Source: Haliea salexigens DSM 19537 (lineage in GTDB: Bacteria; Pseudomonadota; Gammaproteobacteria; Pseudomonadales; Halieaceae). Taken from it: 64,000 nucleotides of DNA. The DNA lies in the NCBI RefSeq assembly GCF_000423125.1, contig NZ_KE383979.1, forward strand, positions 1 through 64,000. Reading direction: 5' to 3'. Positions 1 to 64,000 of the stretch are shown piece after piece. Below the pieces are notes generated by a model. That model did not search any database. It worked only from the letters and a program-made list of their open reading frames with translations, and was not told where the DNA came from. Positions within the stretch are counted from its first letter, which is position 1; every line of letters starts with the position of its first letter. The translations under genes were made by a program, and so were the position numbers.

Positions 1-1
1 C

Positions 2-346
2 GATAGGCGCCATCCGAAAGGCAAGGACCTGCACATCATTCTCGATAATCACAGCGCCCACAAAACGAAAGAGATCAGAGATTGGCTGGAGGCCAGGCCT
101 TACATTCACTTCCATTTCACGCCGACCAGTGCCTCCTGGCTGAATGCAGTAGAGGGTTGGTTTGCCCAGCTTGAACGGCGCGCCCTCTACCGCGGAGTTT
201 TCACCAGCGTCCCAGAGCTCAAAGCAGCATTACTCGACTTTATTAAAGTCCACAATCGCACGTTGGCCAAACCGTTCAAATGGACCAAGGATGCGAAGGG
301 TATCCTCGCAGCCGTTGATAGAGCAAAGAATGCGCTACCTAATTAA
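2..346 (+). CDS. IS630-family transposase, C-terminal part (cut by window edge)
   Basis: An open frame runs in from the left edge and stops at 344-346, giving 114 codons. It contains ILDNHSAHK, which carries the second acidic residue of the DDE catalytic triad, and TPTSASWLNAVEGWF, which carries the closing glutamate. Both are characteristic of IS630/Tc1-mariner-type transposases, which cut and paste DNA at TA targets. The N-terminal helix-turn-helix and first Asp lie outside the window, so completeness cannot be judged. No terminal inverted repeat could be assigned in the bases after the stop. The gene marks the left border of an accessory patch of short and decayed genes. Confidence 0.85.
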   Translation, partial: DRRHPKGKDLHIILDNHSAHKTKEIRDWLEARPYIHFHFTPTSASWLNAVEGWFAQLERRALYRGVFTSVPELKAALLDFIKVHNRTLAKPFKWTKDAKGILAAVDRAKNALPN

Positions 347-476
347 TCAAGCGTCCCACTAGACGGGGCGCTTCGCTTCCCGCCGCTGTTGCAGGTGTCA
401 TGTGCCTGTGAGAGTTATCGCGCAGGCTTGGAGGTTTTCAGTGCGCGTATACTGACCTTTAAGGTGCACTTGCCGT

Positions 477-593
477 ATGAAACGAAAACTCGCCATGGCG
501 ATCTGCGTTATCCTTCTCTCTTTGGGCATAGTCCGCATTGCACCGGGCGGCCTACACTACGTGTGCGCCGCCTGTATTGGCAGTGTTATGTGA
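477..593 (+). CDS. possible 38-residue secreted or membrane micro-ORF
   Basis: A short frame begins MKRKLAMAICVILLSLGIV, which reads like a signal peptide or single membrane segment: positive start, then a hydrophobic stretch. It ends with CAACIGSVM and holds three cysteines in the last nine or so residues. It lies in the 280-base gap between the IS630 tail and the GFA gene. There is no convincing ribosome-binding site, and such frames can arise by chance. I do not recognise it. The rest of the gap shows nothing else I can name. Confidence 0.25.
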   Translation: MKRKLAMAICVILLSLGIVRIAPGGLHYVCAACIGSVM

Positions 594-625
594 ATTCCCC
601 CCAACAGACCGTGGAAGGTAGTCTG

Positions 626-1027
626 ATGACTGATTATTTCGGTTCGTGTCTTTGCGGCACCGTGCGTTTTGAGGTAAACGGTGACTTCGACAGCTTTTAC
701 CTGTGTCATTGCCAGCACTGCCAAAAAGATACAGGTTCAGCGCATGCAGCAAATCTATTCTCAAGTTCAGCTAAATTAGTCTGGCGGTCCGGTGAGGATG
801 CTGTGAGTTCGTTCACGCTTCCAGGCACTCGTCATCACAAGAGCTTTTGTAAGCTATGCGGTTCAGGCTTACCCAGCACTCAGATCGCTGGCTTGCTCGT
901 CGTTCCTGCAGGGTGTTTGGACACTGAAATCAACATGTTGCCAACTGCGCACATCTTCGCATCCAGCAAGGCTGCTTGGGATGAGGAGTTAGGGGCGGTG
1001 CCAAAGTTCGAGGGGCTGCCGGCTTGA
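626..1027 (+). CDS. GFA (CENP-V/GFA) domain protein
   Basis: The product has 133 residues. The frame is open further upstream, but homology-like sequence begins at MTDYFGSCLCGTVRFEV, so the ATG at 626 is chosen. Zinc-binding cysteines are visible as CLCG near residue 8, CHCQHCQKDTG near 31-41 and CKLCGSG near 76-82, the typical arrangement of GFA-domain proteins. The family was named after glutathione-dependent formaldehyde-activating enzyme. Most members are small zinc proteins of unknown substrate, so no reaction is claimed. The gene stands alone beside an IS remnant and looks like accessory content. Confidence 0.8.
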   Translation: MTDYFGSCLCGTVRFEVNGDFDSFYLCHCQHCQKDTGSAHAANLFSSSAKLVWRSGEDAVSSFTLPGTRHHKSFCKLCGSGLPSTQIAGLLVVPAGCLDTEINMLPTAHIFASSKAAWDEELGAVPKFEGLPA

Positions 1028-1052
1028 GCTACAATCACATAATGATTGACTG

Positions 1053-1403
1053 TTGGCGGACGTACCTACGCCGCCTGGACGGGACAAGTCGCTTCTCATG
1101 GCAATCGCGACGCCATTTGGACTCATCTGGTCCGGGCTGGTTATCGCCAGTGGAATGGTTGCTAACGTGGGTTTGTCGGCAGTCTCTGCAATCTATGCCA
1201 GAAGCGCAGAAGAGGCGGCGAACGCCTGGGCGATAGTCGGTACGATTCAAGACCGCATTGGAGGCGGAGTCGAACTCGTTGGGGGACCTGGGTGCTGCTT
1301 CGAGTGGATGACGCGCATATGCGCATTGAGGGCTCTGCTACCCGGTAAACAGCTTTGTGAACAGTCTTGCGGTAGCTATCTGGAAAAGCATCATGAGCGT
1401 TGA
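1053..1403 (+). pseudogene. decayed small membrane-protein gene (DUF4386-like appearance)
   Basis: A frame with a TTG start (ATG available at 1098) encodes a hydrophobic stretch, MAIATPFGLIWSGLVIASG, followed by a GGG..E..GG motif region near residue 70. This resembles the first part of DUF4386-like integral membrane proteins, which are about twice as long. After residue 80 the sequence becomes cysteine-rich and unlike the family (GPGCCFEWMTRICALRALL), and the frame runs 11 bases into the next gene. I read it as a truncated or frameshifted remnant. The family link is from memory of the pattern and is weak. Confidence 0.35.
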
Positions 1404-1848
1404 TCAAGCATACAATTTCAAGGTTATCGACGAAGCGGTTTCTACATCCGGACTTTTGAGCGAGGAACAGCTCTCGCAATTACGTACGAGCGGCTATGAA
1501 GCCGTCATCAACCTGCTTCCAGAACACAATCAATATGCCTTGAAGAACGAGGAAGATATCGTCACCGGACAAGGCGTTCGTTATCTCTACATTCCCGTCG
1601 ATTTTGCGGCTCCATCAGAGCGGGATTACGCAGAATTTGTTAAGGCTATGACGTCCTGCCAAGGACAGAAGGTGTTGATCCATTGCGCAGCAAACTACCG
1701 GGTATCAGCATTCTACGCCATGTACGCATACGAATATCTTGGATGGTCCGCATCCAGTGCCAGGGAACATATTGAGTCTATCTGGTGCCCGCAAGAGAAC
1801 CCTCCATGGCATCAGTTCATCTCAACGGTTTTACCGAGCAATGGTTGA
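1393..1848 (+). CDS. protein tyrosine/dual-specificity phosphatase-like protein
   Basis: The product has 151 residues from the ATG at 1393. The motif VLIHCAANYRVSAF (about residue 95-108) is the cysteine-arginine phosphate loop of a small phosphatase family, often described as DSP-PTPase or beta-lactamase-hydrolase-like, in which the signature is HCAxNxRxS instead of the usual CX5R. An upstream acidic segment (YIPVDFAAPSERDYAEFV) probably forms the general-acid region. The likely role is cytoplasmic dephosphorylation of an unknown substrate. The start overlaps the end of the decayed upstream gene, so that gene's loss may have placed this one under a new promoter. Confidence 0.75.
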   Translation: MSVDQAYNFKVIDEAVSTSGLLSEEQLSQLRTSGYEAVINLLPEHNQYALKNEEDIVTGQGVRYLYIPVDFAAPSERDYAEFVKAMTSCQGQKVLIHCAANYRVSAFYAMYAYEYLGWSASSAREHIESIWCPQENPPWHQFISTVLPSNG

Positions 1849-2026
1849 TGAGAGCGTGGAGTCTCAGAGCAAGAGGCGTGCTGCCTGGTCGCCGTTGCTC
1901 CCGCGGCCCAAACCGCGGCGTAATGTAGATGTAGACGCATAGGATTGCACACACAACCAAGCCTGGCAGGCAGTGAAAAGCTGATGCTTTGCCTGTGCGG
2001 TCGGCATAAACCACCTGGAGAGATCA

Positions 2027-2344
2027 GTGTCAGAGATAGCCAAAACCCCCGAGCCACCCTACTACGCCGTTATTTTCACCAGTCATCGCACAGAAGGAGA
2101 CGATGGATACAGTGAAATGGCGGCCGTGATGCTGGCGTTGGCTGAAACCCAGCCTGGTTTCCTGGGTGTGGAGTCCGTGCGGGAAGATTTGGGTATCACG
2201 GTGTCTTACTGGGAAAGTCTGGAATCCATCAGTCACTGGAAAAGAAACGCGGAACACCGGGAAGCGCAGCGACTCGGCCACAAAAAATGGTACTCCGGTT
2301 TTCGGGTTCGTGTTGCGAAGGTGGAGCGAGAGTACGGTATTTAA
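2027..2344 (+). CDS. antibiotic-biosynthesis-monooxygenase (ABM) domain protein
   Basis: The product has 105 residues with a GTG start at 2027, preceded by GGAG at the right distance. A ferredoxin-like alpha-beta fold is suggested by YYAVIFTSHRTEGDDGY, then QPGFLGVESVREDLGITVSYWES, then an amphipathic helix ISHWKRNAEHREAQRLG. The -YWES-...-W..... HR.AQ..G- pattern is typical of ABM-type stress proteins, which include haem-degrading and quinol monooxygenases. The substrate cannot be told from sequence. It is monocistronic, with a convergent small membrane-protein gene downstream. Confidence 0.75.
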   Translation: MSEIAKTPEPPYYAVIFTSHRTEGDDGYSEMAAVMLALAETQPGFLGVESVREDLGITVSYWESLESISHWKRNAEHREAQRLGHKKWYSGFRVRVAKVEREYGI

Positions 2345-2416
2345 CGCGTCAAACGCGCTTGCCCCCGGTGCGACGTGCGTCCAGCGGCCGCACCCATCGG
2401 GTGCTGATCATCTTGT

Positions 2417-2686
2417 TCAGATCACCGCCCAGCCCATGGCTGCAAGGCCGATGAAGCCACTCAGGGCTGGCCCGACAATGCGCCCCTGCCAGAATCCGCG
2501 GGCCGCGGAAATCAGCAGGGCTATGCCGACAATAAAGGCGGTCCAGCCCAGGAAGCCCTGAACCCCGGCACCCTCGCCAATGCCGCTGAAAAACTCGCCT
2601 ATGACCGCTGGCACTTCCGCGAGGAAGCCGCCGATGCTTTCACCCACGGCGCCCAGAAAGCCGCCGGAGTCTGCTGAATCGCTCAT
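2417..2686 (-). CDS. small glycine-rich membrane protein, unknown function
   Basis: The product has 89 residues. It opens with a hydrophilic leader (MSDSADSGGFLGAVGE) and an amphipathic stretch, then two hydrophobic segments: FLGWTAFIVGIALLISAA near residue 45-62 and a C-terminal one reaching AAMGWAVI. It looks like a two-helix inner-membrane protein. I do not recognise a family. It is convergent with the ABM gene and separated from the next gene by about 200 bases in which I see no feature. Confidence 0.6.
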   Translation of the reverse strand: MSDSADSGGFLGAVGESIGGFLAEVPAVIGEFFSGIGEGAGVQGFLGWTAFIVGIALLISAARGFWQGRIVGPALSGFIGLAAMGWAVI

Positions 2687-2888
2687 TGAGAACCTCGCGA
2701 AATTCTGCTGACAGTGTGTTTGTCGCGCTACCCAGGCTCCGCGGGCGCCAGCCGGGAGTTACGCGAGCGGTTACGGTAACTGGTCCCAACTTACAGCGCC
2801 GACGGGTGTTATTGCTGCGCGCGGCTGTTGGCCAGCCAAGTCGACTGGTTTAAGCTCTGTGGCTATCTTAACCCGAAAGAGCGCTCCC

Positions 2889-3779
2889 ATGAGCATCGAT
2901 TATCAAACCACCCGGCGCAGTGTTGAGTTGTCCCACGGCACACTCAACTACCATGAGGCGGGTAGCGGCCCCCACTTGTTGATGATCCACGGCTCAGGCC
3001 CCGGCGTCAGTGGGTGGGCGAATTTCTCCGGGAACCTGGCGTGGTTCTCCCGGCGATTCCGCTGCCTCGTGGTGGACCTCCCTGGCTATGGTGGCAGCCA
3101 GCCATTGGCGGGTGACCCAATCGCCGGGGCAGTGAAGGCCTGCCTGGAGTTCCTTGATGCCGTGGGTGCACCCAGTGCCCACGTGCTGGGCAATTCACTG
3201 GGTGGCATGGTGGGTTCGCATATTGCGGCCGCCCATCCCGAGCGCGTCAGGAGCCTGACCTGTATCGGCGGTATCGGTCTCAACCTGTTTGCGCCGTTCC
3301 CCGCCGAGGGCGTCAACCTCCTGACGGCCTTCGCTGAAGCGCCCAGCCGGGAGCGGCTGGAAGCCTGGCTGCGCTCGATGGTTTACGACCAGGCGCTGAT
3401 CACGCCCGAATTGATCGACACGCGTTGGGAGCAGGCCATGGAGCCCAACACCCTGGCCGCCACCCGGCAGATCTACTCGCGCCAGGGCATCGGCCAGATC
3501 GCCGCGATGCGCGAACAGCATCCTACTCGTGCCATCGAGCACCTGGCCACAATTCAGGCGCCTACGTTACTCACCTGGGGCCGCGACGACCGGGTGACAC
3601 CGCTGGACGCCGCACTCCTGCCGATGCGCCTTATCCCCCTCTGTGAACTGCATACCTTCCCCCGCTGTGGCCACTGGGCGATGATTGAGTGCAAGCAGGC
3701 TTTCGAAACGCTGGTCATGAGCTTCCTCTGTCGCGATGAACCGGGTGGCCCGGACGTCACGTTTCCTGAGCGCCGTTAG
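2889..3779 (+). CDS. alpha/beta hydrolase (MhpC/meta-cleavage hydrolase type)
   Basis: The product has 296 residues from the ATG at 2889; a GTG ten codons upstream is possible but adds a non-conserved leader. The oxyanion region HGSGPGVSGW, nucleophile elbow GNSLGGMVG, acid TWGRDDRVTP and catalytic histidine in RCGHWAMIE form a complete Ser-Asp-His triad. HGSGPGVSGWANF is typical of C-C bond hydrolases that act after ring meta-cleavage (MhpC, BphD, HsaD). No ring-cleavage dioxygenase is nearby, so the real substrate is unknown. The next gene starts 6 bases after the stop, suggesting co-transcription. Confidence 0.85.
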   Translation: MSIDYQTTRRSVELSHGTLNYHEAGSGPHLLMIHGSGPGVSGWANFSGNLAWFSRRFRCLVVDLPGYGGSQPLAGDPIAGAVKACLEFLDAVGAPSAHVLGNSLGGMVGSHIAAAHPERVRSLTCIGGIGLNLFAPFPAEGVNLLTAFAEAPSRERLEAWLRSMVYDQALITPELIDTRWEQAMEPNTLAATRQIYSRQGIGQIAAMREQHPTRAIEHLATIQAPTLLTWGRDDRVTPLDAALLPMRLIPLCELHTFPRCGHWAMIECKQAFETLVMSFLCRDEPGGPDVTFPERR

Positions 3780-3784
3780 CTGCC

Positions 3785-4150
3785 ATGGTATCGAAGTCAA
3801 AACTCTACGCTCAGTTGGATCTGCTGGAGCGCGATCTGCGAGAACGTATCGTTCCGCATCTGGAGTTGGCCGCAGCGGGTGAGAACGAATTCGTCTTCTG
3901 CGTACCCGACTTCAATCCCTATCCGGAGCGGCGTTCGAAGACCGACCCTGAAACAGAGGCATTGGTTTTGTCAGGCAGGCAAATACTGGCCTTGAGGGAG
4001 AAGCTGAACGAGCCGTCAGATGGCACCATCGCTGAGCGCATTTGCTGGTATTGCCGCAAGTGGAGTGATGGGAAAGACAATCGGCACGTCAACGTTCAGG
4101 CGTTGGCGAATGCGTTTCTGGACGAGATTGCTTGTGCAAAAGCAAGATAG
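3785..4150 (+). CDS. conserved-looking hypothetical protein
   Basis: The product has 121 residues and is soluble. It opens with an amphipathic helix (KLYAQLDLLERDLRERIVPHLE), followed by FVFCVPDFNPYPERRS and a C-terminal helical half with CWYCRKW near residue 90. Codon use matches neighbours and the gene starts 6 bases after the hydrolase stop. I do not recognise a family. Because it follows the hydrolase so closely, a linked role is possible but unproven. Confidence 0.6.
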   Translation: MVSKSKLYAQLDLLERDLRERIVPHLELAAAGENEFVFCVPDFNPYPERRSKTDPETEALVLSGRQILALREKLNEPSDGTIAERICWYCRKWSDGKDNRHVNVQALANAFLDEIACAKAR

Positions 4151-4152
4151 GT

Positions 4153-4173
4153 CAAGGCACCGGGGCCTTGTTT
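4153..4173 (+). terminator. possible intrinsic terminator after the hydrolase pair
   Basis: CAAGGC (4153-4158) and GCCTTG (4165-4170) form a 6-bp GC-rich hairpin with a 6-base loop, followed only by TTT. It begins 3 bases after the stop of the upstream gene. The short T-run makes it a weak terminator. Confidence 0.4.
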
Positions 4174-4261
4174 GGCCAGGTGACGGCAGCGATCGACTCG
4201 GTGTTTGGCAAAGCGTAATCCGCCTCCGACTGCGGGGAGCGAGAAACCTTGGGGGCGTCTT

Positions 4262-4618
4262 ATGAAAATGAATTATTTTGTCTTCGGTACACGGTCATTG
4301 GCCGACGCGGTGGGCTTCTATGATGCTTTGTTTGCAGGCACGGACATAAACCAGATCCATGTGGACGAACGGATGACTGTTTGGGCAAATGGCGATTTCA
4401 TGTTTGCTGTGGCTGAGCCCTTCGACGGAGGGCGAGCCACCCACGGCAATGGCACAATGGTCGGCTTGAATCTTGCTTCGGATACCGAGGTCACGCGCCT
4501 ATACAACAAGGCGCTTGAAATTGGTGGCACGAGTGAGGGGGAACCCGGTATTCGGTCTGGCAGGTTTGCCGCGTATGTGAGAGACCTGGATCACAACAAG
4601 ATCTGTCTGTTTGTCTGA
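4262..4618 (+). CDS. VOC-superfamily (glyoxalase/bleomycin-resistance fold) protein
   Basis: The product has 118 residues from the ATG at 4262. It shows a paired beta-alpha-beta-beta-beta layout, with RSLADAVGFYDALF opening the first module and YVRDLDHNKICLF closing the second. The last motif (D.D.NKI) is typical of VOC dioxygenase-like proteins. Metal ligands are not obvious, so the activity is open. A second VOC protein lies at 6969. The gene is followed after 31 bases by the lactonase-like gene. Confidence 0.75.
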   Translation: MKMNYFVFGTRSLADAVGFYDALFAGTDINQIHVDERMTVWANGDFMFAVAEPFDGGRATHGNGTMVGLNLASDTEVTRLYNKALEIGGTSEGEPGIRSGRFAAYVRDLDHNKICLFV

Positions 4619-4649
4619 AGGTGTCCGGTGGCGACATCTGGAGAAAACT

Positions 4650-5435
4650 ATGTCTCAGCGCGCATTACGAATATGGCCCCTGCTCACTGGCACGCATCGC
4701 TATGAAAAGGTCGTTTCGACGAGAAACAGAGGGCACGGGCAATACATCACCGCGCCGATTCTTGCCTATCTGATCGAAACACCGAATGGTCGTATTCTGT
4801 ATGACGTGGGGTGCGACTACCAGAAGATCGCCAACCCCGCGCTGCGGACCAAGTACTACGGCCCTATGCAGGAGCTGTTTGACCCGCCTGAAATGGACGA
4901 GAGCCAGCGTATTCCCAGTTACCTGAACAAGCTGGGGCTGTCCGCCAGGGATGTAGACCTAGTTTTTCTCGGCCATTTGCACTTCGACCACGCGGGAGGG
5001 CTGTGTGACCTTCCGGGCTGCGAAGTTCATGTGCATGCGGAGGAGGTCAGTGCCGCCGCAACCCGGCTGGATGGGGGTATATTTGAAGATGAGGTTGCGG
5101 GCGCAAATGCATGGCGTTTGCAGAGTTCAGAATACGAAGTGGCAACCGGAGTCAGCGCGCTGTTCACGCCCGGGCATACGGCGGGGCATATGTCCCTGTT
5201 TGTCGAATTGCCCAAGGGGCGCCCGGTGATTCTCTGCGGGGATGCCGCGGATCTGACGGAAAATCTGACCGACGAGGTTGCTCCCGGGTATTGCTGGCAG
5301 GATAATGAAGCACTGGCCATCGATAGCATTCGCCGGCTGAAGGCGATCGCTGCGACGGAGAATGCCGAGTTGTGGCCAAACCACGATTTCAACTTCTTTA
5401 ATTCGCTGCCGGCGTTTCCGGCTTGGCGAGATTAA
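4650..5435 (+). CDS. metallo-beta-lactamase fold hydrolase, N-acyl-homoserine-lactonase-like
   Basis: The product has 261 residues from the ATG at 4650, which has GGAG about 8 bases upstream. The two-zinc site is complete: H109-L-H111-F-D113-H114 (HLHFDHAGG), H176 in TPGHTAGH, D198 in CGDAADL and H245 in NHDF. This order and length match AiiA/AttM-type lactonases, which open acyl-homoserine lactone rings and quench quorum sensing, as well as related MBL hydrolases. There is no signal peptide, so it is cytoplasmic. No luxI or luxR homologue is in the window. The lactonase role is inferred from motif spacing and overall length; the MBL fold itself is near certain. Confidence 0.8.
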   Translation: MSQRALRIWPLLTGTHRYEKVVSTRNRGHGQYITAPILAYLIETPNGRILYDVGCDYQKIANPALRTKYYGPMQELFDPPEMDESQRIPSYLNKLGLSARDVDLVFLGHLHFDHAGGLCDLPGCEVHVHAEEVSAAATRLDGGIFEDEVAGANAWRLQSSEYEVATGVSALFTPGHTAGHMSLFVELPKGRPVILCGDAADLTENLTDEVAPGYCWQDNEALAIDSIRRLKAIAATENAELWPNHDFNFFNSLPAFPAWRD

Positions 5436-5499
5436 TCAAGGACATCACTCACCCGACCTTCGCTCCCGTTGATGGCGGGCCGCCTGGAAGCTTGACGCT

Positions 5500-5772
5500 A
5501 TGGATTGGAAAATATTTTTCACAATTTTCGCATCGGTTTTTGTTGCCGAACTCGGCGATAAAACGCAATTGGCGACGATGCTCTTCTCCGCCGACAAGGC
5601 AGTGAGCAAATATACGGTATTCCTTGCGGCGTCGGCCGCGCTTGTGGTTGCTTCGGGATTGGGTGTTTTGGCTGGTAGCGCGATCTCGGGATATATCGAC
5701 GAGAAAATCCTGCACTACGTTGCGGGCACCGGCTTTATCCTGATTGGCATGATGACCCTGTATAACGCCTGA
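5500..5772 (+). CDS. single-repeat TMEM165/GDT1 (UPF0016) family cation transporter half
   Basis: The product has 90 residues. The signature VAELGDKTQLAT (about residue 15-26) is the ExGDKT cation-binding motif of the GDT1/UPF0016 family, which exports Mn2+ or Ca2+. Three membrane helices are visible. Typical family members are about 190 residues with two inverted copies of this motif; here only one copy exists, so the working form would need a homodimer or partner. No second copy is found next to it. The family call is firm and the transported ion is inference. Confidence 0.85.
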   Translation: MDWKIFFTIFASVFVAELGDKTQLATMLFSADKAVSKYTVFLAASAALVVASGLGVLAGSAISGYIDEKILHYVAGTGFILIGMMTLYNA

Positions 5773-5925
5773 GGCGATACCCGGGAGTACCGGCTCGACT
5801 CTTCCCGCTCTGGTAAACACTGCTACACTGTTTGCTGGAGGCAGCGGTCGCACTGTCGCTGTCAAGATTGACCGAATCCGGCAGGCGCGTGCTTTTTCCG
5901 CTGCTGGCCTTGGGGAGGGGGTGAC

Positions 5926-6912
5926 ATGGTGGGGCATCTCGGCAGAATTTTGATGGTAGCGTGTTTGTGCACGGTTGCCAGCGTGGTTAGGGCGCAGGAT
6001 GTTGAGGGTGTTATCGAGCACCCGATGATCGAGCGCTATCCCGGTCAGGTCATCGCCTGGCAGCATATTGAAAACTACCAGCCCTACAAGGTGGCCACGG
6101 GCCCGGTCACCGGCTATCGGGCCATTGCGGACTGGATAGAAACCGAAGGCAGGGTTACGCGAACGTTTTACGAGTACGAAGGTGAAGATCGCACGTTCTC
6201 CGAAATCTACAAGAATTATCTGGATGCGCTCAGGCAGGAAGGCTTCGATATTATCGGAGAAGGCATGTCTTTGGATCGCAAGGGCGTTGCAATTGGCTCC
6301 GGGCAGTGGATGGAGGTGACGTTTCGTGCCAATCCTGTCGCCAAGCCAGGGGCGGTGAACACGCTGTTTGCAGGGACATCCTCTTCCGGCGGTGCGGGGG
6401 CAATTGTGGCCAGTAAGGAGCGCGCTGCCGGGTTGGTGTATGTTGTTGCGTATGTAGAGCAACACGCGAAAAACTACGTCGGCACGTTGATCGACATTGT
6501 CGAGGTCGAGGCTGCCGAAACCGGCCTGGTGGTGGTAGACGCCGAGGCCATCGGCTCCGATATTGCGGAGTACGGGCGTGTGGTTCTGGATGGCATCGTG
6601 TTTGATTTTGACAAGGCGACGCTCAGAGCCGAGTCGAGCGTGGCGCTTGAGGCGATAGTGAGCTATTTGCGGGCCAATCCGGAGAAGCAGTTTTATGTGG
6701 TTGGTCACACCGATTCAAAGGGTACGTTCGACTACAATCGAACGCTGTCTGCAGACCGCGCTCGCGCCGTGGTGGAGGCGTTAAAAAACGACTACGATAT
6801 CGCTTCAGGTCGTTTGCAACCGCATGGTGTGGGGCCACTGGTTCCGGTTTTCTCTAACGGCAGTGATGCTGGGCGGGAGAAAAACCGCCGGGTCGAGCTG
6901 GTCGAGAGATAA
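5926..6912 (+). CDS. exported OmpA-family protein (DUF4892-like N-terminus)
   Basis: The product has 328 residues with a strong purine-rich ribosome-binding site before the ATG at 5926. A signal peptide ends around SVVRAQ/DVEG. Residues about 25-200 form a domain beginning with EHPMIERYPGQVI and including FSEIYKNYLDALRQEGF, as seen in DUF4892 proteins. Residues about 215-325 are an OmpA C-terminal domain: VFDFDKATLR, then VVGHTDSKGTFDYN, then LSADRARAVVEAL and GREKNRRVEL, which bind peptidoglycan in the periplasm. It is probably an envelope-anchoring protein standing alone. Confidence 0.85.
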   Translation: MVGHLGRILMVACLCTVASVVRAQDVEGVIEHPMIERYPGQVIAWQHIENYQPYKVATGPVTGYRAIADWIETEGRVTRTFYEYEGEDRTFSEIYKNYLDALRQEGFDIIGEGMSLDRKGVAIGSGQWMEVTFRANPVAKPGAVNTLFAGTSSSGGAGAIVASKERAAGLVYVVAYVEQHAKNYVGTLIDIVEVEAAETGLVVVDAEAIGSDIAEYGRVVLDGIVFDFDKATLRAESSVALEAIVSYLRANPEKQFYVVGHTDSKGTFDYNRTLSADRARAVVEALKNDYDIASGRLQPHGVGPLVPVFSNGSDAGREKNRRVELVER

Positions 6913-6968
6913 GCCACGATTCGCCGGAACATAACGTTTACTTTGCATAACTTAGAGGGAACACCGCA

Positions 6969-7361
6969 ATGCTTAGCCATGTCATGATCGGCTCCAACAA
7001 CATCGAGCAATCGAAACGCTTCTATAACGCTGTTCTCGGCGTGCTCGGGGCTGGAGCGCCCATGGAGCACAAGAACGATACCGGGCAAACGCGCTTGTTT
7101 TACATCCACGGTGGTTCCAACTTCAGTGTGAGTGAACCCATCAATGGCAAACCGGTAACCACCGCCAATGGCTCCACCATCGGCTTCGCCTGCAATTCAC
7201 CTGAGCAGGTCAAGCAGCTGCACGATGTTGCCGTAGCCAATGGCGGCACCAGTGTTGAGGATCCACCAGGCCCCCGGGAAAGCACCATGGGCGTAATGCA
7301 CCTGTGCTATTTTCTCGACCCCGATGGCCACAAGATCTGTGGCATTCACCGCGAGAGCTGA
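6969..7361 (+). CDS. VOC-family glyoxalase/bleomycin-resistance protein
   Basis: The product has 130 residues. It begins MLSHVMIGSNNIEQSKRFYN, the usual first VOC module with an N-terminal histidine ligand (H4), and ends YFLDPDGHKICGIHRE, the classic DPDGHKI...E closing motif. Both modules are present. It is 12 bases upstream of the pterin dehydratase gene and likely co-transcribed. The substrate is unknown; relatives include glutathione-dependent and dioxygenase enzymes. Confidence 0.85.
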   Translation: MLSHVMIGSNNIEQSKRFYNAVLGVLGAGAPMEHKNDTGQTRLFYIHGGSNFSVSEPINGKPVTTANGSTIGFACNSPEQVKQLHDVAVANGGTSVEDPPGPRESTMGVMHLCYFLDPDGHKICGIHRES

Positions 7362-7373
7362 AAAGGAGGAAAA

Positions 7374-7664
7374 ATGACAGAAGCCTGTAGCCCAAGCGAG
7401 TTGGACTCTTCCCTGGCTGAGCTGAACAAGCTCTCAAACGGCGCATGGTGCATCAAAGATGGCAAGTTGCACCGGGAATTCAGTTTCCCGGACTTTGTTG
7501 CGGCTTTTACTTTTATGGCAAAAGTGGCTTTGCTCGCCGAACGGGCCAATCACCACCCTGAATGGTTCAACGTCTACAACAAGGTGGTTGTTGATCTGAC
7601 AACACACGATGCAGACGGTATATCCTGCAAGGATTTCGACCTGGCGCGTGAGATGTCAGAGTAA
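7374..7664 (+). CDS. phhB: 4a-hydroxytetrahydrobiopterin dehydratase (PCD/DCoH)
   Basis: The product has 96 residues with AGGAGG just upstream of the ATG. The active-site segment [19 protein letters not shown] (about residue 57-75), with the paired histidines and proline-glutamate, plus [14 protein letters not shown], is diagnostic of pterin-4a-carbinolamine dehydratase. The enzyme regenerates the pterin cofactor used by phenylalanine hydroxylase, or serves other pterin-dependent oxygenases. No phhA lies in the window. The next reading frame starts 5 bases downstream. Confidence 0.92.
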
Positions 7665-7668
7665 GGCA

Positions 7669-7801
7669 ATGCTGCGCGAAGGCGAGGAATCACGAATTAT
7701 CGAGATGGCCTGGGAGGGGCGCACGCCCTTTGAAACCATTGAGTTACAATTCGGCTTGAAAGAGCCTGATCATCAAACTCATGCGCCGTAGCCTAATATG
7801 A
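7669..7801 (+). pseudogene. DUF2805/TIGR03643-like gene, frameshifted and truncated
   Basis: The start encodes MLREGEESRIIEMAWEGRTP and continues FETIELQFGLKEPD, closely resembling small proteins of the TIGR03643/DUF2805 group, which continue into a (V)IKLMRR segment. Here that segment is found in the next frame: one base too many near 7773-7775 throws the frame into HQTHAP-stop at 7789-7791. In the shifted frame IKLMRRSLI ends at 7799-7801, overlapping the next start, so the usual basic C-terminal tail is also missing. Two lesions suggest true decay instead of a reading error. Confidence 0.6.
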
Positions 7802-8046
7802 GCCAGGAGCAACCCAACAACCCGCTGCACGGCGTTACCATCGAGATGGCGTTAACCCGGTTGGTTGATCGTTATGGCTGGGATGGGCTGGCGCAGAGAA
7901 TTGATGTCAATTGCTTCAAGAACGACCCGTCAATCAAGTCATCGCTGAAGTTTCTGCGCAAAACCCAGTGGGCCAGGGACAAAGTGGAGCATCTGTACCT
8001 TGCCACATTTGACCGACCGTCACCTTGGGGGCGCTCTCAGGTTTGA
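7798..8046 (+). CDS. VF530 family protein (DUF2132)
   Basis: The product has 82 residues. The core [21 protein letters not shown], then [23 protein letters not shown] (described here in two pieces), is the conserved body of the VF530 family. It is a small double helix-hairpin fold proposed to bind DNA from structural similarity; its cellular role is not established. The last 15 residues are unlike the family and may be a lineage-specific tail. The start overlaps the end of the decayed upstream frame by the ATGA tetranucleotide. Confidence 0.85.
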
Positions 8047-8148
8047 CGGGCTCCTTTCGTTTACCGGTCTCGCTCAGGATGGCCGCTGCGTGAGCGATCT
8101 GTGGTGCTGCAAACACTCAGGCATACATGAGGCTGAAGAGGCGCCCCT

Positions 8149-8373
8149 ATGAAATACATCTTTGTCGCCGCGTTGCTGGCGTCAGTTGCTGCCTGCAGCA
8201 ACGAGCAGGTTTATTCGGCGGTGCAGCAAAACCGCCAACTCGAGTGCAGTAAACTACCGCAGCCCGAATATGAGGAGTGCATGCGGGAAACCGGCATGTC
8301 GTACGACGAGTATGAGCGCAAGCGTCAGGAGCTGCTCAAGGACGATCAGCCGGCGACGCGTGTGACGCGTTAA
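8149..8373 (+). CDS. small putative lipoprotein
   Basis: The product has 74 residues. The N-terminus MKYIFVAALLASVAACSNEQ is a lipoprotein signal with lipobox VAAC (Cys16). The mature part is charged and helical, with two more cysteines at about residue 34 and 44 (LECSKLPQPEYEECMRETG), which could pair in the periplasm. I do not recognise a named family, but lipoproteins of this size and pattern are common in related bacteria. It is followed by a membrane-protein gene 22 bases on. Confidence 0.7.
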   Translation: MKYIFVAALLASVAACSNEQVYSAVQQNRQLECSKLPQPEYEECMRETGMSYDEYERKRQELLKDDQPATRVTR

Positions 8374-8395
8374 GCCAGCGTATATAGCGCCGGCC

Positions 8396-8773
8396 ATGTT
8401 GCACATCGCGCTGCACTTTCTCGTGCCACTGGTTGTGGCGGCCGTGTTTTTTCGCCGTCGTTGGCAGTACGCATCGGTGGTGATGATTGTCACCATGCTG
8501 GTAGATATCGATCACGTTCTGGCAAGCCCGATGTATGATCCCGGTCGGTGCAGTATCGGTTTTCACCCATTGCACCAGCCCTGGTGGGTGGGTGTGTATG
8601 TGCTGCTTTGTGTTTTCCCGGCAAGCCGGCTGGTGGGGCTGGGTCTGTGCATACACATGCTTCTGGATGCATTTGACTGCCAGCTCACCAGCGGGGTCTG
8701 GGTCAACCCGGTGTCAAACACCCTCGCAGGCTTCGTTGTTCAGGGCGGGCTCTCTAGTCTATCCTCCGTGTAA
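8396..8773 (+). CDS. DUF6122 family integral membrane protein
   Basis: The product has 125 residues and about four membrane helices. The segment LVDIDHVLASPMYDPGRCS, then IGFHPLH, is the conserved core of DUF6122-type proteins. Its H and D residues near the membrane surface recall YdjM-like metal-dependent hydrolases, although no activity is known. The ATG at 8396 sits close behind the lipoprotein gene. Codon use matches neighbours. Confidence 0.7.
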   Translation: MLHIALHFLVPLVVAAVFFRRRWQYASVVMIVTMLVDIDHVLASPMYDPGRCSIGFHPLHQPWWVGVYVLLCVFPASRLVGLGLCIHMLLDAFDCQLTSGVWVNPVSNTLAGFVVQGGLSSLSSV

Positions 8774-8803
8774 AATTTGATTGTGGTCGCTTGAGGGCAG
8801 GGT

Positions 8804-9697
8804 ATGGATTGGCGGGGCAGGCGACGGAGCAGTAATGTCGAAGATCGGCGGGGTCAGCCCGTCCGTGCTGGCGGTGTGCCCGGCCTCATGCTGGTTGTGC
8901 GTTTATTGCCCTGGTTGTTGCGCAGTCGGGCGGGCCGTGTGCTGCTGGGGCTGGGTGTGGCCGCGTTTGTCGGTGCACGCATGTTGGGCATCGATATATT
9001 GCAGGTGTCGCCGGGCACCGGCAATGCGTCGGCAACGGCTCCTCTCGCACCGCAAGAGCAGGAGCTCGCGGAGTTTGTCGCCGTGGTATTGGCGGACACA
9101 GAGGCCACCTGGCAGCGTATTTTTGCCGCCATGGGGGGTGTTTATGAGGAACCGGTGCTCGTACTGTTCAGCCAGCGCGTAGCCTCTGCGTGCGGTTCTG
9201 CCAGCTCCGCCATGGGTCCGTTTTATTGCCCGGCTGATCGCAAGGTGTATCTGGACCTCGGTTTCTTTCGTGACCTTGATCGTCAGCTGGGTGCGCCGGG
9301 TGATTTTGCACAGGCCTACGTCATTGCGCACGAGGTTGGGCATCACGTGCAAACCTTACTGGGGGTCAGCCAGCAGGTCCGTGCCAGTGGCCAGGGCAAG
9401 TCGCGCGCGGCAGTCAACGCCTTGTCTGTTCGCCAGGAACTGCAGGCCGACTGCTTTGCGGGTGTTTGGGGTTACGCTGCACAGCAGTTTCGCCAGATGC
9501 TCGAGCCGGGAGATCTGGAGGAGGCCCTGCAGGCCGCTTCCGCCATTGGCGATGATCGCTTGCAGCGCCGCGGCGGTGGCGACATAGTGCCCGACAGCTT
9601 CACTCACGGCACCTCGGCGCAGCGGGTGGAATGGTTCCGTCGCGGTTTCGCTAGCGGCGACATCAACGAATGCGATACTTTCGCGACCGACGTGTGA
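8804..9697 (+). CDS. ypfJ: YpfJ-type neutral zinc metallopeptidase
   Basis: The product has 297 residues. It opens MDWRGRRRSSNVEDRRGQ, the family's usual start, followed by one membrane helix (about residue 40-60) and a large periplasmic domain. The zinc site is HEVGHH near residue 178-183; a downstream conserved segment, RQELQADCFAGVWG, supplies the third ligand region. Family PF04228 enzymes are membrane-anchored putative zinc peptidases of unknown substrate. It is monocistronic in appearance, 65 bases before a small Cys-rich gene. Confidence 0.9.
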   Translation: MDWRGRRRSSNVEDRRGQPVRAGGVPGLMLVVRLLPWLLRSRAGRVLLGLGVAAFVGARMLGIDILQVSPGTGNASATAPLAPQEQELAEFVAVVLADTEATWQRIFAAMGGVYEEPVLVLFSQRVASACGSASSAMGPFYCPADRKVYLDLGFFRDLDRQLGAPGDFAQAYVIAHEVGHHVQTLLGVSQQVRASGQGKSRAAVNALSVRQELQADCFAGVWGYAAQQFRQMLEPGDLEEALQAASAIGDDRLQRRGGGDIVPDSFTHGTSAQRVEWFRRGFASGDINECDTFATDV

Positions 9698-9762
9698 ACG
9701 TTCGCGGCGCCAGAACCCATAGGTGACGAGCGCGCCTTGCCTGCAGCCGTTGAGGAGGAAAA

Positions 9763-9960
9763 ATGTCGGCCCTACACCAGCAGCATCTGGACTGCCCCTA
9801 CTGCGGCGAGTCCATTGAAGTATTGATCGATGAAAGTGAAGCCGGGCAGCAGTACATCGAGGACTGCCAGGTCTGCTGTCGTCCCATTCTGTTTCATGTG
9901 GCCATGAGTATGGATGGTGAGCTGTCGGTTTCCGTGCACGATGAAAATGAAACGTTCTGA
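9763..9960 (+). CDS. CPXCG motif cysteine-rich protein
   Basis: The product has 65 residues and a strong GAGGAGG ribosome-binding site. CPYCGESIEVLID near the start and DCQVCCRPI near residue 35-43 form a zinc-ribbon pair, matching the CPXCG small protein family. The acidic C-terminus is typical. Function is unknown; members are widespread in gammaproteobacteria as single genes. Confidence 0.85.
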   Translation: MSALHQQHLDCPYCGESIEVLIDESEAGQQYIEDCQVCCRPILFHVAMSMDGELSVSVHDENETF

Positions 9961-9976
9961 TTGTTAAGGGTTGGCG

Positions 9977-10432
9977 ATGTTTGAAATACTGTTATCTGAA
10001 GATATAGCGGCTCCACCGGAAGTGGTCTGGGGGGTGATTACCAACACCGAGGACTATCCGCTGTGGAATACCTTCGTTGTATCCTGCGATTCCACCTTTC
10101 GCGTGGGAGACCCCATCCACATGAAGGTGAGGGTGTTGCCGTTCATGACGCAACCGCAGACGGAAACGATCTGGCGCAATGAGGAAGGCAAGTTGCTGGA
10201 TTACGGCATCAAGGCCCCGCTCGGTGCTCTGACCAGCACGCGGCAGCACCGTCTGAGTGCAACAGCGTCGGGTGGTACCCACTATGAATCCGTGTTTCGG
10301 CTGGAGGGGTGGTTCGCTCCGGTGGTCGGCTTGCTCTTTGGTGCTCAGTTGCGCAGGGGCTTTGGTGAAATGACGGGGGGAATCGCGCGCCGGTCGGTGC
10401 ATGTCCATGAAGCTTCGAACGCCGCATCCTAG
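9977..10432 (+). CDS. SRPBCC (START/Bet v1-like) domain protein
   Basis: The product has 151 residues from the ATG at 9977, with AAGGGTT upstream. MFEILLSEDIAAPPEVVWGV then TNTEDYPLWNTFV is the classic first strand and helix of SRPBCC ligand-binding proteins (polyketide cyclase/dehydrase and lipid-transport relatives), with the usual glycine-rich hairpin and long C-terminal helix following. The ligand is unknown. The end overlaps the next gene by 32 bases, suggesting translational coupling to the NrtS-like transporter. Confidence 0.8.
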   Translation: MFEILLSEDIAAPPEVVWGVITNTEDYPLWNTFVVSCDSTFRVGDPIHMKVRVLPFMTQPQTETIWRNEEGKLLDYGIKAPLGALTSTRQHRLSATASGGTHYESVFRLEGWFAPVVGLLFGAQLRRGFGEMTGGIARRSVHVHEASNAAS

Positions 10433-10676
10433 CCCACCGGGCGGCCCGGACGGTCGCCTGCAACTCGCGTTTTCGCGCCCGGTGGTGGTGCGGGCGCTCA
10501 AAGTGGCGGCGCTGGTGGGCACACTGCTGGCATTGATCAATCACGGTGACAGCCTGCTGGCTGGGTCGCTCAGCGGCGAGGCGCTGGCCAAGGTGCTGCT
10601 GACGTATCTTGTGCCCTACGGAGTGTCGGTGTGGTCAGCGGTCAGCGCGCTGCAGGCAAGCAGGGACTCCCACTAA
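10401..10676 (+). CDS. nrtS: NrtS-family small nitrate/nitrite transporter
   Basis: The product has 91 residues; ATG codons at 10401 and 10407 are both possible. Two membrane segments are seen. VGTLLALINHGDSLLAG and LLTYLVPYGVSVWSAV match the NrtS family, tiny nitrate/nitrite transport proteins first characterised in cyanobacteria, which act as homo- or hetero-oligomers in the inner membrane. It is coupled to the SRPBCC gene by a 32-base overlap. No nitrate reductase gene is in the window. Confidence 0.75.
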   Translation: MSMKLRTPHPSPPGGPDGRLQLAFSRPVVVRALKVAALVGTLLALINHGDSLLAGSLSGEALAKVLLTYLVPYGVSVWSAVSALQASRDSH

Positions 10677-10689
10677 ACCCGCGGATTAC

Positions 10690-11051
10690 TCAGGTGAAGA
10701 AGTAGGTGTACAGCAATCGTCCCGGCATGGCGAGCGCGCCCACTGCGGCGCCCAGCGTGCCCAGGTAGGCTCCGACAGCGAACCCCCTGTGGCGCCGGAT
10801 ATTGCCGCACCGTATGGCACTGACAGAAATCACCACGCAGATGATGACCCAGATCGACAGCAGATGAATGGGCCCATAGCCCATGAACCAATCGAGATGA
10901 CTGGTCAACCAGAACGATGAGAGAGCTGCCACCATCATTGCCACCATCCACGACCAGCCTAGCACTCGATGCCGCGGTGTGCCTTTGGTGGAGGCGAGCT
11001 GGAACGCGCCGATCGCCAACACCCATAGCGCCGCTGCGAGATGAATGTAAA
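10690..11051 (-). pseudogene. DUF2306 membrane-protein gene interrupted by the IS110-family element
   Basis: On the - strand, codons read YIHLAAALWVLAIGAFQL, then STKGTPRHRVLGWSWM and SPIHLLS-like GPIHLLSIWV, ending in PGRLLYTYFFT. This is a DUF2306-type four-helix membrane protein. The 5' end is missing here because the IS occupies 11052-12475. Joining 11051 to 12476 restores ATG-AGC-GTT-TAC-ATT-CAT on the - strand, giving an intact 122-codon frame starting MSVYIHLAAA. The start codon and first bases therefore lie at 12476-12482. The gene is inactive unless the IS leaves precisely or an internal TTG/GTG start is used. Confidence 0.8.
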
Positions 11052-11058
11052 CAATGGG

Positions 11059-11072
11059 ATGGACTCCTCCTC
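11059..11072 (+). repeat. left subterminal inverted repeat of the IS
   Basis: ATGGACTCCTCCTC is the perfect reverse complement of 12459-12472. It sits 7 bases inside the left junction, as in IS1111-group elements. Confidence 0.88.
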
Positions 11073-11143
11073 ACCTAACCGGCATCTACGTGCCAAAATG
11101 GTGAGTGATAAGCCAACCATCATGAAGATGAGGAGAAGCCCAG

Positions 11144-12181
11144 ATGAATATTATCCGCGTCGGTGTTGATATTGCCAAGTCAGTCTTCCACGTGCACGGC
11201 GTAGACCGTCACGATCAAACTCAATGGCAAGGCAAATACTCCCGCCACAAGTGGCTTGATGCGATCAGCCGGAAAGTACCGGCCGGTGCCGAGATTGGCA
11301 TGGAAGCCTGTGCCTCATCTCACTACTGGGCCCGGGAACTGCAGAAGCGGGGTTATCACGTCAGGTTGATTGCCGCACAGTTTGTGAAGCCCTATGTCAA
11401 AAGTAACAAAAATGACCGGGTGGACGCGGAGGCGATCTGCGAAGCCATGAGCCGGCCGAACATGCGTTATGTCGCGCCCAAGACGGTTGCCCAGCAGGAC
11501 ATTCAGGCAGCGCACCGTATCCGGGAAGAGCTTGTGGGACAGCGTACCGCCAAAGCCAACCAGATCCGGGGACTGGTGGGAGAGTACGGCATTGTCGCGC
11601 CGGTGGGCATCCAGCAGCTCCGCCGGGCCTTACCAACATGGCTGGAAGACGCCGAGAACGGACTTAGCGATAGTTTCCGCATTCTGCTGAATGGGCTGGC
11701 TGAGGATCTCCAGCACCTGGATGATCGCGTCGCAAAGCTTGACGAGCGGATCGCTGACAGTGTCAAGCAAGATCCTGTGGCGCAACGTTTGATGACCTTG
11801 CGTGGCGTGGGGCCGCTCACAGCAAGTGCCTTGTCGGGCGCCTTGGGCGACGCGAAGGCTTTCCGCAGAGGACGGGACTTCGCCGCCTCTCTTGGGTTGA
11901 CGCCCAGACAGCACAGCACCGGGGGTCGGGATCGTCTGCTGGGGATCAGCAAGCGCGGCGACAGTTACCTGCGCAAGCTGCTCGTTCATGGAGCACGAGC
12001 CGTGTTGCGTCATGTTGATGGCAAAGACGACGGACTGAGTCATTGGCTTAAAGGCCTTGCCTCCCGAAAGCATGTCAATGTGGCAACGGTAGCACTGGCC
12101 AACAAAACAGCCCGAATTGCCTGGGCGCTGGTGCACAACGACACGGACTATGACAACAACCTGGCTGCAGCCAGCATGTGA
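11144..12181 (+). CDS. IS110-family (IS1111 group) DEDD transposase
   Basis: The product has 345 residues and is full length. The RuvC-like N-terminal domain shows Asp9 in VGVDIAKSVFHVHG, Glu in GMEACASSHYWAR, and two Asp in KNDRVDAEAI, completing the DEDD tetrad. The C-terminal tnp20-type domain has LRGVGPLTASAL and the conserved serine region SLGLTPRQHSTGG...LLGISKRGD, the serine used as nucleophile in IS110 recombinases. The enzyme works with a structured guide RNA from the element's non-coding end. A GAGGAG ribosome-binding site precedes the ATG. No frame damage is visible, so it is probably active. Confidence 0.95.
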   Translation: MNIIRVGVDIAKSVFHVHGVDRHDQTQWQGKYSRHKWLDAISRKVPAGAEIGMEACASSHYWARELQKRGYHVRLIAAQFVKPYVKSNKNDRVDAEAICEAMSRPNMRYVAPKTVAQQDIQAAHRIREELVGQRTAKANQIRGLVGEYGIVAPVGIQQLRRALPTWLEDAENGLSDSFRILLNGLAEDLQHLDDRVAKLDERIADSVKQDPVAQRLMTLRGVGPLTASALSGALGDAKAFRRGRDFAASLGLTPRQHSTGGRDRLLGISKRGDSYLRKLLVHGARAVLRHVDGKDDGLSHWLKGLASRKHVNVATVALANKTARIAWALVHNDTDYDNNLAAASM

Positions 12182-12458
12182 GGTGCCGTCTGAACGTGGC
12201 ACACAAAGTGAGTCAAACAGAGTTTCCAAGGGAGACATCCAACACCGCGATTGCATGGCATTTTGATTGATGGCGAACAGGTCGAACCGACGCCGGGAAA
12301 ACCCTTTATGAGCGTGGAGCCACGAGCTCGTGTAAGCGATTGGGAACCGGCGTGCGAATAGCCCTTCAGGGTCCGATGCCTATAAAACGGCATCATTGGA
12401 GAGACCGGATACACGTAGGCAGTCGTACCTTCTCGTGATCAAAAAAGTGCTTGCAATA
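12182..12458 (+). ncRNA. candidate bridge (seeker) RNA of the IS
   Basis: The non-coding right end can fold into two enclosed loops in the order expected for a bridge RNA. Target loop: closing stem 12291-12296/12347-12352 (CGCCGG/CCGGCG), guide 12308-12315 (atgagcgt, complementary to right flank bases 12474-12481 across the core), hairpin 12317-12329 (GAGC-cacga-GCTC), guide 12331-12335 (tgtaa, identical to left flank 11045-11049). Donor loop: closing stem 12377-12381/12417-12421, guide 12394-12398 (cattg, complementary to the IS left end), guide 12409-12414 (atacac, identical to the IS right end). All four guides sit in the same relative order around core AC. The exact RNA ends are unknown. 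Confidence 0.68.
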
Positions 12459-12472
12459 GAGGAGGAGTCCAT
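12459..12472 (-). repeat. right subterminal inverted repeat of the IS
   Basis: GAGGAGGAGTCCAT mirrors 11059-11072 perfectly and lies 3 bases inside the right junction. Confidence 0.88.
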
Positions 12473-12680
12473 ACACGCTCATCGTGTTGCGCGGCGGAGT
12501 GCGACTGATGAAGTGTGTTTTTGCATGAGCTGGTGCGTCCTGTGTGCCATCGACATCGAGGTACCTGCATAGTAAGAGGCGTGAGCGCCAGCGGCAACAA
12601 CGCCGCTTGCGGCCATTCCTTTGTTTCCCGCACAATGTGAGCATGATCCTCTTTCTGCTCCATCCTCGTGGCGCGTAACC

Positions 12681-13409
12681 GTGGCGGTTGACGGCGTTGC
12701 CTACATTGTTGTGCTGACCTTTGCGGCCGGTGTGTGCATACCGCTGGGCGGCTGGATTGCCAGCTTCGAGCGTATTCAGCGGCAGTGGCTGGAAAAAGAG
12801 GTGCGGCACTTCCTGATCGCGCTCGGCGGCGGCCTACTCCTGGGCGCTGTGTTCCAGGTGCTGTTGCCCGAAGGGCTGGCGCGTTTCGGCAACACCATTC
12901 CAGCAGTATTGCTGTTCGTTGGCGGCGGTCTGGCGGTTTTCCTGCTGGAGCGGCTGTTGGCGGCGCGGCGGCGCGAGTCACCGCAATTATTGGGGCTGCT
13001 GTTGGATTACGTGCCCGAGTCCATTGCATTGGGCGGCTTGATTGCCACCGATCCATCCCTGGCGCTGGTGCTGGCCATTGTCATCGGCTTGCAGAATTTG
13101 CCTGAGGGCTTCAATGCTTACCGTGAACTGGCGGCAGCGGGGCGCGATTCGTCTGTAAAGATCCTGGGTGTGATGTCTGCGTTGACTTTGCTCGGGCCGC
13201 TGGCCGGATTGTCCGCATACTTCTTCCTCGGCGAGCGGCCTGCGGTGCTTGGCGCCATCATGCTGGCCTCTGCCGGTGGCATTGTGTACCTGATGTTCCA
13301 GGATATCGCTCCCCAGGCACGTTTGAATAAGCACTGGGCACCGCCGCTGGGCGCGGTGCTGGGTTTCGCTTTCACGATGGTCACGTCCATCTGGCTGGGG
13401 CACGGCTAA
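12681..13409 (+). CDS. ZIP-family metal transporter
   Basis: The product has 242 residues from the GTG at 12681; a TTG at 12621 adds a leader unlike the family. Eight membrane segments can be drawn. The helix-IV/V region shows LLGLLLDYVPESIALGGL and GLQNLPEGFNAYREL, the metal-path motifs of ZIP proteins, with Q-N-L-P-E-G-F-N replacing the usual H-N-x-P-E-G. It is probably an inner-membrane divalent metal importer. The 200 bases before it, back to the IS, hold the old start of the DUF2306 gene (12476-12482) and a 6-bp hairpin at 12588-12605, with nothing else recognised. It heads a closely packed run of genes. Confidence 0.82.
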   Translation: MAVDGVAYIVVLTFAAGVCIPLGGWIASFERIQRQWLEKEVRHFLIALGGGLLLGAVFQVLLPEGLARFGNTIPAVLLFVGGGLAVFLLERLLAARRRESPQLLGLLLDYVPESIALGGLIATDPSLALVLAIVIGLQNLPEGFNAYRELAAAGRDSSVKILGVMSALTLLGPLAGLSAYFFLGERPAVLGAIMLASAGGIVYLMFQDIAPQARLNKHWAPPLGAVLGFAFTMVTSIWLGHG

Positions 13410-13421
13410 CAGGAGAGTTCC

Positions 13422-13946
13422 ATGTATCGATCCGCTGTTGTTTCGGGCCTGCTCGTGAGCGTGACAGCCTGTGCCGCTGTTGAGGCGCCATCTGTGGGGC
13501 CGCCCTTGTGTGCTGCGGGGTGGGCGCAGGCCGTGGAAACCAACCTGGGCACCGGAGATGGCAGTGGTCATGGGCCGGATGTAGGTTCGGATGAATGGCA
13601 GTCCGTGGTCGAGTTCCGGTTGGGTGTTCGGGGGCTGAGGGGGTTGCCCGTGCGCGGTTCGGCGCCCTGGTGCGCATACATTCAGGCTCTGGCAGCCGAT
13701 ACGGACCCTGTACAGTATGTGTGCGATGGCGCCGAGGCTGCGACCCTGAATGTACATTTTCTGACAACTGAACCGCCGACCATGATTGTCCGGCGCGGTG
13801 ATGTGCTCTCCTTGTTGACGTTGCAACGCAGTGCCAGCGGTGCGCGCTATCAGGGGGATGACCTGAGTTTTTGGGAACATCACGGAGAAGCACGGGTGAC
13901 ACGGGGGGCTGACGCGGCGAACGTACGCTGTCAGGCACTGCCATGA
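13422..13946 (+). CDS. MliC-like lysozyme-inhibitor-type lipoprotein
   Basis: The product has 174 residues and a GGAGAG site before the ATG. The signal peptide ends in lipobox VTAC (Cys17). The C-terminal third, VQYVCDGAEAATLNVHF through SGARYQGDDLSFWEHHGEA, then VRCQAL, has the pattern of MliC/PliC C-type lysozyme inhibitors: paired cysteines and the SGxRYxG..xxFWxxxxEAxL loop. The middle region carries another cysteine pair (WCAYI). The likely role is periplasmic protection of peptidoglycan. The stop overlaps the next start (ATGA). Confidence 0.7.
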   Translation: MYRSAVVSGLLVSVTACAAVEAPSVGPPLCAAGWAQAVETNLGTGDGSGHGPDVGSDEWQSVVEFRLGVRGLRGLPVRGSAPWCAYIQALAADTDPVQYVCDGAEAATLNVHFLTTEPPTMIVRRGDVLSLLTLQRSASGARYQGDDLSFWEHHGEARVTRGADAANVRCQALP

Positions 13947-16576
13947 AGCGCGTCTCCATGGCGGGCTGGTGCACACGAATTCGCGACCTTCTGTATAAAG
14001 GGACTGGCGTTGCACTGCTCGCCCTGCTGGGAGCCTGCAGCAATTATCCTGTGGGTAACCCGCAGGCCGAGGTGTCCTTTGATGGCAGCGGAAGCGCGCT
14101 GAGCCTGTTACCCGTGCCGTTGTTTCCGGTGGTGGAAGCCAGCGTCAATGGTGTGCCCGGTTTCCGCTTCATCGTCGACACCGGCGCCACCCCTACCGCC
14201 ATCTTTCTACATGAGAAAACCCGGAAACTGGCCCTCAAGGGCTCAGAAACCATCAGTGTGGGCGGCGCGGGCGATGATGAAGCGAGGCCCGAGGCGTTTC
14301 TCGCCACCGATGTCGATCTCGACTTCGGCCCTGTCGCCCTGCAGGGCATGACCGTGGCGGTACTGCCTGCCGCGACCCTGCCGCCGCTGGGAACCGATGC
14401 CGACTTCGCGGTAGATGGCGTGATTGGTTACGACCTGTTCTCACGCTTTGCCATTGAGGTGGATACGGCCTCTGGCAGCCTGCGTTTCCTGACTTCGGAT
14501 GCGGTGACGGTGCCGGAGAATGCGTTTGTTCTGCCGCTCGAGGTGCGCGCCTACGATGCCTACGTACAGCTGCCCCTGCGGTTAGCGGGCCAGCAGCAGG
14601 AGGTGCTGGCCGATCTGCACGTGGACACCGGCATGACCAGGTGGTTGTCGCTGATACCCGGTAGTGCACCCGGGATCGAGCGCCCGGAATTTGGTTGGGT
14701 GAACACCGGTCGGGGGGTACAGGGCAACATCGAGAACCTGCAACAGTTTGGCAATGCGGTTCGTCTGGGCAACGAAGTGCTCGGTCCCTTCATGACCAAT
14801 TATTCCGATGATGGTACCAGCATGGGGCGTCAGGGTCGGCTCGGTTCCCGCCTGTTGTCCCGTTTCACCTACACAGTGGACTATCCGGGCAAGCGGTTGA
14901 TCGCCGTGCCCCGTGCCGACAGCTTTCGCGCGCCTGAACGCGGTTATCTCGGCCTTTGGGGCGTGCCCCATCAGGGCGGCATGCGGGTGTGGATGGTGCA
15001 GCCGGGCTCTCCGGCCGACCTTGCCGGTATGCAGCCGGGTCACTACCTCACGCTGGATGGCGAAGCCATTTCCACTATGAGTTGGCCCGCGCTGCACGAC
15101 GCGCTGAATGGACCACCGAACAAGGCGGTAGAGCTCTGCCGCGCAACGGAGGTGGAACCGGACTGCCGGATAGCGGTGTTTGCCGATGCGGCGGCTCCTC
15201 CGTCACTGTTGCCTGCGCAGATTCCGGTGGTGGTGCGCAATGCGTCGGTGCTGAACTTTACCGGGGAGGGTGCCGTATTGCAGCCCGGGCAGGCGGTGCT
15301 GATTGCCGGTGGCAAGATCCAGCAGGTGGGGGCAACGGACAGTGTGGTCGCCCCTCGAGGTGCGCGTGAGGTTGACGCGAAGGGTCAGGTACTGATGCCC
15401 GGTCTGGTCGATATGCATGTGCATGTGTGGGATGAGGCAGAACTGCCAGCATACCTCGCCTACGGCGTAACCACTGTGCGGAATGCCTCTGGCATGCCCT
15501 TCTTGCTGGATCTTGCGGCGGCAGTGACGGCAGGCCGCCTGGCCGGGCCTGAGATCATCACCACTGGCCCGATTCTGAACGGCGCAGGCCCCAATGTGCA
15601 GCCCAATCATGTCATTGTGAACACCGCCGCCGAGGCCCGCGCTGCGGTGTCGCAGCAGCATGCGCAGGGCTACCGGCACGTGAAGGTCTACTCCAATCTG
15701 GGTCCCGAAGCTTACGAGGCCATACTTGCCGCCACGGCCGAGCTGGATATGACCGTGATGGGCCATACGCCGGAGGGGCCACGCCATGATGGCATACCAT
15801 CAGAGCGGCCTTTCGTTATTCCATTCGATACCGTGCTTGATGATCGGCTTACCAGCATCGAGCATGTGGAAAGCATCGTCTGGCACGGGCTCGGTGAGCG
15901 CCTCGATGAAGCGGCGATGTGCCGGCTCGCGGCGGACATTGCCGCCGTCGATGTACCTGTGACCCCAACGCTGGTGGCGCACCACAACCTGCTGCGAGTG
16001 GCGCGCAGTGACGGTGCCTATCTACAGCGGCCGGGCGTCGATACCCTGAACCCGTTTATCGCCCAGATGGAGCAGCCGCTCTACAGTTTCTGGAGCAGCC
16101 AGCCTGCGACCTACCGCGCACAGCACGAGGCGTTCTACCTCAAGGCCACGAATTGCCTGTATCGGGCGGGTGTGACGCTACTGGCCGGCTCCGATGCGGG
16201 CATTTTCATCAATGTCCCGGGCGTGTCGCTGCTGGATGAACTGGAGTTGTTGCAGACAGCGGGGCTGCCCCCAGCTGCGGTGTTGCGTTCCGCCACGGTG
16301 AACGCGGCACAGGTACTCGGCCGCGCCGACCGCAGCGGGCGCGTAGTCGAGGGTTTTGAGGCCGATCTGTTGTTGTTGCCCGGTGATCCGCTGCAGGACC
16401 TGTCTGTTTTGCGAGAGCCCGTGGCCGTGGTCAGCGATGGTCGCTGGTTCGACCGCGATGCACGTGAACGCCTGCTGCAGCAGGCTACCGAGCGCTCGCT
16501 GCCACGCAGTGAGCAGCGCATACTCAGGGCTCTGGAAGTACAGGGCACCGATCTGGAGTTCTTGAATAATGAGTGA
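13943..16576 (+). CDS. lipoprotein fusing two-lobed aspartyl protease, PDZ and amidohydrolase
   Basis: The product has 877 residues in one frame. The lipobox is LLGACS (about residue 28-33). Residues about 50-330 hold two retropepsin-type lobes: [13 protein letters not shown] with D79, and [12 protein letters not shown] with D228. Residues about 334-408 are a PDZ-like domain ([20 protein letters not shown], then [15 protein letters not shown]). Residues about 427-865 are a metal amidohydrolase: GLVDMHVHV with H492 and H494, [22 protein letters not shown], and LAGSDAGIF near 750. Both enzymes would be held at the outer-membrane periplasmic face. The start is coupled to the MliC gene by ATGA. 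Substrates are unknown. Confidence 0.82.
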
Positions 16577-16910
16577 TCTACCCGCGTGTCCCGAATGCCA
16601 GTCGCCCTACGCCTATGAGCAGGGCGCCTTTCTGGTGTGCCCTGAATGTGGCCATGAGTGGAGCCCCACGGAGGGCAACGAAGCCCCGGATGATACTCCG
16701 GTGATCAGTGACGCCAACGGCAATCCGCTGGTTGATGGTGATACCGTCACCGTGATAAAGGACCTCAAGGTCAAAGGGTCTTCGCTGGTGGTGAAGGTGG
16801 GCACACGGGTGAAGAACATCCGCCTGGTAGAAGGCGACCACGATATCGACTGCAAAATTGACGGTATTGGGGCCATGAAGCTGAAATCCGAATTTGTGAA
16901 GAAAGCATGA
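16569..16910 (+). CDS. yjdM: YjdM (PhnA-type) zinc-ribbon protein
   Basis: The product has 113 residues. An N-terminal zinc ribbon, [13 protein letters not shown] then [11 protein letters not shown], is followed by a C-terminal SH3-like domain with [20 protein letters not shown] and [18 protein letters not shown]. This is the full YjdM/PhnA family architecture. The family has no agreed biochemical role despite the old phosphonate-related name. It overlaps the preceding gene by 8 bases and the next by 4. Confidence 0.92.
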
Positions 16911-17389
16911 GCCTGTCTGCAGAGGCCGACGGTTTTATGCGCCGCGCCCTTGAATTGGGGCGCCACGCGGCGGATTCCGGAGAGGGCGGCCCATTTGGCG
17001 CGGTCATTGTGCGTGACGGCGCCATTGTTGGTGAAGGCTGGAACCGCGTTATTGCGTCGAGCGATCCCACCGCGCACGGTGAAGTCATGGCGATTCGCGA
17101 TGCCTGTGCGCAGGCGGGCCTGTTCAGCTTGGAGGGTTGCGACATCTACACCAGTGGTGAACCCTGCCCCATGTGCCTGGGCGCGATTTACTGGGCCCGT
17201 TTACGTCATGTGTACTTCGGCTTTTCCATTGCTGATGCGGAGCGTGTGGGCTTTGATGATCGCCGCTTTTATACGGAGCTGGCCCTGCCGGCGGCGCAGC
17301 GAAAAATTGGCCAGACGCAGATCCTCGGCGAGGAGGCCTGCGATGTGTTGGACGCTTACCTGAACCAACCTGATCACCCGGCTTATTGA
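16907..17389 (+). CDS. nucleoside/guanine deaminase-family zinc enzyme
   Basis: The product has 160 residues. The cytidine-deaminase-like zinc site is present as [12 protein letters not shown] (His and catalytic Glu, HGE in place of the usual HAE) and [16 protein letters not shown] (PCxxC). Length and the FYTELALP...AQRKI C-terminal part resemble guanine deaminases of the GuaD type more than tRNA adenosine deaminase (TadA). The likely reaction is guanine to xanthine or a related purine deamination in the cytoplasm. It is coupled to yjdM by an ATGA overlap. Confidence 0.8.
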
Positions 17390-17400
17390 AAGGGAAGACC

Positions 17401-18318
17401 ATGTCCGAACTCATCCTGCACCACTATGCGCTGTCACCTTTCAGCCAGAAAATTCGCAGTATGTTGGGTTACGCAGAGTTGACCTGGCAATCCGCCCTGA
17501 CCCGCGAGATGCCGCCAAGGCCGCACCTTGCGCGATTGGTTGGCGGCTATCGCAGGATTCCGGTGGCGCAGCGGGGGGCAGATATTTTTTGCGACTCGCG
17601 CACGATAGCTGCCGAGATCGCTACGCTTGCCGGTAAACCTGCGCTGGCGCTGGAAAACCTTGATGACGAGGCCGCAGCCTGGGCCGCGCGGGCGGATGGC
17701 GAACTGTTTTTCCCCTGTGTGCTGACCGGGGGTACTCCGGCGTTGCGACGCAAGGTGCGCGCGCAGATGTCGTGGCTGGAGATCGGACGCTTCATGCTTG
17801 ACCGACTGGCCATGGGGCGCAAGGCAGCGGTGAGTGTGCCCGGGCGTCGCGCGGCGAAAGCCCTTGTCACCGAGCATCTCGCTGCAGTGGAAAGGCAGCT
17901 GCACGCCGATTTCCTGTTCGGCGCGGCGCCAAACCACGCTGATTTTTCCACCTATCATGGCCTGTGGTTTCTGCACGATCTGGGAGAGTCGCCGCTGTTA
18001 AAAGAGTTTCCGCGGGTGCTCGAGTGGATGGCCCGCATGCGGGCCTTTGGCGATGGCGCCAGTACGGCAGTGTCTGTGCAGAACGCGCTGCAGCTGGCTG
18101 CAGATACGCAGCCGCGTGCGATTCCGGCGCCCCTGCAGCGGGATGCGAGGGTGGGTGCGCGGGTGAGTATCGCACCGCAGGATTACGCCCAGGTACCCAC
18201 CGAGGGTGTGCTGGTGGGCGTCGCACCACAGTGCTGGATTGTGGCACGCGAGGAGCCTGGCCTGGGCAACCTGCACCTGCACTTTCCGCAGCAGGGGTAC
18301 ACCCTGACGCCGCTGTGA
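17401..18318 (+). CDS. glutathione S-transferase family protein, extended
   Basis: The product has 305 residues from the ATG at 17401, with AAAGGGAAG upstream. The N-terminal thioredoxin-like domain starts LILHHYALSPFSQKIR and has YRRIPVAQRG and CDSRTIAAEI, the usual cis-Pro and Glu/Asp-Ser positions for glutathione. The helical domain follows to about residue 235 (ADFSTYHGLWFLHDL). Residues about 240-305 form an additional small domain (DARVGARVSIAPQDY to the end) not found in standard GSTs of about 210 residues. Substrate unknown. It follows the deaminase closely. Confidence 0.8.
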   Translation: MSELILHHYALSPFSQKIRSMLGYAELTWQSALTREMPPRPHLARLVGGYRRIPVAQRGADIFCDSRTIAAEIATLAGKPALALENLDDEAAAWAARADGELFFPCVLTGGTPALRRKVRAQMSWLEIGRFMLDRLAMGRKAAVSVPGRRAAKALVTEHLAAVERQLHADFLFGAAPNHADFSTYHGLWFLHDLGESPLLKEFPRVLEWMARMRAFGDGASTAVSVQNALQLAADTQPRAIPAPLQRDARVGARVSIAPQDYAQVPTEGVLVGVAPQCWIVAREEPGLGNLHLHFPQQGYTLTPL

Positions 18319-18339
18319 CACGCGGCGGGAGCACAGAGT

Positions 18340-18804
18340 ATGAGTGACGAGAGAGAAACGCCCCGCGCTAGCAATAGCCGGGCCTATGCCCGCGCCAGCC
18401 GTCGTGCGCGCGCGCTGATAGAACAGCCCGGTGGCTTGTCGGCACTGGCGGCGTCCGCCGGCGAAAAGGCGGCGGCCCGCAGCGGTGCGCTGGCGGGAAT
18501 AGGGAAGTCGGTGCAGGATGCACTGCGCCTGGTGCGCGCCTATGCCAGTGGCGTCTACCGTGAAATCCCCTGGCAATCCCTGCTGATGCTGGTTGCGGCA
18601 GTGGTGTATTTCGTCATGCCGGTGGATGCTGTCCCGGATATTTTGCTCGGCTTTGGCCTGCTGGATGACGCTGCGATCCTGGGCTGGACGCTGCGCAGCC
18701 TGGACGGTGACCTCAAACGTTTTCGTGCCTGGGAGGCCACCCGCACGGCAGCTGATACACCCGCGGGTCTCGGTGCGGTTACGGATTTGTCGTCGGACTC
18801 ATGA
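18340..18804 (+). CDS. YkvA family (DUF1232) membrane protein
   Basis: The product has 154 residues with GGGAG before the ATG. The DUF1232 core, SLLMLVAAVVYFVMPVDAVP, then DILLGFGLLDDAAILGW, is clear at about residue 83-120. The N-terminal part is basic and helical. Family function is unknown. It closes the packed run that begins at the ZIP gene. Confidence 0.85.
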   Translation: MSDERETPRASNSRAYARASRRARALIEQPGGLSALAASAGEKAAARSGALAGIGKSVQDALRLVRAYASGVYREIPWQSLLMLVAAVVYFVMPVDAVPDILLGFGLLDDAAILGWTLRSLDGDLKRFRAWEATRTAADTPAGLGAVTDLSSDS

Positions 18805-18919
18805 GGCACCCCCACTGCTGCCAATCTATTGAACCAGCGGCAGCTGATGCGCTGCCCTACGAGGTCATTGCCGGCATCGGCAGATACCATGACGGGCCAC
18901 TATCTGACAGGAACCCACT

Positions 18920-20017
18920 ATGACATTGGCCATGCTCCACCCTGTTCGCCTGGGGGCGATCGAACTGAAAAACCGCATCCTGATGGCGCCCATGACCCGC
19001 GCCCGCGCGCCCTCCCGTGTGCCTACTCCGTCCATGGCGGAGTACTACCGCCAGCGCGCGGGCGCTGGGTTGATCATCACCGAGGCCACGCAGATTTCGC
19101 AGCAGGGCACGGGCACCCTCGCCACGCCGGGCATTCATACCGCCGAGCAGATTGCCGGCTGGCGGGCCGTCACCGAGGCTGTGCACGGCGCCGGCGGGCG
19201 TATTATCTGCCAGATCTGGCACTGTGGGCGGGTGTCTCACACGGTGTTCCAGAAGGATGGTGAGGCACCTGTGGCGCCATCGGCCGTGCGCGGCAGCATT
19301 CGCACCTTCACGACAGAGGGGTTCGTGCCGACCTCACAGCCACGTGCGCTGGGGCTGGATGAGATTCCCGGGGTGGTGGATGATTTCCGGCAGGCGGCGC
19401 GCAATGCACTGGATGCCGGTTTTGATGGCGTGCAGATTCACGGTGCCAATGGCTACCTGATTGACCAGTTCCTGCGCGATGGTGTCAACCAGCGCAGCGA
19501 TGCGTACGGCGGCAGCGTTGAAAATCGCTGTCGTTTCCTGCTGGAGGTCACGGACGCGGTGGTCGGCGAGGTGGGCGCCGAGCGCACCTCGGTGCGTCTG
19601 TCACCTTTTTCAACGACCTGGGACTGCCACGACAGCCAGCCAGCGCCGCTTTATCAGCATGCCATCGCACAGCTCGACCAGCGTGGCCTGGCGTTTCTGG
19701 AAATTGTTGAAAGCGTTTACGAGTCCTCGGTCAGCGGTAGTGCGCCGCAAAGGCAGGACGGTTTCGGTACCGATGACGTGCGGTCCGCATACCGTGGCCC
19801 ACTGGTGCTGAACGGAGGCTATGATCGCGATCGCAGCGAGGCGGTGCTGGCGGCGGGTGGGGCGGCGGCCGTCTCCATCGCGCGGCCCTATATGTTCACG
19901 CCGGACCTGGTCGAGCGCTTCGCGGTGGGTGCTCCACTCAACCCGCCAGGAGAAGACGCGGCGGTCTACGGTGGCGGCGATGCGGGATATATCGACTTCC
20001 CCGCGATGCAAGGTTGA
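18920..20017 (+). CDS. Old Yellow Enzyme-family alkene reductase (NemA-like)
   Basis: The product has 365 residues, the usual OYE length. FMN-barrel landmarks are all visible: LKNRILMAPMTRARA at the start, QIWHCGRVSH, the substrate-binding pair in VQIHGANGYLIDQFLRDG, QRSDAYGGSVENRCRF, and the C-terminal phosphate-binding region with VSIARPYMFTPDLVERF. It reduces activated C=C bonds with NAD(P)H in the cytoplasm. Relatives also reduce nitro esters, maleimides and chromate, which is notable because the chromate transporter gene follows 84 bases later. Confidence 0.93.
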   Translation: MTLAMLHPVRLGAIELKNRILMAPMTRARAPSRVPTPSMAEYYRQRAGAGLIITEATQISQQGTGTLATPGIHTAEQIAGWRAVTEAVHGAGGRIICQIWHCGRVSHTVFQKDGEAPVAPSAVRGSIRTFTTEGFVPTSQPRALGLDEIPGVVDDFRQAARNALDAGFDGVQIHGANGYLIDQFLRDGVNQRSDAYGGSVENRCRFLLEVTDAVVGEVGAERTSVRLSPFSTTWDCHDSQPAPLYQHAIAQLDQRGLAFLEIVESVYESSVSGSAPQRQDGFGTDDVRSAYRGPLVLNGGYDRDRSEAVLAAGGAAAVSIARPYMFTPDLVERFAVGAPLNPPGEDAAVYGGGDAGYIDFPAMQG

Positions 20018-20101
20018 TGCGCCGCGAGCACCGCGCCCGCTGATGGCGAGTAGCGCGCCTGCAGCGGCGGTGTTGTCGCGCGGTTAGCAGAGGAAAACTG
20101 C

Positions 20102-21265
20102 ATGGCGGCCATGTTTGAAGTGTTCTGGCGTTTTCTGTTGCTGGGCTGTGTCAGCTTCGGGGGGCCGGCGGCCCATATTGGCTATTTTCAGCAGACCTTT
20201 GTGCAGCGCCTGCAATGGCTGACTGCTGCCGACTACGCCAGGCTGGTGGCGCTGAGCCAGTTTCTGCCCGGGCCGGGGTCGAGCCAGATCGGGTTCGCCC
20301 TCGGCTATCGGCGAGCGGGTTTACCCGGCGCGCTGGCGGCATTTGTCGGGTTCACATTGCCTTCCTTCCTGCTCATGTTGGGGCTGGCGCTGTTTGCGGC
20401 GCAGGCTGCCGATGCGGCCTGGCTAAACGGCCTGGTGCGGGGCCTGAAGCTGTTGGCGGCGGTGGTGGTGGCAGAGGCAGTACGCAGCATGGCGCAGACT
20501 TTTTGCCGGCACTGGTTTGCGGCGGTCCTCGCGCTGGTCACCTGCCTGTTGCTGGTGTGGAGTGCATCCGCCTGGATGCAGTACGGGGTGCTGGTGTGTG
20601 CGGCGTTGCTGGGAGCGGTGGTGCTGCCGGCGAAGGCAATTCAGCCCGCGCGGCCCACGGGCGTGACAAGCGCTTTGCGCTGGCGTCCTCTGGTGGTTTT
20701 CCTGCTGTTGTTTGCGCTGCTGCCCTGGCTCGGCGGGCTGGGCGCCGAGTGGCGGCTGGTCGGTCAGTTCTACAACAGCGGCAGCCTGGTGTTTGGTGGC
20801 GGCCACGTGGTTTTACCGTTGCTACAGCAACAACTTGGCGATGCGTTGAGTGAGGACCGGTTTCTGCTCGGCTATGCCGCTGCACAGGCGGTGCCGGGGC
20901 CGATGTTTTCACTGGGGGCGTTTCTGGGTGCCGAGCTGCTGCCTGTCAGGCCCGTGCTGGGCGCGCTGCTGGCAACGTTGGCGATTTTCCTGCCGGGATT
21001 CCTGCTGGTGCTGGGCATACAGGCGGCGTGGGATGCGCTGGCGACGCGCCCCCGCGTGCTGGGCGTGGTCGCCGGGGTCAATGCAGCGGTGGTGGGCCTG
21101 CTCGCGGCCGCCTGGGTAAACCCGATTGCCAGCAGTGCGTTCCACGGCTGGCTGGATGTGCTGCTGGTACTGCTGGGTTGGGCGTTGCTGGCACGCTGGC
21201 GACCGCCCATTCTGTTGCTGGTGGCGGGTTTTGCCGGCGCCGGCCTGGCTCTCGGTGGCACATGA
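20102..21265 (+). CDS. chrA: ChrA chromate ion transporter
   Basis: The product has 387 residues, a full two-domain (long) CHR protein with about ten membrane segments. Domain 1 has SFGGPAAHIGYFQ and LSQFLPGPGSSQIG; domain 2 has FGGGHVVLPLLQQ and AAQAVPGPMFSLGAF, the paired FGGP/FGGG and PGP motifs of ChrA. The family exports chromate or related oxyanions by antiport. No chrB regulator is next to it. AGAGGA precedes the ATG. Confidence 0.93.
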   Translation: MAAMFEVFWRFLLLGCVSFGGPAAHIGYFQQTFVQRLQWLTAADYARLVALSQFLPGPGSSQIGFALGYRRAGLPGALAAFVGFTLPSFLLMLGLALFAAQAADAAWLNGLVRGLKLLAAVVVAEAVRSMAQTFCRHWFAAVLALVTCLLLVWSASAWMQYGVLVCAALLGAVVLPAKAIQPARPTGVTSALRWRPLVVFLLLFALLPWLGGLGAEWRLVGQFYNSGSLVFGGGHVVLPLLQQQLGDALSEDRFLLGYAAAQAVPGPMFSLGAFLGAELLPVRPVLGALLATLAIFLPGFLLVLGIQAAWDALATRPRVLGVVAGVNAAVVGLLAAAWVNPIASSAFHGWLDVLLVLLGWALLARWRPPILLLVAGFAGAGLALGGT

Positions 21266-21376
21266 GTGCGAGCTGCAGGCAATGCTTTGGCGCCGGCAGC
21301 ATCACGCGCTACACTGATAACACGCGGTGGTTTGCCGTATTTCTGCTGTTTTCTGAAACTACACAGGAAGTTCGAC

Positions 21377-21664
21377 ATGTCCAATGAAGGTTATCACGAA
21401 CCCATCAGTGAATTGAGCGACGAGACCCGCGACATGCATCGCGCCATCGTGTCGTTGATGGAAGAACTTGAAGCGGTGGACTGGTACAACCAGCGCATGG
21501 ATGCCTGCAAGGACCCTGAGCTGAAGGCCATCCTGCGCCACAACCGCGACGAGGAAAAAGAGCACGCGGCCATGGTGCTGGAGTGGATTCGCCGCCGCGA
21601 CACGGTCCTGAATGATGAGCTCAGGGATTACCTGTTCACAGACAAACCCATCGCCCACGAGTGA
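21377..21664 (+). CDS. encapsulated-ferritin-like (EncFtn) protein without encapsulin
   Basis: The product has 95 residues from the ATG at 21377 (AGGAAG upstream). The sequence EGYHEPISELSDETRDMHRA and the ferroxidase residues E29, E32, W36, E60 and H63 (EELEAVDWYNQRMDACKDP, then RDEEKEHAAMVLEW) match the EncFtn family, whose subunits dimerise to make a di-iron centre. Characterised members carry a C-terminal targeting peptide and lie beside an encapsulin shell gene. This one ends at ...FTDKPIAHE with no such tail, and no shell gene is in the window. The stop overlaps the lipocalin start (GTGA). Confidence 0.88.
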   Translation: MSNEGYHEPISELSDETRDMHRAIVSLMEELEAVDWYNQRMDACKDPELKAILRHNRDEEKEHAAMVLEWIRRRDTVLNDELRDYLFTDKPIAHE

Positions 21665-22194
21665 AATTACCGCGTGCCTCTCTGTTGGCCCTGCTGCTGA
21701 TGCTGGGCGGTTGCACTGGCGCGCCGCCGGGAGTTGTGCCGGTGCAGGGTTTCGAGCTGCAACGCTACCTTGGCACCTGGTATGAAATTGCCCGTCTGGA
21801 CCATTCCTTTGAGCGGGGGCTGGAAGCCGTCACGGCACGCTATGCCCGCAACGAGGACGGCAGTGTGGCGGTGGTGAACCGGGGCTATCGGGCTGAGGCA
21901 TCCACCTGGGAGCAGGCCGAGGGCATTGCCCGCTTTGTGGGCGAAGAAACCACAGCACACCTGAAGGTCTCTTTTTTCGGCCCCTTCTACTCGTCCTATG
22001 TGGTATTTGAACTGGGCGAGGGGTACGAGTACGCCTTCGTCTCCGGCTATAACCGGGACTACCTCTGGTTGCTGTCGCGTACACCCGAGGTGGATGAAGC
22101 GGTGAAAGCGCGCTTTGTGGCGCGGGCGGCGGAGTTGGGCTTTGCGGTGGATGAGTTGTTGATGGTGGATCAATCCAGGCACACGTCGCCGTAG
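21661..22194 (+). CDS. blc: lipocalin family outer-membrane lipoprotein (Blc-like)
   Basis: The product has 177 residues with a GTG start overlapping the EncFtn stop by 4 bases. The lipobox LGGCTG puts Cys at about 18. Lipocalin motif 1, YLGTWYEIARLDHSFERGL, and later FVSGYNRDYLWLLSRTP are characteristic of Blc, which binds lysophospholipid or fatty acids at the outer membrane during envelope stress. Translational coupling to an iron-oxidising ferritin-like protein is unusual. Confidence 0.92.
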   Translation: MKLPRASLLALLLMLGGCTGAPPGVVPVQGFELQRYLGTWYEIARLDHSFERGLEAVTARYARNEDGSVAVVNRGYRAEASTWEQAEGIARFVGEETTAHLKVSFFGPFYSSYVVFELGEGYEYAFVSGYNRDYLWLLSRTPEVDEAVKARFVARAAELGFAVDELLMVDQSRHTSP

Positions 22195-22214
22195 CGACGC
22201 GGCCTGCATTCTAC

Positions 22215-22550
22215 TCAGGGCATTGAAATACCCATCAACTGCCATTCGCCTGCCTGGTCGTCGCGCTCAGTGTAGCGGTATTTGACCTTGGCGCCATCGG
22301 GGGCGTTTTCAATCATGGCGTTCTTGGGCTCCTTGAACTGGATGCGGCTGCGACGTTCCAGTTGGCATTTGCTGCCGGACTCTGCCCGCTCGGATGAGTG
22401 AAACGCCACGTAGACGTCGCGCCCCATCTGCTCGGCCTTTTTCTTGTCCACAGTGCCTTCGAGGATGCAATCCTGAGTGACTTCCGCAAAAGCGGTGGCG
22501 GAAAACAGCGGCAGACTGGCGATAATCAGTGCTTTGGTCATGCGTTTCAT
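22215..22550 (-). CDS. secreted hypothetical protein
   Basis: The product has 111 residues. The ATG at 22550 is chosen because AGGAGG lies just upstream of it and a clean signal peptide follows (MKRMTKALIIASLPLFSA, cut near AFA/EVTQD). The mature part has two cysteines (TQDCILEG and GSKCQLERRSR), probably one disulfide, and a lysine-rich middle. I do not recognise a family. It is convergent with the lipocalin gene. The 180 bases upstream, to imuB, show no feature I can name. Confidence 0.65.
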   Translation of the reverse strand: MKRMTKALIIASLPLFSATAFAEVTQDCILEGTVDKKKAEQMGRDVYVAFHSSERAESGSKCQLERRSRIQFKEPKNAMIENAPDGAKVKYRYTERDDQAGEWQLMGISMP

Positions 22551-22732
22551 GGTGTACCTCCTTGTGGCGTTTCCCAACGCCCTTGTTATAGCGGCAGGGC
22601 ATCCCGGGGCGCCCTGCCTGATGATGTGTCCAGCTTAGAGCGAATGTTGCCTCTTTCGCTATCGCTGTCACCTCAATGTCATAATAAATTCATATTGATA
22701 GTGTAGCGGGTTTTGCGGCGAGTGCTGCACGG

Positions 22733-24160
22733 TCAGGCAAACAGGCCGTGCAGGTACCAGCGGCGCTCGCGACGTTCGTGAAACAGCCAGTAATACTGGC
22801 CGCCGTGACCCCGGGCAATGAAGTAGTCACGGCTGACCGGTTGCTGCCACCAGCGGTCTTCAATGCGCTCGGGACCGCTTACCAGCTGCAAACGTCCGCC
22901 CCAGTACAGCTCGCCACCATGTCGGTGTGGCAGGGATAATGGCTCGGGTAGCAGCCAGAAGGGCCGGTGGGTACCGGTTGGTGCATGGGTGGGCGCTTCG
23001 CCGGGTTCTGTGCCTACGTGCAGGGCGAGCTCTGGCAGGTGTTCATCGCGACAGCCAATGGTGGCTATGGCCTGCAGCCCCAGCCGGCTGCGCAGCCGGT
23101 CCAGTAGTGCATGCAATGGTTCGCGCTGGTTACGCGGGCTGAACAGATCAATGCCTGCGCTGTGACCGGTGAGCAGTTCACGGCATTCAAGCACCAGTCC
23201 TTCTATACCGGTGTGCAGCTTGAGCTGGTCCAGTTGCAGGCGGGTGAGCTGATACCAGGTCGCCCAGTCACTGTGCCGGCTGCTGCTGCGCACCTGCAGA
23301 TTCTGCGTTTGCCGATCCACGGCCAACAGCTGCCAGTCGATGCGGCTGCTTTGCAATTGTGTCTGGCGCAGAAAACCGCACAGCGATTGCAGCAACTGCT
23401 CAATGGCGGGCAGGAGTTCTGCCGTGGTTTTGACTTCATAACCAAACCAGTACTGGTCGCTGAACTGCTGTGGCGGTTGGTAGTCCGGCTCGAGGTCCGC
23501 TTCCCGGCCTGTCACCTGCCGCAGGTAATGTACAAAAGCCTGGCCACAGCGGCGAGTGAGTGCCGCTTCAGGCAAGGTGAATATGTCCGCAAAGCGCCGC
23601 AGCCCGGCCCGCTCCAGCGCCGCCACGGCTTTGGGGAAAGTGTGCAGCAGCGACAGAGGCAGGGCGCCAATGCGCTCCTGCCAGGCCTCCGGCTGCTGTG
23701 TGTCGCTGCCGTCGTCATGAAACGACAGCAGCCAGGCGGCTTTCGGCGTTGGGGCGAGGCCGGCTTCCACCCGGTAGCCGCGGGCCTGCAGGGCGCGCTG
23801 TATTCCGCTGAGCAAGGTATGCAGTCCGCGATGCAGGGTGAGGCAGCTGCCAATTTCCAGCTGCAGGCAGTCTTCCTGCCAGATATAGAGGCGCGGGGTG
23901 ATGCCGTAGGCCCAGCAGCACAGCTGCTGCAGGCAGTGCTGTTCGCTGTTGCGGTTACGGGCCAGCAGTTGCAGCGGGAGGTCCTGCGCCAGCGCGCGTA
24001 CGCTGGCAGTGGCCATTCTGGCGCGCACTCCCAGGCTGCTGGCGCAGTCGTTGGCGCACACGACCCGTTGCTGCTCCAGCACTGCGACGGGCTGTGTTTC
24101 ATCGAGCGTCTGGCACTGCAGCGGCAGCAGGGGAAAACGCAGACACAGCCAGAGGCTCAC
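22733..24160 (-). CDS. imuB: ImuB, catalytically degenerate Y-family polymerase-like mutagenesis protein
   Basis: The product has 475 residues. It begins SLWLCLRFPLLPLQ and contains RVVCANDCASSLGVRARMA, a degenerate form of the Y-family polymerase palm, and LSLLHTFPKAVAALERAG with the helix-hairpin region. The catalytic acidic residues of true polymerases are not in place, as is usual for ImuB, which bridges the beta clamp and the error-prone DnaE2 in SOS mutagenesis. An SOS box lies 54 bases upstream. imuA is 2.9 kb away, and no dnaE2 follows, unlike the usual imuA-imuB-dnaE2 operon. Confidence 0.88.
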   Translation of the reverse strand: MSLWLCLRFPLLPLQCQTLDETQPVAVLEQQRVVCANDCASSLGVRARMATASVRALAQDLPLQLLARNRNSEQHCLQQLCCWAYGITPRLYIWQEDCLQLEIGSCLTLHRGLHTLLSGIQRALQARGYRVEAGLAPTPKAAWLLSFHDDGSDTQQPEAWQERIGALPLSLLHTFPKAVAALERAGLRRFADIFTLPEAALTRRCGQAFVHYLRQVTGREADLEPDYQPPQQFSDQYWFGYEVKTTAELLPAIEQLLQSLCGFLRQTQLQSSRIDWQLLAVDRQTQNLQVRSSSRHSDWATWYQLTRLQLDQLKLHTGIEGLVLECRELLTGHSAGIDLFSPRNQREPLHALLDRLRSRLGLQAIATIGCRDEHLPELALHVGTEPGEAPTHAPTGTHRPFWLLPEPLSLPHRHGGELYWGGRLQLVSGPERIEDRWWQQPVSRDYFIARGHGGQYYWLFHERRERRWYLHGLFA

Positions 24161-24214
24161 GGGTCCCCCGGGTGTAAATGCGGAAACGGGAGGGGCAAAT
24201 ACCCCATCATAGTA

Positions 24215-24230
24215 CTGTACATATATACAG
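24215..24230 (-). promoter_or_regulatory. LexA (SOS) box upstream of imuB
   Basis: CTGTACATATATACAG fits the CTG-N10-CAG LexA operator and differs from the ideal CTGTATATATATACAG at one position. It is 54 bases before the imuB start and 131 bases before the divergent DUF885 gene, so it could influence both. Confidence 0.85.
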
Positions 24231-24361
24231 CATCACGCAGGCTGTCGCCCTCTGTCCAGCCCGCGGCGCATTTGGCCTTTACCGCCAACTACGGCATCAT
24301 TGCGCCATTTCCTGCGCCCGGTGGGCAGCGGGGACCCTTTTTTACTGCTATTGAGGTTGCA

Positions 24362-26242
24362 ATGATTTTACCGAACTACAAACTCGCCGTGTTACCCATG
24401 GCGCTTACCACGTTGCTGGTGGCCTGCTCGCGTGATGAAACGCCTGCGCCCACGCCTGCACCGGAAGCTGCCGAGGTTGTCGGCGCTGTTCAGGATGCCG
24501 TGCCTGAAGCAGCGACAACCGCGGCGTTTCGCACCTACCTTGAGGAAAACTATGCGGTGGATATGGCACGCCTGCCCTATACCGCCAGCTATCGTGGCAT
24601 CAAGACCAACCACGACCAATGGGATCCGGTAGCCGAAGCCTTCCTCGATGAAACCCTGGCCATCAACAAGGCCCGCTTGCAGCAGTTGGATGAGTTTGAC
24701 CGCGCAGCGCTGGCGCCGGCGGAGCAACTCTCCTACGACCTCTACAAACTGGACCTGGAGCGGCGCATCGATGCAGACCGCTTCCGTCACCACCAGTTTG
24801 TGATTGACCAGTACCGAGGCCCCCACACCGAGGCGCCGAGCAGGCTGGTGAACATCCACCGTGTGACTGACCTCGCTGATGCCGAGGCCTATATCGGCCG
24901 CCTGAACAATATTACCGGCTGGTTCAATGAAGTGATCGCGCAGATGGCCATCCGTACCGAGAAGAATCTGCTGCTCGCTGACTGGCAGTATCCGCCCATT
25001 ATTGAGGCGGCAGGCAACGTGATTCAGGGCGTGCCCTTCACGGAAGACGGGGGCGATTCCACGCTGTGGGCAGACTTCAACAGCAAAGTTGAGGCACTGG
25101 ATATCACACCGGAAGAGCGCGCGCGTCTGCTGGCCGAAGCGCGCGAGGCCCTGCTGGAGTCTGTGCAGCCGGCTTACGAGCGCCTGATTGAGGCAGTTGA
25201 AACCCAGGCCGCGCTGGCCACCGGTGACGATGGCGTATGGAAGTTCGACAACGGCGAAGCCTTTTATGCCGAACGTTTGCGCTGGTTTACCACCACTGAC
25301 CTGACTGCCGAGCAGGTACATGCCATTGGGTTGGAGGAAGTGGACCGCATCCACGACGCCATGCGCGAAGTGATGCAGGAGGTGGAGTTTGACGGTGACC
25401 TGCGCGAGTTCTTCGAGTTCATGCGCAATGATCCGCAATTCTACTACCCGAATACGGAGGCAGGCCGCGCACAGTATCTGGCCGAGGCTGAAGCGGCGAT
25501 CAATGCCATGTCCAAGCGCCTGCCCGAGCAGTTCGGTTTGCTGCCGCAGGCTGAGCTGGTGGTAAAACGGGTGGAGGCGTTCCGCGAGCGTTCGGCGGGC
25601 AAGGCTTTTTATAACGGCCCGCCGGCTGATGGTTCGCGCCCCGGCATTTATTACGCCAACCTGTACGATATGAACAGTATGCCAACCTATCAGCTGGAGG
25701 CTCTGGCCTATCACGAGGGGGTGCCGGGTCACCACATGCAACGGGCTCTGTCAGTGGAGTTGGAAAGCCTGCCCGAATTCCAGCGCTATGCGAGCTTCAC
25801 GGCCTTCACGGAAGGCTGGGCGCTGTACACGGAAGAGCTGGCCAGCGACATGGGTATGTACTCGGATGCCTATGCCGAGTTTGGCCGTTTGGCCATGGAG
25901 CTTTGGCGCGCCTGTCGCCTGGTGGTAGATACCGGTCTGCACAGCAAGGGCTGGACACGTGAAGAGGCGATTGAGTATCTCGTCGAGAACACGCCGAATT
26001 CACGTTACGACTCCACCAAGGCGATTGAACGCTACATTGCGATGCCGGGGCAGGCCACGGCCTACCTGATTGGCAAGCTGCGCATTATGGAACTGCGTGA
26101 CGAGGCCCGTGCGGCACTGGGTGAGCAGTTTGATGTGCGTGCCTTTCACGACGAGGTGCTCAGGCATGGCCCGGTACCCCTGTCTATTCTGGAGCAGAAT
26201 ATAGACCGGCTGGTTGCCGATACCCTGGCGACCAACGGTTGA
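24362..26242 (+). CDS. DUF885 family lipoprotein, putative zinc metallohydrolase
   Basis: The product has 626 residues from the ATG at 24362. The same frame is open far upstream, but that part is antisense to imuB, and the lipoprotein signal (ALTTLLVACSRDE) fixes this start. DUF885 landmarks are FRTYLEENYAVDMARLPYT, the zinc motif YHEGVPGHHMQRALS near residue 460, FTEGWALYTEELA and PGQATAYLIGKLRI. The fold is peptidase-M3-like and members are suspected peptidases. It would act in the periplasm. It ends at a strong terminator and sits between imuB and imuA on the opposite strand. Confidence 0.88.
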   Translation: MILPNYKLAVLPMALTTLLVACSRDETPAPTPAPEAAEVVGAVQDAVPEAATTAAFRTYLEENYAVDMARLPYTASYRGIKTNHDQWDPVAEAFLDETLAINKARLQQLDEFDRAALAPAEQLSYDLYKLDLERRIDADRFRHHQFVIDQYRGPHTEAPSRLVNIHRVTDLADAEAYIGRLNNITGWFNEVIAQMAIRTEKNLLLADWQYPPIIEAAGNVIQGVPFTEDGGDSTLWADFNSKVEALDITPEERARLLAEAREALLESVQPAYERLIEAVETQAALATGDDGVWKFDNGEAFYAERLRWFTTTDLTAEQVHAIGLEEVDRIHDAMREVMQEVEFDGDLREFFEFMRNDPQFYYPNTEAGRAQYLAEAEAAINAMSKRLPEQFGLLPQAELVVKRVEAFRERSAGKAFYNGPPADGSRPGIYYANLYDMNSMPTYQLEALAYHEGVPGHHMQRALSVELESLPEFQRYASFTAFTEGWALYTEELASDMGMYSDAYAEFGRLAMELWRACRLVVDTGLHSKGWTREEAIEYLVENTPNSRYDSTKAIERYIAMPGQATAYLIGKLRIMELRDEARAALGEQFDVRAFHDEVLRHGPVPLSILEQNIDRLVADTLATNG

Positions 26243-26257
26243 TTCCAGGTCGATAAT

Positions 26258-26285
26258 GCCGGCGTCGTTCAGACGCCGGCGTTTT
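26258..26285 (+). terminator. intrinsic terminator of the DUF885 gene
   Basis: GCCGGCGTC (26258-26266) pairs with GACGCCGGC (26272-26280) around a 5-base loop, followed by GTTTT. The 9-bp GC-rich stem starts 15 bases after the stop and overlaps the last codons of the convergent DUF2788 gene. Confidence 0.82.
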
Positions 26286-26475
26286 CCAGCAGCCAGGTGA
26301 TGATGACCTTGATCAGGAAGCCGAAAATGCCCATCGCCAGGCCCACATAGAGCATGATGGTGCCAAATTTGCCGGCGTTACTGCGCTTCGCCAGGTCCCA
26401 GACGATAAAAATCATGAACGTGATCAACGCGCCGACGCCCAGGGTGACGCCGTAGTCGCTCAACCATTGGTCCAC
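26269..26475 (-). CDS. DUF2788 small membrane protein
   Basis: The product has 68 residues and two membrane helices. IVWDLAKRSNAGKFGTIML between the helices is the conserved loop of DUF2788 proteins. Function is unknown. The 3' end overlaps the terminator hairpin of the opposite gene, so its last residues (NAGV) are encoded by the stem itself. Confidence 0.82.
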   Translation of the reverse strand: MDQWLSDYGVTLGVGALITFMIFIVWDLAKRSNAGKFGTIMLYVGLAMGIFGFLIKVIITWLLENAGV

Positions 26476-26522
26476 AGCACGCTACTCGCTATGCGTTACG
26501 TAAAAGCGGACGCGATGTGTGT

Positions 26523-26960
26523 TCAAGCGACGGTGTCGACGCTGGCGTGCAAATGCATGTTGCTGTTCAGTGAGTTGCTGACCAGGCAGTTCGCCTCCGC
26601 TTTTTCCAGCAACTGCTTCGCTCGCTCGGTATCGGTGCCTGCGGGCACGCTGAGCTTTGCCGTTACGGTAATGTCGGTAAAGCGTGTGACGCGGTCAATA
26701 CGATCCAGCGTACCCTCGGCGCTGCACTGCAGCTCCACCCAGTCCAGCTTGGAGGCGCGGGCAATGGCGCGGAAGGTGAAGATGAAGCAGTCGGTAACGG
26801 CACCTACCAGCAGGGCTTCGGGTGACCAGTTGCCGCCCGGCCCACCAAACTCTTTGGGGGGTGCCGTTGCCAGCGCCGGAATATCTTCGCCGGACAGTGA
26901 TACGGTGCCTTCAGCCATCGCTGTGGCGGCAACCTGATAGTGGTGAGGGAATTCCTGCAT
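26523..26960 (-). CDS. OsmC-family protein
   Basis: The product has 145 residues; the ATG at 26960 is chosen for its GGAG site and because MQEFPHHYQVAA matches the family start. PPKEFGGPGGNWSPEALLVGA, then VTDCFIFTFRAIA with the peroxidatic-type cysteine, and KAEANCLVSNSL with the second cysteine are the OsmC/Ohr pattern. Such proteins reduce organic hydroperoxides using paired thiols. It may share transcription with the downstream DUF2788 gene (48-base gap). Confidence 0.9.
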   Translation of the reverse strand: MQEFPHHYQVAATAMAEGTVSLSGEDIPALATAPPKEFGGPGGNWSPEALLVGAVTDCFIFTFRAIARASKLDWVELQCSAEGTLDRIDRVTRFTDITVTAKLSVPAGTDTERAKQLLEKAEANCLVSNSLNSNMHLHASVDTVA

Positions 26961-27063
26961 GTGTGTTCTCCGTGGCAAGGCCGGCACGAATGATACCGGT
27001 ATAGTGGCTCATGCACAGTGCCCTATGCTAGCGGCCAGCCTGCCGGGAAACAATTGACCTGGC

Positions 27064-27792
27064 TCAACCGGCGCTCATTGCGCTGCTGCTCGCCACGGTG
27101 GCAGGCCAGACAGGCAGTTCCCACAACTGCGGCTGGTGGGGCAGCTCATCGCTGGGGGACAGGTTGACATCCACCTGCTGCTGACCACCGCGCTGTTTCA
27201 GAATGTGAACCTTGCGGTATTCCCGCATTTGCAGGCGCAGGCCGACCGGTGAGCTCTCTGCGGCGGCCTGCTGTGAACGGAACAGTACGCACAGGCTGTC
27301 GCTGTCGGCCGCCGCCAGCTGCAGTTTGCGCAGTTCGCTGTAGCGATACTGGCCGTTTCCCAGCCAGCTGAAGACGGCGCTGCAGGTGCTGCTGCGCAAG
27401 GCCTGCTCAATGCTCCAGAGCAGGTCTTCGCGGCTGCGGGGGTGCACCAGTAATACCTGCTGTGTATCGATGCCCCTTGCAGCCAGCAGCGGTGCATAAG
27501 GCGTCCAGGGCGGTGCAATAAAGGCCTGCCAGCGACCCTGTGCGCTGAGCCGTTCCATGGCGGGAAGAAACAGGCCCATGGCGCCCATGCCGGAGCTGTC
27601 GCTGAGCACTTCAACGGCAGTGGCGTCTGGCCAGCCACCTTGTTGCAGCGCGTCATCCAGCGCCCGGTAACCGCTTTTCAGGCCACCGCCGTGGGCGTCG
27701 CTATTGGCCGGCAACGGCAACCCGCCAAAGTGGCGGCTGCGCCCGCGCCAGGTATCGCGGCGAAGAATAACCTGTTCCAGAGCTTCGTTCAT
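27064..27792 (-). CDS. imuA: ImuA, SulA/RecA-like SOS mutagenesis protein
   Basis: The product has 242 residues. GLKSGYRALDDALQQGGWP, then VEVLSDSSGMGAMGLFLPAM, is the characteristic N-terminal part of ImuA, a RecA-fold protein without a working Walker motif. Later SAVFSWLGNGQYRYSELRKL and RLQMREYRKVHILKQRGG continue the fold. It partners ImuB and DnaE2 in damage-induced mutagenesis. A near-perfect SOS box lies 27 bases upstream. The usual partner imuB is not adjacent. Confidence 0.88.
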   Translation of the reverse strand: MNEALEQVILRRDTWRGRSRHFGGLPLPANSDAHGGGLKSGYRALDDALQQGGWPDATAVEVLSDSSGMGAMGLFLPAMERLSAQGRWQAFIAPPWTPYAPLLAARGIDTQQVLLVHPRSREDLLWSIEQALRSSTCSAVFSWLGNGQYRYSELRKLQLAAADSDSLCVLFRSQQAAAESSPVGLRLQMREYRKVHILKQRGGQQQVDVNLSPSDELPHQPQLWELPVWPATVASSSAMSAG

Positions 27793-27819
27793 GATGGCTT
27801 GCCTCCGAAGATTTTCAAA

Positions 27820-27835
27820 CTGTATGGATATACAG
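27820..27835 (-). promoter_or_regulatory. LexA (SOS) box upstream of imuA
   Basis: CTGTATGGATATACAG matches CTG-N10-CAG and differs from the ideal operator at two central positions. Its position, 27 bases before the imuA start, suits repression by LexA. Confidence 0.85.
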
Positions 27836-27989
27836 TAGTTGGCTGTCGGAGGGAAAGCAAGCGAATCTGATGCCCTGCTGCAGAGTGCCCAGTAAACCTG
27901 CCTGCTTGGGCGACACGTTGCTGCGATGTGCCAGTGCCGACGCCAGGCGGAGGGCGACAGGCCAAACCCGCGGCGGCCATCGAGGCACG

Positions 27990-29579
27990 TTATGGCAGGG
28001 TGTCTGGCGCCACAGGTGAAGTGGCCTCCGGCTGAGCTTCTTCCAGCACATTGACGGTGCGGTCGGCGAGGCCGATGCCCGCCTGGAACATGGTCAGGTA
28101 GGTATGGGTTGCGCCGGCTTCGGTAATGCGCTCCACGTGATCCTCGTGCAGGGCGTGGGAGATGATGGGGCCGGTAAAGCCCTTGGCACGCAAACTGCGT
28201 GCCGCCACCACTTTCGAGCCGATGTCATCCATGGCCAGCACCGCCGCCTTGATCCGGCTGATATCGACTCCGCGCCAGAAGTTGCTGTCTTCGGCATCGG
28301 CGAACACGACATTGCGGCCGGCCTCGGCGTGCGCTCGCGCCTTGTAGGTGTCACCGTCCAGCCCGGCTGGCTGCAGCCCCTGCTTGCGGAGCTGGTCGTA
28401 AGCGGCGGTGCCGGTACGGCCCATACCGAAAATCAACACATTGGCATCCCCCAGGCTGGTGGGCTGTTCATCGGGGTGCATGGTGATGCGTTCAAAACGC
28501 TGCAGGCGTGGCTCCAGGCGGGCATACAGGCGGTGCGCCATGCGGTTCAGCGGCGCGGCAATCACGAAGGACACCGACACGGCAATGGCCAGCGGCACGA
28601 TCCATTCAGGCAGCAGTATGCCGGCGACAATCAGGCCAAATTCACTGTAGGCGGTGAGGCTGACTGCAGCGAGGAACGAGGTGCGCGCACGCAGGCGGAA
28701 CGCGGTGAGCAGCAGAAAGAACAGAAGCCCCTTGAGCGGCAGCAATACGCCAACCCCCAGTGCAAACAGCAGTGCGTCGAGGTCGGGCAGGCCGGACATG
28801 CCGATTTGCAGGAAGAAACCCACCAGAAACACTTCCCGCAAGCCCCAGAGTGATTCGGCGAGCTCCTGCGCGCGGCGATGGTTGGAGAGCAGTATGCCCA
28901 TGACCAGGGCGCCAATCTCGGAACTGAGCCCCATGGCCGTGAAGCCCATGCCGCCGACCACCAGCGCGAGCAGCATGCCCATGAGCACCAGCAGCTCATC
29001 GTGCCCGGCAAAATCCAGCAGCCAATAGAGGAAAGGGCGCATGAATGGCAGCAGGAGGACCGCCAGTGCCCAGATATTGGGGCTCTGGCCACTGAACACC
29101 GCGAGCACCACGAGTGCGATGATATCCTGCACGATGAGAATGCCGATGGCCGTGCGGCCGTGGAATACGGCCAGCTCCCGCCGCGATTCCAGCAGTTTTG
29201 CCGCCAGGACGGTGGAGGAGAAGGCTAGCGCGATGGCCAGTAGCAGCGCGGTCTGCCAGCCAATGTCCAGCAGGTAGTACAGGCCCGGCGCGAACACCGC
29301 CACGCTGATACTGAAATGCAGTAGCGCCCCGCCCAGAACCTGTGGCTGGGCAATCTGGCGCAGTTTGAGCTTCAGGCCCACGGTGAACAGCAGAATCAGC
29401 ACGCCCAGGTGGGCCACGTGATTGAGAATTTCGCCGCTCTTCACGGGCATGCCCAGGCTGGGCCCCAGCAGGTTGATGGCAAAGCCCGCCGCGAGAAAGC
29501 CCACCAGTGGCGGCAGCCCTACCTGACGCACTGCCAGGCCAAAAAAGAAGGCAAAGGAAATACAGACGACTTCGAACAC
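27990..29579 (-). CDS. CPA2-family cation:proton antiporter with NAD-binding domain
   Basis: The product has 529 residues with a GTG start. About 12 membrane helices fill residues 1-370, with LPPLVGFLAAGFAINLLGPS, HLGVLILLFTVGLKLKL, FSSTVLAAKLLESRRE and TAIGILIVQDIIALVVLA matching the KefB/KefC antiporter core. Residues about 395-510 are a Rossmann (TrkA-N) domain beginning VLIFGMGRTGTAAYDQL. It probably exchanges K+ or Na+ for H+ under NAD(H) or redox control. The C-terminal domain is shorter than in KefC and lacks a clear glutathione pocket. Confidence 0.88.
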   Translation of the reverse strand: MFEVVCISFAFFFGLAVRQVGLPPLVGFLAAGFAINLLGPSLGMPVKSGEILNHVAHLGVLILLFTVGLKLKLRQIAQPQVLGGALLHFSISVAVFAPGLYYLLDIGWQTALLLAIALAFSSTVLAAKLLESRRELAVFHGRTAIGILIVQDIIALVVLAVFSGQSPNIWALAVLLLPFMRPFLYWLLDFAGHDELLVLMGMLLALVVGGMGFTAMGLSSEIGALVMGILLSNHRRAQELAESLWGLREVFLVGFFLQIGMSGLPDLDALLFALGVGVLLPLKGLLFFLLLTAFRLRARTSFLAAVSLTAYSEFGLIVAGILLPEWIVPLAIAVSVSFVIAAPLNRMAHRLYARLEPRLQRFERITMHPDEQPTSLGDANVLIFGMGRTGTAAYDQLRKQGLQPAGLDGDTYKARAHAEAGRNVVFADAEDSNFWRGVDISRIKAAVLAMDDIGSKVVAARSLRAKGFTGPIISHALHEDHVERITEAGATHTYLTMFQAGIGLADRTVNVLEEAQPEATSPVAPDTLP

Positions 29580-29623
29580 GTAACGGCTCCGCCAGCGCTT
29601 ATTCCGATGGTTTGGCGTCGATA

Positions 29624-31774
29624 CTACCGCACTTTCAGCAGGCCGTGTTCCTCCAGCTCCAACATCAACAGCTGTTGGACGATGAAATCGCGACTGCTAT
29701 CGGGATGCATGAGATGGATGCGCTCCAGCCACGGGCGCGCGGCTTCCTTGTCACCGCGGTGCAGCAGCGCGCGCAGAATTTCGCGCAGGAAGCTCGCCGG
29801 CTCGTCACTGAGTGCCTTGATGCGCCGCAGGCTGGCGCTCAGGGTGAGTTCCTCGGGCGTCAGGTCGGTGCCAAAGGGGTAAGCGGGCAGGCGGCCACCG
29901 GCGATATGCGAGCTGAGTGCCTTGGCAACGCGATAGGGCGTGTTGTTGCGTGCCGCGGCGGGGATTTCATAGTCGGCGGGCAGTTTGCCGTGCTTAATTG
30001 CCCAGTCCGCCAGTTCCTGCTGGAAGCGACTGTCGGCAATGGCGATCAGGCGCCGTATCACCTCGGCGTCAGTCTGACCGCGCAGGTCGGCGATACCGTA
30101 CTCGGTGACGATGATGTCGCGCAGGTGGCGCGGTATGGTGGTGTGGCCATAGTGCGTCACAACGTTTGAGCGCAATGCCTTGCCCTTGCCTCGGGTGCTG
30201 CGAATGCAGAGCACCGAGCGCGCGCCGGGCAGGTCGTGTGCCATGGCCACGAAGTTGTATTGTCCACCCACGCCACTGATCACGGTGCCGTCTTCCAGGG
30301 CGTCAGACGTCACCGCCCCGCTCAGGCTGACCATCATCCCGGTGTTGATAAAGCGCGCGTGCTGCCTCTGGGCACAGTACAGCGGGTAGTCGAGCAGCAG
30401 CTGGTTGGTGCGCAGCACGCTGGTCATGCAGATGCGCTCCTGCCCGTCGTCGTCCAGGTCGCGCAGTTTCTGGTAGAAATCGCGCGGCCCGAGGAAGAAG
30501 CCGCCGTGCAGCACGCGGCCGTGGCGCAATTGCCGGCCTTCACTGGCCCGCAGCAGTGCAGCCCGGGTGTCGGGATCATCCGTGTGGTTAGTCAGGGTGG
30601 CGCCATCCAGCGACAACGCGCCGTCGATCAGGCGCAGGGTGTCCGGCAGAATGCCCCAGTACTGCAGGGCTGCCAGGCTGTCGGCATCGAGTTGAGCCGG
30701 CAGCAGCGCACACTGGCGCACGTAATCCAGCAGGCGCTCGTCCACTGCCTCGGTAATCAGCCCGTCATTCAGTCCCCGTTGCAGGGCCAGCAGGTCGTAG
30801 ACCCGGCGCTTCACCACGCCGGCTTCCATCAGGTGCAGCATGCCGTTGACGAACATCTCGGTGGAAACATACAGCCCCTGCTCAAAGGGGCCTTCGTCGG
30901 TCTCGCAGCCGCTGTCGATGCGGGTCAGCCTGTCGACCGCGTCGCGCCAGGCGGCCGGTTGCTGGTGGCGCAGGATCAGGGCGTGGGCCACGGCATCGCC
31001 CAGCGAGCCGATACCGATTTGCAGCGTACCGCCGTCTACCACCAGGCTACTGGCATGCAGGGCCGTAGCGTAGTCTGCGGTGGGCACCGACGCATTGGGT
31101 ACCGCAAACAGGGTGCGCTGGTACGCCGGGTTGTCCACCAGGCCATCGAACAGCGTGGCCGGGACTTCCGCGTCATTACGCATGAAGGGCAGATCGTCAT
31201 GAACTTGCGCGAAGCAGAGGAAATCTTCCCCCGGTTCGGCGCGTTTGGTGTGAATGACATCCAGGGCAACATCCGGGTTGCAGGACAGACTCAGCGAAAG
31301 CCCGTCGGCGGTTTCCCGGGCAGCTACCAGCTGCAGCAGCACGTTCACTCCCGCGGCCATCATGTCGCGTGCAATATGTGTGTAATTGCTGGAGATGTAT
31401 TGTTGTTGTGCAGCGGGAATACCCTTCATCGAGCCCGCTTTGAAGTACAGCTCGCTCACCTGGATGTTGTCGGGCAGATTGCCGCTGCGCTGGGCCTCCA
31501 TATAGGCCAGGGGTTCGTAATTGCCGAAAATCCGTTCCACGATCGGTCCAGCCAGCTCGGCCTCGATGTGGCTGGCCGGCTTGGGGACCTCCAGCGACAG
31601 TGCCGTGTAGATGTGCAGGTCTATCTCCGGGTCCTGCTCGGCGCGGCGAAAGAAGGCATTCATCAACTGCACCGGTTTGCCCAGGCCCAGCGGGGCACCG
31701 AGTCGAAGTGTTTTCCCGAGCCTGGCGATGGTGTAATCGACACAGGCCTCAGCCGTTGCAAACCGTTCTGTCAT
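29624..31774 (-). CDS. acetyl-CoA hydrolase/CoA-transferase family protein
   Basis: The product has 716 residues, longer than the usual 430-640. The C-terminal acetyl-CoA hydrolase domain is clear: MMVSLSGAVTSDALEDGTV, GGQYNFVAMAHDLPGARSV, VVTHYGHTTIPRHLRDIIVT and YGIADLRGQTDAEVI. The N-terminal half contains LGKPVQLMNAFFRRAEQDP and TLQIGIGSLGDAVAHAL, the first CoA-transferase domain. It should move CoA between acyl groups or hydrolyse acetyl-CoA. The final 70 residues form a helical tail (LREILRALLHRGDKEA). It stands alone. Confidence 0.87.
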   Translation of the reverse strand: MTERFATAEACVDYTIARLGKTLRLGAPLGLGKPVQLMNAFFRRAEQDPEIDLHIYTALSLEVPKPASHIEAELAGPIVERIFGNYEPLAYMEAQRSGNLPDNIQVSELYFKAGSMKGIPAAQQQYISSNYTHIARDMMAAGVNVLLQLVAARETADGLSLSLSCNPDVALDVIHTKRAEPGEDFLCFAQVHDDLPFMRNDAEVPATLFDGLVDNPAYQRTLFAVPNASVPTADYATALHASSLVVDGGTLQIGIGSLGDAVAHALILRHQQPAAWRDAVDRLTRIDSGCETDEGPFEQGLYVSTEMFVNGMLHLMEAGVVKRRVYDLLALQRGLNDGLITEAVDERLLDYVRQCALLPAQLDADSLAALQYWGILPDTLRLIDGALSLDGATLTNHTDDPDTRAALLRASEGRQLRHGRVLHGGFFLGPRDFYQKLRDLDDDGQERICMTSVLRTNQLLLDYPLYCAQRQHARFINTGMMVSLSGAVTSDALEDGTVISGVGGQYNFVAMAHDLPGARSVLCIRSTRGKGKALRSNVVTHYGHTTIPRHLRDIIVTEYGIADLRGQTDAEVIRRLIAIADSRFQQELADWAIKHGKLPADYEIPAAARNNTPYRVAKALSSHIAGGRLPAYPFGTDLTPEELTLSASLRRIKALSDEPASFLREILRALLHRGDKEAARPWLERIHLMHPDSSRDFIVQQLLMLELEEHGLLKVR

Positions 31775-31901
31775 GGCAATCTCGCTGCACGCAATTATTG
31801 TGTTGAGTGAACAAGGTTATCAAAGCACAGGCGGTGGCTGTGCATATTGATCTGGCGCAAGGCCGATGGCGGTGCACGCTAGCCGGCCGTGCGCGGAAAA
31901 T

Positions 31902-32906
31902 TCAGCGGGCGAGCGCCAGCAGGAGGCGATCAAGCCGGTCCCAGGGGTCGCCATCGGCAAAGCCCTTGATACAGCCATCAATGGCCAGCGCGTCCTGTAG
32001 CATCGCGCCCAGTGCGCGGCTGGGGTGGCGTTGCAGGGCCGCTGTCACGGCGGCTTCGCGGCTCTTCCACACCCGGTGGCTGTTGAATACGGCGGAGCGC
32101 GGCTGGCCCACCTCAAGCTCCAGCTGCAGGGCGTACAGGGCGCGTATTTCACGCGTTACGCCCCACAGCAAGGGCACCGCATCCGTGCCTTCACCGCGCA
32201 GGCCGTGCACCATGCGCAGGGTTGCTTCCGCGTTGCCCGCCAAGGCGGTGTCCACCATGGTGAACAGGTTGTAGCGCGCGTTGTCCAGCACGGCAGTGGT
32301 GACGGTGGCGAGCGTGACCTGTTTGCCGTCGGCCAGCAATTTCAGCTTCTCGACTTCCTGCACCGCCGCATACAGGTTGCCTTCCAGACGCTCGGCAAGC
32401 AGGTCCAGTGCGTCGTCATCGATATCCAGCCCTGCCTGTCCCAGACGTTGGCGCAGCCAGCGGGGCATTTCGCGGGCCCCGACGGGCCAGACCTGGACAA
32501 CGGCACCGGATTTCTCCAGTGCCTTGTACCACTTGCTGTTCTGGGACTGTCGATCGATTTTGCCGCTGATAACCAGCAGAACATCATCGCCGCTGGCCTG
32601 CTCCAGGTAGGCACAGAGCGCCTTGCTGCCCTCGGCACCGGGCTTGCCGTCTGGTAACCGCAGTTCGATGACCTTGCGCTCACCGAACAGCGACATTTCG
32701 GCGGCGCTGTGTAACAGGGATTCCCAGCTGAAGTCTTTGGGGCCCGTATCCAGCACTTCACGTTCGCTGCACCCAGCGGCACGCGCCGCGCTGCGTACCA
32801 GATCGGCACACTCCTGCACCAGCAGTGGTTCGTCACCGCTCAACAGGTAAACGGACAGGCACTGGCCCTGCAGGTGCTTGGCGAGTTGCTCGGCCTTGAG
32901 CTGCAT
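31902..32906 (-). CDS. holA: DNA polymerase III delta subunit
   Basis: The product has 334 residues, standard length. MQLKAEQLAKHLQGQCLSVY then LLSGDEPLLVQECADLVRSA is the HolA N-terminus that opens the clamp, and FGERKVIELRLPDGKPG with KWYKALEKSGAVVQVWPV follow. HolA is the wrench subunit of the clamp loader. The start overlaps the lptE stop (TAATG), so translation is coupled. Gene order leuS-lptE-holA is the conserved one. Confidence 0.96.
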   Translation of the reverse strand: MQLKAEQLAKHLQGQCLSVYLLSGDEPLLVQECADLVRSAARAAGCSEREVLDTGPKDFSWESLLHSAAEMSLFGERKVIELRLPDGKPGAEGSKALCAYLEQASGDDVLLVISGKIDRQSQNSKWYKALEKSGAVVQVWPVGAREMPRWLRQRLGQAGLDIDDDALDLLAERLEGNLYAAVQEVEKLKLLADGKQVTLATVTTAVLDNARYNLFTMVDTALAGNAEATLRMVHGLRGEGTDAVPLLWGVTREIRALYALQLELEVGQPRSAVFNSHRVWKSREAAVTAALQRHPSRALGAMLQDALAIDGCIKGFADGDPWDRLDRLLLALAR

Positions 32907-33423
32907 TACTGGGCTGCGGCGTGGAATCCGATCCGGCGCAGAATCTGTTGCGCGAGTTCGCCGCGCATCTCTCCCTGCAGGATGCGAATTTCTTCCGCTT
33001 TGCCCACCACGTTACTGGGGTCGTTCTCCATCTGCTTGGTGACCATGGCTTGCGATGGCTCCATGGCGATGCTGCCGTCCGGCGCACGCACCGTGAACCG
33101 GGTTTGCATGGTCAACTCGAATTCCGCCGCGCGTGCCTCGCTGGTGAGCGAGAGGTTTCGCTGACTGAAACGCTCGGGCTCCAGCTGCAGAATATAGGCG
33201 GCCTGCGGACGGTCCACCCACTCGATGCCGTTTGCCGAGAAGCGTGAACGCAGCTCGCGGGTGAACTCGCTGTTCGGGCTGCCGGTTTCCAGGTGCAGCT
33301 GGCGCCATTCTGCGGGCAGGCCGGTGGAACTGGTGGCGCCGCGCAGCTGAAAGCCGCAGGCGCTCACCGTCAGGGCCAGTAGCAGGGTCAGGGTTGTGCG
33401 CAACATGGGTGACGTCCAGGCCA

Positions 33424-33424
<1 letters not shown>
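32906..33424 (-). CDS. lptE: LPS-assembly lipoprotein LptE
   Basis: The product has 172 residues. The start overlaps the leuS stop (TGATG). Lipobox LTVSACGFQLRGA gives Cys23, and CGFQLRG is diagnostic of LptE. It plugs the LptD barrel and guides lipopolysaccharide to the outer leaflet. The mature part (TGLPAEWRQLHLETGSPNSE onward) has the usual alpha-beta layout. Coupled to holA downstream. Confidence 0.95.
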
Positions 33425-36108
<2,684 letters not shown>

Positions 36109-36143
36109 CTATCAGTATTCAGGGCCTGCGGCGAAGCAAGGAC

Positions 36144-36587
36144 TCAGGCCAACTGCAGGAGTGGCAGCCTGGCGCGCAGCATTGCGCCGTCGCCCACGAT
36201 ATCCGCGAGGCTAGTGTCATCCAGCTCCCGATAGAAGGCCTCCACACCGCGCCGGAAGAGCCCGCTCAGATTGCAGGCGCCGGCCAGCGGGCAGCTGTTG
36301 GTCGCGGGATTGAAACACTCCACGAAATCGCCGCTGTCTTCCAGCTCCCGTACCACCTTGCCCACCGATATGCGCTTCGGGTCCATGCCCAGTTGCACGC
36401 CGCCGTGCCTGCCACGCAGGGTCGACAGGTAACCCAGCTGCCCGAGGTGTCGCGCGGATTTCAGCAGATGAGCGCGGGAAATAGCAAACGCCGCGGCAAT
36501 ATCGGCGATACGAACCTGCTGGCCTGGACGGGCGGCGCAGTACATGAGAATGCGCAGCGAGTAGTTTGTGTAGGCGGTGAGGCGAAT
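36144..36587 (-). CDS. nsrR: Rrf2-family regulator, NsrR-like (apparent ATT start)
   Basis: The product has 147 residues if read from ATT at 36587. That codon is preceded by AGGAG at 8 bases and followed by RLTAYTNYSLRILMYCA, the exact opening of NsrR proteins, so the family start falls on ATT; the first ATG is 14 codons in and would cut off the DNA-binding helix. Iron-sulfur cysteines are C91, C99 and C105 (ECFNPATNSCPLAGAC). NsrR senses nitric oxide through its cluster and represses NO-defence and respiration genes. It is divergent from cydAB, a plausible target. Confidence 0.85.
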   Translation of the reverse strand: MRLTAYTNYSLRILMYCAARPGQQVRIADIAAAFAISRAHLLKSARHLGQLGYLSTLRGRHGGVQLGMDPKRISVGKVVRELEDSGDFVECFNPATNSCPLAGACNLSGLFRRGVEAFYRELDDTSLADIVGDGAMLRARLPLLQLA

Positions 36588-36686
36588 GGACGTTGCTCCT
36601 GAAACTTAATATTAGGTATTGCTTATGTAATGGAAATTATAAATACTATATTAGATATCACTTAATGCCGAGGCAAGGGGCCTGCC
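36588..36686. promoter_or_regulatory. AT-rich divergent regulatory region between nsrR and cydA
   Basis: This 99-base spacer is strikingly AT-rich against a GC-rich background. It holds an imperfect inverted repeat, TAATATTAGGTATT (36607-36620) against AATACTATATTA (36642-36653), centred near 36630. An Rrf2-type operator and overlapping divergent promoters would fit. I could not assign firm -35/-10 elements. Confidence 0.5.
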
Positions 36687-38108
36687 GTGTTTGAGTTTTT
36701 CGACGCATCGATGCTGGCGCGTCTCCAGTTCGCCTTCACCGTATCCTTCCACATTATTTTCCCTGCCTTCTCCATTGGCCTGGCGAGCTACCTGTTCGTG
36801 CTTGAGGGTTTGTGGCTGAAAACGGACAACCCGGTTTACCTCAACCTGTACAAGTACTGGTTGAAGATATTTGCCGTCGCATTCGGCATGGGCGTGGTGT
36901 CCGGCCTGGTGATGTCCTATCAGTTTGGCACCAACTGGAGTGTGTTCTCCGACCGGGCGGGACCGGTGATCGGGCCGCTGCTGGCCTATGAGGTGCTGAC
37001 CGCGTTTTTCCTCGAGGCGGGTTTCCTCGGTATCATGCTTTTTGGCATGGAGCGGGTTGGCAAGCGCCTGCACTTTTTCGCCACCACCATGGTTGCCGTC
37101 GGCACGCTGCTCTCTGCCACCTGGATCCTGTCGGTCAACAGCTGGATGCAAACCCCGACGGGCCACGCTGTGAACGCGCTCGGCCAGTTTGTCCCCGTTG
37201 ACTGGCTGGCTATCATCTTCAACCCCAGCTTTCCGTATCGCCTGGTGCACATGACCCTGGCGTCCTACCTCACGGTGTCCTTTGTCGTGGGCGGTGTCGG
37301 GGCTTGGCACCTGCTGCGAAACAGGGCGAACCCCGAGGCGCGCAAGATGTTCTCCATGGCCATGTGGATGGCCACTTTCGTGGCACCGTTGCAGATTTTC
37401 GCCGGCGACCTGCACGGACTCAACACACTCGAGCATCAGCCGATAAAGGTGGCCGCGATGGAAGGGCACTGGGAGCGACAAACCGGCGCGCCGTTCCTGC
37501 TCTTTGCCTGGCCCGATTCAGCGGCGGAGGAAAACGTCTTTGAACTGGGTATTCCCTACGCCTCGGCGCTTGTGCTTACCCACGATATCGACGGCGAGAC
37601 CCCGGGTCTGACCGATGTGCCTGCGAGTGACAGGCCTCCCGTGGGCTTGGTGTTCTGGTCTTTCCGGATCATGCTCTTGATTGGGAGCCTGATGGCGCTG
37701 ATCGGTGTCTACTCCGCCTGGCTGCGCTGGCGCGGCAGGCTCTACGATACGCCGTGGCTACAGCGTGCGGCAGTCTGGATGGGGCCCTCCGGGTTTGTCG
37801 CGGTGCTCGCTGGCTGGATTGTGACTGAAGTCGGCCGCCAGCCCTTCACTGTCTATGGTCTGCTGCGCACCAGTGACTCGCTGGCACCTGTTGACGCACC
37901 GGCTGTGGCGGCGTCGCTGATCGCCTTCATCGTGGTCTACTTCGCCCTGTTTGGCGCCGGTACCTATTACATCATCCGCATGATGGGTGAGACGCCCGAT
38001 GGGCAGGGGCCGCAAACCGGAGCGCCTCAGCGTGCCGCGGGTACGACCCCGCTCGCATCAATGCAGCCCGCCATGAACAAGCCCACCACAAACACGGGAG
38101 GTGCCTGA
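36687..38108 (+). CDS. cydA: cytochrome bd-type quinol oxidase subunit I
   Basis: The product has 473 residues with a GTG start. Haem ligand regions are visible: ARLQFAFTVSFHIIFPAFSI with the b595 histidine, and VSGLVMSYQFGTNWSVFSD. GRQP appears in TEVGRQPFTVYGLLRT. The quinol loop is short, which places it with the CioA (cyanide-insensitive) type more than with E. coli CydA (522 residues). It oxidises quinol and reduces O2 in the inner membrane and tolerates NO and cyanide. First gene of cydAB-DUF2474-DUF3365. Confidence 0.94.
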   Translation: MFEFFDASMLARLQFAFTVSFHIIFPAFSIGLASYLFVLEGLWLKTDNPVYLNLYKYWLKIFAVAFGMGVVSGLVMSYQFGTNWSVFSDRAGPVIGPLLAYEVLTAFFLEAGFLGIMLFGMERVGKRLHFFATTMVAVGTLLSATWILSVNSWMQTPTGHAVNALGQFVPVDWLAIIFNPSFPYRLVHMTLASYLTVSFVVGGVGAWHLLRNRANPEARKMFSMAMWMATFVAPLQIFAGDLHGLNTLEHQPIKVAAMEGHWERQTGAPFLLFAWPDSAAEENVFELGIPYASALVLTHDIDGETPGLTDVPASDRPPVGLVFWSFRIMLLIGSLMALIGVYSAWLRWRGRLYDTPWLQRAAVWMGPSGFVAVLAGWIVTEVGRQPFTVYGLLRTSDSLAPVDAPAVAASLIAFIVVYFALFGAGTYYIIRMMGETPDGQGPQTGAPQRAAGTTPLASMQPAMNKPTTNTGGA

Positions 38109-38109
38109 C

Positions 38110-39114
38110 ATGCTGGATTTACCGCTGATCTGGGCCGGTTTGCTGGCGTTGGGTATTTTCATCTACGTTGCACTGGACGGTTTTGACCTGGGCATCGGCC
38201 TGCTGTTCCCGTTTCTGGCCACGGATGAGGAGCGAGATACGGCGATGAATACGGTTGCACCGGTGTGGGACGGTAACGAAACCTGGCTCATACTCGGTGG
38301 CGGCGGTCTGTTCGCCGCCTTTCCGCTCGCTTATGCGGTGGTCATGCCCGCGCTTTACGCGCCGTTCATCATCATGTTGCTGGCACTGGTTTTTCGCGGT
38401 GTGGCTTTCGAGTACCGCTGGCGTGACCCGACACACAAGCGCATCTGGGATGTGAGTTTCGTGTTCGGCTCGGCACTGGCAACGTTCATGCAGGGCATCG
38501 TGCTGGGCACCTTCGTGCAGGGTATTGAAGTGGAAGGGCGCGCCTACGCGGGTGGCTGGTGGGACTGGCTGACACCCTTTACCGTCACTGTTGGCTTCGC
38601 CCTGTGCGCTGGCTATGCCCTGTTGGGCGCTGGCTGGCTGGTGTTGAAAACCGACAACGCCCTGCGCGAGCAGGCCTACCGGTTCGCCAAACGCGCCGCT
38701 ATCAGCACCTTCGTCTTCGTGGTTGTCGTCAGTGTGTGGACGCCGTTCCTGTCGCCGGAGATTTTTACCCGCTGGTTCAGCCTGCCCAACCTCTACTGGG
38801 TGGCGCCCGTGCCGTTGCTCACCGCCGCTACCGCTGCGTTGGTGGCGTGGGGCATTCGCGGGCAACGCGATACCGTGATCTACCCCGCGACCCTGGTTTT
38901 GCTGGGCTTGTGTTTCGTGGGCCTCGGTGTAGGGCTTACGCCGTATATCGTACCCCGGGCGATTACCATACAAGACGCCGCCGCACCGGATTCAAGCCTG
39001 CTGTTCATGCTGGTGGGGGCGTTGCTGATGTTGCCCTTGATACTGGGCTACACGGCGTATTCCTACTGGATTTTCCGGGGCAAGGTCCGGCCCGGTGACG
39101 GCGGGTATCACTGA
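38110..39114 (+). CDS. cydB: cytochrome bd-type quinol oxidase subunit II
   Basis: The product has 334 residues from the ATG at 38110, which has GGGAGG upstream and begins one base after the cydA stop. LIWAGLLALGIFIYVALDGF, then DLGIGLLFPF, and TVAPVWDGNETWLILGGGGL are the CydB hallmarks. Eight or so membrane helices. The stop overlaps the next start as TGATG. Confidence 0.95.
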   Translation: MLDLPLIWAGLLALGIFIYVALDGFDLGIGLLFPFLATDEERDTAMNTVAPVWDGNETWLILGGGGLFAAFPLAYAVVMPALYAPFIIMLLALVFRGVAFEYRWRDPTHKRIWDVSFVFGSALATFMQGIVLGTFVQGIEVEGRAYAGGWWDWLTPFTVTVGFALCAGYALLGAGWLVLKTDNALREQAYRFAKRAAISTFVFVVVVSVWTPFLSPEIFTRWFSLPNLYWVAPVPLLTAATAALVAWGIRGQRDTVIYPATLVLLGLCFVGLGVGLTPYIVPRAITIQDAAAPDSSLLFMLVGALLMLPLILGYTAYSYWIFRGKVRPGDGGYH

Positions 39115-39251
39115 TGAGTGAGCATGAGGCACCGCAGCGCAGGGAGCATGGCCTGGGGAAAAAGTGGGCCTGGTTTATCGGGCTCTGGGTGAGCGGGGTG
39201 CTGGTGGTGGGTGCTGTCTCTGCCCTGTTACGCTGGATACTGCTGCCCTGA
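39114..39251 (+). CDS. DUF2474 small membrane subunit of the bd oxidase
   Basis: The product has 45 residues and overlaps the cydB stop by one base (TGATG). A basic cytoplasmic start is followed by one helix, WAWFIGLWVSGVLVVGAVSA. This fits DUF2474, a CydX-like single-helix protein found after CioAB-type operons that may stabilise the haem site. Easily missed because of its length. Confidence 0.82.
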   Translation: MSEHEAPQRREHGLGKKWAWFIGLWVSGVLVVGAVSALLRWILLP

Positions 39252-39277
39252 GTCAGCCGAGGAGAGGAAGGATCAAG

Positions 39278-40264
39278 ATGAATGTCAGAATCGTTATTGC
39301 CGTTTGTCTGGCGGGTCTTATTGCGCCGCTGGCTGCCGTTGAACGCGCAGTGAGCGCCGAGGCGGCACGGGTGGACGGACCCGCGGTTGATCAAGCGAGG
39401 CTGACAGCCGGATTCCAGGCACTGGAATCAGCCTGTTTCAGTTGTCACAGCCCCGATGCGGCCGCAGGTAACCGTGTTGCGCCGCCCATGGCGGCGATCA
39501 AGCAGCACTACGTGCAAGCCGATACAGCCTATACCGAGTTCAGTCGCGCCCTGGCGACCTTCGTGCAGGACCCCTCCGCGCAGAATGCGCGCATGCCCGG
39601 TGCGATCAATCGCTTCGGGCTTATGCCCAAGCTGTCTTTTGATCCCGCTATACTGGAGGACATTGCCTATTACATCTACTACAGCCCCCTCGAAGCGCCG
39701 TCATGGTATGCGCAGCATTTCCAGGCTGAGCAGCAAAAGCGCCGACAGGCAGGCCGGCCCGCGCTGGTGACCGATGCAGATTATCTACGTCACGGCAGAA
39801 ACATTGCGCTGCGCGCCAAGGCAACCCTGGGCAGCAACCTGAAGCAGGCCATCAGTGCGGGTGGCACGGTAGCGGCCATCGATTTCTGCCATACCAACGC
39901 CATTCCCCTCACCGAGGGGGCGTCAGCCGGGCAGGACGCTCTGGTCCGTCGCGTCAGCGACCGGCCACGCAACCCCGCCAATGCGGCCAACAGTACTGAG
40001 CTTGCCTATATTGCCGAGGCCAAATCCGCGCTGGCTGCGGGCGCTGAGCCACAGCCCGCCGTGCACCGGGTTGACGGAGAGGTGGTGGCGTATTACCCCA
40101 TCGTCACCAACGGCATGTGTTTGCAGTGTCACGGCACGCCGGGCCAGGCGTTGGACGCCGCAACTCACAGCGCGCTGCAGGACCGCTATCCCGAGGATCA
40201 GGCGACAGGCTATGGCGCAGACGAGCTGCGGGGAATTTTCGTGGTATCGATGGACGCGCCCTAG
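39278..40264 (+). CDS. exported dihaem c-type cytochrome-like protein with DUF3365 domain
   Basis: The product has 328 residues with a signal peptide (MNVRIVIAVCLAGLIAPLAA) and a GGAGAGGAAGG site. The first half has a class-I-like haem site CFSCH at about residue 51-55 with a possible Met ligand in GLMPKLSF. The second half is a DUF3365 (Tll0287-like) domain with TNGMCLQCHG near residue 285, also CxxCH. It would lie in the periplasm beside the bd oxidase. An electron-transfer or redox/NO sensing role is inference. Confidence 0.83.
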   Translation: MNVRIVIAVCLAGLIAPLAAVERAVSAEAARVDGPAVDQARLTAGFQALESACFSCHSPDAAAGNRVAPPMAAIKQHYVQADTAYTEFSRALATFVQDPSAQNARMPGAINRFGLMPKLSFDPAILEDIAYYIYYSPLEAPSWYAQHFQAEQQKRRQAGRPALVTDADYLRHGRNIALRAKATLGSNLKQAISAGGTVAAIDFCHTNAIPLTEGASAGQDALVRRVSDRPRNPANAANSTELAYIAEAKSALAAGAEPQPAVHRVDGEVVAYYPIVTNGMCLQCHGTPGQALDAATHSALQDRYPEDQATGYGADELRGIFVVSMDAP

Positions 40265-40281
40265 AGTCTACAGCTGCACAG

Positions 40282-40324
40282 GCCTGTTTCAGCATGCGGT
40301 TGGCTCCGGTGTGATGAAACAGGC
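40282..40324. terminator. perfect 10-bp inverted repeat between convergent genes
   Basis: GCCTGTTTCA (40282-40291) mirrors TGAAACAGGC (40315-40324) with a 23-base loop. It lies between the stops of the DUF3365 gene (+) and lnt (-), where a two-way terminator would be expected, but there is no T-run. Confidence 0.4.
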
Positions 40325-40384
40325 GCGGTTTACCAAAGTGCAGGCGAAGTTTCCAGCGCATTGGCAGGCCACTGTGACGGGTGT

Positions 40385-41896
40385 TCAGTCCCGCTCACGC
40401 CAGAGTGTGTGGTACACAACCAGCATCATCAGCAGGAGCAATACGCAGGCGGCCAGCACCGGTCGCGGCCCGTAGGTCGCCGCCGGTGTGCTGCCGAGCA
40501 TGACGTGGGCTTCACCGCTGAGCAGTGCTTCTTCGAACTGGGGGCTGCGCTGCTGTATGCGGCCCTGATGGTCGATGATTGCAGACACACCGTTATTGGT
40601 GCCCCGCAACAGGTAGCGCCCCGTTTCCAGCGCGCGCATGCGTGCCATCTGCAGGTGCTGCAGGGGGCCGATGGAGGCGCCAAACCAGCTGTCGTTGCTG
40701 ATGGTGACCAGTAGATCGGCGTTGCGCGCGCTGCGTGCTACCAGGCCGGGGTAGACGATTTCATAGCAGATGAAAGGCGCCACCCTAACCCCGGCGGCCA
40801 GCAGCAGGCTCTGGTCCGGCGGGCCTGCGGAGAAGCTCGACATGGGCATATCGAAGAAGGCGATGAGCCCGCGCAACCAGCTTTCCAGTGGAACGTATTC
40901 CCCGAAGGGCACCAGACGCTGTTTATGGTACACGCCGCTGCCGGCGCCGAGCGCCACAATGCTGTTGAAGTACGCGCTGTCGCCGGCCTCACGCCAGGGG
41001 ATGCCGGTGATCAGCGTGCCTTCCTGCCGGGCAAAATCCTCGGCAACCGGATCGAGGTAATCGCGTGCCTGCTGGTAGAAGCGGGGCAGGGCGGATTCCG
41101 GCCACACGACAATGTCATGTCCCCTCTGTGCCGCGACAGCGCGACTGTACTGCTCCAGAATCCGTGGGTAGTGCGCCGGCTGCCACTTCAGGGCCTGCGG
41201 GATGTTGGGTTGATAGAGCGCCACGCGCAGTGGTTGCTCGGTTGCGGGGACCACCCACTCTACCACAGCGAGTGTACGCCCGCCCAACCACAGGATGCCG
41301 AGCACGGTGAGATAGGTCAGCAGGCCGGCGGGTTTCGGGTTGCGCCAGGCCAGGAACAGGCAGGCACCGCTGACGGCTACCGCAAATGACAGCCCGTACA
41401 CCCCGACCGCGGGAGCCCAGCCGGCCAGCCAGGTATCCAGGTGAGCGTAGCCCAGGTAAAGCCACGGAAAGCCCGTGAGTAGCCAGCTGCGCAGGCCCTC
41501 AAAAAGCACCCAGAGCGCGCCGAAGCCGACCAGCATGCCGCCCGGCAGGGGCCTGATCCAGCGCGTGTAGCACCAGGCAAACAGGCTGTGCAGCAGCGCC
41601 AGGCCGGCACAGAACAGCGCCGTGAGCAGTGCGGCCAGGGGCACGCCGGCATAGCCGTACACATGGATGCTGACGTAAACCCAGGAGACGCCGCTGCCGA
41701 ACATGCCGAGTCCGAACAGCCAGCCACGCCACAGGGCCTGGCGCGGCGAGCAGGTGCTCAGGAGATAGCAGTACAGCGCACAACTGGCGATGCCCGCCGG
41801 CCACAGGTCGAAGGGTGCGAACGACAGTGTGACCAGGCCACCGGCCAGCAGTGTCAGCAGTGTGATCCAGGCCGGGCGCAGCCCGTTTTCAGGCAT
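40385..41896 (-). CDS. lnt: apolipoprotein N-acyltransferase
   Basis: The product has 503 residues. An N-terminal bundle of membrane helices is followed by a nitrilase domain with the Glu-Lys-Cys triad: VWPESALPRFYQ (Glu), YHKQRLVPFGEYVPLE (Lys) and RVAPFICYEIVYPGL (Cys). It adds the third acyl chain to lipoproteins at the periplasmic face of the inner membrane; several lipoproteins in this window are its substrates. It follows corC by 3 bases. Confidence 0.96.
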   Translation of the reverse strand: MPENGLRPAWITLLTLLAGGLVTLSFAPFDLWPAGIASCALYCYLLSTCSPRQALWRGWLFGLGMFGSGVSWVYVSIHVYGYAGVPLAALLTALFCAGLALLHSLFAWCYTRWIRPLPGGMLVGFGALWVLFEGLRSWLLTGFPWLYLGYAHLDTWLAGWAPAVGVYGLSFAVAVSGACLFLAWRNPKPAGLLTYLTVLGILWLGGRTLAVVEWVVPATEQPLRVALYQPNIPQALKWQPAHYPRILEQYSRAVAAQRGHDIVVWPESALPRFYQQARDYLDPVAEDFARQEGTLITGIPWREAGDSAYFNSIVALGAGSGVYHKQRLVPFGEYVPLESWLRGLIAFFDMPMSSFSAGPPDQSLLLAAGVRVAPFICYEIVYPGLVARSARNADLLVTISNDSWFGASIGPLQHLQMARMRALETGRYLLRGTNNGVSAIIDHQGRIQQRSPQFEEALLSGEAHVMLGSTPAATYGPRPVLAACVLLLLMMLVVYHTLWRERD

Positions 41897-41899
41897 GAA

Positions 41900-42745
41900 T
41901 CAGCCGCCCAGAGGCCGCATGCGCAGGCTGTGGATCTTGCGCTGATCGGCGTTGATGACCTTGAACTCGAAGTTCTCGATGCAGGTGACTTCGTTGCGCG
42001 CGGGCATGTGCCCGAAGGCCTGGATAACCAAACCGCCGATGGTATCGAACTCCTCGTCGCTGAAGGTGGTGCGGAAGTGTTCGTTGAAATCCTCGATGGG
42101 TGTCAGCGCCTTGATAAAGTAGTCGCCCTCGCCGATGGTGCGGATGAAGTGGTCCTCGTCCACGTCGGTCTCGTCTTCGATGTCGCCGACGATTTCCTCC
42201 AGCACGTCTTCAATGGTCACCAGGCCGGCAACACCGCCATATTCATCAATGACGATAGCCATGTGGTTGCGGTTCTCGCGGAATTCGCGCAGCAGCACGT
42301 TCAGCCGCTTGCTCTCCGGTACTACCACCGTGGGGCGCAGCAGCGTCTCCATGCGGAACTCGCTGTGATCCTTGTTGAGCAGCTCCGGTAGCAGGTCCTT
42401 GGCCAGCAGGATACCCTGGATATCGTCGGGGCTCTCGCCGATCACCGGGTAGCGCGAGTGGGCGGAGTTAATAATCTGTGGCAGGATCTCCTCCAGCGTT
42501 GACTCCGCCTTGATCACCACCATTTGCGCGCGTGGAATCATGATGTCGCGCGCCTGCATGTCGCTGACCTTCATGGCGCCTTCCATGATGCTGCGCGCAT
42601 CCTGGTCGATAACCTCGTTTTCGGCGGCGATGGCGAGAACGCCTTCGAGGTCGCGGCGATTGTTGGGTTCCGACGAGAACAGCAAGGCTATTTTCTCGAG
42701 CCAGGAGCGGTCTCCGGGCTCGCTGCCAAATCGATCTTCGCTCAT
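41900..42745 (-). CDS. corC: CorC/YbeX, CBS-domain protein
   Basis: The product has 281 residues. It opens with EDRFGSEPGDRSWLEKIALL, then two CBS domains (ARDIMIPRAQMVVIKAEST, then RRPTVVVPESKRLNVLLREF-type second repeat) and a CorC_HlyC domain with IDEYGGVAGLVTIEDVLEEI. It is linked to Mg2+/Co2+ homeostasis and ribosome function. Overlaps the ybeY stop by 4 bases. Confidence 0.95.
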   Translation of the reverse strand: MSEDRFGSEPGDRSWLEKIALLFSSEPNNRRDLEGVLAIAAENEVIDQDARSIMEGAMKVSDMQARDIMIPRAQMVVIKAESTLEEILPQIINSAHSRYPVIGESPDDIQGILLAKDLLPELLNKDHSEFRMETLLRPTVVVPESKRLNVLLREFRENRNHMAIVIDEYGGVAGLVTIEDVLEEIVGDIEDETDVDEDHFIRTIGEGDYFIKALTPIEDFNEHFRTTFSDEEFDTIGGLVIQAFGHMPARNEVTCIENFEFKVINADQRKIHSLRMRPLGG

Positions 42746-43224
42746 GGGTTGACGGGCTCCTCGGAGGCAGTGTCTGGGTAGGGGCAGGGGAATCCCAGGG
42801 TGGCCAGGATGGCCGTTTCCAGGTCTTCCATTTCGGTGGCTTCAGCCTCGCAGATGTGGTCGTAGCCCAGCAGGTGTAGCGCGCCGTGCACGGTCATGTG
42901 GGCCCAGTGTGCGGCTGCGGGTTTGCCCTGTTCGACGGCTTCCCGGGCGACCACAGGGGCGCAGATGACGATATCGCCCAGCAGCGGCAGCTGCAGGCTC
43001 TCCGGCAGATCGGCCGGAAAGGACAGCACGTTGGTGGGGCCCGGCTTGCCGCGGTAGTGTTGGTTGAGTTGTGCCATTTCCTCTGCACCCACCAGGCGCA
43101 GGCAAAGCTCCGGAGTGGCATTGCTGGCCCGACCCTGCAGGGTGGTTTGCAGCCAGTGCCTTAAGTCGTCCTCCTCGGGAACCGGCTCGGTACAGGCGGT
43201 CTGGATGTCGATGTGGCTGTTCAT
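42742..43224 (-). CDS. ybeY: endoribonuclease YbeY
   Basis: The product has 160 residues. The zinc motif MTVHGALHLLGYDHI is complete (HGxLHLxGYDH), and RGKPGPTNVLSFP is conserved upstream. YbeY processes the 3' end of 16S rRNA and takes part in ribosome quality control. It overlaps phoH by 4 bases and corC by 4. Confidence 0.97.
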   Translation of the reverse strand: MNSHIDIQTACTEPVPEEDDLRHWLQTTLQGRASNATPELCLRLVGAEEMAQLNQHYRGKPGPTNVLSFPADLPESLQLPLLGDIVICAPVVAREAVEQGKPAAAHWAHMTVHGALHLLGYDHICEAEATEMEDLETAILATLGFPCPYPDTASEEPVNP

Positions 43225-44240
43225 GGCCGGGTCTTGTCGAGCGGTGTCGCCCTGTCCTCGTAGGCATCGTAGGCTTCAACGATACGCTGCACCATGGGGT
43301 GGCGCACCACATCCTTGTTGCCGAACCAGGTGAAGCCGATACCCTCGACATCGGCGAGGATGTTGCCTGCATGGGTCAAACCCGACTGAATGCCCTTGGG
43401 CAGGTCAATCTGGGTGGCGTCCCCGGTGATCACCGCCGTGGAGCCGAAGCCGATGCGGGTGAGGAACATTTTCATCTGCTCACGCGTGGTGTTCTGGGCT
43501 TCGTCGAGAATGATGAAGGCGTTGTTCAGCGTGCGGCCGCGCATGAAGGCCAGCGGCGCCACTTCGATAACATTGCGCTCGATGAACTTATTCACTGTTT
43601 CAAAGCCGAGCATTTCGTACAGGGCGTCGTACAGGGGGCGCAGGTAGGGGTCGATTTTCTGGCTCAGGTCGCCGGGCAGGAAGCCCAGCTTCTCGCCGGC
43701 CTCTACAGCCGGGCGCACCAGCAGGATGCGTCGCACGCGCTCCTCCAGCAGTGCTTCCACGGCGCAGGCGACCGCAAGATAGGTCTTGCCCGTGCCGGCC
43801 GGCCCGATACCGAAATTGATGTCGTGCTGCTTGATGGTGCGCACGTAGCCCTGCTGGTTCTTGCCGCGGGGTTTTACCGACGCACGCTTGGTGCGAATAA
43901 CCTGAATGGCCTCAATGGGAGCGCCTGCGGGGTCTTCGGCCAGCATCTCGATTCCCGCCTGCTGCAGTTGCAGGTGCAGTGACTCCGGGCTCAAGCCAAC
44001 GCCTTGGCATACCTCGCTGTACAGGTTCTCCAACAGGCTGCGGCCGGCATTGACTGCGCCGGGCGGCCCGCTGAGCAGGAACTGGTTGCCGCGGGCTGCA
44101 ATACCGATGCCCAGGCGGGACTCGATCTGGCGCAAATGGCCGTCGAACTGGCCGCAGAGCATGGCCAGATGGCGGGTGTCATTCGGTTCCAGGGTGAGGC
44201 TTGACTGTGTCGACTCGGGGGTCGGAGATTCGCTGTTCAA
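43221..44240 (-). CDS. phoH: PhoH-like ATPase (YbeZ)
   Basis: The product has 339 residues. Walker A is GPAGTGKTYLAVACAVE, Walker B is FIILDEAQNTTREQM, preceded by a KH-like N-terminal part (LGIGIAARGNQFLLSGPPGA). YbeZ is an RNA-associated ATPase that partners YbeY. It lies between miaB and ybeY in the conserved order. Confidence 0.95.
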   Translation of the reverse strand: MNSESPTPESTQSSLTLEPNDTRHLAMLCGQFDGHLRQIESRLGIGIAARGNQFLLSGPPGAVNAGRSLLENLYSEVCQGVGLSPESLHLQLQQAGIEMLAEDPAGAPIEAIQVIRTKRASVKPRGKNQQGYVRTIKQHDINFGIGPAGTGKTYLAVACAVEALLEERVRRILLVRPAVEAGEKLGFLPGDLSQKIDPYLRPLYDALYEMLGFETVNKFIERNVIEVAPLAFMRGRTLNNAFIILDEAQNTTREQMKMFLTRIGFGSTAVITGDATQIDLPKGIQSGLTHAGNILADVEGIGFTWFGNKDVVRHPMVQRIVEAYDAYEDRATPLDKTRP

Positions 44241-44299
44241 ATCGCTCGCGGGCCGCTAGGGCATGTGGTCATGGGTTTAAGGATATACGGCTGTGCCGA

Positions 44300-45652
44300 C
44301 TAGTCAACCGCGCGCAACAGCGGCGCCTGTGCCAGCTGGCCACGCAGTGAGTTCGGCAGCGCGTCGACAATCTCAAGGTCGGCAAATGCGCCGATCAGGC
44401 TGCGGTCGGTACAGTGGAAATTCACCACCCGGTTGTTCTCGGTCCGGCCCTGCAGTTCGCCCGGGTCCTTCTTCGAGACACCGGTGACCAGCACGCGCTG
44501 CACCGTGCCCACCATACGACGGCTGATGGCCTGTGCTTCCTGCAGAATACGGGATTGCAGAACCTGCAGCCGCTGCTTCTTGGTGGCCTCATCAGTGGAG
44601 TCGGGCAGCTCTGATGCGGGTGTGCCGGGGCGCGCGCTGTAAACGAAGCTGAAGGATGTATCGAAGCCGATGTCTTCAACCAGTTTCATGGTGGCGGCGA
44701 AATCCGTCTCTGTCTCGCCCGGAAAACCGATGATGAAATCGGAGGAAATGCTGATATTCGGGCGTATGCGGCGCAACCGGCGGATTTTCGACTTGTATTC
44801 CAGCGCCGTATGGCCGCGCTTCATGGCCATGAGAATACGGTCCGATCCACTCTGCACGGGCAGGTGGAGATGGTCGACCAGTTGCGGAATTTCGGCGTAG
44901 GCGTCAATCAGGGCATCGCTGAACTCGACCGGGTGCGAAGTGGTGTAGCGGATACGCTCAATGCCGGGAATGCGTGCCACCAGGTGCAACAGCTCGGCAA
45001 AATCCACGACCTCGCCGAGGTGGTTGGCACCCCGGTAGGCGTTCACGTTCTGCCCGAGCAGGTTGACCTCGCGTACGCCCTCGCCGGCGAGGTGTGCCAC
45101 TTCTGCGATGACATCGTCGACGGGCCGCGACACTTCTTCGCCGCGGGTGTAAGGCACGACGCAGAACGTACAGTACTTGCTGCAGCCCTCCATGACCGAG
45201 ACAAAGGCGGTGGGCCCTTCAACACTGGGCTCTGGCAGGCGATCGAATTTTTCGATTTCCGGGAAGCTGACATCGACCACCAGGGTCCCACCGGGACCGC
45301 GCTGCTCCATCATCGCGGGCAGCCGGTGCAGGGTTTGCGGCCCGAAAACGAGGTCGACATACGGCGCGCGCTTGCCGATCTCGGCCCCCTCCTGGCTGGC
45401 GACGCAGCCGCCCACGCCGATGATCAGGTCGGGATTTTTCTGCTTCAAATGCTTCCAGCGGCCCAGCTGGTGGAACACCTTTTCCTGGGCTTTTTCACGA
45501 ATCGAGCAGGTATTGAGCAGCAGGACATCCGCTTCTTCAGGGTTGTCCGTGGGCGTGAGACCGTGGCTGGCCTGCAGCAGATCGCGCATGCGCGCCGAGT
45601 CATACTCGTTCATCTGGCAGCCGTGGGTCTTGATGTACAGCTTTTTGCTCAC
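44300..45652 (-). CDS. miaB: tRNA-2-methylthio-N6-dimethylallyladenosine synthase
   Basis: The product has 450 residues from the GTG at 45652, which has GAGG 5 bases upstream; a GTG six codons earlier is possible. The first cluster site is [19 protein letters not shown], and the radical-SAM site is [16 protein letters not shown]. The C-terminal TRAM domain is present ([19 protein letters not shown]). It methylthiolates A37 of tRNAs. It is the first gene of the miaB-phoH-ybeY-corC-lnt run. Confidence 0.96.
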
Positions 45653-45854
45653 TGAGCCTCGTCGGCGCACCGCAGTCGGTTTCTGGCCGGTTGTTGTAAA
45701 AAGGGGGGTGAATTATACAGATTCACACCGCGGAAACCTAGCCAGCCCGGGTGGCAGATAGTGGTAATTTGTGCGGGGAGTGGTAACATCGCCCCCCCCC
45801 GGTTTTAGCGCACTTGCCGCGGAGCCGCCCGGCGCAACGCCTCACGAGGACAGC

Positions 45855-46199
45855 ATGGCCAACCAACCTGTGTACAAGGTGATTTTCCACAACGCGAACC
45901 AGGTGTTCGAAGTGTTCGCGCGCCAGATCTACCAGAGCGACATGTGGGGCTTCATCGAAATCGAGGAGTTCGTCTTCGGCGAGCGTTCACAGATTCTTGT
46001 CGACCCCAGTGAGGAAAAGCTGAAGCATGAGTTCAGCGGGGTCAAACGCAGTTACATCCCCCTGCAGGCGATTATTCGCATCGACGAGGTGGACAAGGAA
46101 GGCACGGGCAAGATATCCGAGGCCGCCCCCGGTTCACGCAGCAACGTCACCGCCTTCCCCGTGCCCGGCATGCAGCCCCACCACAGCGGCGACGACTGA
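45855..46199 (+). CDS. DUF1820 family protein
   Basis: The product has 114 residues from the ATG at 45855, with GAGGA upstream. YKVIFHNANQVFEVFARQIY, then GFIEIEEFVFGERSQILVDP and EEKLKHEFSGVKRSYIPLQA, is the whole DUF1820 domain. Function is unknown. It is divergent from miaB, and a run of about nine C bases lies in the spacer near 45793-45800, possibly slippery. Confidence 0.9.
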   Translation: MANQPVYKVIFHNANQVFEVFARQIYQSDMWGFIEIEEFVFGERSQILVDPSEEKLKHEFSGVKRSYIPLQAIIRIDEVDKEGTGKISEAAPGSRSNVTAFPVPGMQPHHSGDD

Positions 46200-46211
46200 C
46201 CGCCGGCAGTG

Positions 46212-46236
46212 CGCCTGCCACCCCGTGACAGGCGCC
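46212..46236. terminator. possible bidirectional terminator hairpin
   Basis: GCGCCTG (46212-46218) and CAGGCGC (46230-46236) form a 7-bp stem between the convergent DUF1820 and aminotransferase genes. There is no clear T-run. Confidence 0.4.
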
Positions 46237-46249
46237 CGTACACCCCCTT

Positions 46250-47527
46250 CTAGCGGCTCAGTCGCTGCTTGATCGAGGCGATTTTCACGCACAACACGAA
46301 CACGTCCACGCTCGCCTGTACATCGTCCTGCGCCGGGAAGCTGGGTGAGAGCCTGATATTGCGGTTATCCGGGTCCTTGCCGTAGGGAAAGGTGGCACCG
46401 GCCGGTGTGAGCTTCACACCGACATTGCCCGCGAGTGCCACAATCTCTGATGCCAGCCCCGGCAGCGCGTCGAAAGAGACAAAGTAGCCGCCCTGCGGGG
46501 TCGTCCAGTTGCCCATGCCACTGCCGGCCAGTTCTCGCTCGAGCGTGCCGAGTACCGCATCGAAACGCGGCTTGAGCAGTGCCGCATGTCGGCTCATGTG
46601 GGCGTTGAGGGTCTCGCTGTCCTTGAGGAACCGCACGTGACGCAGCTGATTGACCTTGTCCGGGCCGATAGTCTGGAACGCGAGGTGGGCCCGGAAGGCG
46701 GCAAGGTTGCGCTCGCTGCTGCCGACGAACCCAACACCCGCGCCGGCGAAGGTGATCTTGGATGTGGACCCGAACTGGAAAATGCCGTCCATAGTCCCGA
46801 GCTCGCGCGCGTGGGCGGCGATGCTGGCCAGAGCGGGGGCGTCATCCTGCAGGGTGTGTACCGCGTAGGCGTTGTCCCACATGACGATAAAGCTGGCGGA
46901 CGCGACCTGCGGCAGGCCTGCGAGGCGCTTTACAGTCTCCGCACTGTAGACGCAGCCGGTGGGGTTGGAAAAGCGGGGTACACACCAGATGCCCTTGATA
47001 TCGGCGTCGGCGGCAACCAGGGCCTCCACCTGGTCCATATCCGGGCCTGAATCGAGCAGACGCACGGGGATCATCTCGATGCCGAGGTATTCACACACGG
47101 AAAAGTGGCGGTCGTAACCGGGTACCGGGCACAGGAACTTCACCTGTGCCCGATTGCCCCAGGCGGAATCCGCGCCGCGCAAGCCCTCGCGCAGGGCGAA
47201 GTCCATGACCTGATACATGAGGGTCAGGCTGCTGTTGCCGCCGACCAGTGTCTCCTCCGGCGCCGTACCCAGCACCTCGGCAAACAGGGCGCGCGCCTCG
47301 GGCAGGCCCTCAAGGCCGCCGTAGTTGCGAGCATCACTGCCGTCCGCCGCGCGGTAGTTGCCGTCCAGAATACCGTCCAGCGCGTCGGACAGCGCAACCT
47401 GTGCCGCGCTGGGTTTACCTCGGGTGAGGTCCAGGTTCAGGTTTTTCGCTGCCAGTGCGTCGTACTGTTCGTGGAGATCGGCAAGCGCAGCGCGCAGTTC
47501 GGCTTCAGTGGCCTTGTCAATATGCAC
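46250..47527 (-). CDS. PLP-dependent aspartate-type aminotransferase (fold I, PF12897-like)
   Basis: The product has 425 residues with a GTG start behind CAGGAG. LNLDLTRGKPSAAQVALSDA, NYGGLEGLPEARALFAEVLG, CVPRFSNPTGCVYSAETVKR and the PLP lysine in FGSTSKITFAGAGVGF mark the aminotransferase group typified by the actinobacterial aspartate aminotransferase, distinct from AspC. The likely reaction is aspartate/2-oxoglutarate transamination. It is divergent from lon. Confidence 0.85.
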   Translation of the reverse strand: MHIDKATEAELRAALADLHEQYDALAAKNLNLDLTRGKPSAAQVALSDALDGILDGNYRAADGSDARNYGGLEGLPEARALFAEVLGTAPEETLVGGNSSLTLMYQVMDFALREGLRGADSAWGNRAQVKFLCPVPGYDRHFSVCEYLGIEMIPVRLLDSGPDMDQVEALVAADADIKGIWCVPRFSNPTGCVYSAETVKRLAGLPQVASASFIVMWDNAYAVHTLQDDAPALASIAAHARELGTMDGIFQFGSTSKITFAGAGVGFVGSSERNLAAFRAHLAFQTIGPDKVNQLRHVRFLKDSETLNAHMSRHAALLKPRFDAVLGTLERELAGSGMGNWTTPQGGYFVSFDALPGLASEIVALAGNVGVKLTPAGATFPYGKDPDNRNIRLSPSFPAQDDVQASVDVFVLCVKIASIKQRLSR

Positions 47528-47626
47528 TGTGGACTCCTGTGTCAGTCGTGCGGTTTGAAGTGCGATTCAACTGTCGCCAGTATACTCCCAGCGCCGGCCG
47601 CTGAAAAATGGCTCTGTGGCTGCTCT

Positions 47627-47654
47627 CTTGAAATACCGCGCGCCGAGCCCATAT
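47627..47654 (+). promoter_or_regulatory. sigma-32-type heat-shock promoter of lon
   Basis: CTTGAAA (47627-47633) and CCCATAT (47648-47654) match the sigma-32 consensus CTTGAA and CCCCAT-T with suitable spacing (about 15 bases between hexamers). It is about 39 bases before the lon start. E. coli lon is likewise heat-shock driven. Confidence 0.65.
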
Positions 47655-47692
47655 CTGGCGGATACCCCGGCAGTTGAAACAGGCAGGCAAGC

Positions 47693-50113
47693 ATGAGCAA
47701 GGCCCCGAAATTTGCACCAGACGAGGCGGACATACACGCCACAGGGTCCCAGGCCCCGGCAGTGGCGAGCGATATGCTCCCCGATACGCTGTATGTGATT
47801 CCGGTACCGCAGCGCCCGTTTTTCCCCGGTCAGGTGCAGCCCGTTGCGATCAACCCGCAGGAGTGGGCTCCCACGCTGGAGGCCATCGCCGCGGAAGGAC
47901 ACGGACTGGTGGGCTTGAGTTACGTGGAGCAGCAGGGCTCCGACAGCATCGGCCCCCGTCAGTTTCCGGAAATAGGCTGTGTTGCGCGCTTGCACCGGCC
48001 ACCCGGCGCCAATGGCCCCGGGCAGTTCCTGGTGCAGGGGGTGAAGCGTTTCCGTATCGTGCGCTGGCTCACGGATTCTGCGCCCTATCGGGTGCAGGTG
48101 GAGTACCCGCGCAGCTCGGGCGATCGCGACAGTGACGAGGTCAAGGCCTATGCCATGGCGCTCATCCAGCAGATCAAGGAACTGCTGCCACTGAACCCGC
48201 TGTACAGCGAAGAGCTGAAGCACTACATGGCCAACTTCAGCCCCAACCAGCCCAGCCTGCTGGCGGATTTCTCCGCCGCCCTGACCACCGCCAAAGGTGA
48301 CCAGCTGCAGGAAATTCTCGATACGCTGCCCCTGCTGGCGCGCATGGAAAAAGTGCTGGTGCTGCTGCGCAAAGAGCGCGAAGTGGCCGAGATGCAAACC
48401 CATATCACCAGCCAGGTGAATGAAAAGGTCTCGGAGCAGCAGCGACAGTTTTTTCTGCGCGAACAGCTGAAGGTCATCCAGAAAGAACTCGGCCTGTCCA
48501 AGGATGATCGCAGCACCGACCTGGAGCTCTTCGAAGAGCGGCTGGCCGCCCTGAAGCCAACAGAGTCCGTGCGCGAGCGTATCGCCGAAGAGTTGCACAA
48601 GCTTTCGGTGCTGGAGAGTGGCTCCCCCGAGTACGGTGTCACCCGCAACTACCTTGACTGGGCCACGCAAGTTCCCTGGGGTATTCACTCAGAGGACCAG
48701 CTCGAACTCGGCCATGCGCGGGAGACACTCAACGCGCATCACGATGGCCTGGATGACGTCAAACAGCGCATCCTCGAGTTCCTTGCAGTGGGCGCCTTCA
48801 AGGGCGAGATCAGCGGCTCCATTCTCTTGCTGGTTGGCCCGCCCGGTGTGGGCAAAACCAGCATCGGCCGCTCCGTGGCTGATGCTCTGGGACGGGAGTT
48901 CTACCGCTTCAGTCTCGGAGGCATGCGCGACGAAGCGGAAATCAAGGGTCACCGCCGTACCTACATTGGGGCGATGCCGGGCAAGTTCGTGCAGGCACTC
49001 AAGGACGTGAAAGTGGCCAACCCGGTGATCATGCTGGATGAGATCGACAAGATTGGCGCATCCTTTCAGGGCGACCCCGCGTCGGCCCTGCTGGAAGTGC
49101 TGGACCCGGAACAGAACGCTGAATTTCTCGATCACTACCTGGATATGCGCGTGGACCTTTCCAAGGTGCTGTTTATCTGCACCGCCAACCAGATCGACAG
49201 CATTCCCGGACCACTGCTGGACCGCATGGAAGTGCTGCGCCTGGCCGGTTACATCGCCGAGGAAAAGCTGGCCATAGCGCGCAACCATCTGTGGCCGCGG
49301 CTACTGCAGCGGCATGGCCTCAAGGCCGACCAGCTGAAAATAAACGACGCCGCGCTGAAAACCGTGATCGAGAGCTACTGCCGCGAAGCCGGTGTGCGCA
49401 ACCTTGAAAAGCAGCTGGCACGCATCATCCGCAAATCCATTGTCGGCCTGCTGGAGGGCGGCGAGCGGCGCGTGCGCATCGGCAAGAAGGATATTGAAAC
49501 CTTGCTGGGTCAACCGGTGTTCCACACTGAGAAGCTGTTGCGCGGCCCGGGGGTTGCCACCGGACTGGCCTGGACGGCCATGGGCGGGGCCACGCTGGCG
49601 ATCGAGTCCTCCAAGGTGCACACCCTGAACAGCGGCTTCAAGCTTACGGGGCGCCTGGGTGAGACCATGCGCGAGTCAGCGGAGATTGCCTACAGCTATG
49701 TGGTGGCGCACCTGCGGGATTTCGACTGCGACTACGATTTCTTCGACACCAGCCTGGTGCACCTGCACGTGCCGGAGGGTGCCACGCCGAAGGACGGCCC
49801 CAGTGCGGGCATTACCATGGCGACTGCACTCATTTCCCTGGCGCGTAATGAGCGGATCAAGAGACCGCTGGCGATGACGGGGGAGTTGACCCTGACTGGT
49901 CTGGTGCTGCCGGTGGGAGGCATTCGCGAGAAGGTGATTGCGGCGCGACGCATGAAGATACCCGAGCTGATCCTGCCTGCGGCCAACCGGCGTGATTTCG
50001 ATGAGTTGCCGGCGTATTTGCAGGAGGGGCTGGAGGTTCGGTTTGCGCGCAATTACCGGGAGGTGTTTGAGTATGTGTTTCATGAGCATCGTCGGGAGAA
50101 GGCGTTGCATTGA
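47693..50113 (+). CDS. lon: ATP-dependent protease La
   Basis: The product has 806 residues. The N-terminal substrate domain starts around LPDTLYVIPVPQRPFFPGQV; Walker A is GPPGVGKTSIGRSVADAL near residue 382; the catalytic dyad is Ser near 704 in KDGPSAGITMATALI and Lys near 747 in GGIREKVIAARRM. It degrades misfolded and regulatory proteins in the cytoplasm. The N-terminal domain carries a longer leader (about 30 residues) than E. coli Lon. Confidence 0.96.
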   Translation: MSKAPKFAPDEADIHATGSQAPAVASDMLPDTLYVIPVPQRPFFPGQVQPVAINPQEWAPTLEAIAAEGHGLVGLSYVEQQGSDSIGPRQFPEIGCVARLHRPPGANGPGQFLVQGVKRFRIVRWLTDSAPYRVQVEYPRSSGDRDSDEVKAYAMALIQQIKELLPLNPLYSEELKHYMANFSPNQPSLLADFSAALTTAKGDQLQEILDTLPLLARMEKVLVLLRKEREVAEMQTHITSQVNEKVSEQQRQFFLREQLKVIQKELGLSKDDRSTDLELFEERLAALKPTESVRERIAEELHKLSVLESGSPEYGVTRNYLDWATQVPWGIHSEDQLELGHARETLNAHHDGLDDVKQRILEFLAVGAFKGEISGSILLLVGPPGVGKTSIGRSVADALGREFYRFSLGGMRDEAEIKGHRRTYIGAMPGKFVQALKDVKVANPVIMLDEIDKIGASFQGDPASALLEVLDPEQNAEFLDHYLDMRVDLSKVLFICTANQIDSIPGPLLDRMEVLRLAGYIAEEKLAIARNHLWPRLLQRHGLKADQLKINDAALKTVIESYCREAGVRNLEKQLARIIRKSIVGLLEGGERRVRIGKKDIETLLGQPVFHTEKLLRGPGVATGLAWTAMGGATLAIESSKVHTLNSGFKLTGRLGETMRESAEIAYSYVVAHLRDFDCDYDFFDTSLVHLHVPEGATPKDGPSAGITMATALISLARNERIKRPLAMTGELTLTGLVLPVGGIREKVIAARRMKIPELILPAANRRDFDELPAYLQEGLEVRFARNYREVFEYVFHEHRREKALH

Positions 50114-50173
50114 GGGTGGGGTGCGCTCGGGCGTCGGGTTGGGCTCCGGCTTGAGCTCCGGCTTGGGAGTGGT

Positions 50174-50291
50174 GCCGGTGTGGGCGATCCCGACCGATGG
50201 GGGACACGCCGCAAGTACGTCCATGTAGGCTCGGCGGCGGCCATCCATGGCCGCCGACGGTCCCCCACCGGCCGGGATCGCCCACCCCGGC
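50174..50291. repeat. long imperfect palindrome with nested hairpin downstream of lon
   Basis: Outer arms 50174-50205 and 50260-50291 (32 bases each) are inverted copies with three mismatches. Inside lies a perfect 10-bp palindrome, 50235-50244/50247-50256, around CC. The whole would form a cruciform or a strong RNA hairpin. It resembles the intergenic palindromic repeats scattered in marine gammaproteobacterial genomes; copy number cannot be seen here. The 5' side (50120-50170) has degenerate GCTCCGGCTTG direct repeats. Confidence 0.75.
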
Positions 50292-50472
50292 ACATTCGGC
50301 TTGGGTGGTGAAGTCTGGCATTAGAGGCGCGGGGTGCGGCGCGGCTTGAGGGTGAGCTCTGGCGTTATTAGTCGAGGAAGCGCTACGTATTCGGGAATTC
50401 TCGTGCCACTGGGCGAGTGGCTCAGGGAAACTCGAAAACAAGTTCCGGCACCACAAGCCCAATGCGCAGGGT

Positions 50473-50578
50473 GGCGCGGCGGATGGGGGCGAGCGGGACT
50501 GTAGGAAACAGGGATGTTTCCTTCAAGCCCCCATGGATGGGTTCACGGCGTGTCCCGCTCGCCCCCATCCGTTGCGCC
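50473..50578. repeat. second long palindrome with inner hairpin
   Basis: Arms 50473-50499 and 50552-50578 (27 bases) are inverted copies with two mismatches. Inside, GGAAACA (50504-50510) and TGTTTCC (50515-50521) form a tight 7-bp hairpin, followed by AGCCCCCATGGATGGG. Layout and the shared CATGGATGG/CATCCATGG core relate it to the element at 50174. Between the two, 50292-50472 shows no gene I can support. Confidence 0.75.
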
Positions 50579-50634
50579 GCCCGCCACCACGCCTGTGCCA
50601 TCCGTCGAGCCGCTCGCCGAGCTAGCCAGCAGCA

Positions 50635-51612
50635 TCACGGCGCCCGAGCCGTCACCACAGCCCGCATCGGCGCCGGATACCCCTCGATCGTGCGCGTGGC
50701 ATCCTCGGGGTCGAGAAAGTCAGCCAGCGACTGAAAGCGCATCCACTCGGTCTGCCGCTGCTCCTCGACGCGGGTGACCGAGACATCTACCAGCTCCACA
50801 TCGCGAAACTTCAACTTCCGCAGCCAGGATATCAGCGTATCGGGGCTGGGCAGGAACCAGACGTTTCCCATGCGCGCATAGCGCCCCTCGGGTACCAGGG
50901 TGGCGCCCAGTGGTCCGTCGATGACCAGCGTTTCCAGAATCAGCTGCCCGCCGGGCCGCAGGCAGTTGCGCAGCTCCTGCAGGTGATCTATCGGCGAGCG
51001 GCGGTGGTACAGCACACCCATGGAAAACACACTGTCAAACGCTTGCAGATTGGCGGGCATATGTTGAATGCCCAGCGGTAACACCCAAACACCGGGGTGC
51101 TGCAGGTATTTCTGTAACGCCCAGTACTGCACGACAAACAGCGGCGTAGGGTCGATACCGATGACTTCCCGGGCCCCGGCGCCGGCCATGCGCCAGCAGT
51201 GGTAGCCGCTGCCGCAGCCGACGTCGAGTACGCGGCGGCCATTGAGGTCGTCGAGGCCGGGCAGCAGTCGCTCCCACTTCCAGTCGGAGCGCCACTCGGT
51301 GTCGATGTGCACGCCGAACAGGTCGAAGGGCCCTTTGCGCCAGGGATGCAGGCGCTGCAGGGTGTCGCGCAGGGCGGAGGTCTGTGCCTCGTCCAGTTCG
51401 GGCTGTCGGTCGGCTCCCACGCGGGCGCTGTCGAGCCTTCGAGTTGTCGCTGTGATATCGGGCAGGGCCGCGAGGGCTTCGAGCCAGCGCGGGAGGTCGC
51501 CGTAGCGTTCGACGGCAAGGCCGCTGGCGATTTGCGTGTGCAGACGCTCGGCCCAGGGTGCCAGTAGGACGTCCTGTTGCCAGCGGTCTATCAGCGGTCC
51601 GTAGTCGATCAT
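50635..51612 (-). CDS. cmoB: tRNA U34 carboxymethyltransferase
   Basis: The product has 325 residues. HPWRKGPFDLFGVHIDTEWR, then SDWKWERLLPGLDDLNGRRV, and the SAM-fold motif VLDVGCGSGYHCWRMAGAG are CmoB signatures. It uses carboxy-SAM to convert hydroxyuridine to cmo5U in tRNA wobble positions. It overlaps cmoA by 4 bases. Confidence 0.95.
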   Translation of the reverse strand: MIDYGPLIDRWQQDVLLAPWAERLHTQIASGLAVERYGDLPRWLEALAALPDITATTRRLDSARVGADRQPELDEAQTSALRDTLQRLHPWRKGPFDLFGVHIDTEWRSDWKWERLLPGLDDLNGRRVLDVGCGSGYHCWRMAGAGAREVIGIDPTPLFVVQYWALQKYLQHPGVWVLPLGIQHMPANLQAFDSVFSMGVLYHRRSPIDHLQELRNCLRPGGQLILETLVIDGPLGATLVPEGRYARMGNVWFLPSPDTLISWLRKLKFRDVELVDVSVTRVEEQRQTEWMRFQSLADFLDPEDATRTIEGYPAPMRAVVTARAP

Positions 51613-52340
51613 TTAAGCGCTATCAGTGAGGCGAAGTTAAAGCACTGGAACCACACATCACAGCTGCCAAAACCGGCGTCGTGGCAGCGCTTGCGGTGCT
51701 GCTGCAGTGTTTCGCGCCGCAGGAAGCCGTCCAGCGCATCGCGTTTCTGCGCAATTTCCAGGTCGCTGTAACCGTTGGCGCGCTTGAAGTCGTGGTGCAG
51801 GTCGATGTTGAGGGCGTCGAGGTGCGGGTCCTCGAAGGTGACTTTCTCCGAGAGCACCATGATGCCCCCCGGTCGCAGGCCGTGGTAGATGTGCTGAATG
51901 ACGGCGTCGCGTTCTTCGCGGGCGATGAACTGCAGGGTGAAGTTGAGCACCACCACCGAGGCATCGGTGACAGGTACGTCCTGCAGATTGCTGCACACAA
52001 GATCCACCGGGACGTCGTGGCTGTCGGTATCGATAACGCCCCGGCAGCGTTCAAGCATTGCGGCGGAGTTGTCGACGCCGACAATCCGGCAGTCACCGTG
52101 TTGCACGTTCTGGCGCATGGCGAGGGTGGACGCGCCGAGGGAACAGCCGAGGTCGTAGAGGCGGCTGCCCGGTGTGGCGAAGCGCCCTGCGAGCAGGCCG
52201 GTCATGGCGATGATGGTGCTGTAGCCGGGTACGGAGCGGCGGATCATGTCCGGGAACACCTGTGCCACCCGGTCATCGAAGCGGAATGCGGTCGGCTCGG
52301 GTACGGGGTGAGCGTAGATGTTGTCGCGTTGTTCGGCCAC
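51609..52340 (-). CDS. cmoA: carboxy-SAM synthase
   Basis: The product has 243 residues. RFDDRVAQVFPDMIRRSVPG, then LYDLGCSLGASTLAMRQNV, and VVLNFTLQFIAREERDAVI are CmoA hallmarks. It makes carboxy-SAM from SAM and prephenate for CmoB, its coupled downstream neighbour. Confidence 0.96.
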   Translation of the reverse strand: MAEQRDNIYAHPVPEPTAFRFDDRVAQVFPDMIRRSVPGYSTIIAMTGLLAGRFATPGSRLYDLGCSLGASTLAMRQNVQHGDCRIVGVDNSAAMLERCRGVIDTDSHDVPVDLVCSNLQDVPVTDASVVVLNFTLQFIAREERDAVIQHIYHGLRPGGIMVLSEKVTFEDPHLDALNIDLHHDFKRANGYSDLEIAQKRDALDGFLRRETLQQHRKRCHDAGFGSCDVWFQCFNFASLIALK

Positions 52341-52451
52341 GGGTAGTGCCTGCCTGGGTGTTTTGGAGGTGGCGCGATTTTACCACGGATGTACTTGCGG
52401 CCCGAATAGCGCACAATAGCGCGCGCAGAAAACCGTTCCGGGAGCACAGGT

Positions 52452-53390
52452 ATGAAAGGCACGCATGAGTACGCGGGCGATCCGCGCAATGAAACTATCC
52501 TCATCGAGATCAATGGCACGATTGTGCCGCGTGCCGAGGCGCGTATTTCGGTGTTCGACTCGGGGTTTATCCTGGGCGATGGCGTGTGGGAAGGTCTGCG
52601 TGTCGAGGGCCATACGGTGCTGTTTCTCGAACGGCACCTGGAGCGCCTGTTCGAGGGCATGAAAACACTGGACTTCCAGCCCGATTTCAGCCGCGAGGAC
52701 CTGGCCGCCCGGTTGTACGCGTTGCTGGCGGCAAACGGCATGCACGATGGCGTGCACATTCGGCTGATGGTGTCCCGGGGTGTGAAGGCAACGCCCTACC
52801 AGGACCCACGCATGACGATTACGCCACCGACGGTGGTGATCATTCCCGAATACAAAGAGGCGCTGCCCGAGGTGGTGGAGAAGGGCGTGCGGTTGTATAC
52901 GGTGTATGTGCGCCGCGGCTACTCGGACGTGCAGGACCCGGCGCTGAACACACACTCGAAGCTCAATTGCATTGGCGCCTGCATCCAGGCGACCAAGGCC
53001 GGTGCCGACGAGGCGCTGATGCTGGACCCACACGGGTTTGTCGCGACCTGCAACTCGACACACTTTTTCATTGTACGCCGCGGTGAAATATGGACCTCGA
53101 CCGGAGACTACTGCCTCGACGGCATCACGCGCGGCAAGGTGCTGGAAATGGGTCGCGAGCTCGGCCTCACCGTGCGCGAGACCAATTTCACGCTCACTGA
53201 TGTGTATAACGCTGAAGAAGCATTTGTGACCGGTACCTTTGCCGGCCTGGTGCCGGTGACCGAGGTGGATGGCCGCACGATTGGCGAGCCCGATGCAGGG
53301 CGCCCGGTTATCAAGCGCCTGCAGGGGCAGTACCGGGAAACGGTCGCGCGCTACATCGCCGGCCCCGGCCAGCTGCATCCGCGGGGTTAG
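52452..53390 (+). CDS. class-IV (branched-chain/D-amino-acid type) aminotransferase
   Basis: The product has 312 residues with GGGAG upstream. FDSGFILGDGVWEGLRVEGH, ERHLERLFEGMKTLDF, PLP lysine K170 in ALNTHSKLNCIGACIQA, and DEALMLDPHGFVATCNSTHF match fold-IV aminotransferases related to IlvE and D-amino-acid aminotransferase. Substrate uncertain. It is followed by a sulfotransferase-like gene after 4 bases, so the two are probably co-translated. Confidence 0.87.
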   Translation: MKGTHEYAGDPRNETILIEINGTIVPRAEARISVFDSGFILGDGVWEGLRVEGHTVLFLERHLERLFEGMKTLDFQPDFSREDLAARLYALLAANGMHDGVHIRLMVSRGVKATPYQDPRMTITPPTVVIIPEYKEALPEVVEKGVRLYTVYVRRGYSDVQDPALNTHSKLNCIGACIQATKAGADEALMLDPHGFVATCNSTHFFIVRRGEIWTSTGDYCLDGITRGKVLEMGRELGLTVRETNFTLTDVYNAEEAFVTGTFAGLVPVTEVDGRTIGEPDAGRPVIKRLQGQYRETVARYIAGPGQLHPRG

Positions 53391-53394
53391 CCAC

Positions 53395-54162
53395 ATGCAG
53401 ACGCTTCGACTGGCCATGTGGTCTGGCCCGCGCAATATCAGCACGGCGTTGATGCGCGCGTTCGAGAACCGGGCTGATTGCGCGGTGGTGGATGAGCCGT
53501 TTTACGGCTATTACCTGCAAGCCACCGGTTTGGACCACCCGGCCGGCGAAGCAGTGAAGGCGAGCATGAGTTGCGACTGGCGTGAAGTGGCGCGTCAGTT
53601 GTGTGAGGAATTGCCGGCCACCGCAGACCGGGACCGCTGTACCCTGTTCTACCAGAAGCACATGACGCAGCATATCCTGCCGGCGATGGACATGGCCTGG
53701 ACGGACGGCCTGGTGAACTGCTTCCTGATTCGTCAGCCGCGCCGGATCATCGCGTCCTACGCGCGCGTGCGTCCCGAGTTTGCGCTCGACGAGCTGGGTT
53801 TTGTGCAGCAGTGGGAGCTGTTCCAGCGCGTTGCGGACCGGCTCGGTGCAGCGCCCCCGGTGATCGATTCCGCGGCGACGCTGGCCGACCCCGAAGGCGT
53901 GTTGCGGGCGCTGTGCGAACGCGTGGGCATTCCCTTCAGTGCAGCGATGCTCAGCTGGCCCGCTGGTAGCCGCGATAGCGACGGCGTGTGGGCGCCGCAC
54001 TGGTATGCCGCGGTAGAGGCATCAACCGGGTTCCAGGCGGTGAACGAGCAGCCCCTGGCTGAAGTGGCGCTGCCGCCGCAGTGCGAAGCCATGTGCGAGC
54101 AGGCGGAAGCGATTTACGCCCGACTCTCCGCACACGCTTTGGGCAGCGCTGTCCGGGGTTAG
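53395..54162 (+). CDS. sulfotransferase-like P-loop protein
   Basis: The product has 255 residues from the ATG at 53395. RLAMWSGPRNISTALMRAFE at the start is a modified 5'-phosphosulfate loop, and later NCFLIRQPRRIIASYARVRP is the 3'-phosphate-binding region of sulfotransferases. Activity is unproven. It follows the class-IV aminotransferase by 4 bases; plants have proteins in which a similar aminotransferase and such a domain are fused. Its stop overlaps that of the convergent gene by 4 bases. Confidence 0.75.
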   Translation: MQTLRLAMWSGPRNISTALMRAFENRADCAVVDEPFYGYYLQATGLDHPAGEAVKASMSCDWREVARQLCEELPATADRDRCTLFYQKHMTQHILPAMDMAWTDGLVNCFLIRQPRRIIASYARVRPEFALDELGFVQQWELFQRVADRLGAAPPVIDSAATLADPEGVLRALCERVGIPFSAAMLSWPAGSRDSDGVWAPHWYAAVEASTGFQAVNEQPLAEVALPPQCEAMCEQAEAIYARLSAHALGSAVRG

Positions 54163-55229
54163 TTGGCGGCAGGTATCTTCTGGGCGTGCTGCTCCCAGTT
54201 GGCCAGCAGTGTGTCGATGACCTTCCTGCCCACCTGGTAGGCGTTTTCCAGCGCTGCATCCAGACCCGCGTAGCTGTCATGCTGTTCTTCCAGCAGATAC
54301 GCCGCAGCGGTTTTGCCCGGTGGTGGCAGGGTGAAGTTGGAGGCGGTGCGCAGTACCATCACCCGGTCTTTATCCACCTTGCCGGCCGCGTCGAGGTAAG
54401 TGAGTGATTGAAAGGTACCGGTGTCTTCCATGGCGGAGCTGACGAACTCGCCCTGGCCGTCAGTCCAGTATTTGACCCACTCGTTGGCCCAGTCATTGAG
54501 CAGTTCACCGTGCCAGAAGGTCATGGCGGCCAGCTGATCTCCCTTGATCACCCGTGGTGGCTGTTGTCCGACCGGGTAATCGACATAGGGCTTGCGCGCT
54601 GCCTCAAGCGTGGGGTGGTCGGGCAAGGCCATGTCTTTGGTCAGTCCGTAGGCCCAGTCGACCAGCCCGGTGTTGAGCCGGAAGACTTCGCCCAGGTTGT
54701 AACTCTTGCGTGAGGCGTCTTCTGGCCCCTGGCTGAACAACGGGAAATAGCCATGATTCCATCCCTCGGGGATTTCGCGGCTGTCGATTTCGTGCGCCAG
54801 ATCGCCGTCAACCAGCCATTCAGCCCAGGCCACCGAACCCAGCGAGGCGTCCGCTGGATCGAAGCCGGAAATGCCGGCAACCAGCCAGTAGGCCTGGCTC
54901 AGGTCAAAGCGTGGGTCCAGGCCCAGTGCCATGACGCTGGCGGCGGCGTTGGCAGTGCCCATACCAGTGACGATACCGAGCACGCCGGATTCCAGGTTCA
55001 TGTGTATGTCGTGGTGCATGTGCGGTGCAGGGAAGCGCGTATCCAGCGGCACACGTTCGTACCAGCGCTGGAATTCTCCCGCCTTGTCGCCGGTGTCGGC
55101 GCCGGTTTCAAACATGGTGACCACCACGACCTTGACCGGAATTGGCGCGGTGCTGTTTGTGTCAGCGGCGCCGGCACCGACACTGGCAAAAAATGCGGTT
55201 AGTAGTGTAAGCAAAGCGGCTTTCATCAT
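54159..55229 (-). CDS. purine nucleoside permease (NUP) family exported protein
   Basis: The product has 356 residues. A signal peptide (LLTLLTAFFASVGAGAADTN) precedes VKVVVVTMFETGADTGDKAG, GVLGIVTGMGTANAAASVMA and AYWLVAGISGFDPADASLGS, the fold of NUP (PF06516), related to nucleoside phosphorylases. Despite the family name, it is a periplasmic-type protein and may bind or cleave nucleosides. It is first in a cluster of purine-related genes reaching 61.7 kb. Confidence 0.87.
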   Translation of the reverse strand: MMKAALLTLLTAFFASVGAGAADTNSTAPIPVKVVVVTMFETGADTGDKAGEFQRWYERVPLDTRFPAPHMHHDIHMNLESGVLGIVTGMGTANAAASVMALGLDPRFDLSQAYWLVAGISGFDPADASLGSVAWAEWLVDGDLAHEIDSREIPEGWNHGYFPLFSQGPEDASRKSYNLGEVFRLNTGLVDWAYGLTKDMALPDHPTLEAARKPYVDYPVGQQPPRVIKGDQLAAMTFWHGELLNDWANEWVKYWTDGQGEFVSSAMEDTGTFQSLTYLDAAGKVDKDRVMVLRTASNFTLPPPGKTAAAYLLEEQHDSYAGLDAALENAYQVGRKVIDTLLANWEQHAQKIPAAN

Positions 55230-55304
55230 GACCTGCTGTCCTCTGGGTTTGGCATGCAGGCGGGTCGACGTTTTTGCGCCGGCCCGCCCATTGTAGTCAG
55301 GCCT

Positions 55305-57464
55305 TTAGAACGCGCTGGAGAGTGACAAACCCCACACGCGCGGCTCGTTGGTGAAGCCCGTCAGGTTATTGAAGTCGATGGCACCCTGTACGTTTTCCTC
55401 GTCGGTGATATTGCGGCCAAACAGCGCCACCTCATAGCTGCCATCGCGCAGCCGCCAACCGAGGCGCACGCCGCCCTCGAACTGGCCGTCGGTCACGAAC
55501 TCCGCCGCGTCATAGAGGAACAGCTGCGTGTCGCCCTGGTAGGACCAGTCGGTAAACGCGAACACTTCAGATTCACGGCCTACCGGCATGCTCCAGGCGG
55601 CGCTGAAGTTGAAGGTGGTTTCGGGTGCCTGCGGGAACGGGTTGCCATCGACAAACACCAGTCCGTCGGCATCGACGGGGTTGCGAATGGTGCAGGCGCC
55701 GCTGCCACAGGGCCCAACGCGCAGCCCGCTGTCATTGATCTCGGTGTCGGCGTAGCCGGCGCCGAAGGTTAACGACAGGTTGTCGGTCACCGCCCATTCC
55801 AGGTCGAGCTCACCGCCCATGCCTGTGCCCTGCTCGGCGTTTACCAGCTGAATGGCGTTGTTGGTGCCACCCACGGCGGTGAACTGAATGTCGTCGACCT
55901 CATAGTAGAACAGCGCCGCGTTCAGGCGCATACGCCCCTCGAGATATTCCGCCTTGTAACCCAGTTCATAGGAGATGACCGTTTCTGAATCGGCAATCGA
56001 GGGCGCAGCACCAAATGCCACATCGCGCCCCTGAATAGTGGGCGCGCGGAAACCGGTGCCCACTTTGGCCCAGTACAGCGAGGCGTCATCCGCCGCGAAC
56101 GAGATCGCCAGGTCGCCGGTGACCTGGTCGTCCGAGACGCTTTCCTCGAAGCCCGGTGCGAAGAAGTCCTTTTCATCGTCAGTCCAGCGCAGGCCCGCGG
56201 TCAGGGTCCAGGCATCGCTGAGGGCATAGTCGGCCTGGCCGAAAATGGCGATGGACGTGTTTTCGTGGGTCACCGTGGTGGCCGGCACGAAGAACGGGCT
56301 GGTTTCCACATCCAGGTCAGAGTCGAAGTAGAACAGGCCGGTTTGCCAGTTCAGTCGCGCGCCGCTGTTGCTGGCGAGGCGCAATTCCTGGGTGAACTGC
56401 TGCACATCCGCCGCATCCTGTGTTTGCGAGGGGAAGGGTATGAAACCGGGCCCCATGAAGGGCAGGAACGCCGCTCCGAAGCCGCCATCGATATCCCCCA
56501 GGCTGCGCCCCTTGGCATCTTCTCCCGCGGTGATGGAGGTGAGTGTTACGGCGTCAAAAGCGTATTCCAGTTTCAGGTTGAGTCCGGTGTTCCGGTACTC
56601 CTGGGGGTTGTTGTCGCCCTCGTCGAAGAACACCGTGTCGCGAATGTAGTTTTCGTTCAGGCTGTTGCTGCCGGTATCGAAAATATTGGCGCGGAATACG
56701 GCGGCGGTGCCGTCGAGATCGCGGTGGTGGGCGCCGAGCAGGGCGCTCAGCCGGTCGTTGGGCTCAAACAGCAGGAAACCCTTCACGGCTTTTTCGGTAA
56801 AGCCCCCCAGCGCGTCGTTTTCACCGGTAAAGCCGTTATTGATCCAGTCGCCGCGGCTCTGGTACAACACGGCGATGCGACCGGCGACGGTATCGGTCAG
56901 GCCACCGCCCACGGCGCCTTCGAAGTTCAGGGTGTCCAGCTCGCCGATATCGACCTTGGCGCGGCCTTCGAGGTCACGGGTCGGTTTGCGGGAGTCGAAC
57001 TTGACGATGCCCGCTGTGGTGTTTCTGCCGAACAGGGACCCCTGCGGCCCGCGCAGCACTTCCACCTGCTCCACGTCGAACAGCGGAAAGCTCTTCAGCA
57101 CAACGTTTTCCTTCACTACATCGTCCATAATGATGGAGACGGGCTGCGATGCCGCCAGGTCGAAGTCGATATTGCCCAGTCCGCGCATGTAGAAACGGGG
57201 CGCCGCACGGCCATTGGAAGACTCGACGTACAGTCCGGGAACACGGGCCGACAGGCCGCGAATATCGGCGCCGCCTTCAAAAATGGCGCTGAAACGCTCA
57301 CCAGACAGGGTGGCGACGGAAAGCGGCACGTCGAGCAGGCTCTGCTCGCGCTTCTGGGCCGTGACGATGATTTCTTCCAGCTGCGCCATCGCCGGCGCGG
57401 TTGCGGTAGTGGCGGCGGCGATGGCTGCGGTGAGGGCCAACCGGGATACGGTTATGCGCTTCAT
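55305..57464 (-). CDS. TonB-dependent outer-membrane receptor
   Basis: The product has 719 residues with GGAG before the ATG and a signal peptide ending APAMAQ. The TonB box is LEEIIVTAQKREQSLLDVP, the plug has RGPQGSLFGRNTTAGIVKFD, and the barrel ends in aromatic WGLSLSSAF. The closest pattern is the small-organic-molecule receptors common in Halieaceae and sphingomonads. The ligand is likely a nucleoside or purine compound, inferred only from neighbours. Confidence 0.92.
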   Translation of the reverse strand: MKRITVSRLALTAAIAAATTATAPAMAQLEEIIVTAQKREQSLLDVPLSVATLSGERFSAIFEGGADIRGLSARVPGLYVESSNGRAAPRFYMRGLGNIDFDLAASQPVSIIMDDVVKENVVLKSFPLFDVEQVEVLRGPQGSLFGRNTTAGIVKFDSRKPTRDLEGRAKVDIGELDTLNFEGAVGGGLTDTVAGRIAVLYQSRGDWINNGFTGENDALGGFTEKAVKGFLLFEPNDRLSALLGAHHRDLDGTAAVFRANIFDTGSNSLNENYIRDTVFFDEGDNNPQEYRNTGLNLKLEYAFDAVTLTSITAGEDAKGRSLGDIDGGFGAAFLPFMGPGFIPFPSQTQDAADVQQFTQELRLASNSGARLNWQTGLFYFDSDLDVETSPFFVPATTVTHENTSIAIFGQADYALSDAWTLTAGLRWTDDEKDFFAPGFEESVSDDQVTGDLAISFAADDASLYWAKVGTGFRAPTIQGRDVAFGAAPSIADSETVISYELGYKAEYLEGRMRLNAALFYYEVDDIQFTAVGGTNNAIQLVNAEQGTGMGGELDLEWAVTDNLSLTFGAGYADTEINDSGLRVGPCGSGACTIRNPVDADGLVFVDGNPFPQAPETTFNFSAAWSMPVGRESEVFAFTDWSYQGDTQLFLYDAAEFVTDGQFEGGVRLGWRLRDGSYEVALFGRNITDEENVQGAIDFNNLTGFTNEPRVWGLSLSSAF

Positions 57465-57714
57465 GAGTAAGTCTCCTGAATGATCGGGATGGATGCTGAG
57501 AGTTGCAGTCTTGCAGAGCGCAAAATGGGGTCTGGTGCCCGCGGGTGGCCTTGACGGCTCATGGGGTGAAATTTACGCTGTTGGGCTGATGCGTGCAGCC
57601 CCGCATGGGAAAAATACCAGTATTTGACCCTGTTGAAATCAACGCCAAGCTGGGCAGTAGCGTTGGAAACCCGGAATCTGGCCTGTGCCCCATACCCTGG
57701 GGAGGAGAAGTGGT

Positions 57715-59133
57715 GTGTTGAAGGTTTTTATACCGTGTTTCCTGGCCGCTGTGCTGGCCAGCCCGCTGGCCGTGTGGGCGGCGTCCGCACAGCAAGCCGA
57801 CCTCATTGTCTACGGCGACTACGTGCTCACCATGGACGAAGCGCAGCCACAGCTGCGGGACGGCGCCGTGGTGGTGCAGGGCGATCAGATTGTCGATGTG
57901 GGCCCTCGTGCGCGCATCGACGCCGGTTGGCGCGCAGTGTCGACGATTTCGGGAGCGGGGCGAGTGTTGATGCCCGGGTTGGTAAACGGCCACACGCATT
58001 CGGCCATGACGCTGTTTCGTGGCATGGTTGACGACCTCGATCTCATGACCTGGCTCAACCAGTACGTTTTCCCCATGGAAGGCCGTTTCGTGACACCGGA
58101 GTTCGTGCGCGTGGGCGCTCAGCTGGCCTGCTGGGAAATGATCCGCGGCGGCACCACAACGTTTGTCGACATGTACTTTTATCCCGACGAGATAGCCACG
58201 GTCGTCGAGCGCTGTGGCCTGCGCGCAGTGGTCGGTGCACCGCATATTGACTACCCCAGCCCGGGATTCAGTGGCTGGGACGACTCCTTTGCTGCCGCTG
58301 ACGAGTTCGTTCAGCGTTGGCAGGGAAAGCACCCGCGGATCACGCCGGCGTTTGCGCCACACGCGCCCTATACAGTCTCCCCGGAACACTTGCAGGCCAC
58401 GGTGGAGAAAGCCGCGGCGCGTGGCGCACCTATCAGCATGCATCTGGCAGAGGCCCCGGCGGAGCGCGACTATGTGATGGAACAGTTCGGTACCACCCCG
58501 GTGCAGCACGTTGCCGGGCTCGGCATGTTCAACTCGCCACTGATTGCGGCGCACATGGTGCAACTTGACCCGCGCGATATCGCGCTCACCGCCTCCGCCG
58601 GCGTGGGGGCTATTCACAACCCGACGTCCAACATGAAGCTGGGTGCGGGTATTGCGCCCGTCAGCGCCATGCTCGCCGCCGGGGTCAATGTTGGCCTGGG
58701 GACTGATGGCGCCGCCTCCAACAACGATCTGGACCTGTGGGAAGAGGTGCGTATGGCGGCCCTGCTGCACAAAGTCGCAAGCGGCGACCCCACCGCGCTA
58801 CCGGCGAGCCAGGCACTGGCCATGGCCACCCGGCTGGGCGCGGCTGCCATCCACAAAGAAGGCGAAATCGGCCAGTTGAAGGCGGGCATGCAGGCAGACA
58901 TGATTCAGTTGGACGTCAGCCAGACCCACCAGCTGCCGCTGTATGATGTGCAATCGCACCTCGTGTATGTGTTGGACAGCGACGATGTACAAACCACGAT
59001 AGTTGCCGGCGAGGTACTGATGCAGGACCGCAAGGTGCTCACCATCGACGAGCAGGGCCTGCGCGCCAACGTCACCCAGATCAGCGGTCGTATCCACGAG
59101 GCGCTGCAAGCCGGGCAGGAGGACGCATTGTGA
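57715..59133 (+). CDS. exported amidohydrolase/deaminase of the TRZ/ATZ-MtaD type
   Basis: The product has 472 residues from the GTG at 57715, preceded by GGGGAGGAG. A signal peptide (FIPCFLAAVLASPLAVWAAS) sends it to the periplasm, unusual for this family. Metal ligands are in LVNGHTHSAMTLFRGMVDDL, FAPHAPYTVSPEHL, SMHLAEAPAERDY and GLGTDGAASNNDLDLWEEVR. MtaD-type enzymes deaminate S-adenosylhomocysteine, methylthioadenosine, guanine or s-triazines. It is divergent from the TonB receptor; the 250-base spacer holds no element I can name. GTGA overlap with the next gene. Confidence 0.88.
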   Translation: MLKVFIPCFLAAVLASPLAVWAASAQQADLIVYGDYVLTMDEAQPQLRDGAVVVQGDQIVDVGPRARIDAGWRAVSTISGAGRVLMPGLVNGHTHSAMTLFRGMVDDLDLMTWLNQYVFPMEGRFVTPEFVRVGAQLACWEMIRGGTTTFVDMYFYPDEIATVVERCGLRAVVGAPHIDYPSPGFSGWDDSFAAADEFVQRWQGKHPRITPAFAPHAPYTVSPEHLQATVEKAAARGAPISMHLAEAPAERDYVMEQFGTTPVQHVAGLGMFNSPLIAAHMVQLDPRDIALTASAGVGAIHNPTSNMKLGAGIAPVSAMLAAGVNVGLGTDGAASNNDLDLWEEVRMAALLHKVASGDPTALPASQALAMATRLGAAAIHKEGEIGQLKAGMQADMIQLDVSQTHQLPLYDVQSHLVYVLDSDDVQTTIVAGEVLMQDRKVLTIDEQGLRANVTQISGRIHEALQAGQEDAL

Positions 59134-59699
59134 AATGGGCTCGGGTATTACTGGCCTGTGTGGCCGCAGTGGCCACCGGCGGGGCGTGTGCTGACGATAC
59201 CGGTGCGGGTAGTGGCAAGGCGGCGATCATCGCGGCCCTGGGGCTGGAGCCGCACGTTGAGGGAGGCTATTTTGCCCGTACGTTCCAGCCCGATCACCGG
59301 CCCAAAGTGGCTACCCCGGCGGGGCCCCGCTACACCATGACGGCGATCCACTACCTGCTCACTGATGATTCACCTATCGGGCACCTGCACCGGAATGAGT
59401 CCGATATAGTGCACTTCTATCACCTGGGATCACCCGTGTACTACTACCTGTTGCATCCGGACGGCCGTCTGGAATCCGCCGTGCTGGGCCCGGATCTGGC
59501 AGCCGGCCAGCGCCTGCAGCTCACGGTGCGGGGCGGTGTGTGGAAAGCTTCCCATCTGCCCTCGGGTGAGTATGGGCTGATCAGTGAAGCGGTGGCACCC
59601 GGGTTCGATTACGCCGATATGGCACTGGGCAAGCGTGCAGCACTGCTCGAGGCATTTCCGCAGCACGCCGACATCGTGCGCGCCTTCACCCGCGACTAG
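59130..59699 (+). CDS. exported cupin_5 (DUF985) protein
   Basis: The product has 189 residues with a GTG start overlapping the previous stop by 4 bases. The N-terminus (WARVLLACVAAVATGGACAD) is a signal peptide, possibly a lipobox-like GGAC. HVEGGYFARTFQPDHRP, IGHLHRNESDIVHFYHLGSP, and DYADMALGKRAALLEAFPQH are the DUF985 cupin signature. Family members are usually cytoplasmic; export here matches the partner amidohydrolase. Function unknown. Confidence 0.85.
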   Translation: MKWARVLLACVAAVATGGACADDTGAGSGKAAIIAALGLEPHVEGGYFARTFQPDHRPKVATPAGPRYTMTAIHYLLTDDSPIGHLHRNESDIVHFYHLGSPVYYYLLHPDGRLESAVLGPDLAAGQRLQLTVRGGVWKASHLPSGEYGLISEAVAPGFDYADMALGKRAALLEAFPQHADIVRAFTRD

Positions 59700-60277
59700 C
59701 GGTTGCCGGCAGTCTGCAACTGTTGCTGCAGCGGCCCCATGATGCTGGCGAGCTCGGGTTTGTTGGCGCGAATCTCCTCCAGGGTCAAACCGTGCAATTC
59801 ATGCGGGAATACCAGCCAGTCAGCGGTTTCATGGATGTAATACTCCGGCACGCGGTCTGTCCTGTTGTTGCCGGGTTTGTAGTAGGGCGTGGCGATGCGG
59901 ATCTCCGGCGTATTTTTTTTGCAGGCACTGTGCAGGTCGAGGATCACCTGATCGATGGACAGCCCTGTGTCGTGTACGTCATCGACGATCAGCAGTGAAT
60001 CCTCCGACTCCAGCTGGCGGATTATGTAGCTCAGGCCGTGTACCTTCACATGGCGGTCACGCTGGCCGATGCCGGTGTAGGAGGAGGTGCGGATGGCGAT
60101 GTGGTCTGCGTTTACCCCCAGCACATCCAGCAGTTCCTGCACCGCGATACCGACCGGCGCACCACCACGCCACACGCCGACGATGTAGTTGGGGCGATAG
60201 CCGCTCTCGTAGACCTGCCACGCCAGTTTGAATGAATCTTCCAGCAATTGCTGGGCGCTGATGTAGTGCTTGTGCAT
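59696..60277 (-). CDS. phosphoribosyltransferase, hypoxanthine/xanthine type
   Basis: The product has 193 residues from the ATG at 60277; an ATG 8 codons upstream is possible. YIVGVWRGGAPVGIAVQELL is the N-terminal hood, and SLLIVDDVHDTGLSIDQVIL is the PRPP-binding loop. It should turn a purine base into a nucleotide. Its stop overlaps that of the cupin gene by 4 bases. It pairs logically with the divergent NCS2 permease. Confidence 0.87.
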   Translation of the reverse strand: MHKHYISAQQLLEDSFKLAWQVYESGYRPNYIVGVWRGGAPVGIAVQELLDVLGVNADHIAIRTSSYTGIGQRDRHVKVHGLSYIIRQLESEDSLLIVDDVHDTGLSIDQVILDLHSACKKNTPEIRIATPYYKPGNNRTDRVPEYYIHETADWLVFPHELHGLTLEEIRANKPELASIMGPLQQQLQTAGNR

Positions 60278-60430
60278 CGGTTCTGTGTCCCTGGTGATCA
60301 TCGTGGCTGCCGGCTGTGAGGCTACCATAGCTCGGGGGGCAGCGACTGCACTATGGTGCCACTCGCGGTGATTGCGTACACTCTGGCTTCTCGCGCCGCG
60401 CGCACATTCGCAGAGGAATCAGGCCACCCG

Positions 60431-61747
60431 ATGAAGCAGGCTAACGTGGCCAACGGCCTTCTTGAACGCTTTTTCAAGCTGTCTGAGCACGGTACCTCGG
60501 TGCGTACCGAGGTTATTGCCGGGGCGACCACGTTCGTCACCATGGCCTATATCATTTTCGTCAACCCGCAGTTGATGGCAGCGGCGGGCATGGACGCCTC
60601 TGCTGCCTTCGTCGCGACCTGCCTTGCCTCAGCGCTCGCCTGCTATTTCATGGGCCTGTACGCCAACTGGCCGGTCGGCCTGGCGCCTGGCATGGGTCTC
60701 AATGCGTTCTTTACCTACACCGTCGTTGCCGATATGGGCTACAGCTGGCAGGTGGCACTGGGGGCGGTATTTCTAGCCGGTGTGCTGTTTGTCATCATGA
60801 GCATTACCCGCCTGCGCCGCTGGATGCTGGACAGCATTCCGATGAATCTGCGTGTGGCGATGGGGGCCGGCGTGGGGTTGTTTGTGGGGTTCATCGGCCT
60901 CAAAAGCGGCGGTGTGATTGTGGCCAGCGAAGCCACATTGCTCACCCTGGGCGACTTCACCCGCCCCGAGCCGTTCCTCGCCGCTCTGGGTTTTCTGCTG
61001 ATTGCGGTGCTCTCTGTGCGTCAGGTTCGCGGCGCCATCATCGTCGGTATTCTTGTGACCACGGGGCTTGCGTTGCTGTTTGGGCTGGTGGAATACCGCG
61101 GCCTGGTGGCGGCGCCACCGAGTATGGCGCCAGTCTTCATGCAGCTGGACATCATCGGGGCGCTCGACCTCGCGATGGTCAGCGTGGTCATTGCCTTCCT
61201 GTTCGTGAACCTGTTCGACACCGCCGGAACCCTGCTGGGCGTGGCGAGTCGTGCCGGGCTTGTCGATGCGCAGGGCAACATCAAACATCTGGATCGCGCC
61301 CTGAAAGCCGACAGCACCTCCAGTGTGGTCGGCGCCTTCCTCGGCTGCGCTCCGGTGACCAGCTATGTGGAGAGTGCTACCGGTGTGGCGACGGGTGGGC
61401 GCACCGGGCTGACCGCGGTTGTGGTTGGCACGCTGTTTCTGGCTGCGATCTTTTTTGCGCCACTCGCCGGGATGGTGCCCGCTTTTGCCACGGCCGGTGC
61501 GTTGGTGTACGTGGCCATGCTCATGCTGAGCAGCTTGCAGGGCCTGCTCTGGGATGACCTGACCGAGCTTCTGCCGGCGCTGGTCACCGTCGTGATGATT
61601 CCGCTGTCCTTTTCCATTGCCAACGGCATTGCCGTGGGCTTTATCAGTTACGCGGTGATCAAGTTATTCGCGGGCCGCTATCGCGACATTTCCCCGGGCG
61701 CGTGGTTTCTCGCCGCCATATTCATCGCCAAATTTGCGCTGATGTAA
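60431..61747 (+). CDS. NCS2-family purine permease (AzgA/PbuG type)
   Basis: The product has 438 residues from the ATG at 60431 (KQANVANGLLERFFKLSEHG). TEVIAGATTFVTMAYIIFVN, PVGLAPGMGLNAFFTYTVV, LFDTAGTLLGVASRAGLVDA and VTSYVESATGVATGGRTGLT are the transport-site motifs of AzgA-like guanine/hypoxanthine/adenine permeases. Twelve to fourteen helices. It is the inner-membrane partner of the purine phosphoribosyltransferase. Confidence 0.92.
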   Translation: MKQANVANGLLERFFKLSEHGTSVRTEVIAGATTFVTMAYIIFVNPQLMAAAGMDASAAFVATCLASALACYFMGLYANWPVGLAPGMGLNAFFTYTVVADMGYSWQVALGAVFLAGVLFVIMSITRLRRWMLDSIPMNLRVAMGAGVGLFVGFIGLKSGGVIVASEATLLTLGDFTRPEPFLAALGFLLIAVLSVRQVRGAIIVGILVTTGLALLFGLVEYRGLVAAPPSMAPVFMQLDIIGALDLAMVSVVIAFLFVNLFDTAGTLLGVASRAGLVDAQGNIKHLDRALKADSTSSVVGAFLGCAPVTSYVESATGVATGGRTGLTAVVVGTLFLAAIFFAPLAGMVPAFATAGALVYVAMLMLSSLQGLLWDDLTELLPALVTVVMIPLSFSIANGIAVGFISYAVIKLFAGRYRDISPGAWFLAAIFIAKFALM

Positions 61748-61777
61748 GTGCAGTATAAGTAGCGGGAGGAGCGCGTC

Positions 61778-63220
61778 ATGAAGCCGCGGGATTTTCCGGT
61801 TGATCCGGAACATATCTGGGAGCATTTCTACCAGCTGACCCGTATTCCCAGGCCTTCCAGGGCGGAGGCGGCAGTGCGCGACTACGTGATCGGCCAGGCC
61901 GAGGCCCACGACTGCCGCTGGCAGCTGGATGCTACCGGCAATCTGGTGGTGTATGTGCCGGCATCTCCCGGACGCGAGGGGCACGCCACCGTGATTATCC
62001 AGAATCACCTGGATATGGTGACGGTAAAAACCGGCGACAAGCAGCACGACTTCTATCGCGACCCCCTGCAGCTGAAAGTGGAGGATGGCTGGCTGCTGGC
62101 CGATCGCACCACGCTGGGCGCAGACAACGGGCTGGGCTGCGCGGCGGCGCTGGCCCTGCTCACCGACCCGGATGTGCAACACCCGCCACTGGAGCTTTTG
62201 TTCACTGTGGATGAGGAGACCGGCCTCGGCGGCGCGCTGGGCCTGGATGCCTCACTGCTCAGCGGGCGTGTCATGCTGAACCTGGATACCGAGGACTGGC
62301 ACGAGCTGTACGTGGGCTGTGCCGGTGGTGCTGGCTGGGTGTTTTCGCGGGATTATGGCGTGCAGTCCCCGGCGGCGGAATTCGGCTGCTGGACGCTGGA
62401 GTTGAAGGGGCTGGCCGGTGGCCATTCGGGTATCGAGATTCACCTGCAACTGGGCAATGCGCTGAAGCTGCTGGTGGAAGCGCTGGATCCTGTTGGCTCA
62501 CTGCAGCTGGCTGCGGCCAGTGTGGGTGTGGCGCACAATGTCATTCCGCGTGAGGGCAGCATCAGCTTCGCCTGTAGCAGCGCCGATGCGGAAGCCCTGC
62601 AACGGCGTCTGGAGGGGCTGCAACAGCGTTGGCGGAGTTACCTGCCCGCGGCGGATCACAGCCTCGAATTGCTGCTTTATCCGTGCGCACCCGCCAAGGT
62701 GATGAGCAACGCCAACAGCCGTGATCTGTTGCGTGTGCTCGCGGCGCTGCCGCACGGGGCGCAGGCCTACAGCCTTGAGCAACCGGCCGATCTGGTTGAC
62801 TTGAGTATCAACCTGGCACGCCTGCAGCTTGCGGCGGGCAAACTGGAGCTGGAGTCCAGCCTGCGTTTCTTCAACCCGGAGCAGGCCGCTGGCTTGCGTA
62901 TGGCGGTCGAGGGGCTGGCGCAGCTAGCGGGGCTGCATATGAAGCGCATTGCAGGGTACCCCGGATGGCAGCCGGACTTTGCCAGCCCGCTGTTGGCGCG
63001 GGGCAAGGCACTGCACGAGCGCCTGTTTGACAGCGTACCCGCGGTGAAGGCGATTCACGCCGGCCTGGAGTGCGGTATATTGAAAAGCAAACTCCCCGAT
63101 GCCGACATCCTGTCCTTCGGCCCCACAATCCGCGGTGCGCACTCGCCAACAGAGCGCTTGTGCATCGCTACTGTGGCGCCGTTTTGGCGCTACCTTACCG
63201 CCCTGTTGGCGGAACTCTAA
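61778..63220 (+). CDS. pepD: aminoacyl-histidine dipeptidase (M20)
   Basis: The product has 480 residues with GGGAGGAG upstream. Metal ligands are seen in VIIQNHLDMVTVKT, TLGADNGLGCAAAL, TVDEETGLGGALGL and NLDTEDWHELYVGCAGG. PepD cleaves carnosine and other Xaa-His dipeptides in the cytoplasm. It follows the permease by 30 bases. Confidence 0.95.
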   Translation: MKPRDFPVDPEHIWEHFYQLTRIPRPSRAEAAVRDYVIGQAEAHDCRWQLDATGNLVVYVPASPGREGHATVIIQNHLDMVTVKTGDKQHDFYRDPLQLKVEDGWLLADRTTLGADNGLGCAAALALLTDPDVQHPPLELLFTVDEETGLGGALGLDASLLSGRVMLNLDTEDWHELYVGCAGGAGWVFSRDYGVQSPAAEFGCWTLELKGLAGGHSGIEIHLQLGNALKLLVEALDPVGSLQLAAASVGVAHNVIPREGSISFACSSADAEALQRRLEGLQQRWRSYLPAADHSLELLLYPCAPAKVMSNANSRDLLRVLAALPHGAQAYSLEQPADLVDLSINLARLQLAAGKLELESSLRFFNPEQAAGLRMAVEGLAQLAGLHMKRIAGYPGWQPDFASPLLARGKALHERLFDSVPAVKAIHAGLECGILKSKLPDADILSFGPTIRGAHSPTERLCIATVAPFWRYLTALLAEL

Positions 63221-63237
63221 CTCAGGAGATTGTCCTC

Positions 63238-64000
63238 ATGCTCGAATGTTTGCCTCAGGTTCCCGAGGACTCCATCCTCGGGCTAGCCGCCGCCTGTCGT
63301 GCTGACCCCAACCCGCGCAAGGTCGATCTGACACTCGGCGTCTACATGAATGAGGAAGGCCTGTGCCCGGTGTTTGATGCCATTCGCCTGGCGCAGGACG
63401 CTCTGGTGCAGGCCGAGCGTACCAAGGTCTATATGCCGCCCGCGGGGGACCCTGATTTCAACAGCGGCATGCAGCAGCTGGTACTGGGGCTGGGTAGCCC
63501 GGCCGTGCTGGACGGACGTGTAAGCAGCATCCAGACGCCGGGTGGTTGCGGCGCTCTGCGCATTGGCGCTGAAATCATCAATGCGGCTGCGCCCGGTGCC
63601 AGAGTGTGGGTCTCAGACCCCACCTGGCCGGTGCATATACCGCTGCTGGGCAGCGTAGGCCTGCAATTTGCCACCTACCGCTACTACGATCCCGCGAGCC
63701 ACGGCGTCAATTTCGATGCTTTGGTGGAGGACCTCAAAGGGGCGCGGCAAGGTGATGTGGTGTTGTTGCACGGTTGCTGTCATAACCCCTGCGGTGCCGA
63801 CCTCAGCCTTGAGCAATGGGCAGAGATCGCTGACATGGCGCAACACCAGGGTTTCCTGCCGTTTGTCGATATCGCCTACCAGGGGCTGGGCGATGGCCTG
63901 GATACGGATGCAGCCGGGTTGCGCCTGCTGGTTGAGCGTCTCCCGGAAGTACTGATTGCCGCATCCTGCTCCAAGAATATGGGGCTGTATCGGGAGCGCA
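63238..64000 (+). CDS. aromatic/aspartate aminotransferase, 5' part (cut by window edge)
   Basis: An open frame starts at ATG 63238 with CAGGAGA upstream and runs off the window, so 254 codons are visible. PNPRKVDLTLGVYMNEEG, YMPPAGDPDFNSGMQQLVLG, VWVSDPTWPVH, LLHGCCHNPCGADLSL and SCSKNMGLYRER (PLP lysine) are class-I TyrB/AspC features. HGCCHNPCG is the usual H.xxNPTG site with Cys in place of Thr. It makes or degrades aromatic amino acids and aspartate. Confidence 0.92.
   Translation, partial: MLECLPQVPEDSILGLAAACRADPNPRKVDLTLGVYMNEEGLCPVFDAIRLAQDALVQAERTKVYMPPAGDPDFNSGMQQLVLGLGSPAVLDGRVSSIQTPGGCGALRIGAEIINAAAPGARVWVSDPTWPVHIPLLGSVGLQFATYRYYDPASHGVNFDALVEDLKGARQGDVVLLHGCCHNPCGADLSLEQWAEIADMAQHQGFLPFVDIAYQGLGDGLDTDAAGLRLLVERLPEVLIAASCSKNMGLYRER

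What the first reader, a model, noticed from the sequence alone, without database searches (positions are those of the whole stretch)
12182..12458. A readable bridge (seeker) RNA whose guides match this very insertion site
Seen: in the IS non-coding end, atgagcgt (12308-12315) is the exact complement of the right flank across the core, and tgtaa (12331-12335) copies the left flank; a GAGC/GCTC hairpin lies between them and a CGCCGG/CCGGCG stem encloses them. Downstream, cattg (12394-12398) and atacac (12409-12414) match the IS's own left and right ends in the same order. Known: IS110/IS1111 elements use a bridge/seeker RNA with a target loop then a donor loop. Inference: this is the RNA, and its specificity predicts other insertion sites (ATGTAAACGCTCAT-like). 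An 8-base match in about 290 bases is roughly a 1% event alone; four ordered matches are far less likely by chance.
Basis: partly seen in the sequence, partly recalled or inferred. Interest (0 to 1): 0.82.

Follow-up and report, generated by a model that had tools for sequence, protein, structure and literature searches.

The report
Guide RNA of an IS1111 element

Summary
The RNA is real by comparative evidence. The element is a 1,424-bp IS1111-group insertion sequence (11052-12475); the 277 bases between transposase gene and right repeat encode a seekRNA/bridge RNA. Of 92 elements gathered (window included), 72 had both ends and flanks. In them the right guide (12308-12314) fits each element's own right flank, and the left guide (12332-12337) its own left flank, far better than swapped flanks do (0 of 20,000 permutations). 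The enclosing helices covary (12 of 15 pairs). Four congeners carry the uninterrupted site. Exceptions: a 99.6% identical copy (L089) fits only the left guide; a plasmid copy (L084) fits neither. New inference: the lineage's left guide reads GTAAGCG, the start of IS66-family terminal repeats. Of 11 elements with left guide GTAAGC, 4 have IS66-type genes beside the site (one of them weakly assigned); of 61 others, none was found. The window's own insertion, at a gene start, would then be a near-match. The mechanism is published; this is a new member.

The parts
11052..12475 (+). IS1111-group insertion sequence, 1,424 bp
   Evidence: perfect 14-bp subterminal inverted repeats; uninterrupted site in four congeners, no target duplication; 99.6% identical copy L089 has the same ends
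11046..11051 (+). left half of target, TGTAAA
11052..11058 (+). left terminal extension CAATGGG (right half of the donor junction)
11059..11072 (+). left subterminal inverted repeat
11144..12181 (+). transposase, 345 aa; Pfam DEDD_Tnp_IS110 and Transposase_20; D9, E54, D91, D94 and a GL-P----TG motif (T259)
   Evidence: catalytic residues assigned by motif, not by experiment
12182..12458 (+). non-coding region that encodes the seekRNA/bridge RNA
12290..12297 (+). 5' arm of the stem that encloses the target loop
   Evidence: 7 of 8 pairs with changes on both sides
12308..12314 (+). right target guide ATGAGCG, complement of the right flank 12476-12482
12317..12329 (+). hairpin between the two target guides (12317-12320 with 12326-12329)
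   Evidence: 3 of 4 pairs with changes on both sides
12332..12337 (+). left target guide GTAAGC: five left-flank positions plus the core C
   Evidence: unsupervised map: flank positions -5, -4, -3, -1 track 12332, 12333, 12334, 12336
12346..12353 (+). 3' arm of the enclosing stem
12362..12368 (+). right donor guide, family CCCAT(C/T)A, here CCCTTCA (base 12365 differs from the 71 other elements)
   Evidence: changes with the IS left end in a few elements; see caveats in the report
12409..12414 (+). left donor guide ATACAC, copy of the right end plus core C
   Evidence: ATACAC with ATACA-C in 15 and ATATAC with ATATA-C in 54 of 72 elements
12459..12472 (+). right subterminal inverted repeat
12473..12475 (+). 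right terminal extension ACA
12476..12482 (+). right half of target, CGCTCAT (on the minus strand the ATG AGC G start of the interrupted gene)
10690..11051 (-). body of the interrupted gene; by inference its first two codons now lie beyond the IS
   Evidence: ORF 10690-11022; flanks and congener site

Best explanation
Window 11052-12475 is an IS1111-group element whose downstream non-coding region makes a seekRNA/bridge RNA. The RNA binds the DEDD transposase. [quoted passage not shown] the guides overlap at the core. Its second loop holds guides for the joined IS ends (ATACA|CAATGGG) of the circular intermediate. Strand exchange at the shared C inserts the IS with no target duplication. In this lineage the left guide TGTAAGCG may have evolved to land in terminal repeats of IS66-family elements while the right guide changes with the subtype of repeat; the insertions at two gene starts in this genome would be near-matches. 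Shown by sequence: guide-flank covariation, RNA helices, empty sites, covariation of the left donor guide with the right end. Inferred: expression, protein binding, strand pairing, chemistry, circular intermediate. The confidence given is for the seekRNA reading; for the IS66 reading it is about 0.5.
For: DEDD and Transposase_20 domains; sTIRs with 7- and 3-bp extensions. Guide against own flank, 58 distinct loops: right guide mean 5.84/7 (null 3.89, sd 0.12), left guide 5.40/6 (null 3.42, sd 0.12), 0 of 20,000 permutations as high; the same in the 28 whose targets do not start C[GA]G.C. A map of 13,100 column pairs puts the left guide and the left donor guide at the top. Helices: 96% of cells paired, 12 of 15 pairs with double changes, slid controls 27-50%. 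Empty sites: window target in 4 of the 7 other genomes of the genus, merD site, pKHM-1 site. Left donor guide base 12412 and right-end base 2 agree in state C on a label that needs two changes on the tree. IS66: 4 of 11 elements with left guide GTAAGC against 0 of 61 others (Fisher p 3e-4, after the fact); uninterrupted IS66 ends in other genomes begin GTAAGCG; the two guides of L002 spell TGTAAGCGCTCAGT, found beyond the tnpC gene of an IS66 element in G019.
Against: Right guide 3-4/7 in 6 of 72 (L028, L063, L076, L084, L089, L096); left guide 3/6 in 3 of 72 (L055, L068, L084), of which L055 is an anchoring error on inspection. The right guide appears only diffusely in the unsupervised map, among spurious pairs. 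Permutations do not correct for relatedness. The right donor guide never equals the full complement CCCATTG: it fits at 5 of 7 (CCCATCA, 37 elements) or 6 of 7 (CCCATTA, 27) in the CAATGGG elements; L075, L080 and the window break its covariation, and L011, L027 and L044 that of the left donor guide. Bases 12363-12367 also pair inside the predicted RNA with 12269-12273, which could explain part of their conservation, the CTCAT change included. For IS66: no end with the window's exact GTAAGCGCTCAT was found (43 matches in 140 family genomes against 49 for the reversed control; none of the 30 fetched hit the IS66 queries); 7 of the 11 showed no IS66 hit within 2 kb. No Rfam family reaches its gathering score.
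Confidence: 0.93

Rival explanations
1. The guide matches are chance, and the non-coding region is only a structured 3' end or terminator of the transposase mRNA.
For: Taken alone, three of the four matches are common by chance (22%, 19%, 6%), and one of them (cattg) is indeed chance.
Against: Guide-flank covariation over 58 distinct loops with 0 of 20,000 permutations as high; targets differ widely between relatives while guides follow.
Confidence: 0.02
2. The GTAAGCG left guide is inherited and coincides with IS66 ends by chance; the lineage has no preference for IS66 elements.
For: 7 of 11 elements with this guide show no IS66 hit within 2 kb; no IS66 end with the window's exact 12-mer was found in 140 genomes; the test was made after seeing L089.
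Against: 4 of 11 against 0 of 61, 3 of 10 against 0 of 61 without L089; in L007 and L022 the right guide also fits the flank 7/7 and in L083 6/7; L002's two guides spell 14 bases found beyond an IS66 tnpC gene.
Confidence: 0.3
3. The window copy is a dead end: its donor guide is changed at 12365, so it can no longer excise or move by itself.
For: Base 12365 differs from the 71 other elements and breaks one pair with the IS left end and one predicted inside the RNA; its genome holds no second near-identical copy, the next being 80% identical in protein.
Against: Transposase frame, sTIRs and target guides are intact; the paper reports that a short 82-nt seekRNA suffices for ISEc11 (PMC11187229, passage), so the donor loop may tolerate a mismatch.
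Confidence: 0.4

Closest known systems
IS1111-family seekRNA systems (ISEc11, ISPa11, ISKpn4, ISPst6; Siddiquee et al. 2024, PMC11187229; seen: outline, first two of nine parts of the text, sections 8, 9, 13, and passages)
   Same: DEDD transposase of 330-350 aa, sTIR with 7/3-bp extensions, downstream NCR, top-strand complement before bottom-strand match, no duplication
   Different: other target; donor guides are also read here by covariation; RNA not shown experimentally
IS621 bridge RNA (Durrant et al. 2024, PMC11208160; passages seen)
   Same: target loop and donor loop, guides overlap a core dinucleotide
   Different: IS110 group: RNA in the left end; here in the right end, with the order of left and right guides reversed (order statement from PMC11187229)
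IS4321/IS5075 (IS1111 family; target terminal repeats of Tn21-like transposons; PMC8269217, passages seen; Partridge and Hall 2003 seen only as a reference)
   Same: aims at the terminal repeat of another mobile element; accidental insertion at look-alike gene sites, including one just after a start codon
   Different: here the repeat is that of IS66-family elements, inferred from sequence only

Membership tests
IS1111 group of the IS110 family | DEDD transposase with Transposase_20 C-terminal domain and G-L-x-P-x4-(S/T)G motif | tested here: met
   (motif in 68 of 69 elements with a frame over 320 aa)
IS1111 group of the IS110 family | subterminal inverted repeats, usually 11-13 bp, with 7-bp left and 3-bp right extensions | tested here: met
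   14-bp perfect repeats, CAATGGG and ACA
IS1111 group of the IS110 family | long non-coding region downstream of tnp | tested here: met
   277 nt, 12182-12458
IS1111 group of the IS110 family | no target duplication | tested here: met
   uninterrupted sites in congeners, merD, IncC plasmids
[quoted passage not shown]
seekRNA / bridge RNA | conserved RNA structure around the guides | tested here: met
seekRNA / bridge RNA | donor loop matching the IS ends | tested here: inconclusive
   left donor guide follows the right end in 69 of 72; right donor guide fits at 5-6 of 7, with few changes and counter-examples, and may also pair internally
seekRNA / bridge RNA | RNA is expressed and bound by the transposase | not testable with these tools
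   needs RNA sequencing of the complex
IS66-end-targeting lineage (proposed here) | elements with left guide GTAAGC lie in IS66 terminal repeats | tested here: inconclusive
   4 of 11 against 0 of 61; the window copy itself does not
Rfam families | match at gathering score | tested here: not met
   0 matches in the window

The most novel reading that the evidence does not exclude
A lineage of IS1111 elements is an RNA-guided parasite of IS66-family elements: its left guide is held on the start of the IS66 terminal repeat (GTAAGCG), and its right guide changes separately to follow repeat subtypes. Because a good match in one half can carry an insertion with a poor match in the other (L089), copies spill into look-alike sites such as gene starts, which offers a stepwise route by which such guide RNAs change target in nature.
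Probability: 0.5. Interest if true: 0.62.

Novelty: new member of a known kind. Interest (0 to 1): 0.45.

Why it matters
It gives a fully read natural guide RNA with a verified empty site, a family of 72 natural guide-target pairs of the IS1111 type from which pairing rules can be learned, and comparative evidence that at least the left donor guide is under selection in IS1111 elements. If the IS66 inference holds, one RNA-guided mobile element preys on the ends of another, as IS5075 does on Tn21-like transposons.

Tried and rejected
The alignment put the right guide partly out of register because loop lengths differ; replaced by a best-of-six-offsets score, with the same freedom in the permutations. 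The script stopped on an error after printing its table; repeated in mended form. Exact IS66 end for the window's guides (GTAAGCGCTCAT) in 140 family genomes: chance level. Viral contigs as a source of more copies: 3 distant loci, not used. Copies in 25 genomes of relatives: one match in 19 of 25, not added to the statistics. Idea that the L089 site lost its right half by deletion: unlikely, since similar IS66 ends in other genomes run through the site; no empty site was found in the 4 other genomes of its genus searched. No protein structure prediction was run; it would not bear on the RNA.

Full report
What is there. Window 11052-12475 is a complete insertion sequence. Its 345-aa protein matches DEDD_Tnp_IS110 and Transposase_20 and, more weakly, the solved ISCro4 and IS621 transposases (E 1e-8 and 1e-6). 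The ends are 14-bp perfect subterminal inverted repeats with extensions CAATGGG and ACA, the pattern described for the IS1111 family in PMC11187229. Of the seven other genomes of the genus examined, four hold the DNA left of the IS, and in all four it runs on across the site with no duplication or loss at the junction. Their 13-bp targets differ from the window's by one to three bases, and two of the four (alike in this stretch) have a small gap a few bases further on. On the minus strand the site is the start of a gene, ATG AGC G | TT TAC.

All letters and coordinates are correct. By themselves they are suggestive only: shuffled NCRs hold the 8-mer in 0.5% and the three short ones in 6-22% of cases; all four together in 0 of 20,000.

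Comparative test. I gathered the window element, the second element of the same genome (L002), 80 relatives from one scan of genome contigs (the best 80 of 453, itself a capped list), and 10 more from plasmids and whole genomes: 92 in all. 72 had both ends and enough flank; 20 were dropped for a missing end or flank (listed). Four further hits were left out as the same loci again (L085, L086, L087, L090), and L094 as truncated. An unsupervised map of 13,100 pairs of NCR column and flank or end position put left-flank positions -5, -4, -3 and -1 against 12332, 12333, 12334 and 12336, and right-end position 2 against 12412, at the top (the pair with 12474 is trivial, since 12474 is that position). 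The right guide showed there only diffusely, among spurious pairs, because its register shifts with loop length; for it I scored the best of six offsets. Of 72 elements the right guide fits its own flank 7/7 in 21, 6/7 in 22, 5/7 in 23, 4/7 in 3 and 3/7 in 3; the left guide 6/6 in 42, 5/6 in 19, 4/6 in 8 and 3/6 in 3. For 58 distinct loops the means are 5.84 and 5.40 against 3.89 and 3.42 when flanks are swapped, none of 20,000 swaps reaching either; for 28 loops with targets not starting C[GA]G.C, 6.04 and 5.46 against 3.62 and 3.17. The swaps do not correct for relatedness.

RNA structure. On 54 non-redundant sequences the stem 12290-12297/12346-12353, the short stem 12302-12304/12342-12344 and the hairpin 12317-12320/12326-12329 form standard pairs in 96% of cells; 12 of 15 pairs show changes on both sides, and sliding one arm by 1-3 columns gives 27-50%. 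The structure came from the consensus of these sequences, which favours it over slid versions on cells paired. The window's NCR with its right repeat folds better than shuffles (z -3.0, 2 of 200 as good).

Donor loop. The left donor guide 12409-12414 reads ATACAC in 15 elements whose right end is ATACA-C and ATATAC in 54 whose right end is ATATA-C; three of 72 (L011, L027, L044) disagree. On a tree of 60 transposases the C state needs two changes. It is never the full complement of CAATGGG: it fits at 5 of 7 bases in 37 and at 6 of 7 in 27 of the elements with that end. It changes with the IS left end in a few elements: CTCAT with CAATGAG (2, one clade), ACCAT with CAATGGT (2), CCCATCG with TGATGGG (1); L075 and L080 are counter-examples. 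The same bases are predicted to pair inside the RNA with 12269-12273, so part of this conservation may be internal. The window alone of 72 has T at 12365; its near-twin L089 has A.

Exceptions. L089, in another genus of the same family, differs from the window IS at 6 of 1,424 bases and has the same target guides, but lies at GTAAG|CGGTTTA: left guide 6/6, right guide 3/7. L084, on the IncC plasmid pKHM-1, is 99.9% identical to L007 of Idiomarina loihiensis with the same guides, but lies cleanly in a site matching neither target guide (3/7 and 3/6).

IS66. L089's right flank encodes an IS66 transposase, so I asked whether the lineage's left guide, GTAAGC, is aimed at IS66 ends (that such ends begin GTAA was recalled). 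Of 11 elements with this guide, IS66-type genes begin 7 to 335 bp right of the site in L007, L022, L083 and L089; of 61 others, none gave a hit within 2 kb of either side. Fisher p is 3e-4, not corrected for relatedness and set up after seeing L089; without L089 it is 3 of 10 against 0 of 61. Limits: the five queries come from these four loci, so other IS66 subtypes could be missed among the 61; some flanks are cut by contig ends; L083 rests on HTH_Tnp_1 and a TnpB_IS66 match below the curated cut-off. In L022 the far end of the IS66 element begins likewise (18 of 24 bases), and IS66 copies in other genomes of the family have ends starting GTAAGCG without an insertion, two of them close to the L089 repeat. 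L002's two guides spell TGTAAGCGCTCAGT. That 14-mer lies in G019 378 bp beyond an IS66 tnpC gene, where two other copies have a GTAAGCG end at 396 bp; its similarity to the other end is imperfect and no target duplication was seen. The exact 12-mer of the window's guides was not found at an IS66 end: 43 hits in 140 genomes against 49 in the control by my count of the table, and none of 30 fetched hit the IS66 queries. Precedent: IS5075 aims at Tn21-like repeats and strays into ureC and to a gene start (PMC8269217, passages). Two searches joining IS66 with IS1111 or IS110 listed 2 papers and 15 of 67; no title or shown abstract start speaks of such targeting (listings only).

Mechanism and limits. 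Pairing of the guides with the two strands, circle formation and strand exchange follow from published work on IS1111 and IS621. Expression, binding and movement of this element were not shown. The circle junction would place TTGCAA 17 bases before CACAAT, a possible promoter, by inference only. The host is probably in Halieaceae: a contig of a same-genus genome and one of a named Haliea MAG have the same length and match position.

Noticed in passing
L084 (pKHM-1, IncC plasmid), IS at locus 1151-2555: The off-guide site resembles the element's own donor junction (12 of 19 positions, highest of 70 elements scored; 0.12% of 73,112 background positions with a core C reach it, but at least six places in the plasmid stretch L106 also score 12), as if the donor loop had chosen the target. 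A single case picked after the fact.
   Followed up: partly
L002 (G000:C25:9539-10960): A second IS1111 element of the same genome, 72% identical in DNA, interrupts merD at its start between merA and merD; the site is intact in an E. coli plasmid.
   Followed up: yes
L025-L080, Pseudomonas, Dyella, Duganella and other relatives: 30 of 58 distinct target loops go with right flanks starting C[GA]G.C, many of the form GGCCAnAAG|CGGACGTTC in unrelated genomes, perhaps a repeated intergenic sequence; not examined.
   Followed up: no
69 elements with a frame over 320 aa: Among close relatives the right guide seems to change faster than the left: at 95-98.5% transposase identity (30 pairs, not independent) 2.0 of 7 against 0.6 of 6 bases differ; at 85-90% the two are alike (2.05 and 2.12).
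   Followed up: partly
L019 right flank: The joined site continues into an imperfect inverted repeat (18 of 24 bases) of a TAAGCG end within about 40 bases, like two IS66 ends face to face without genes.
   Followed up: no
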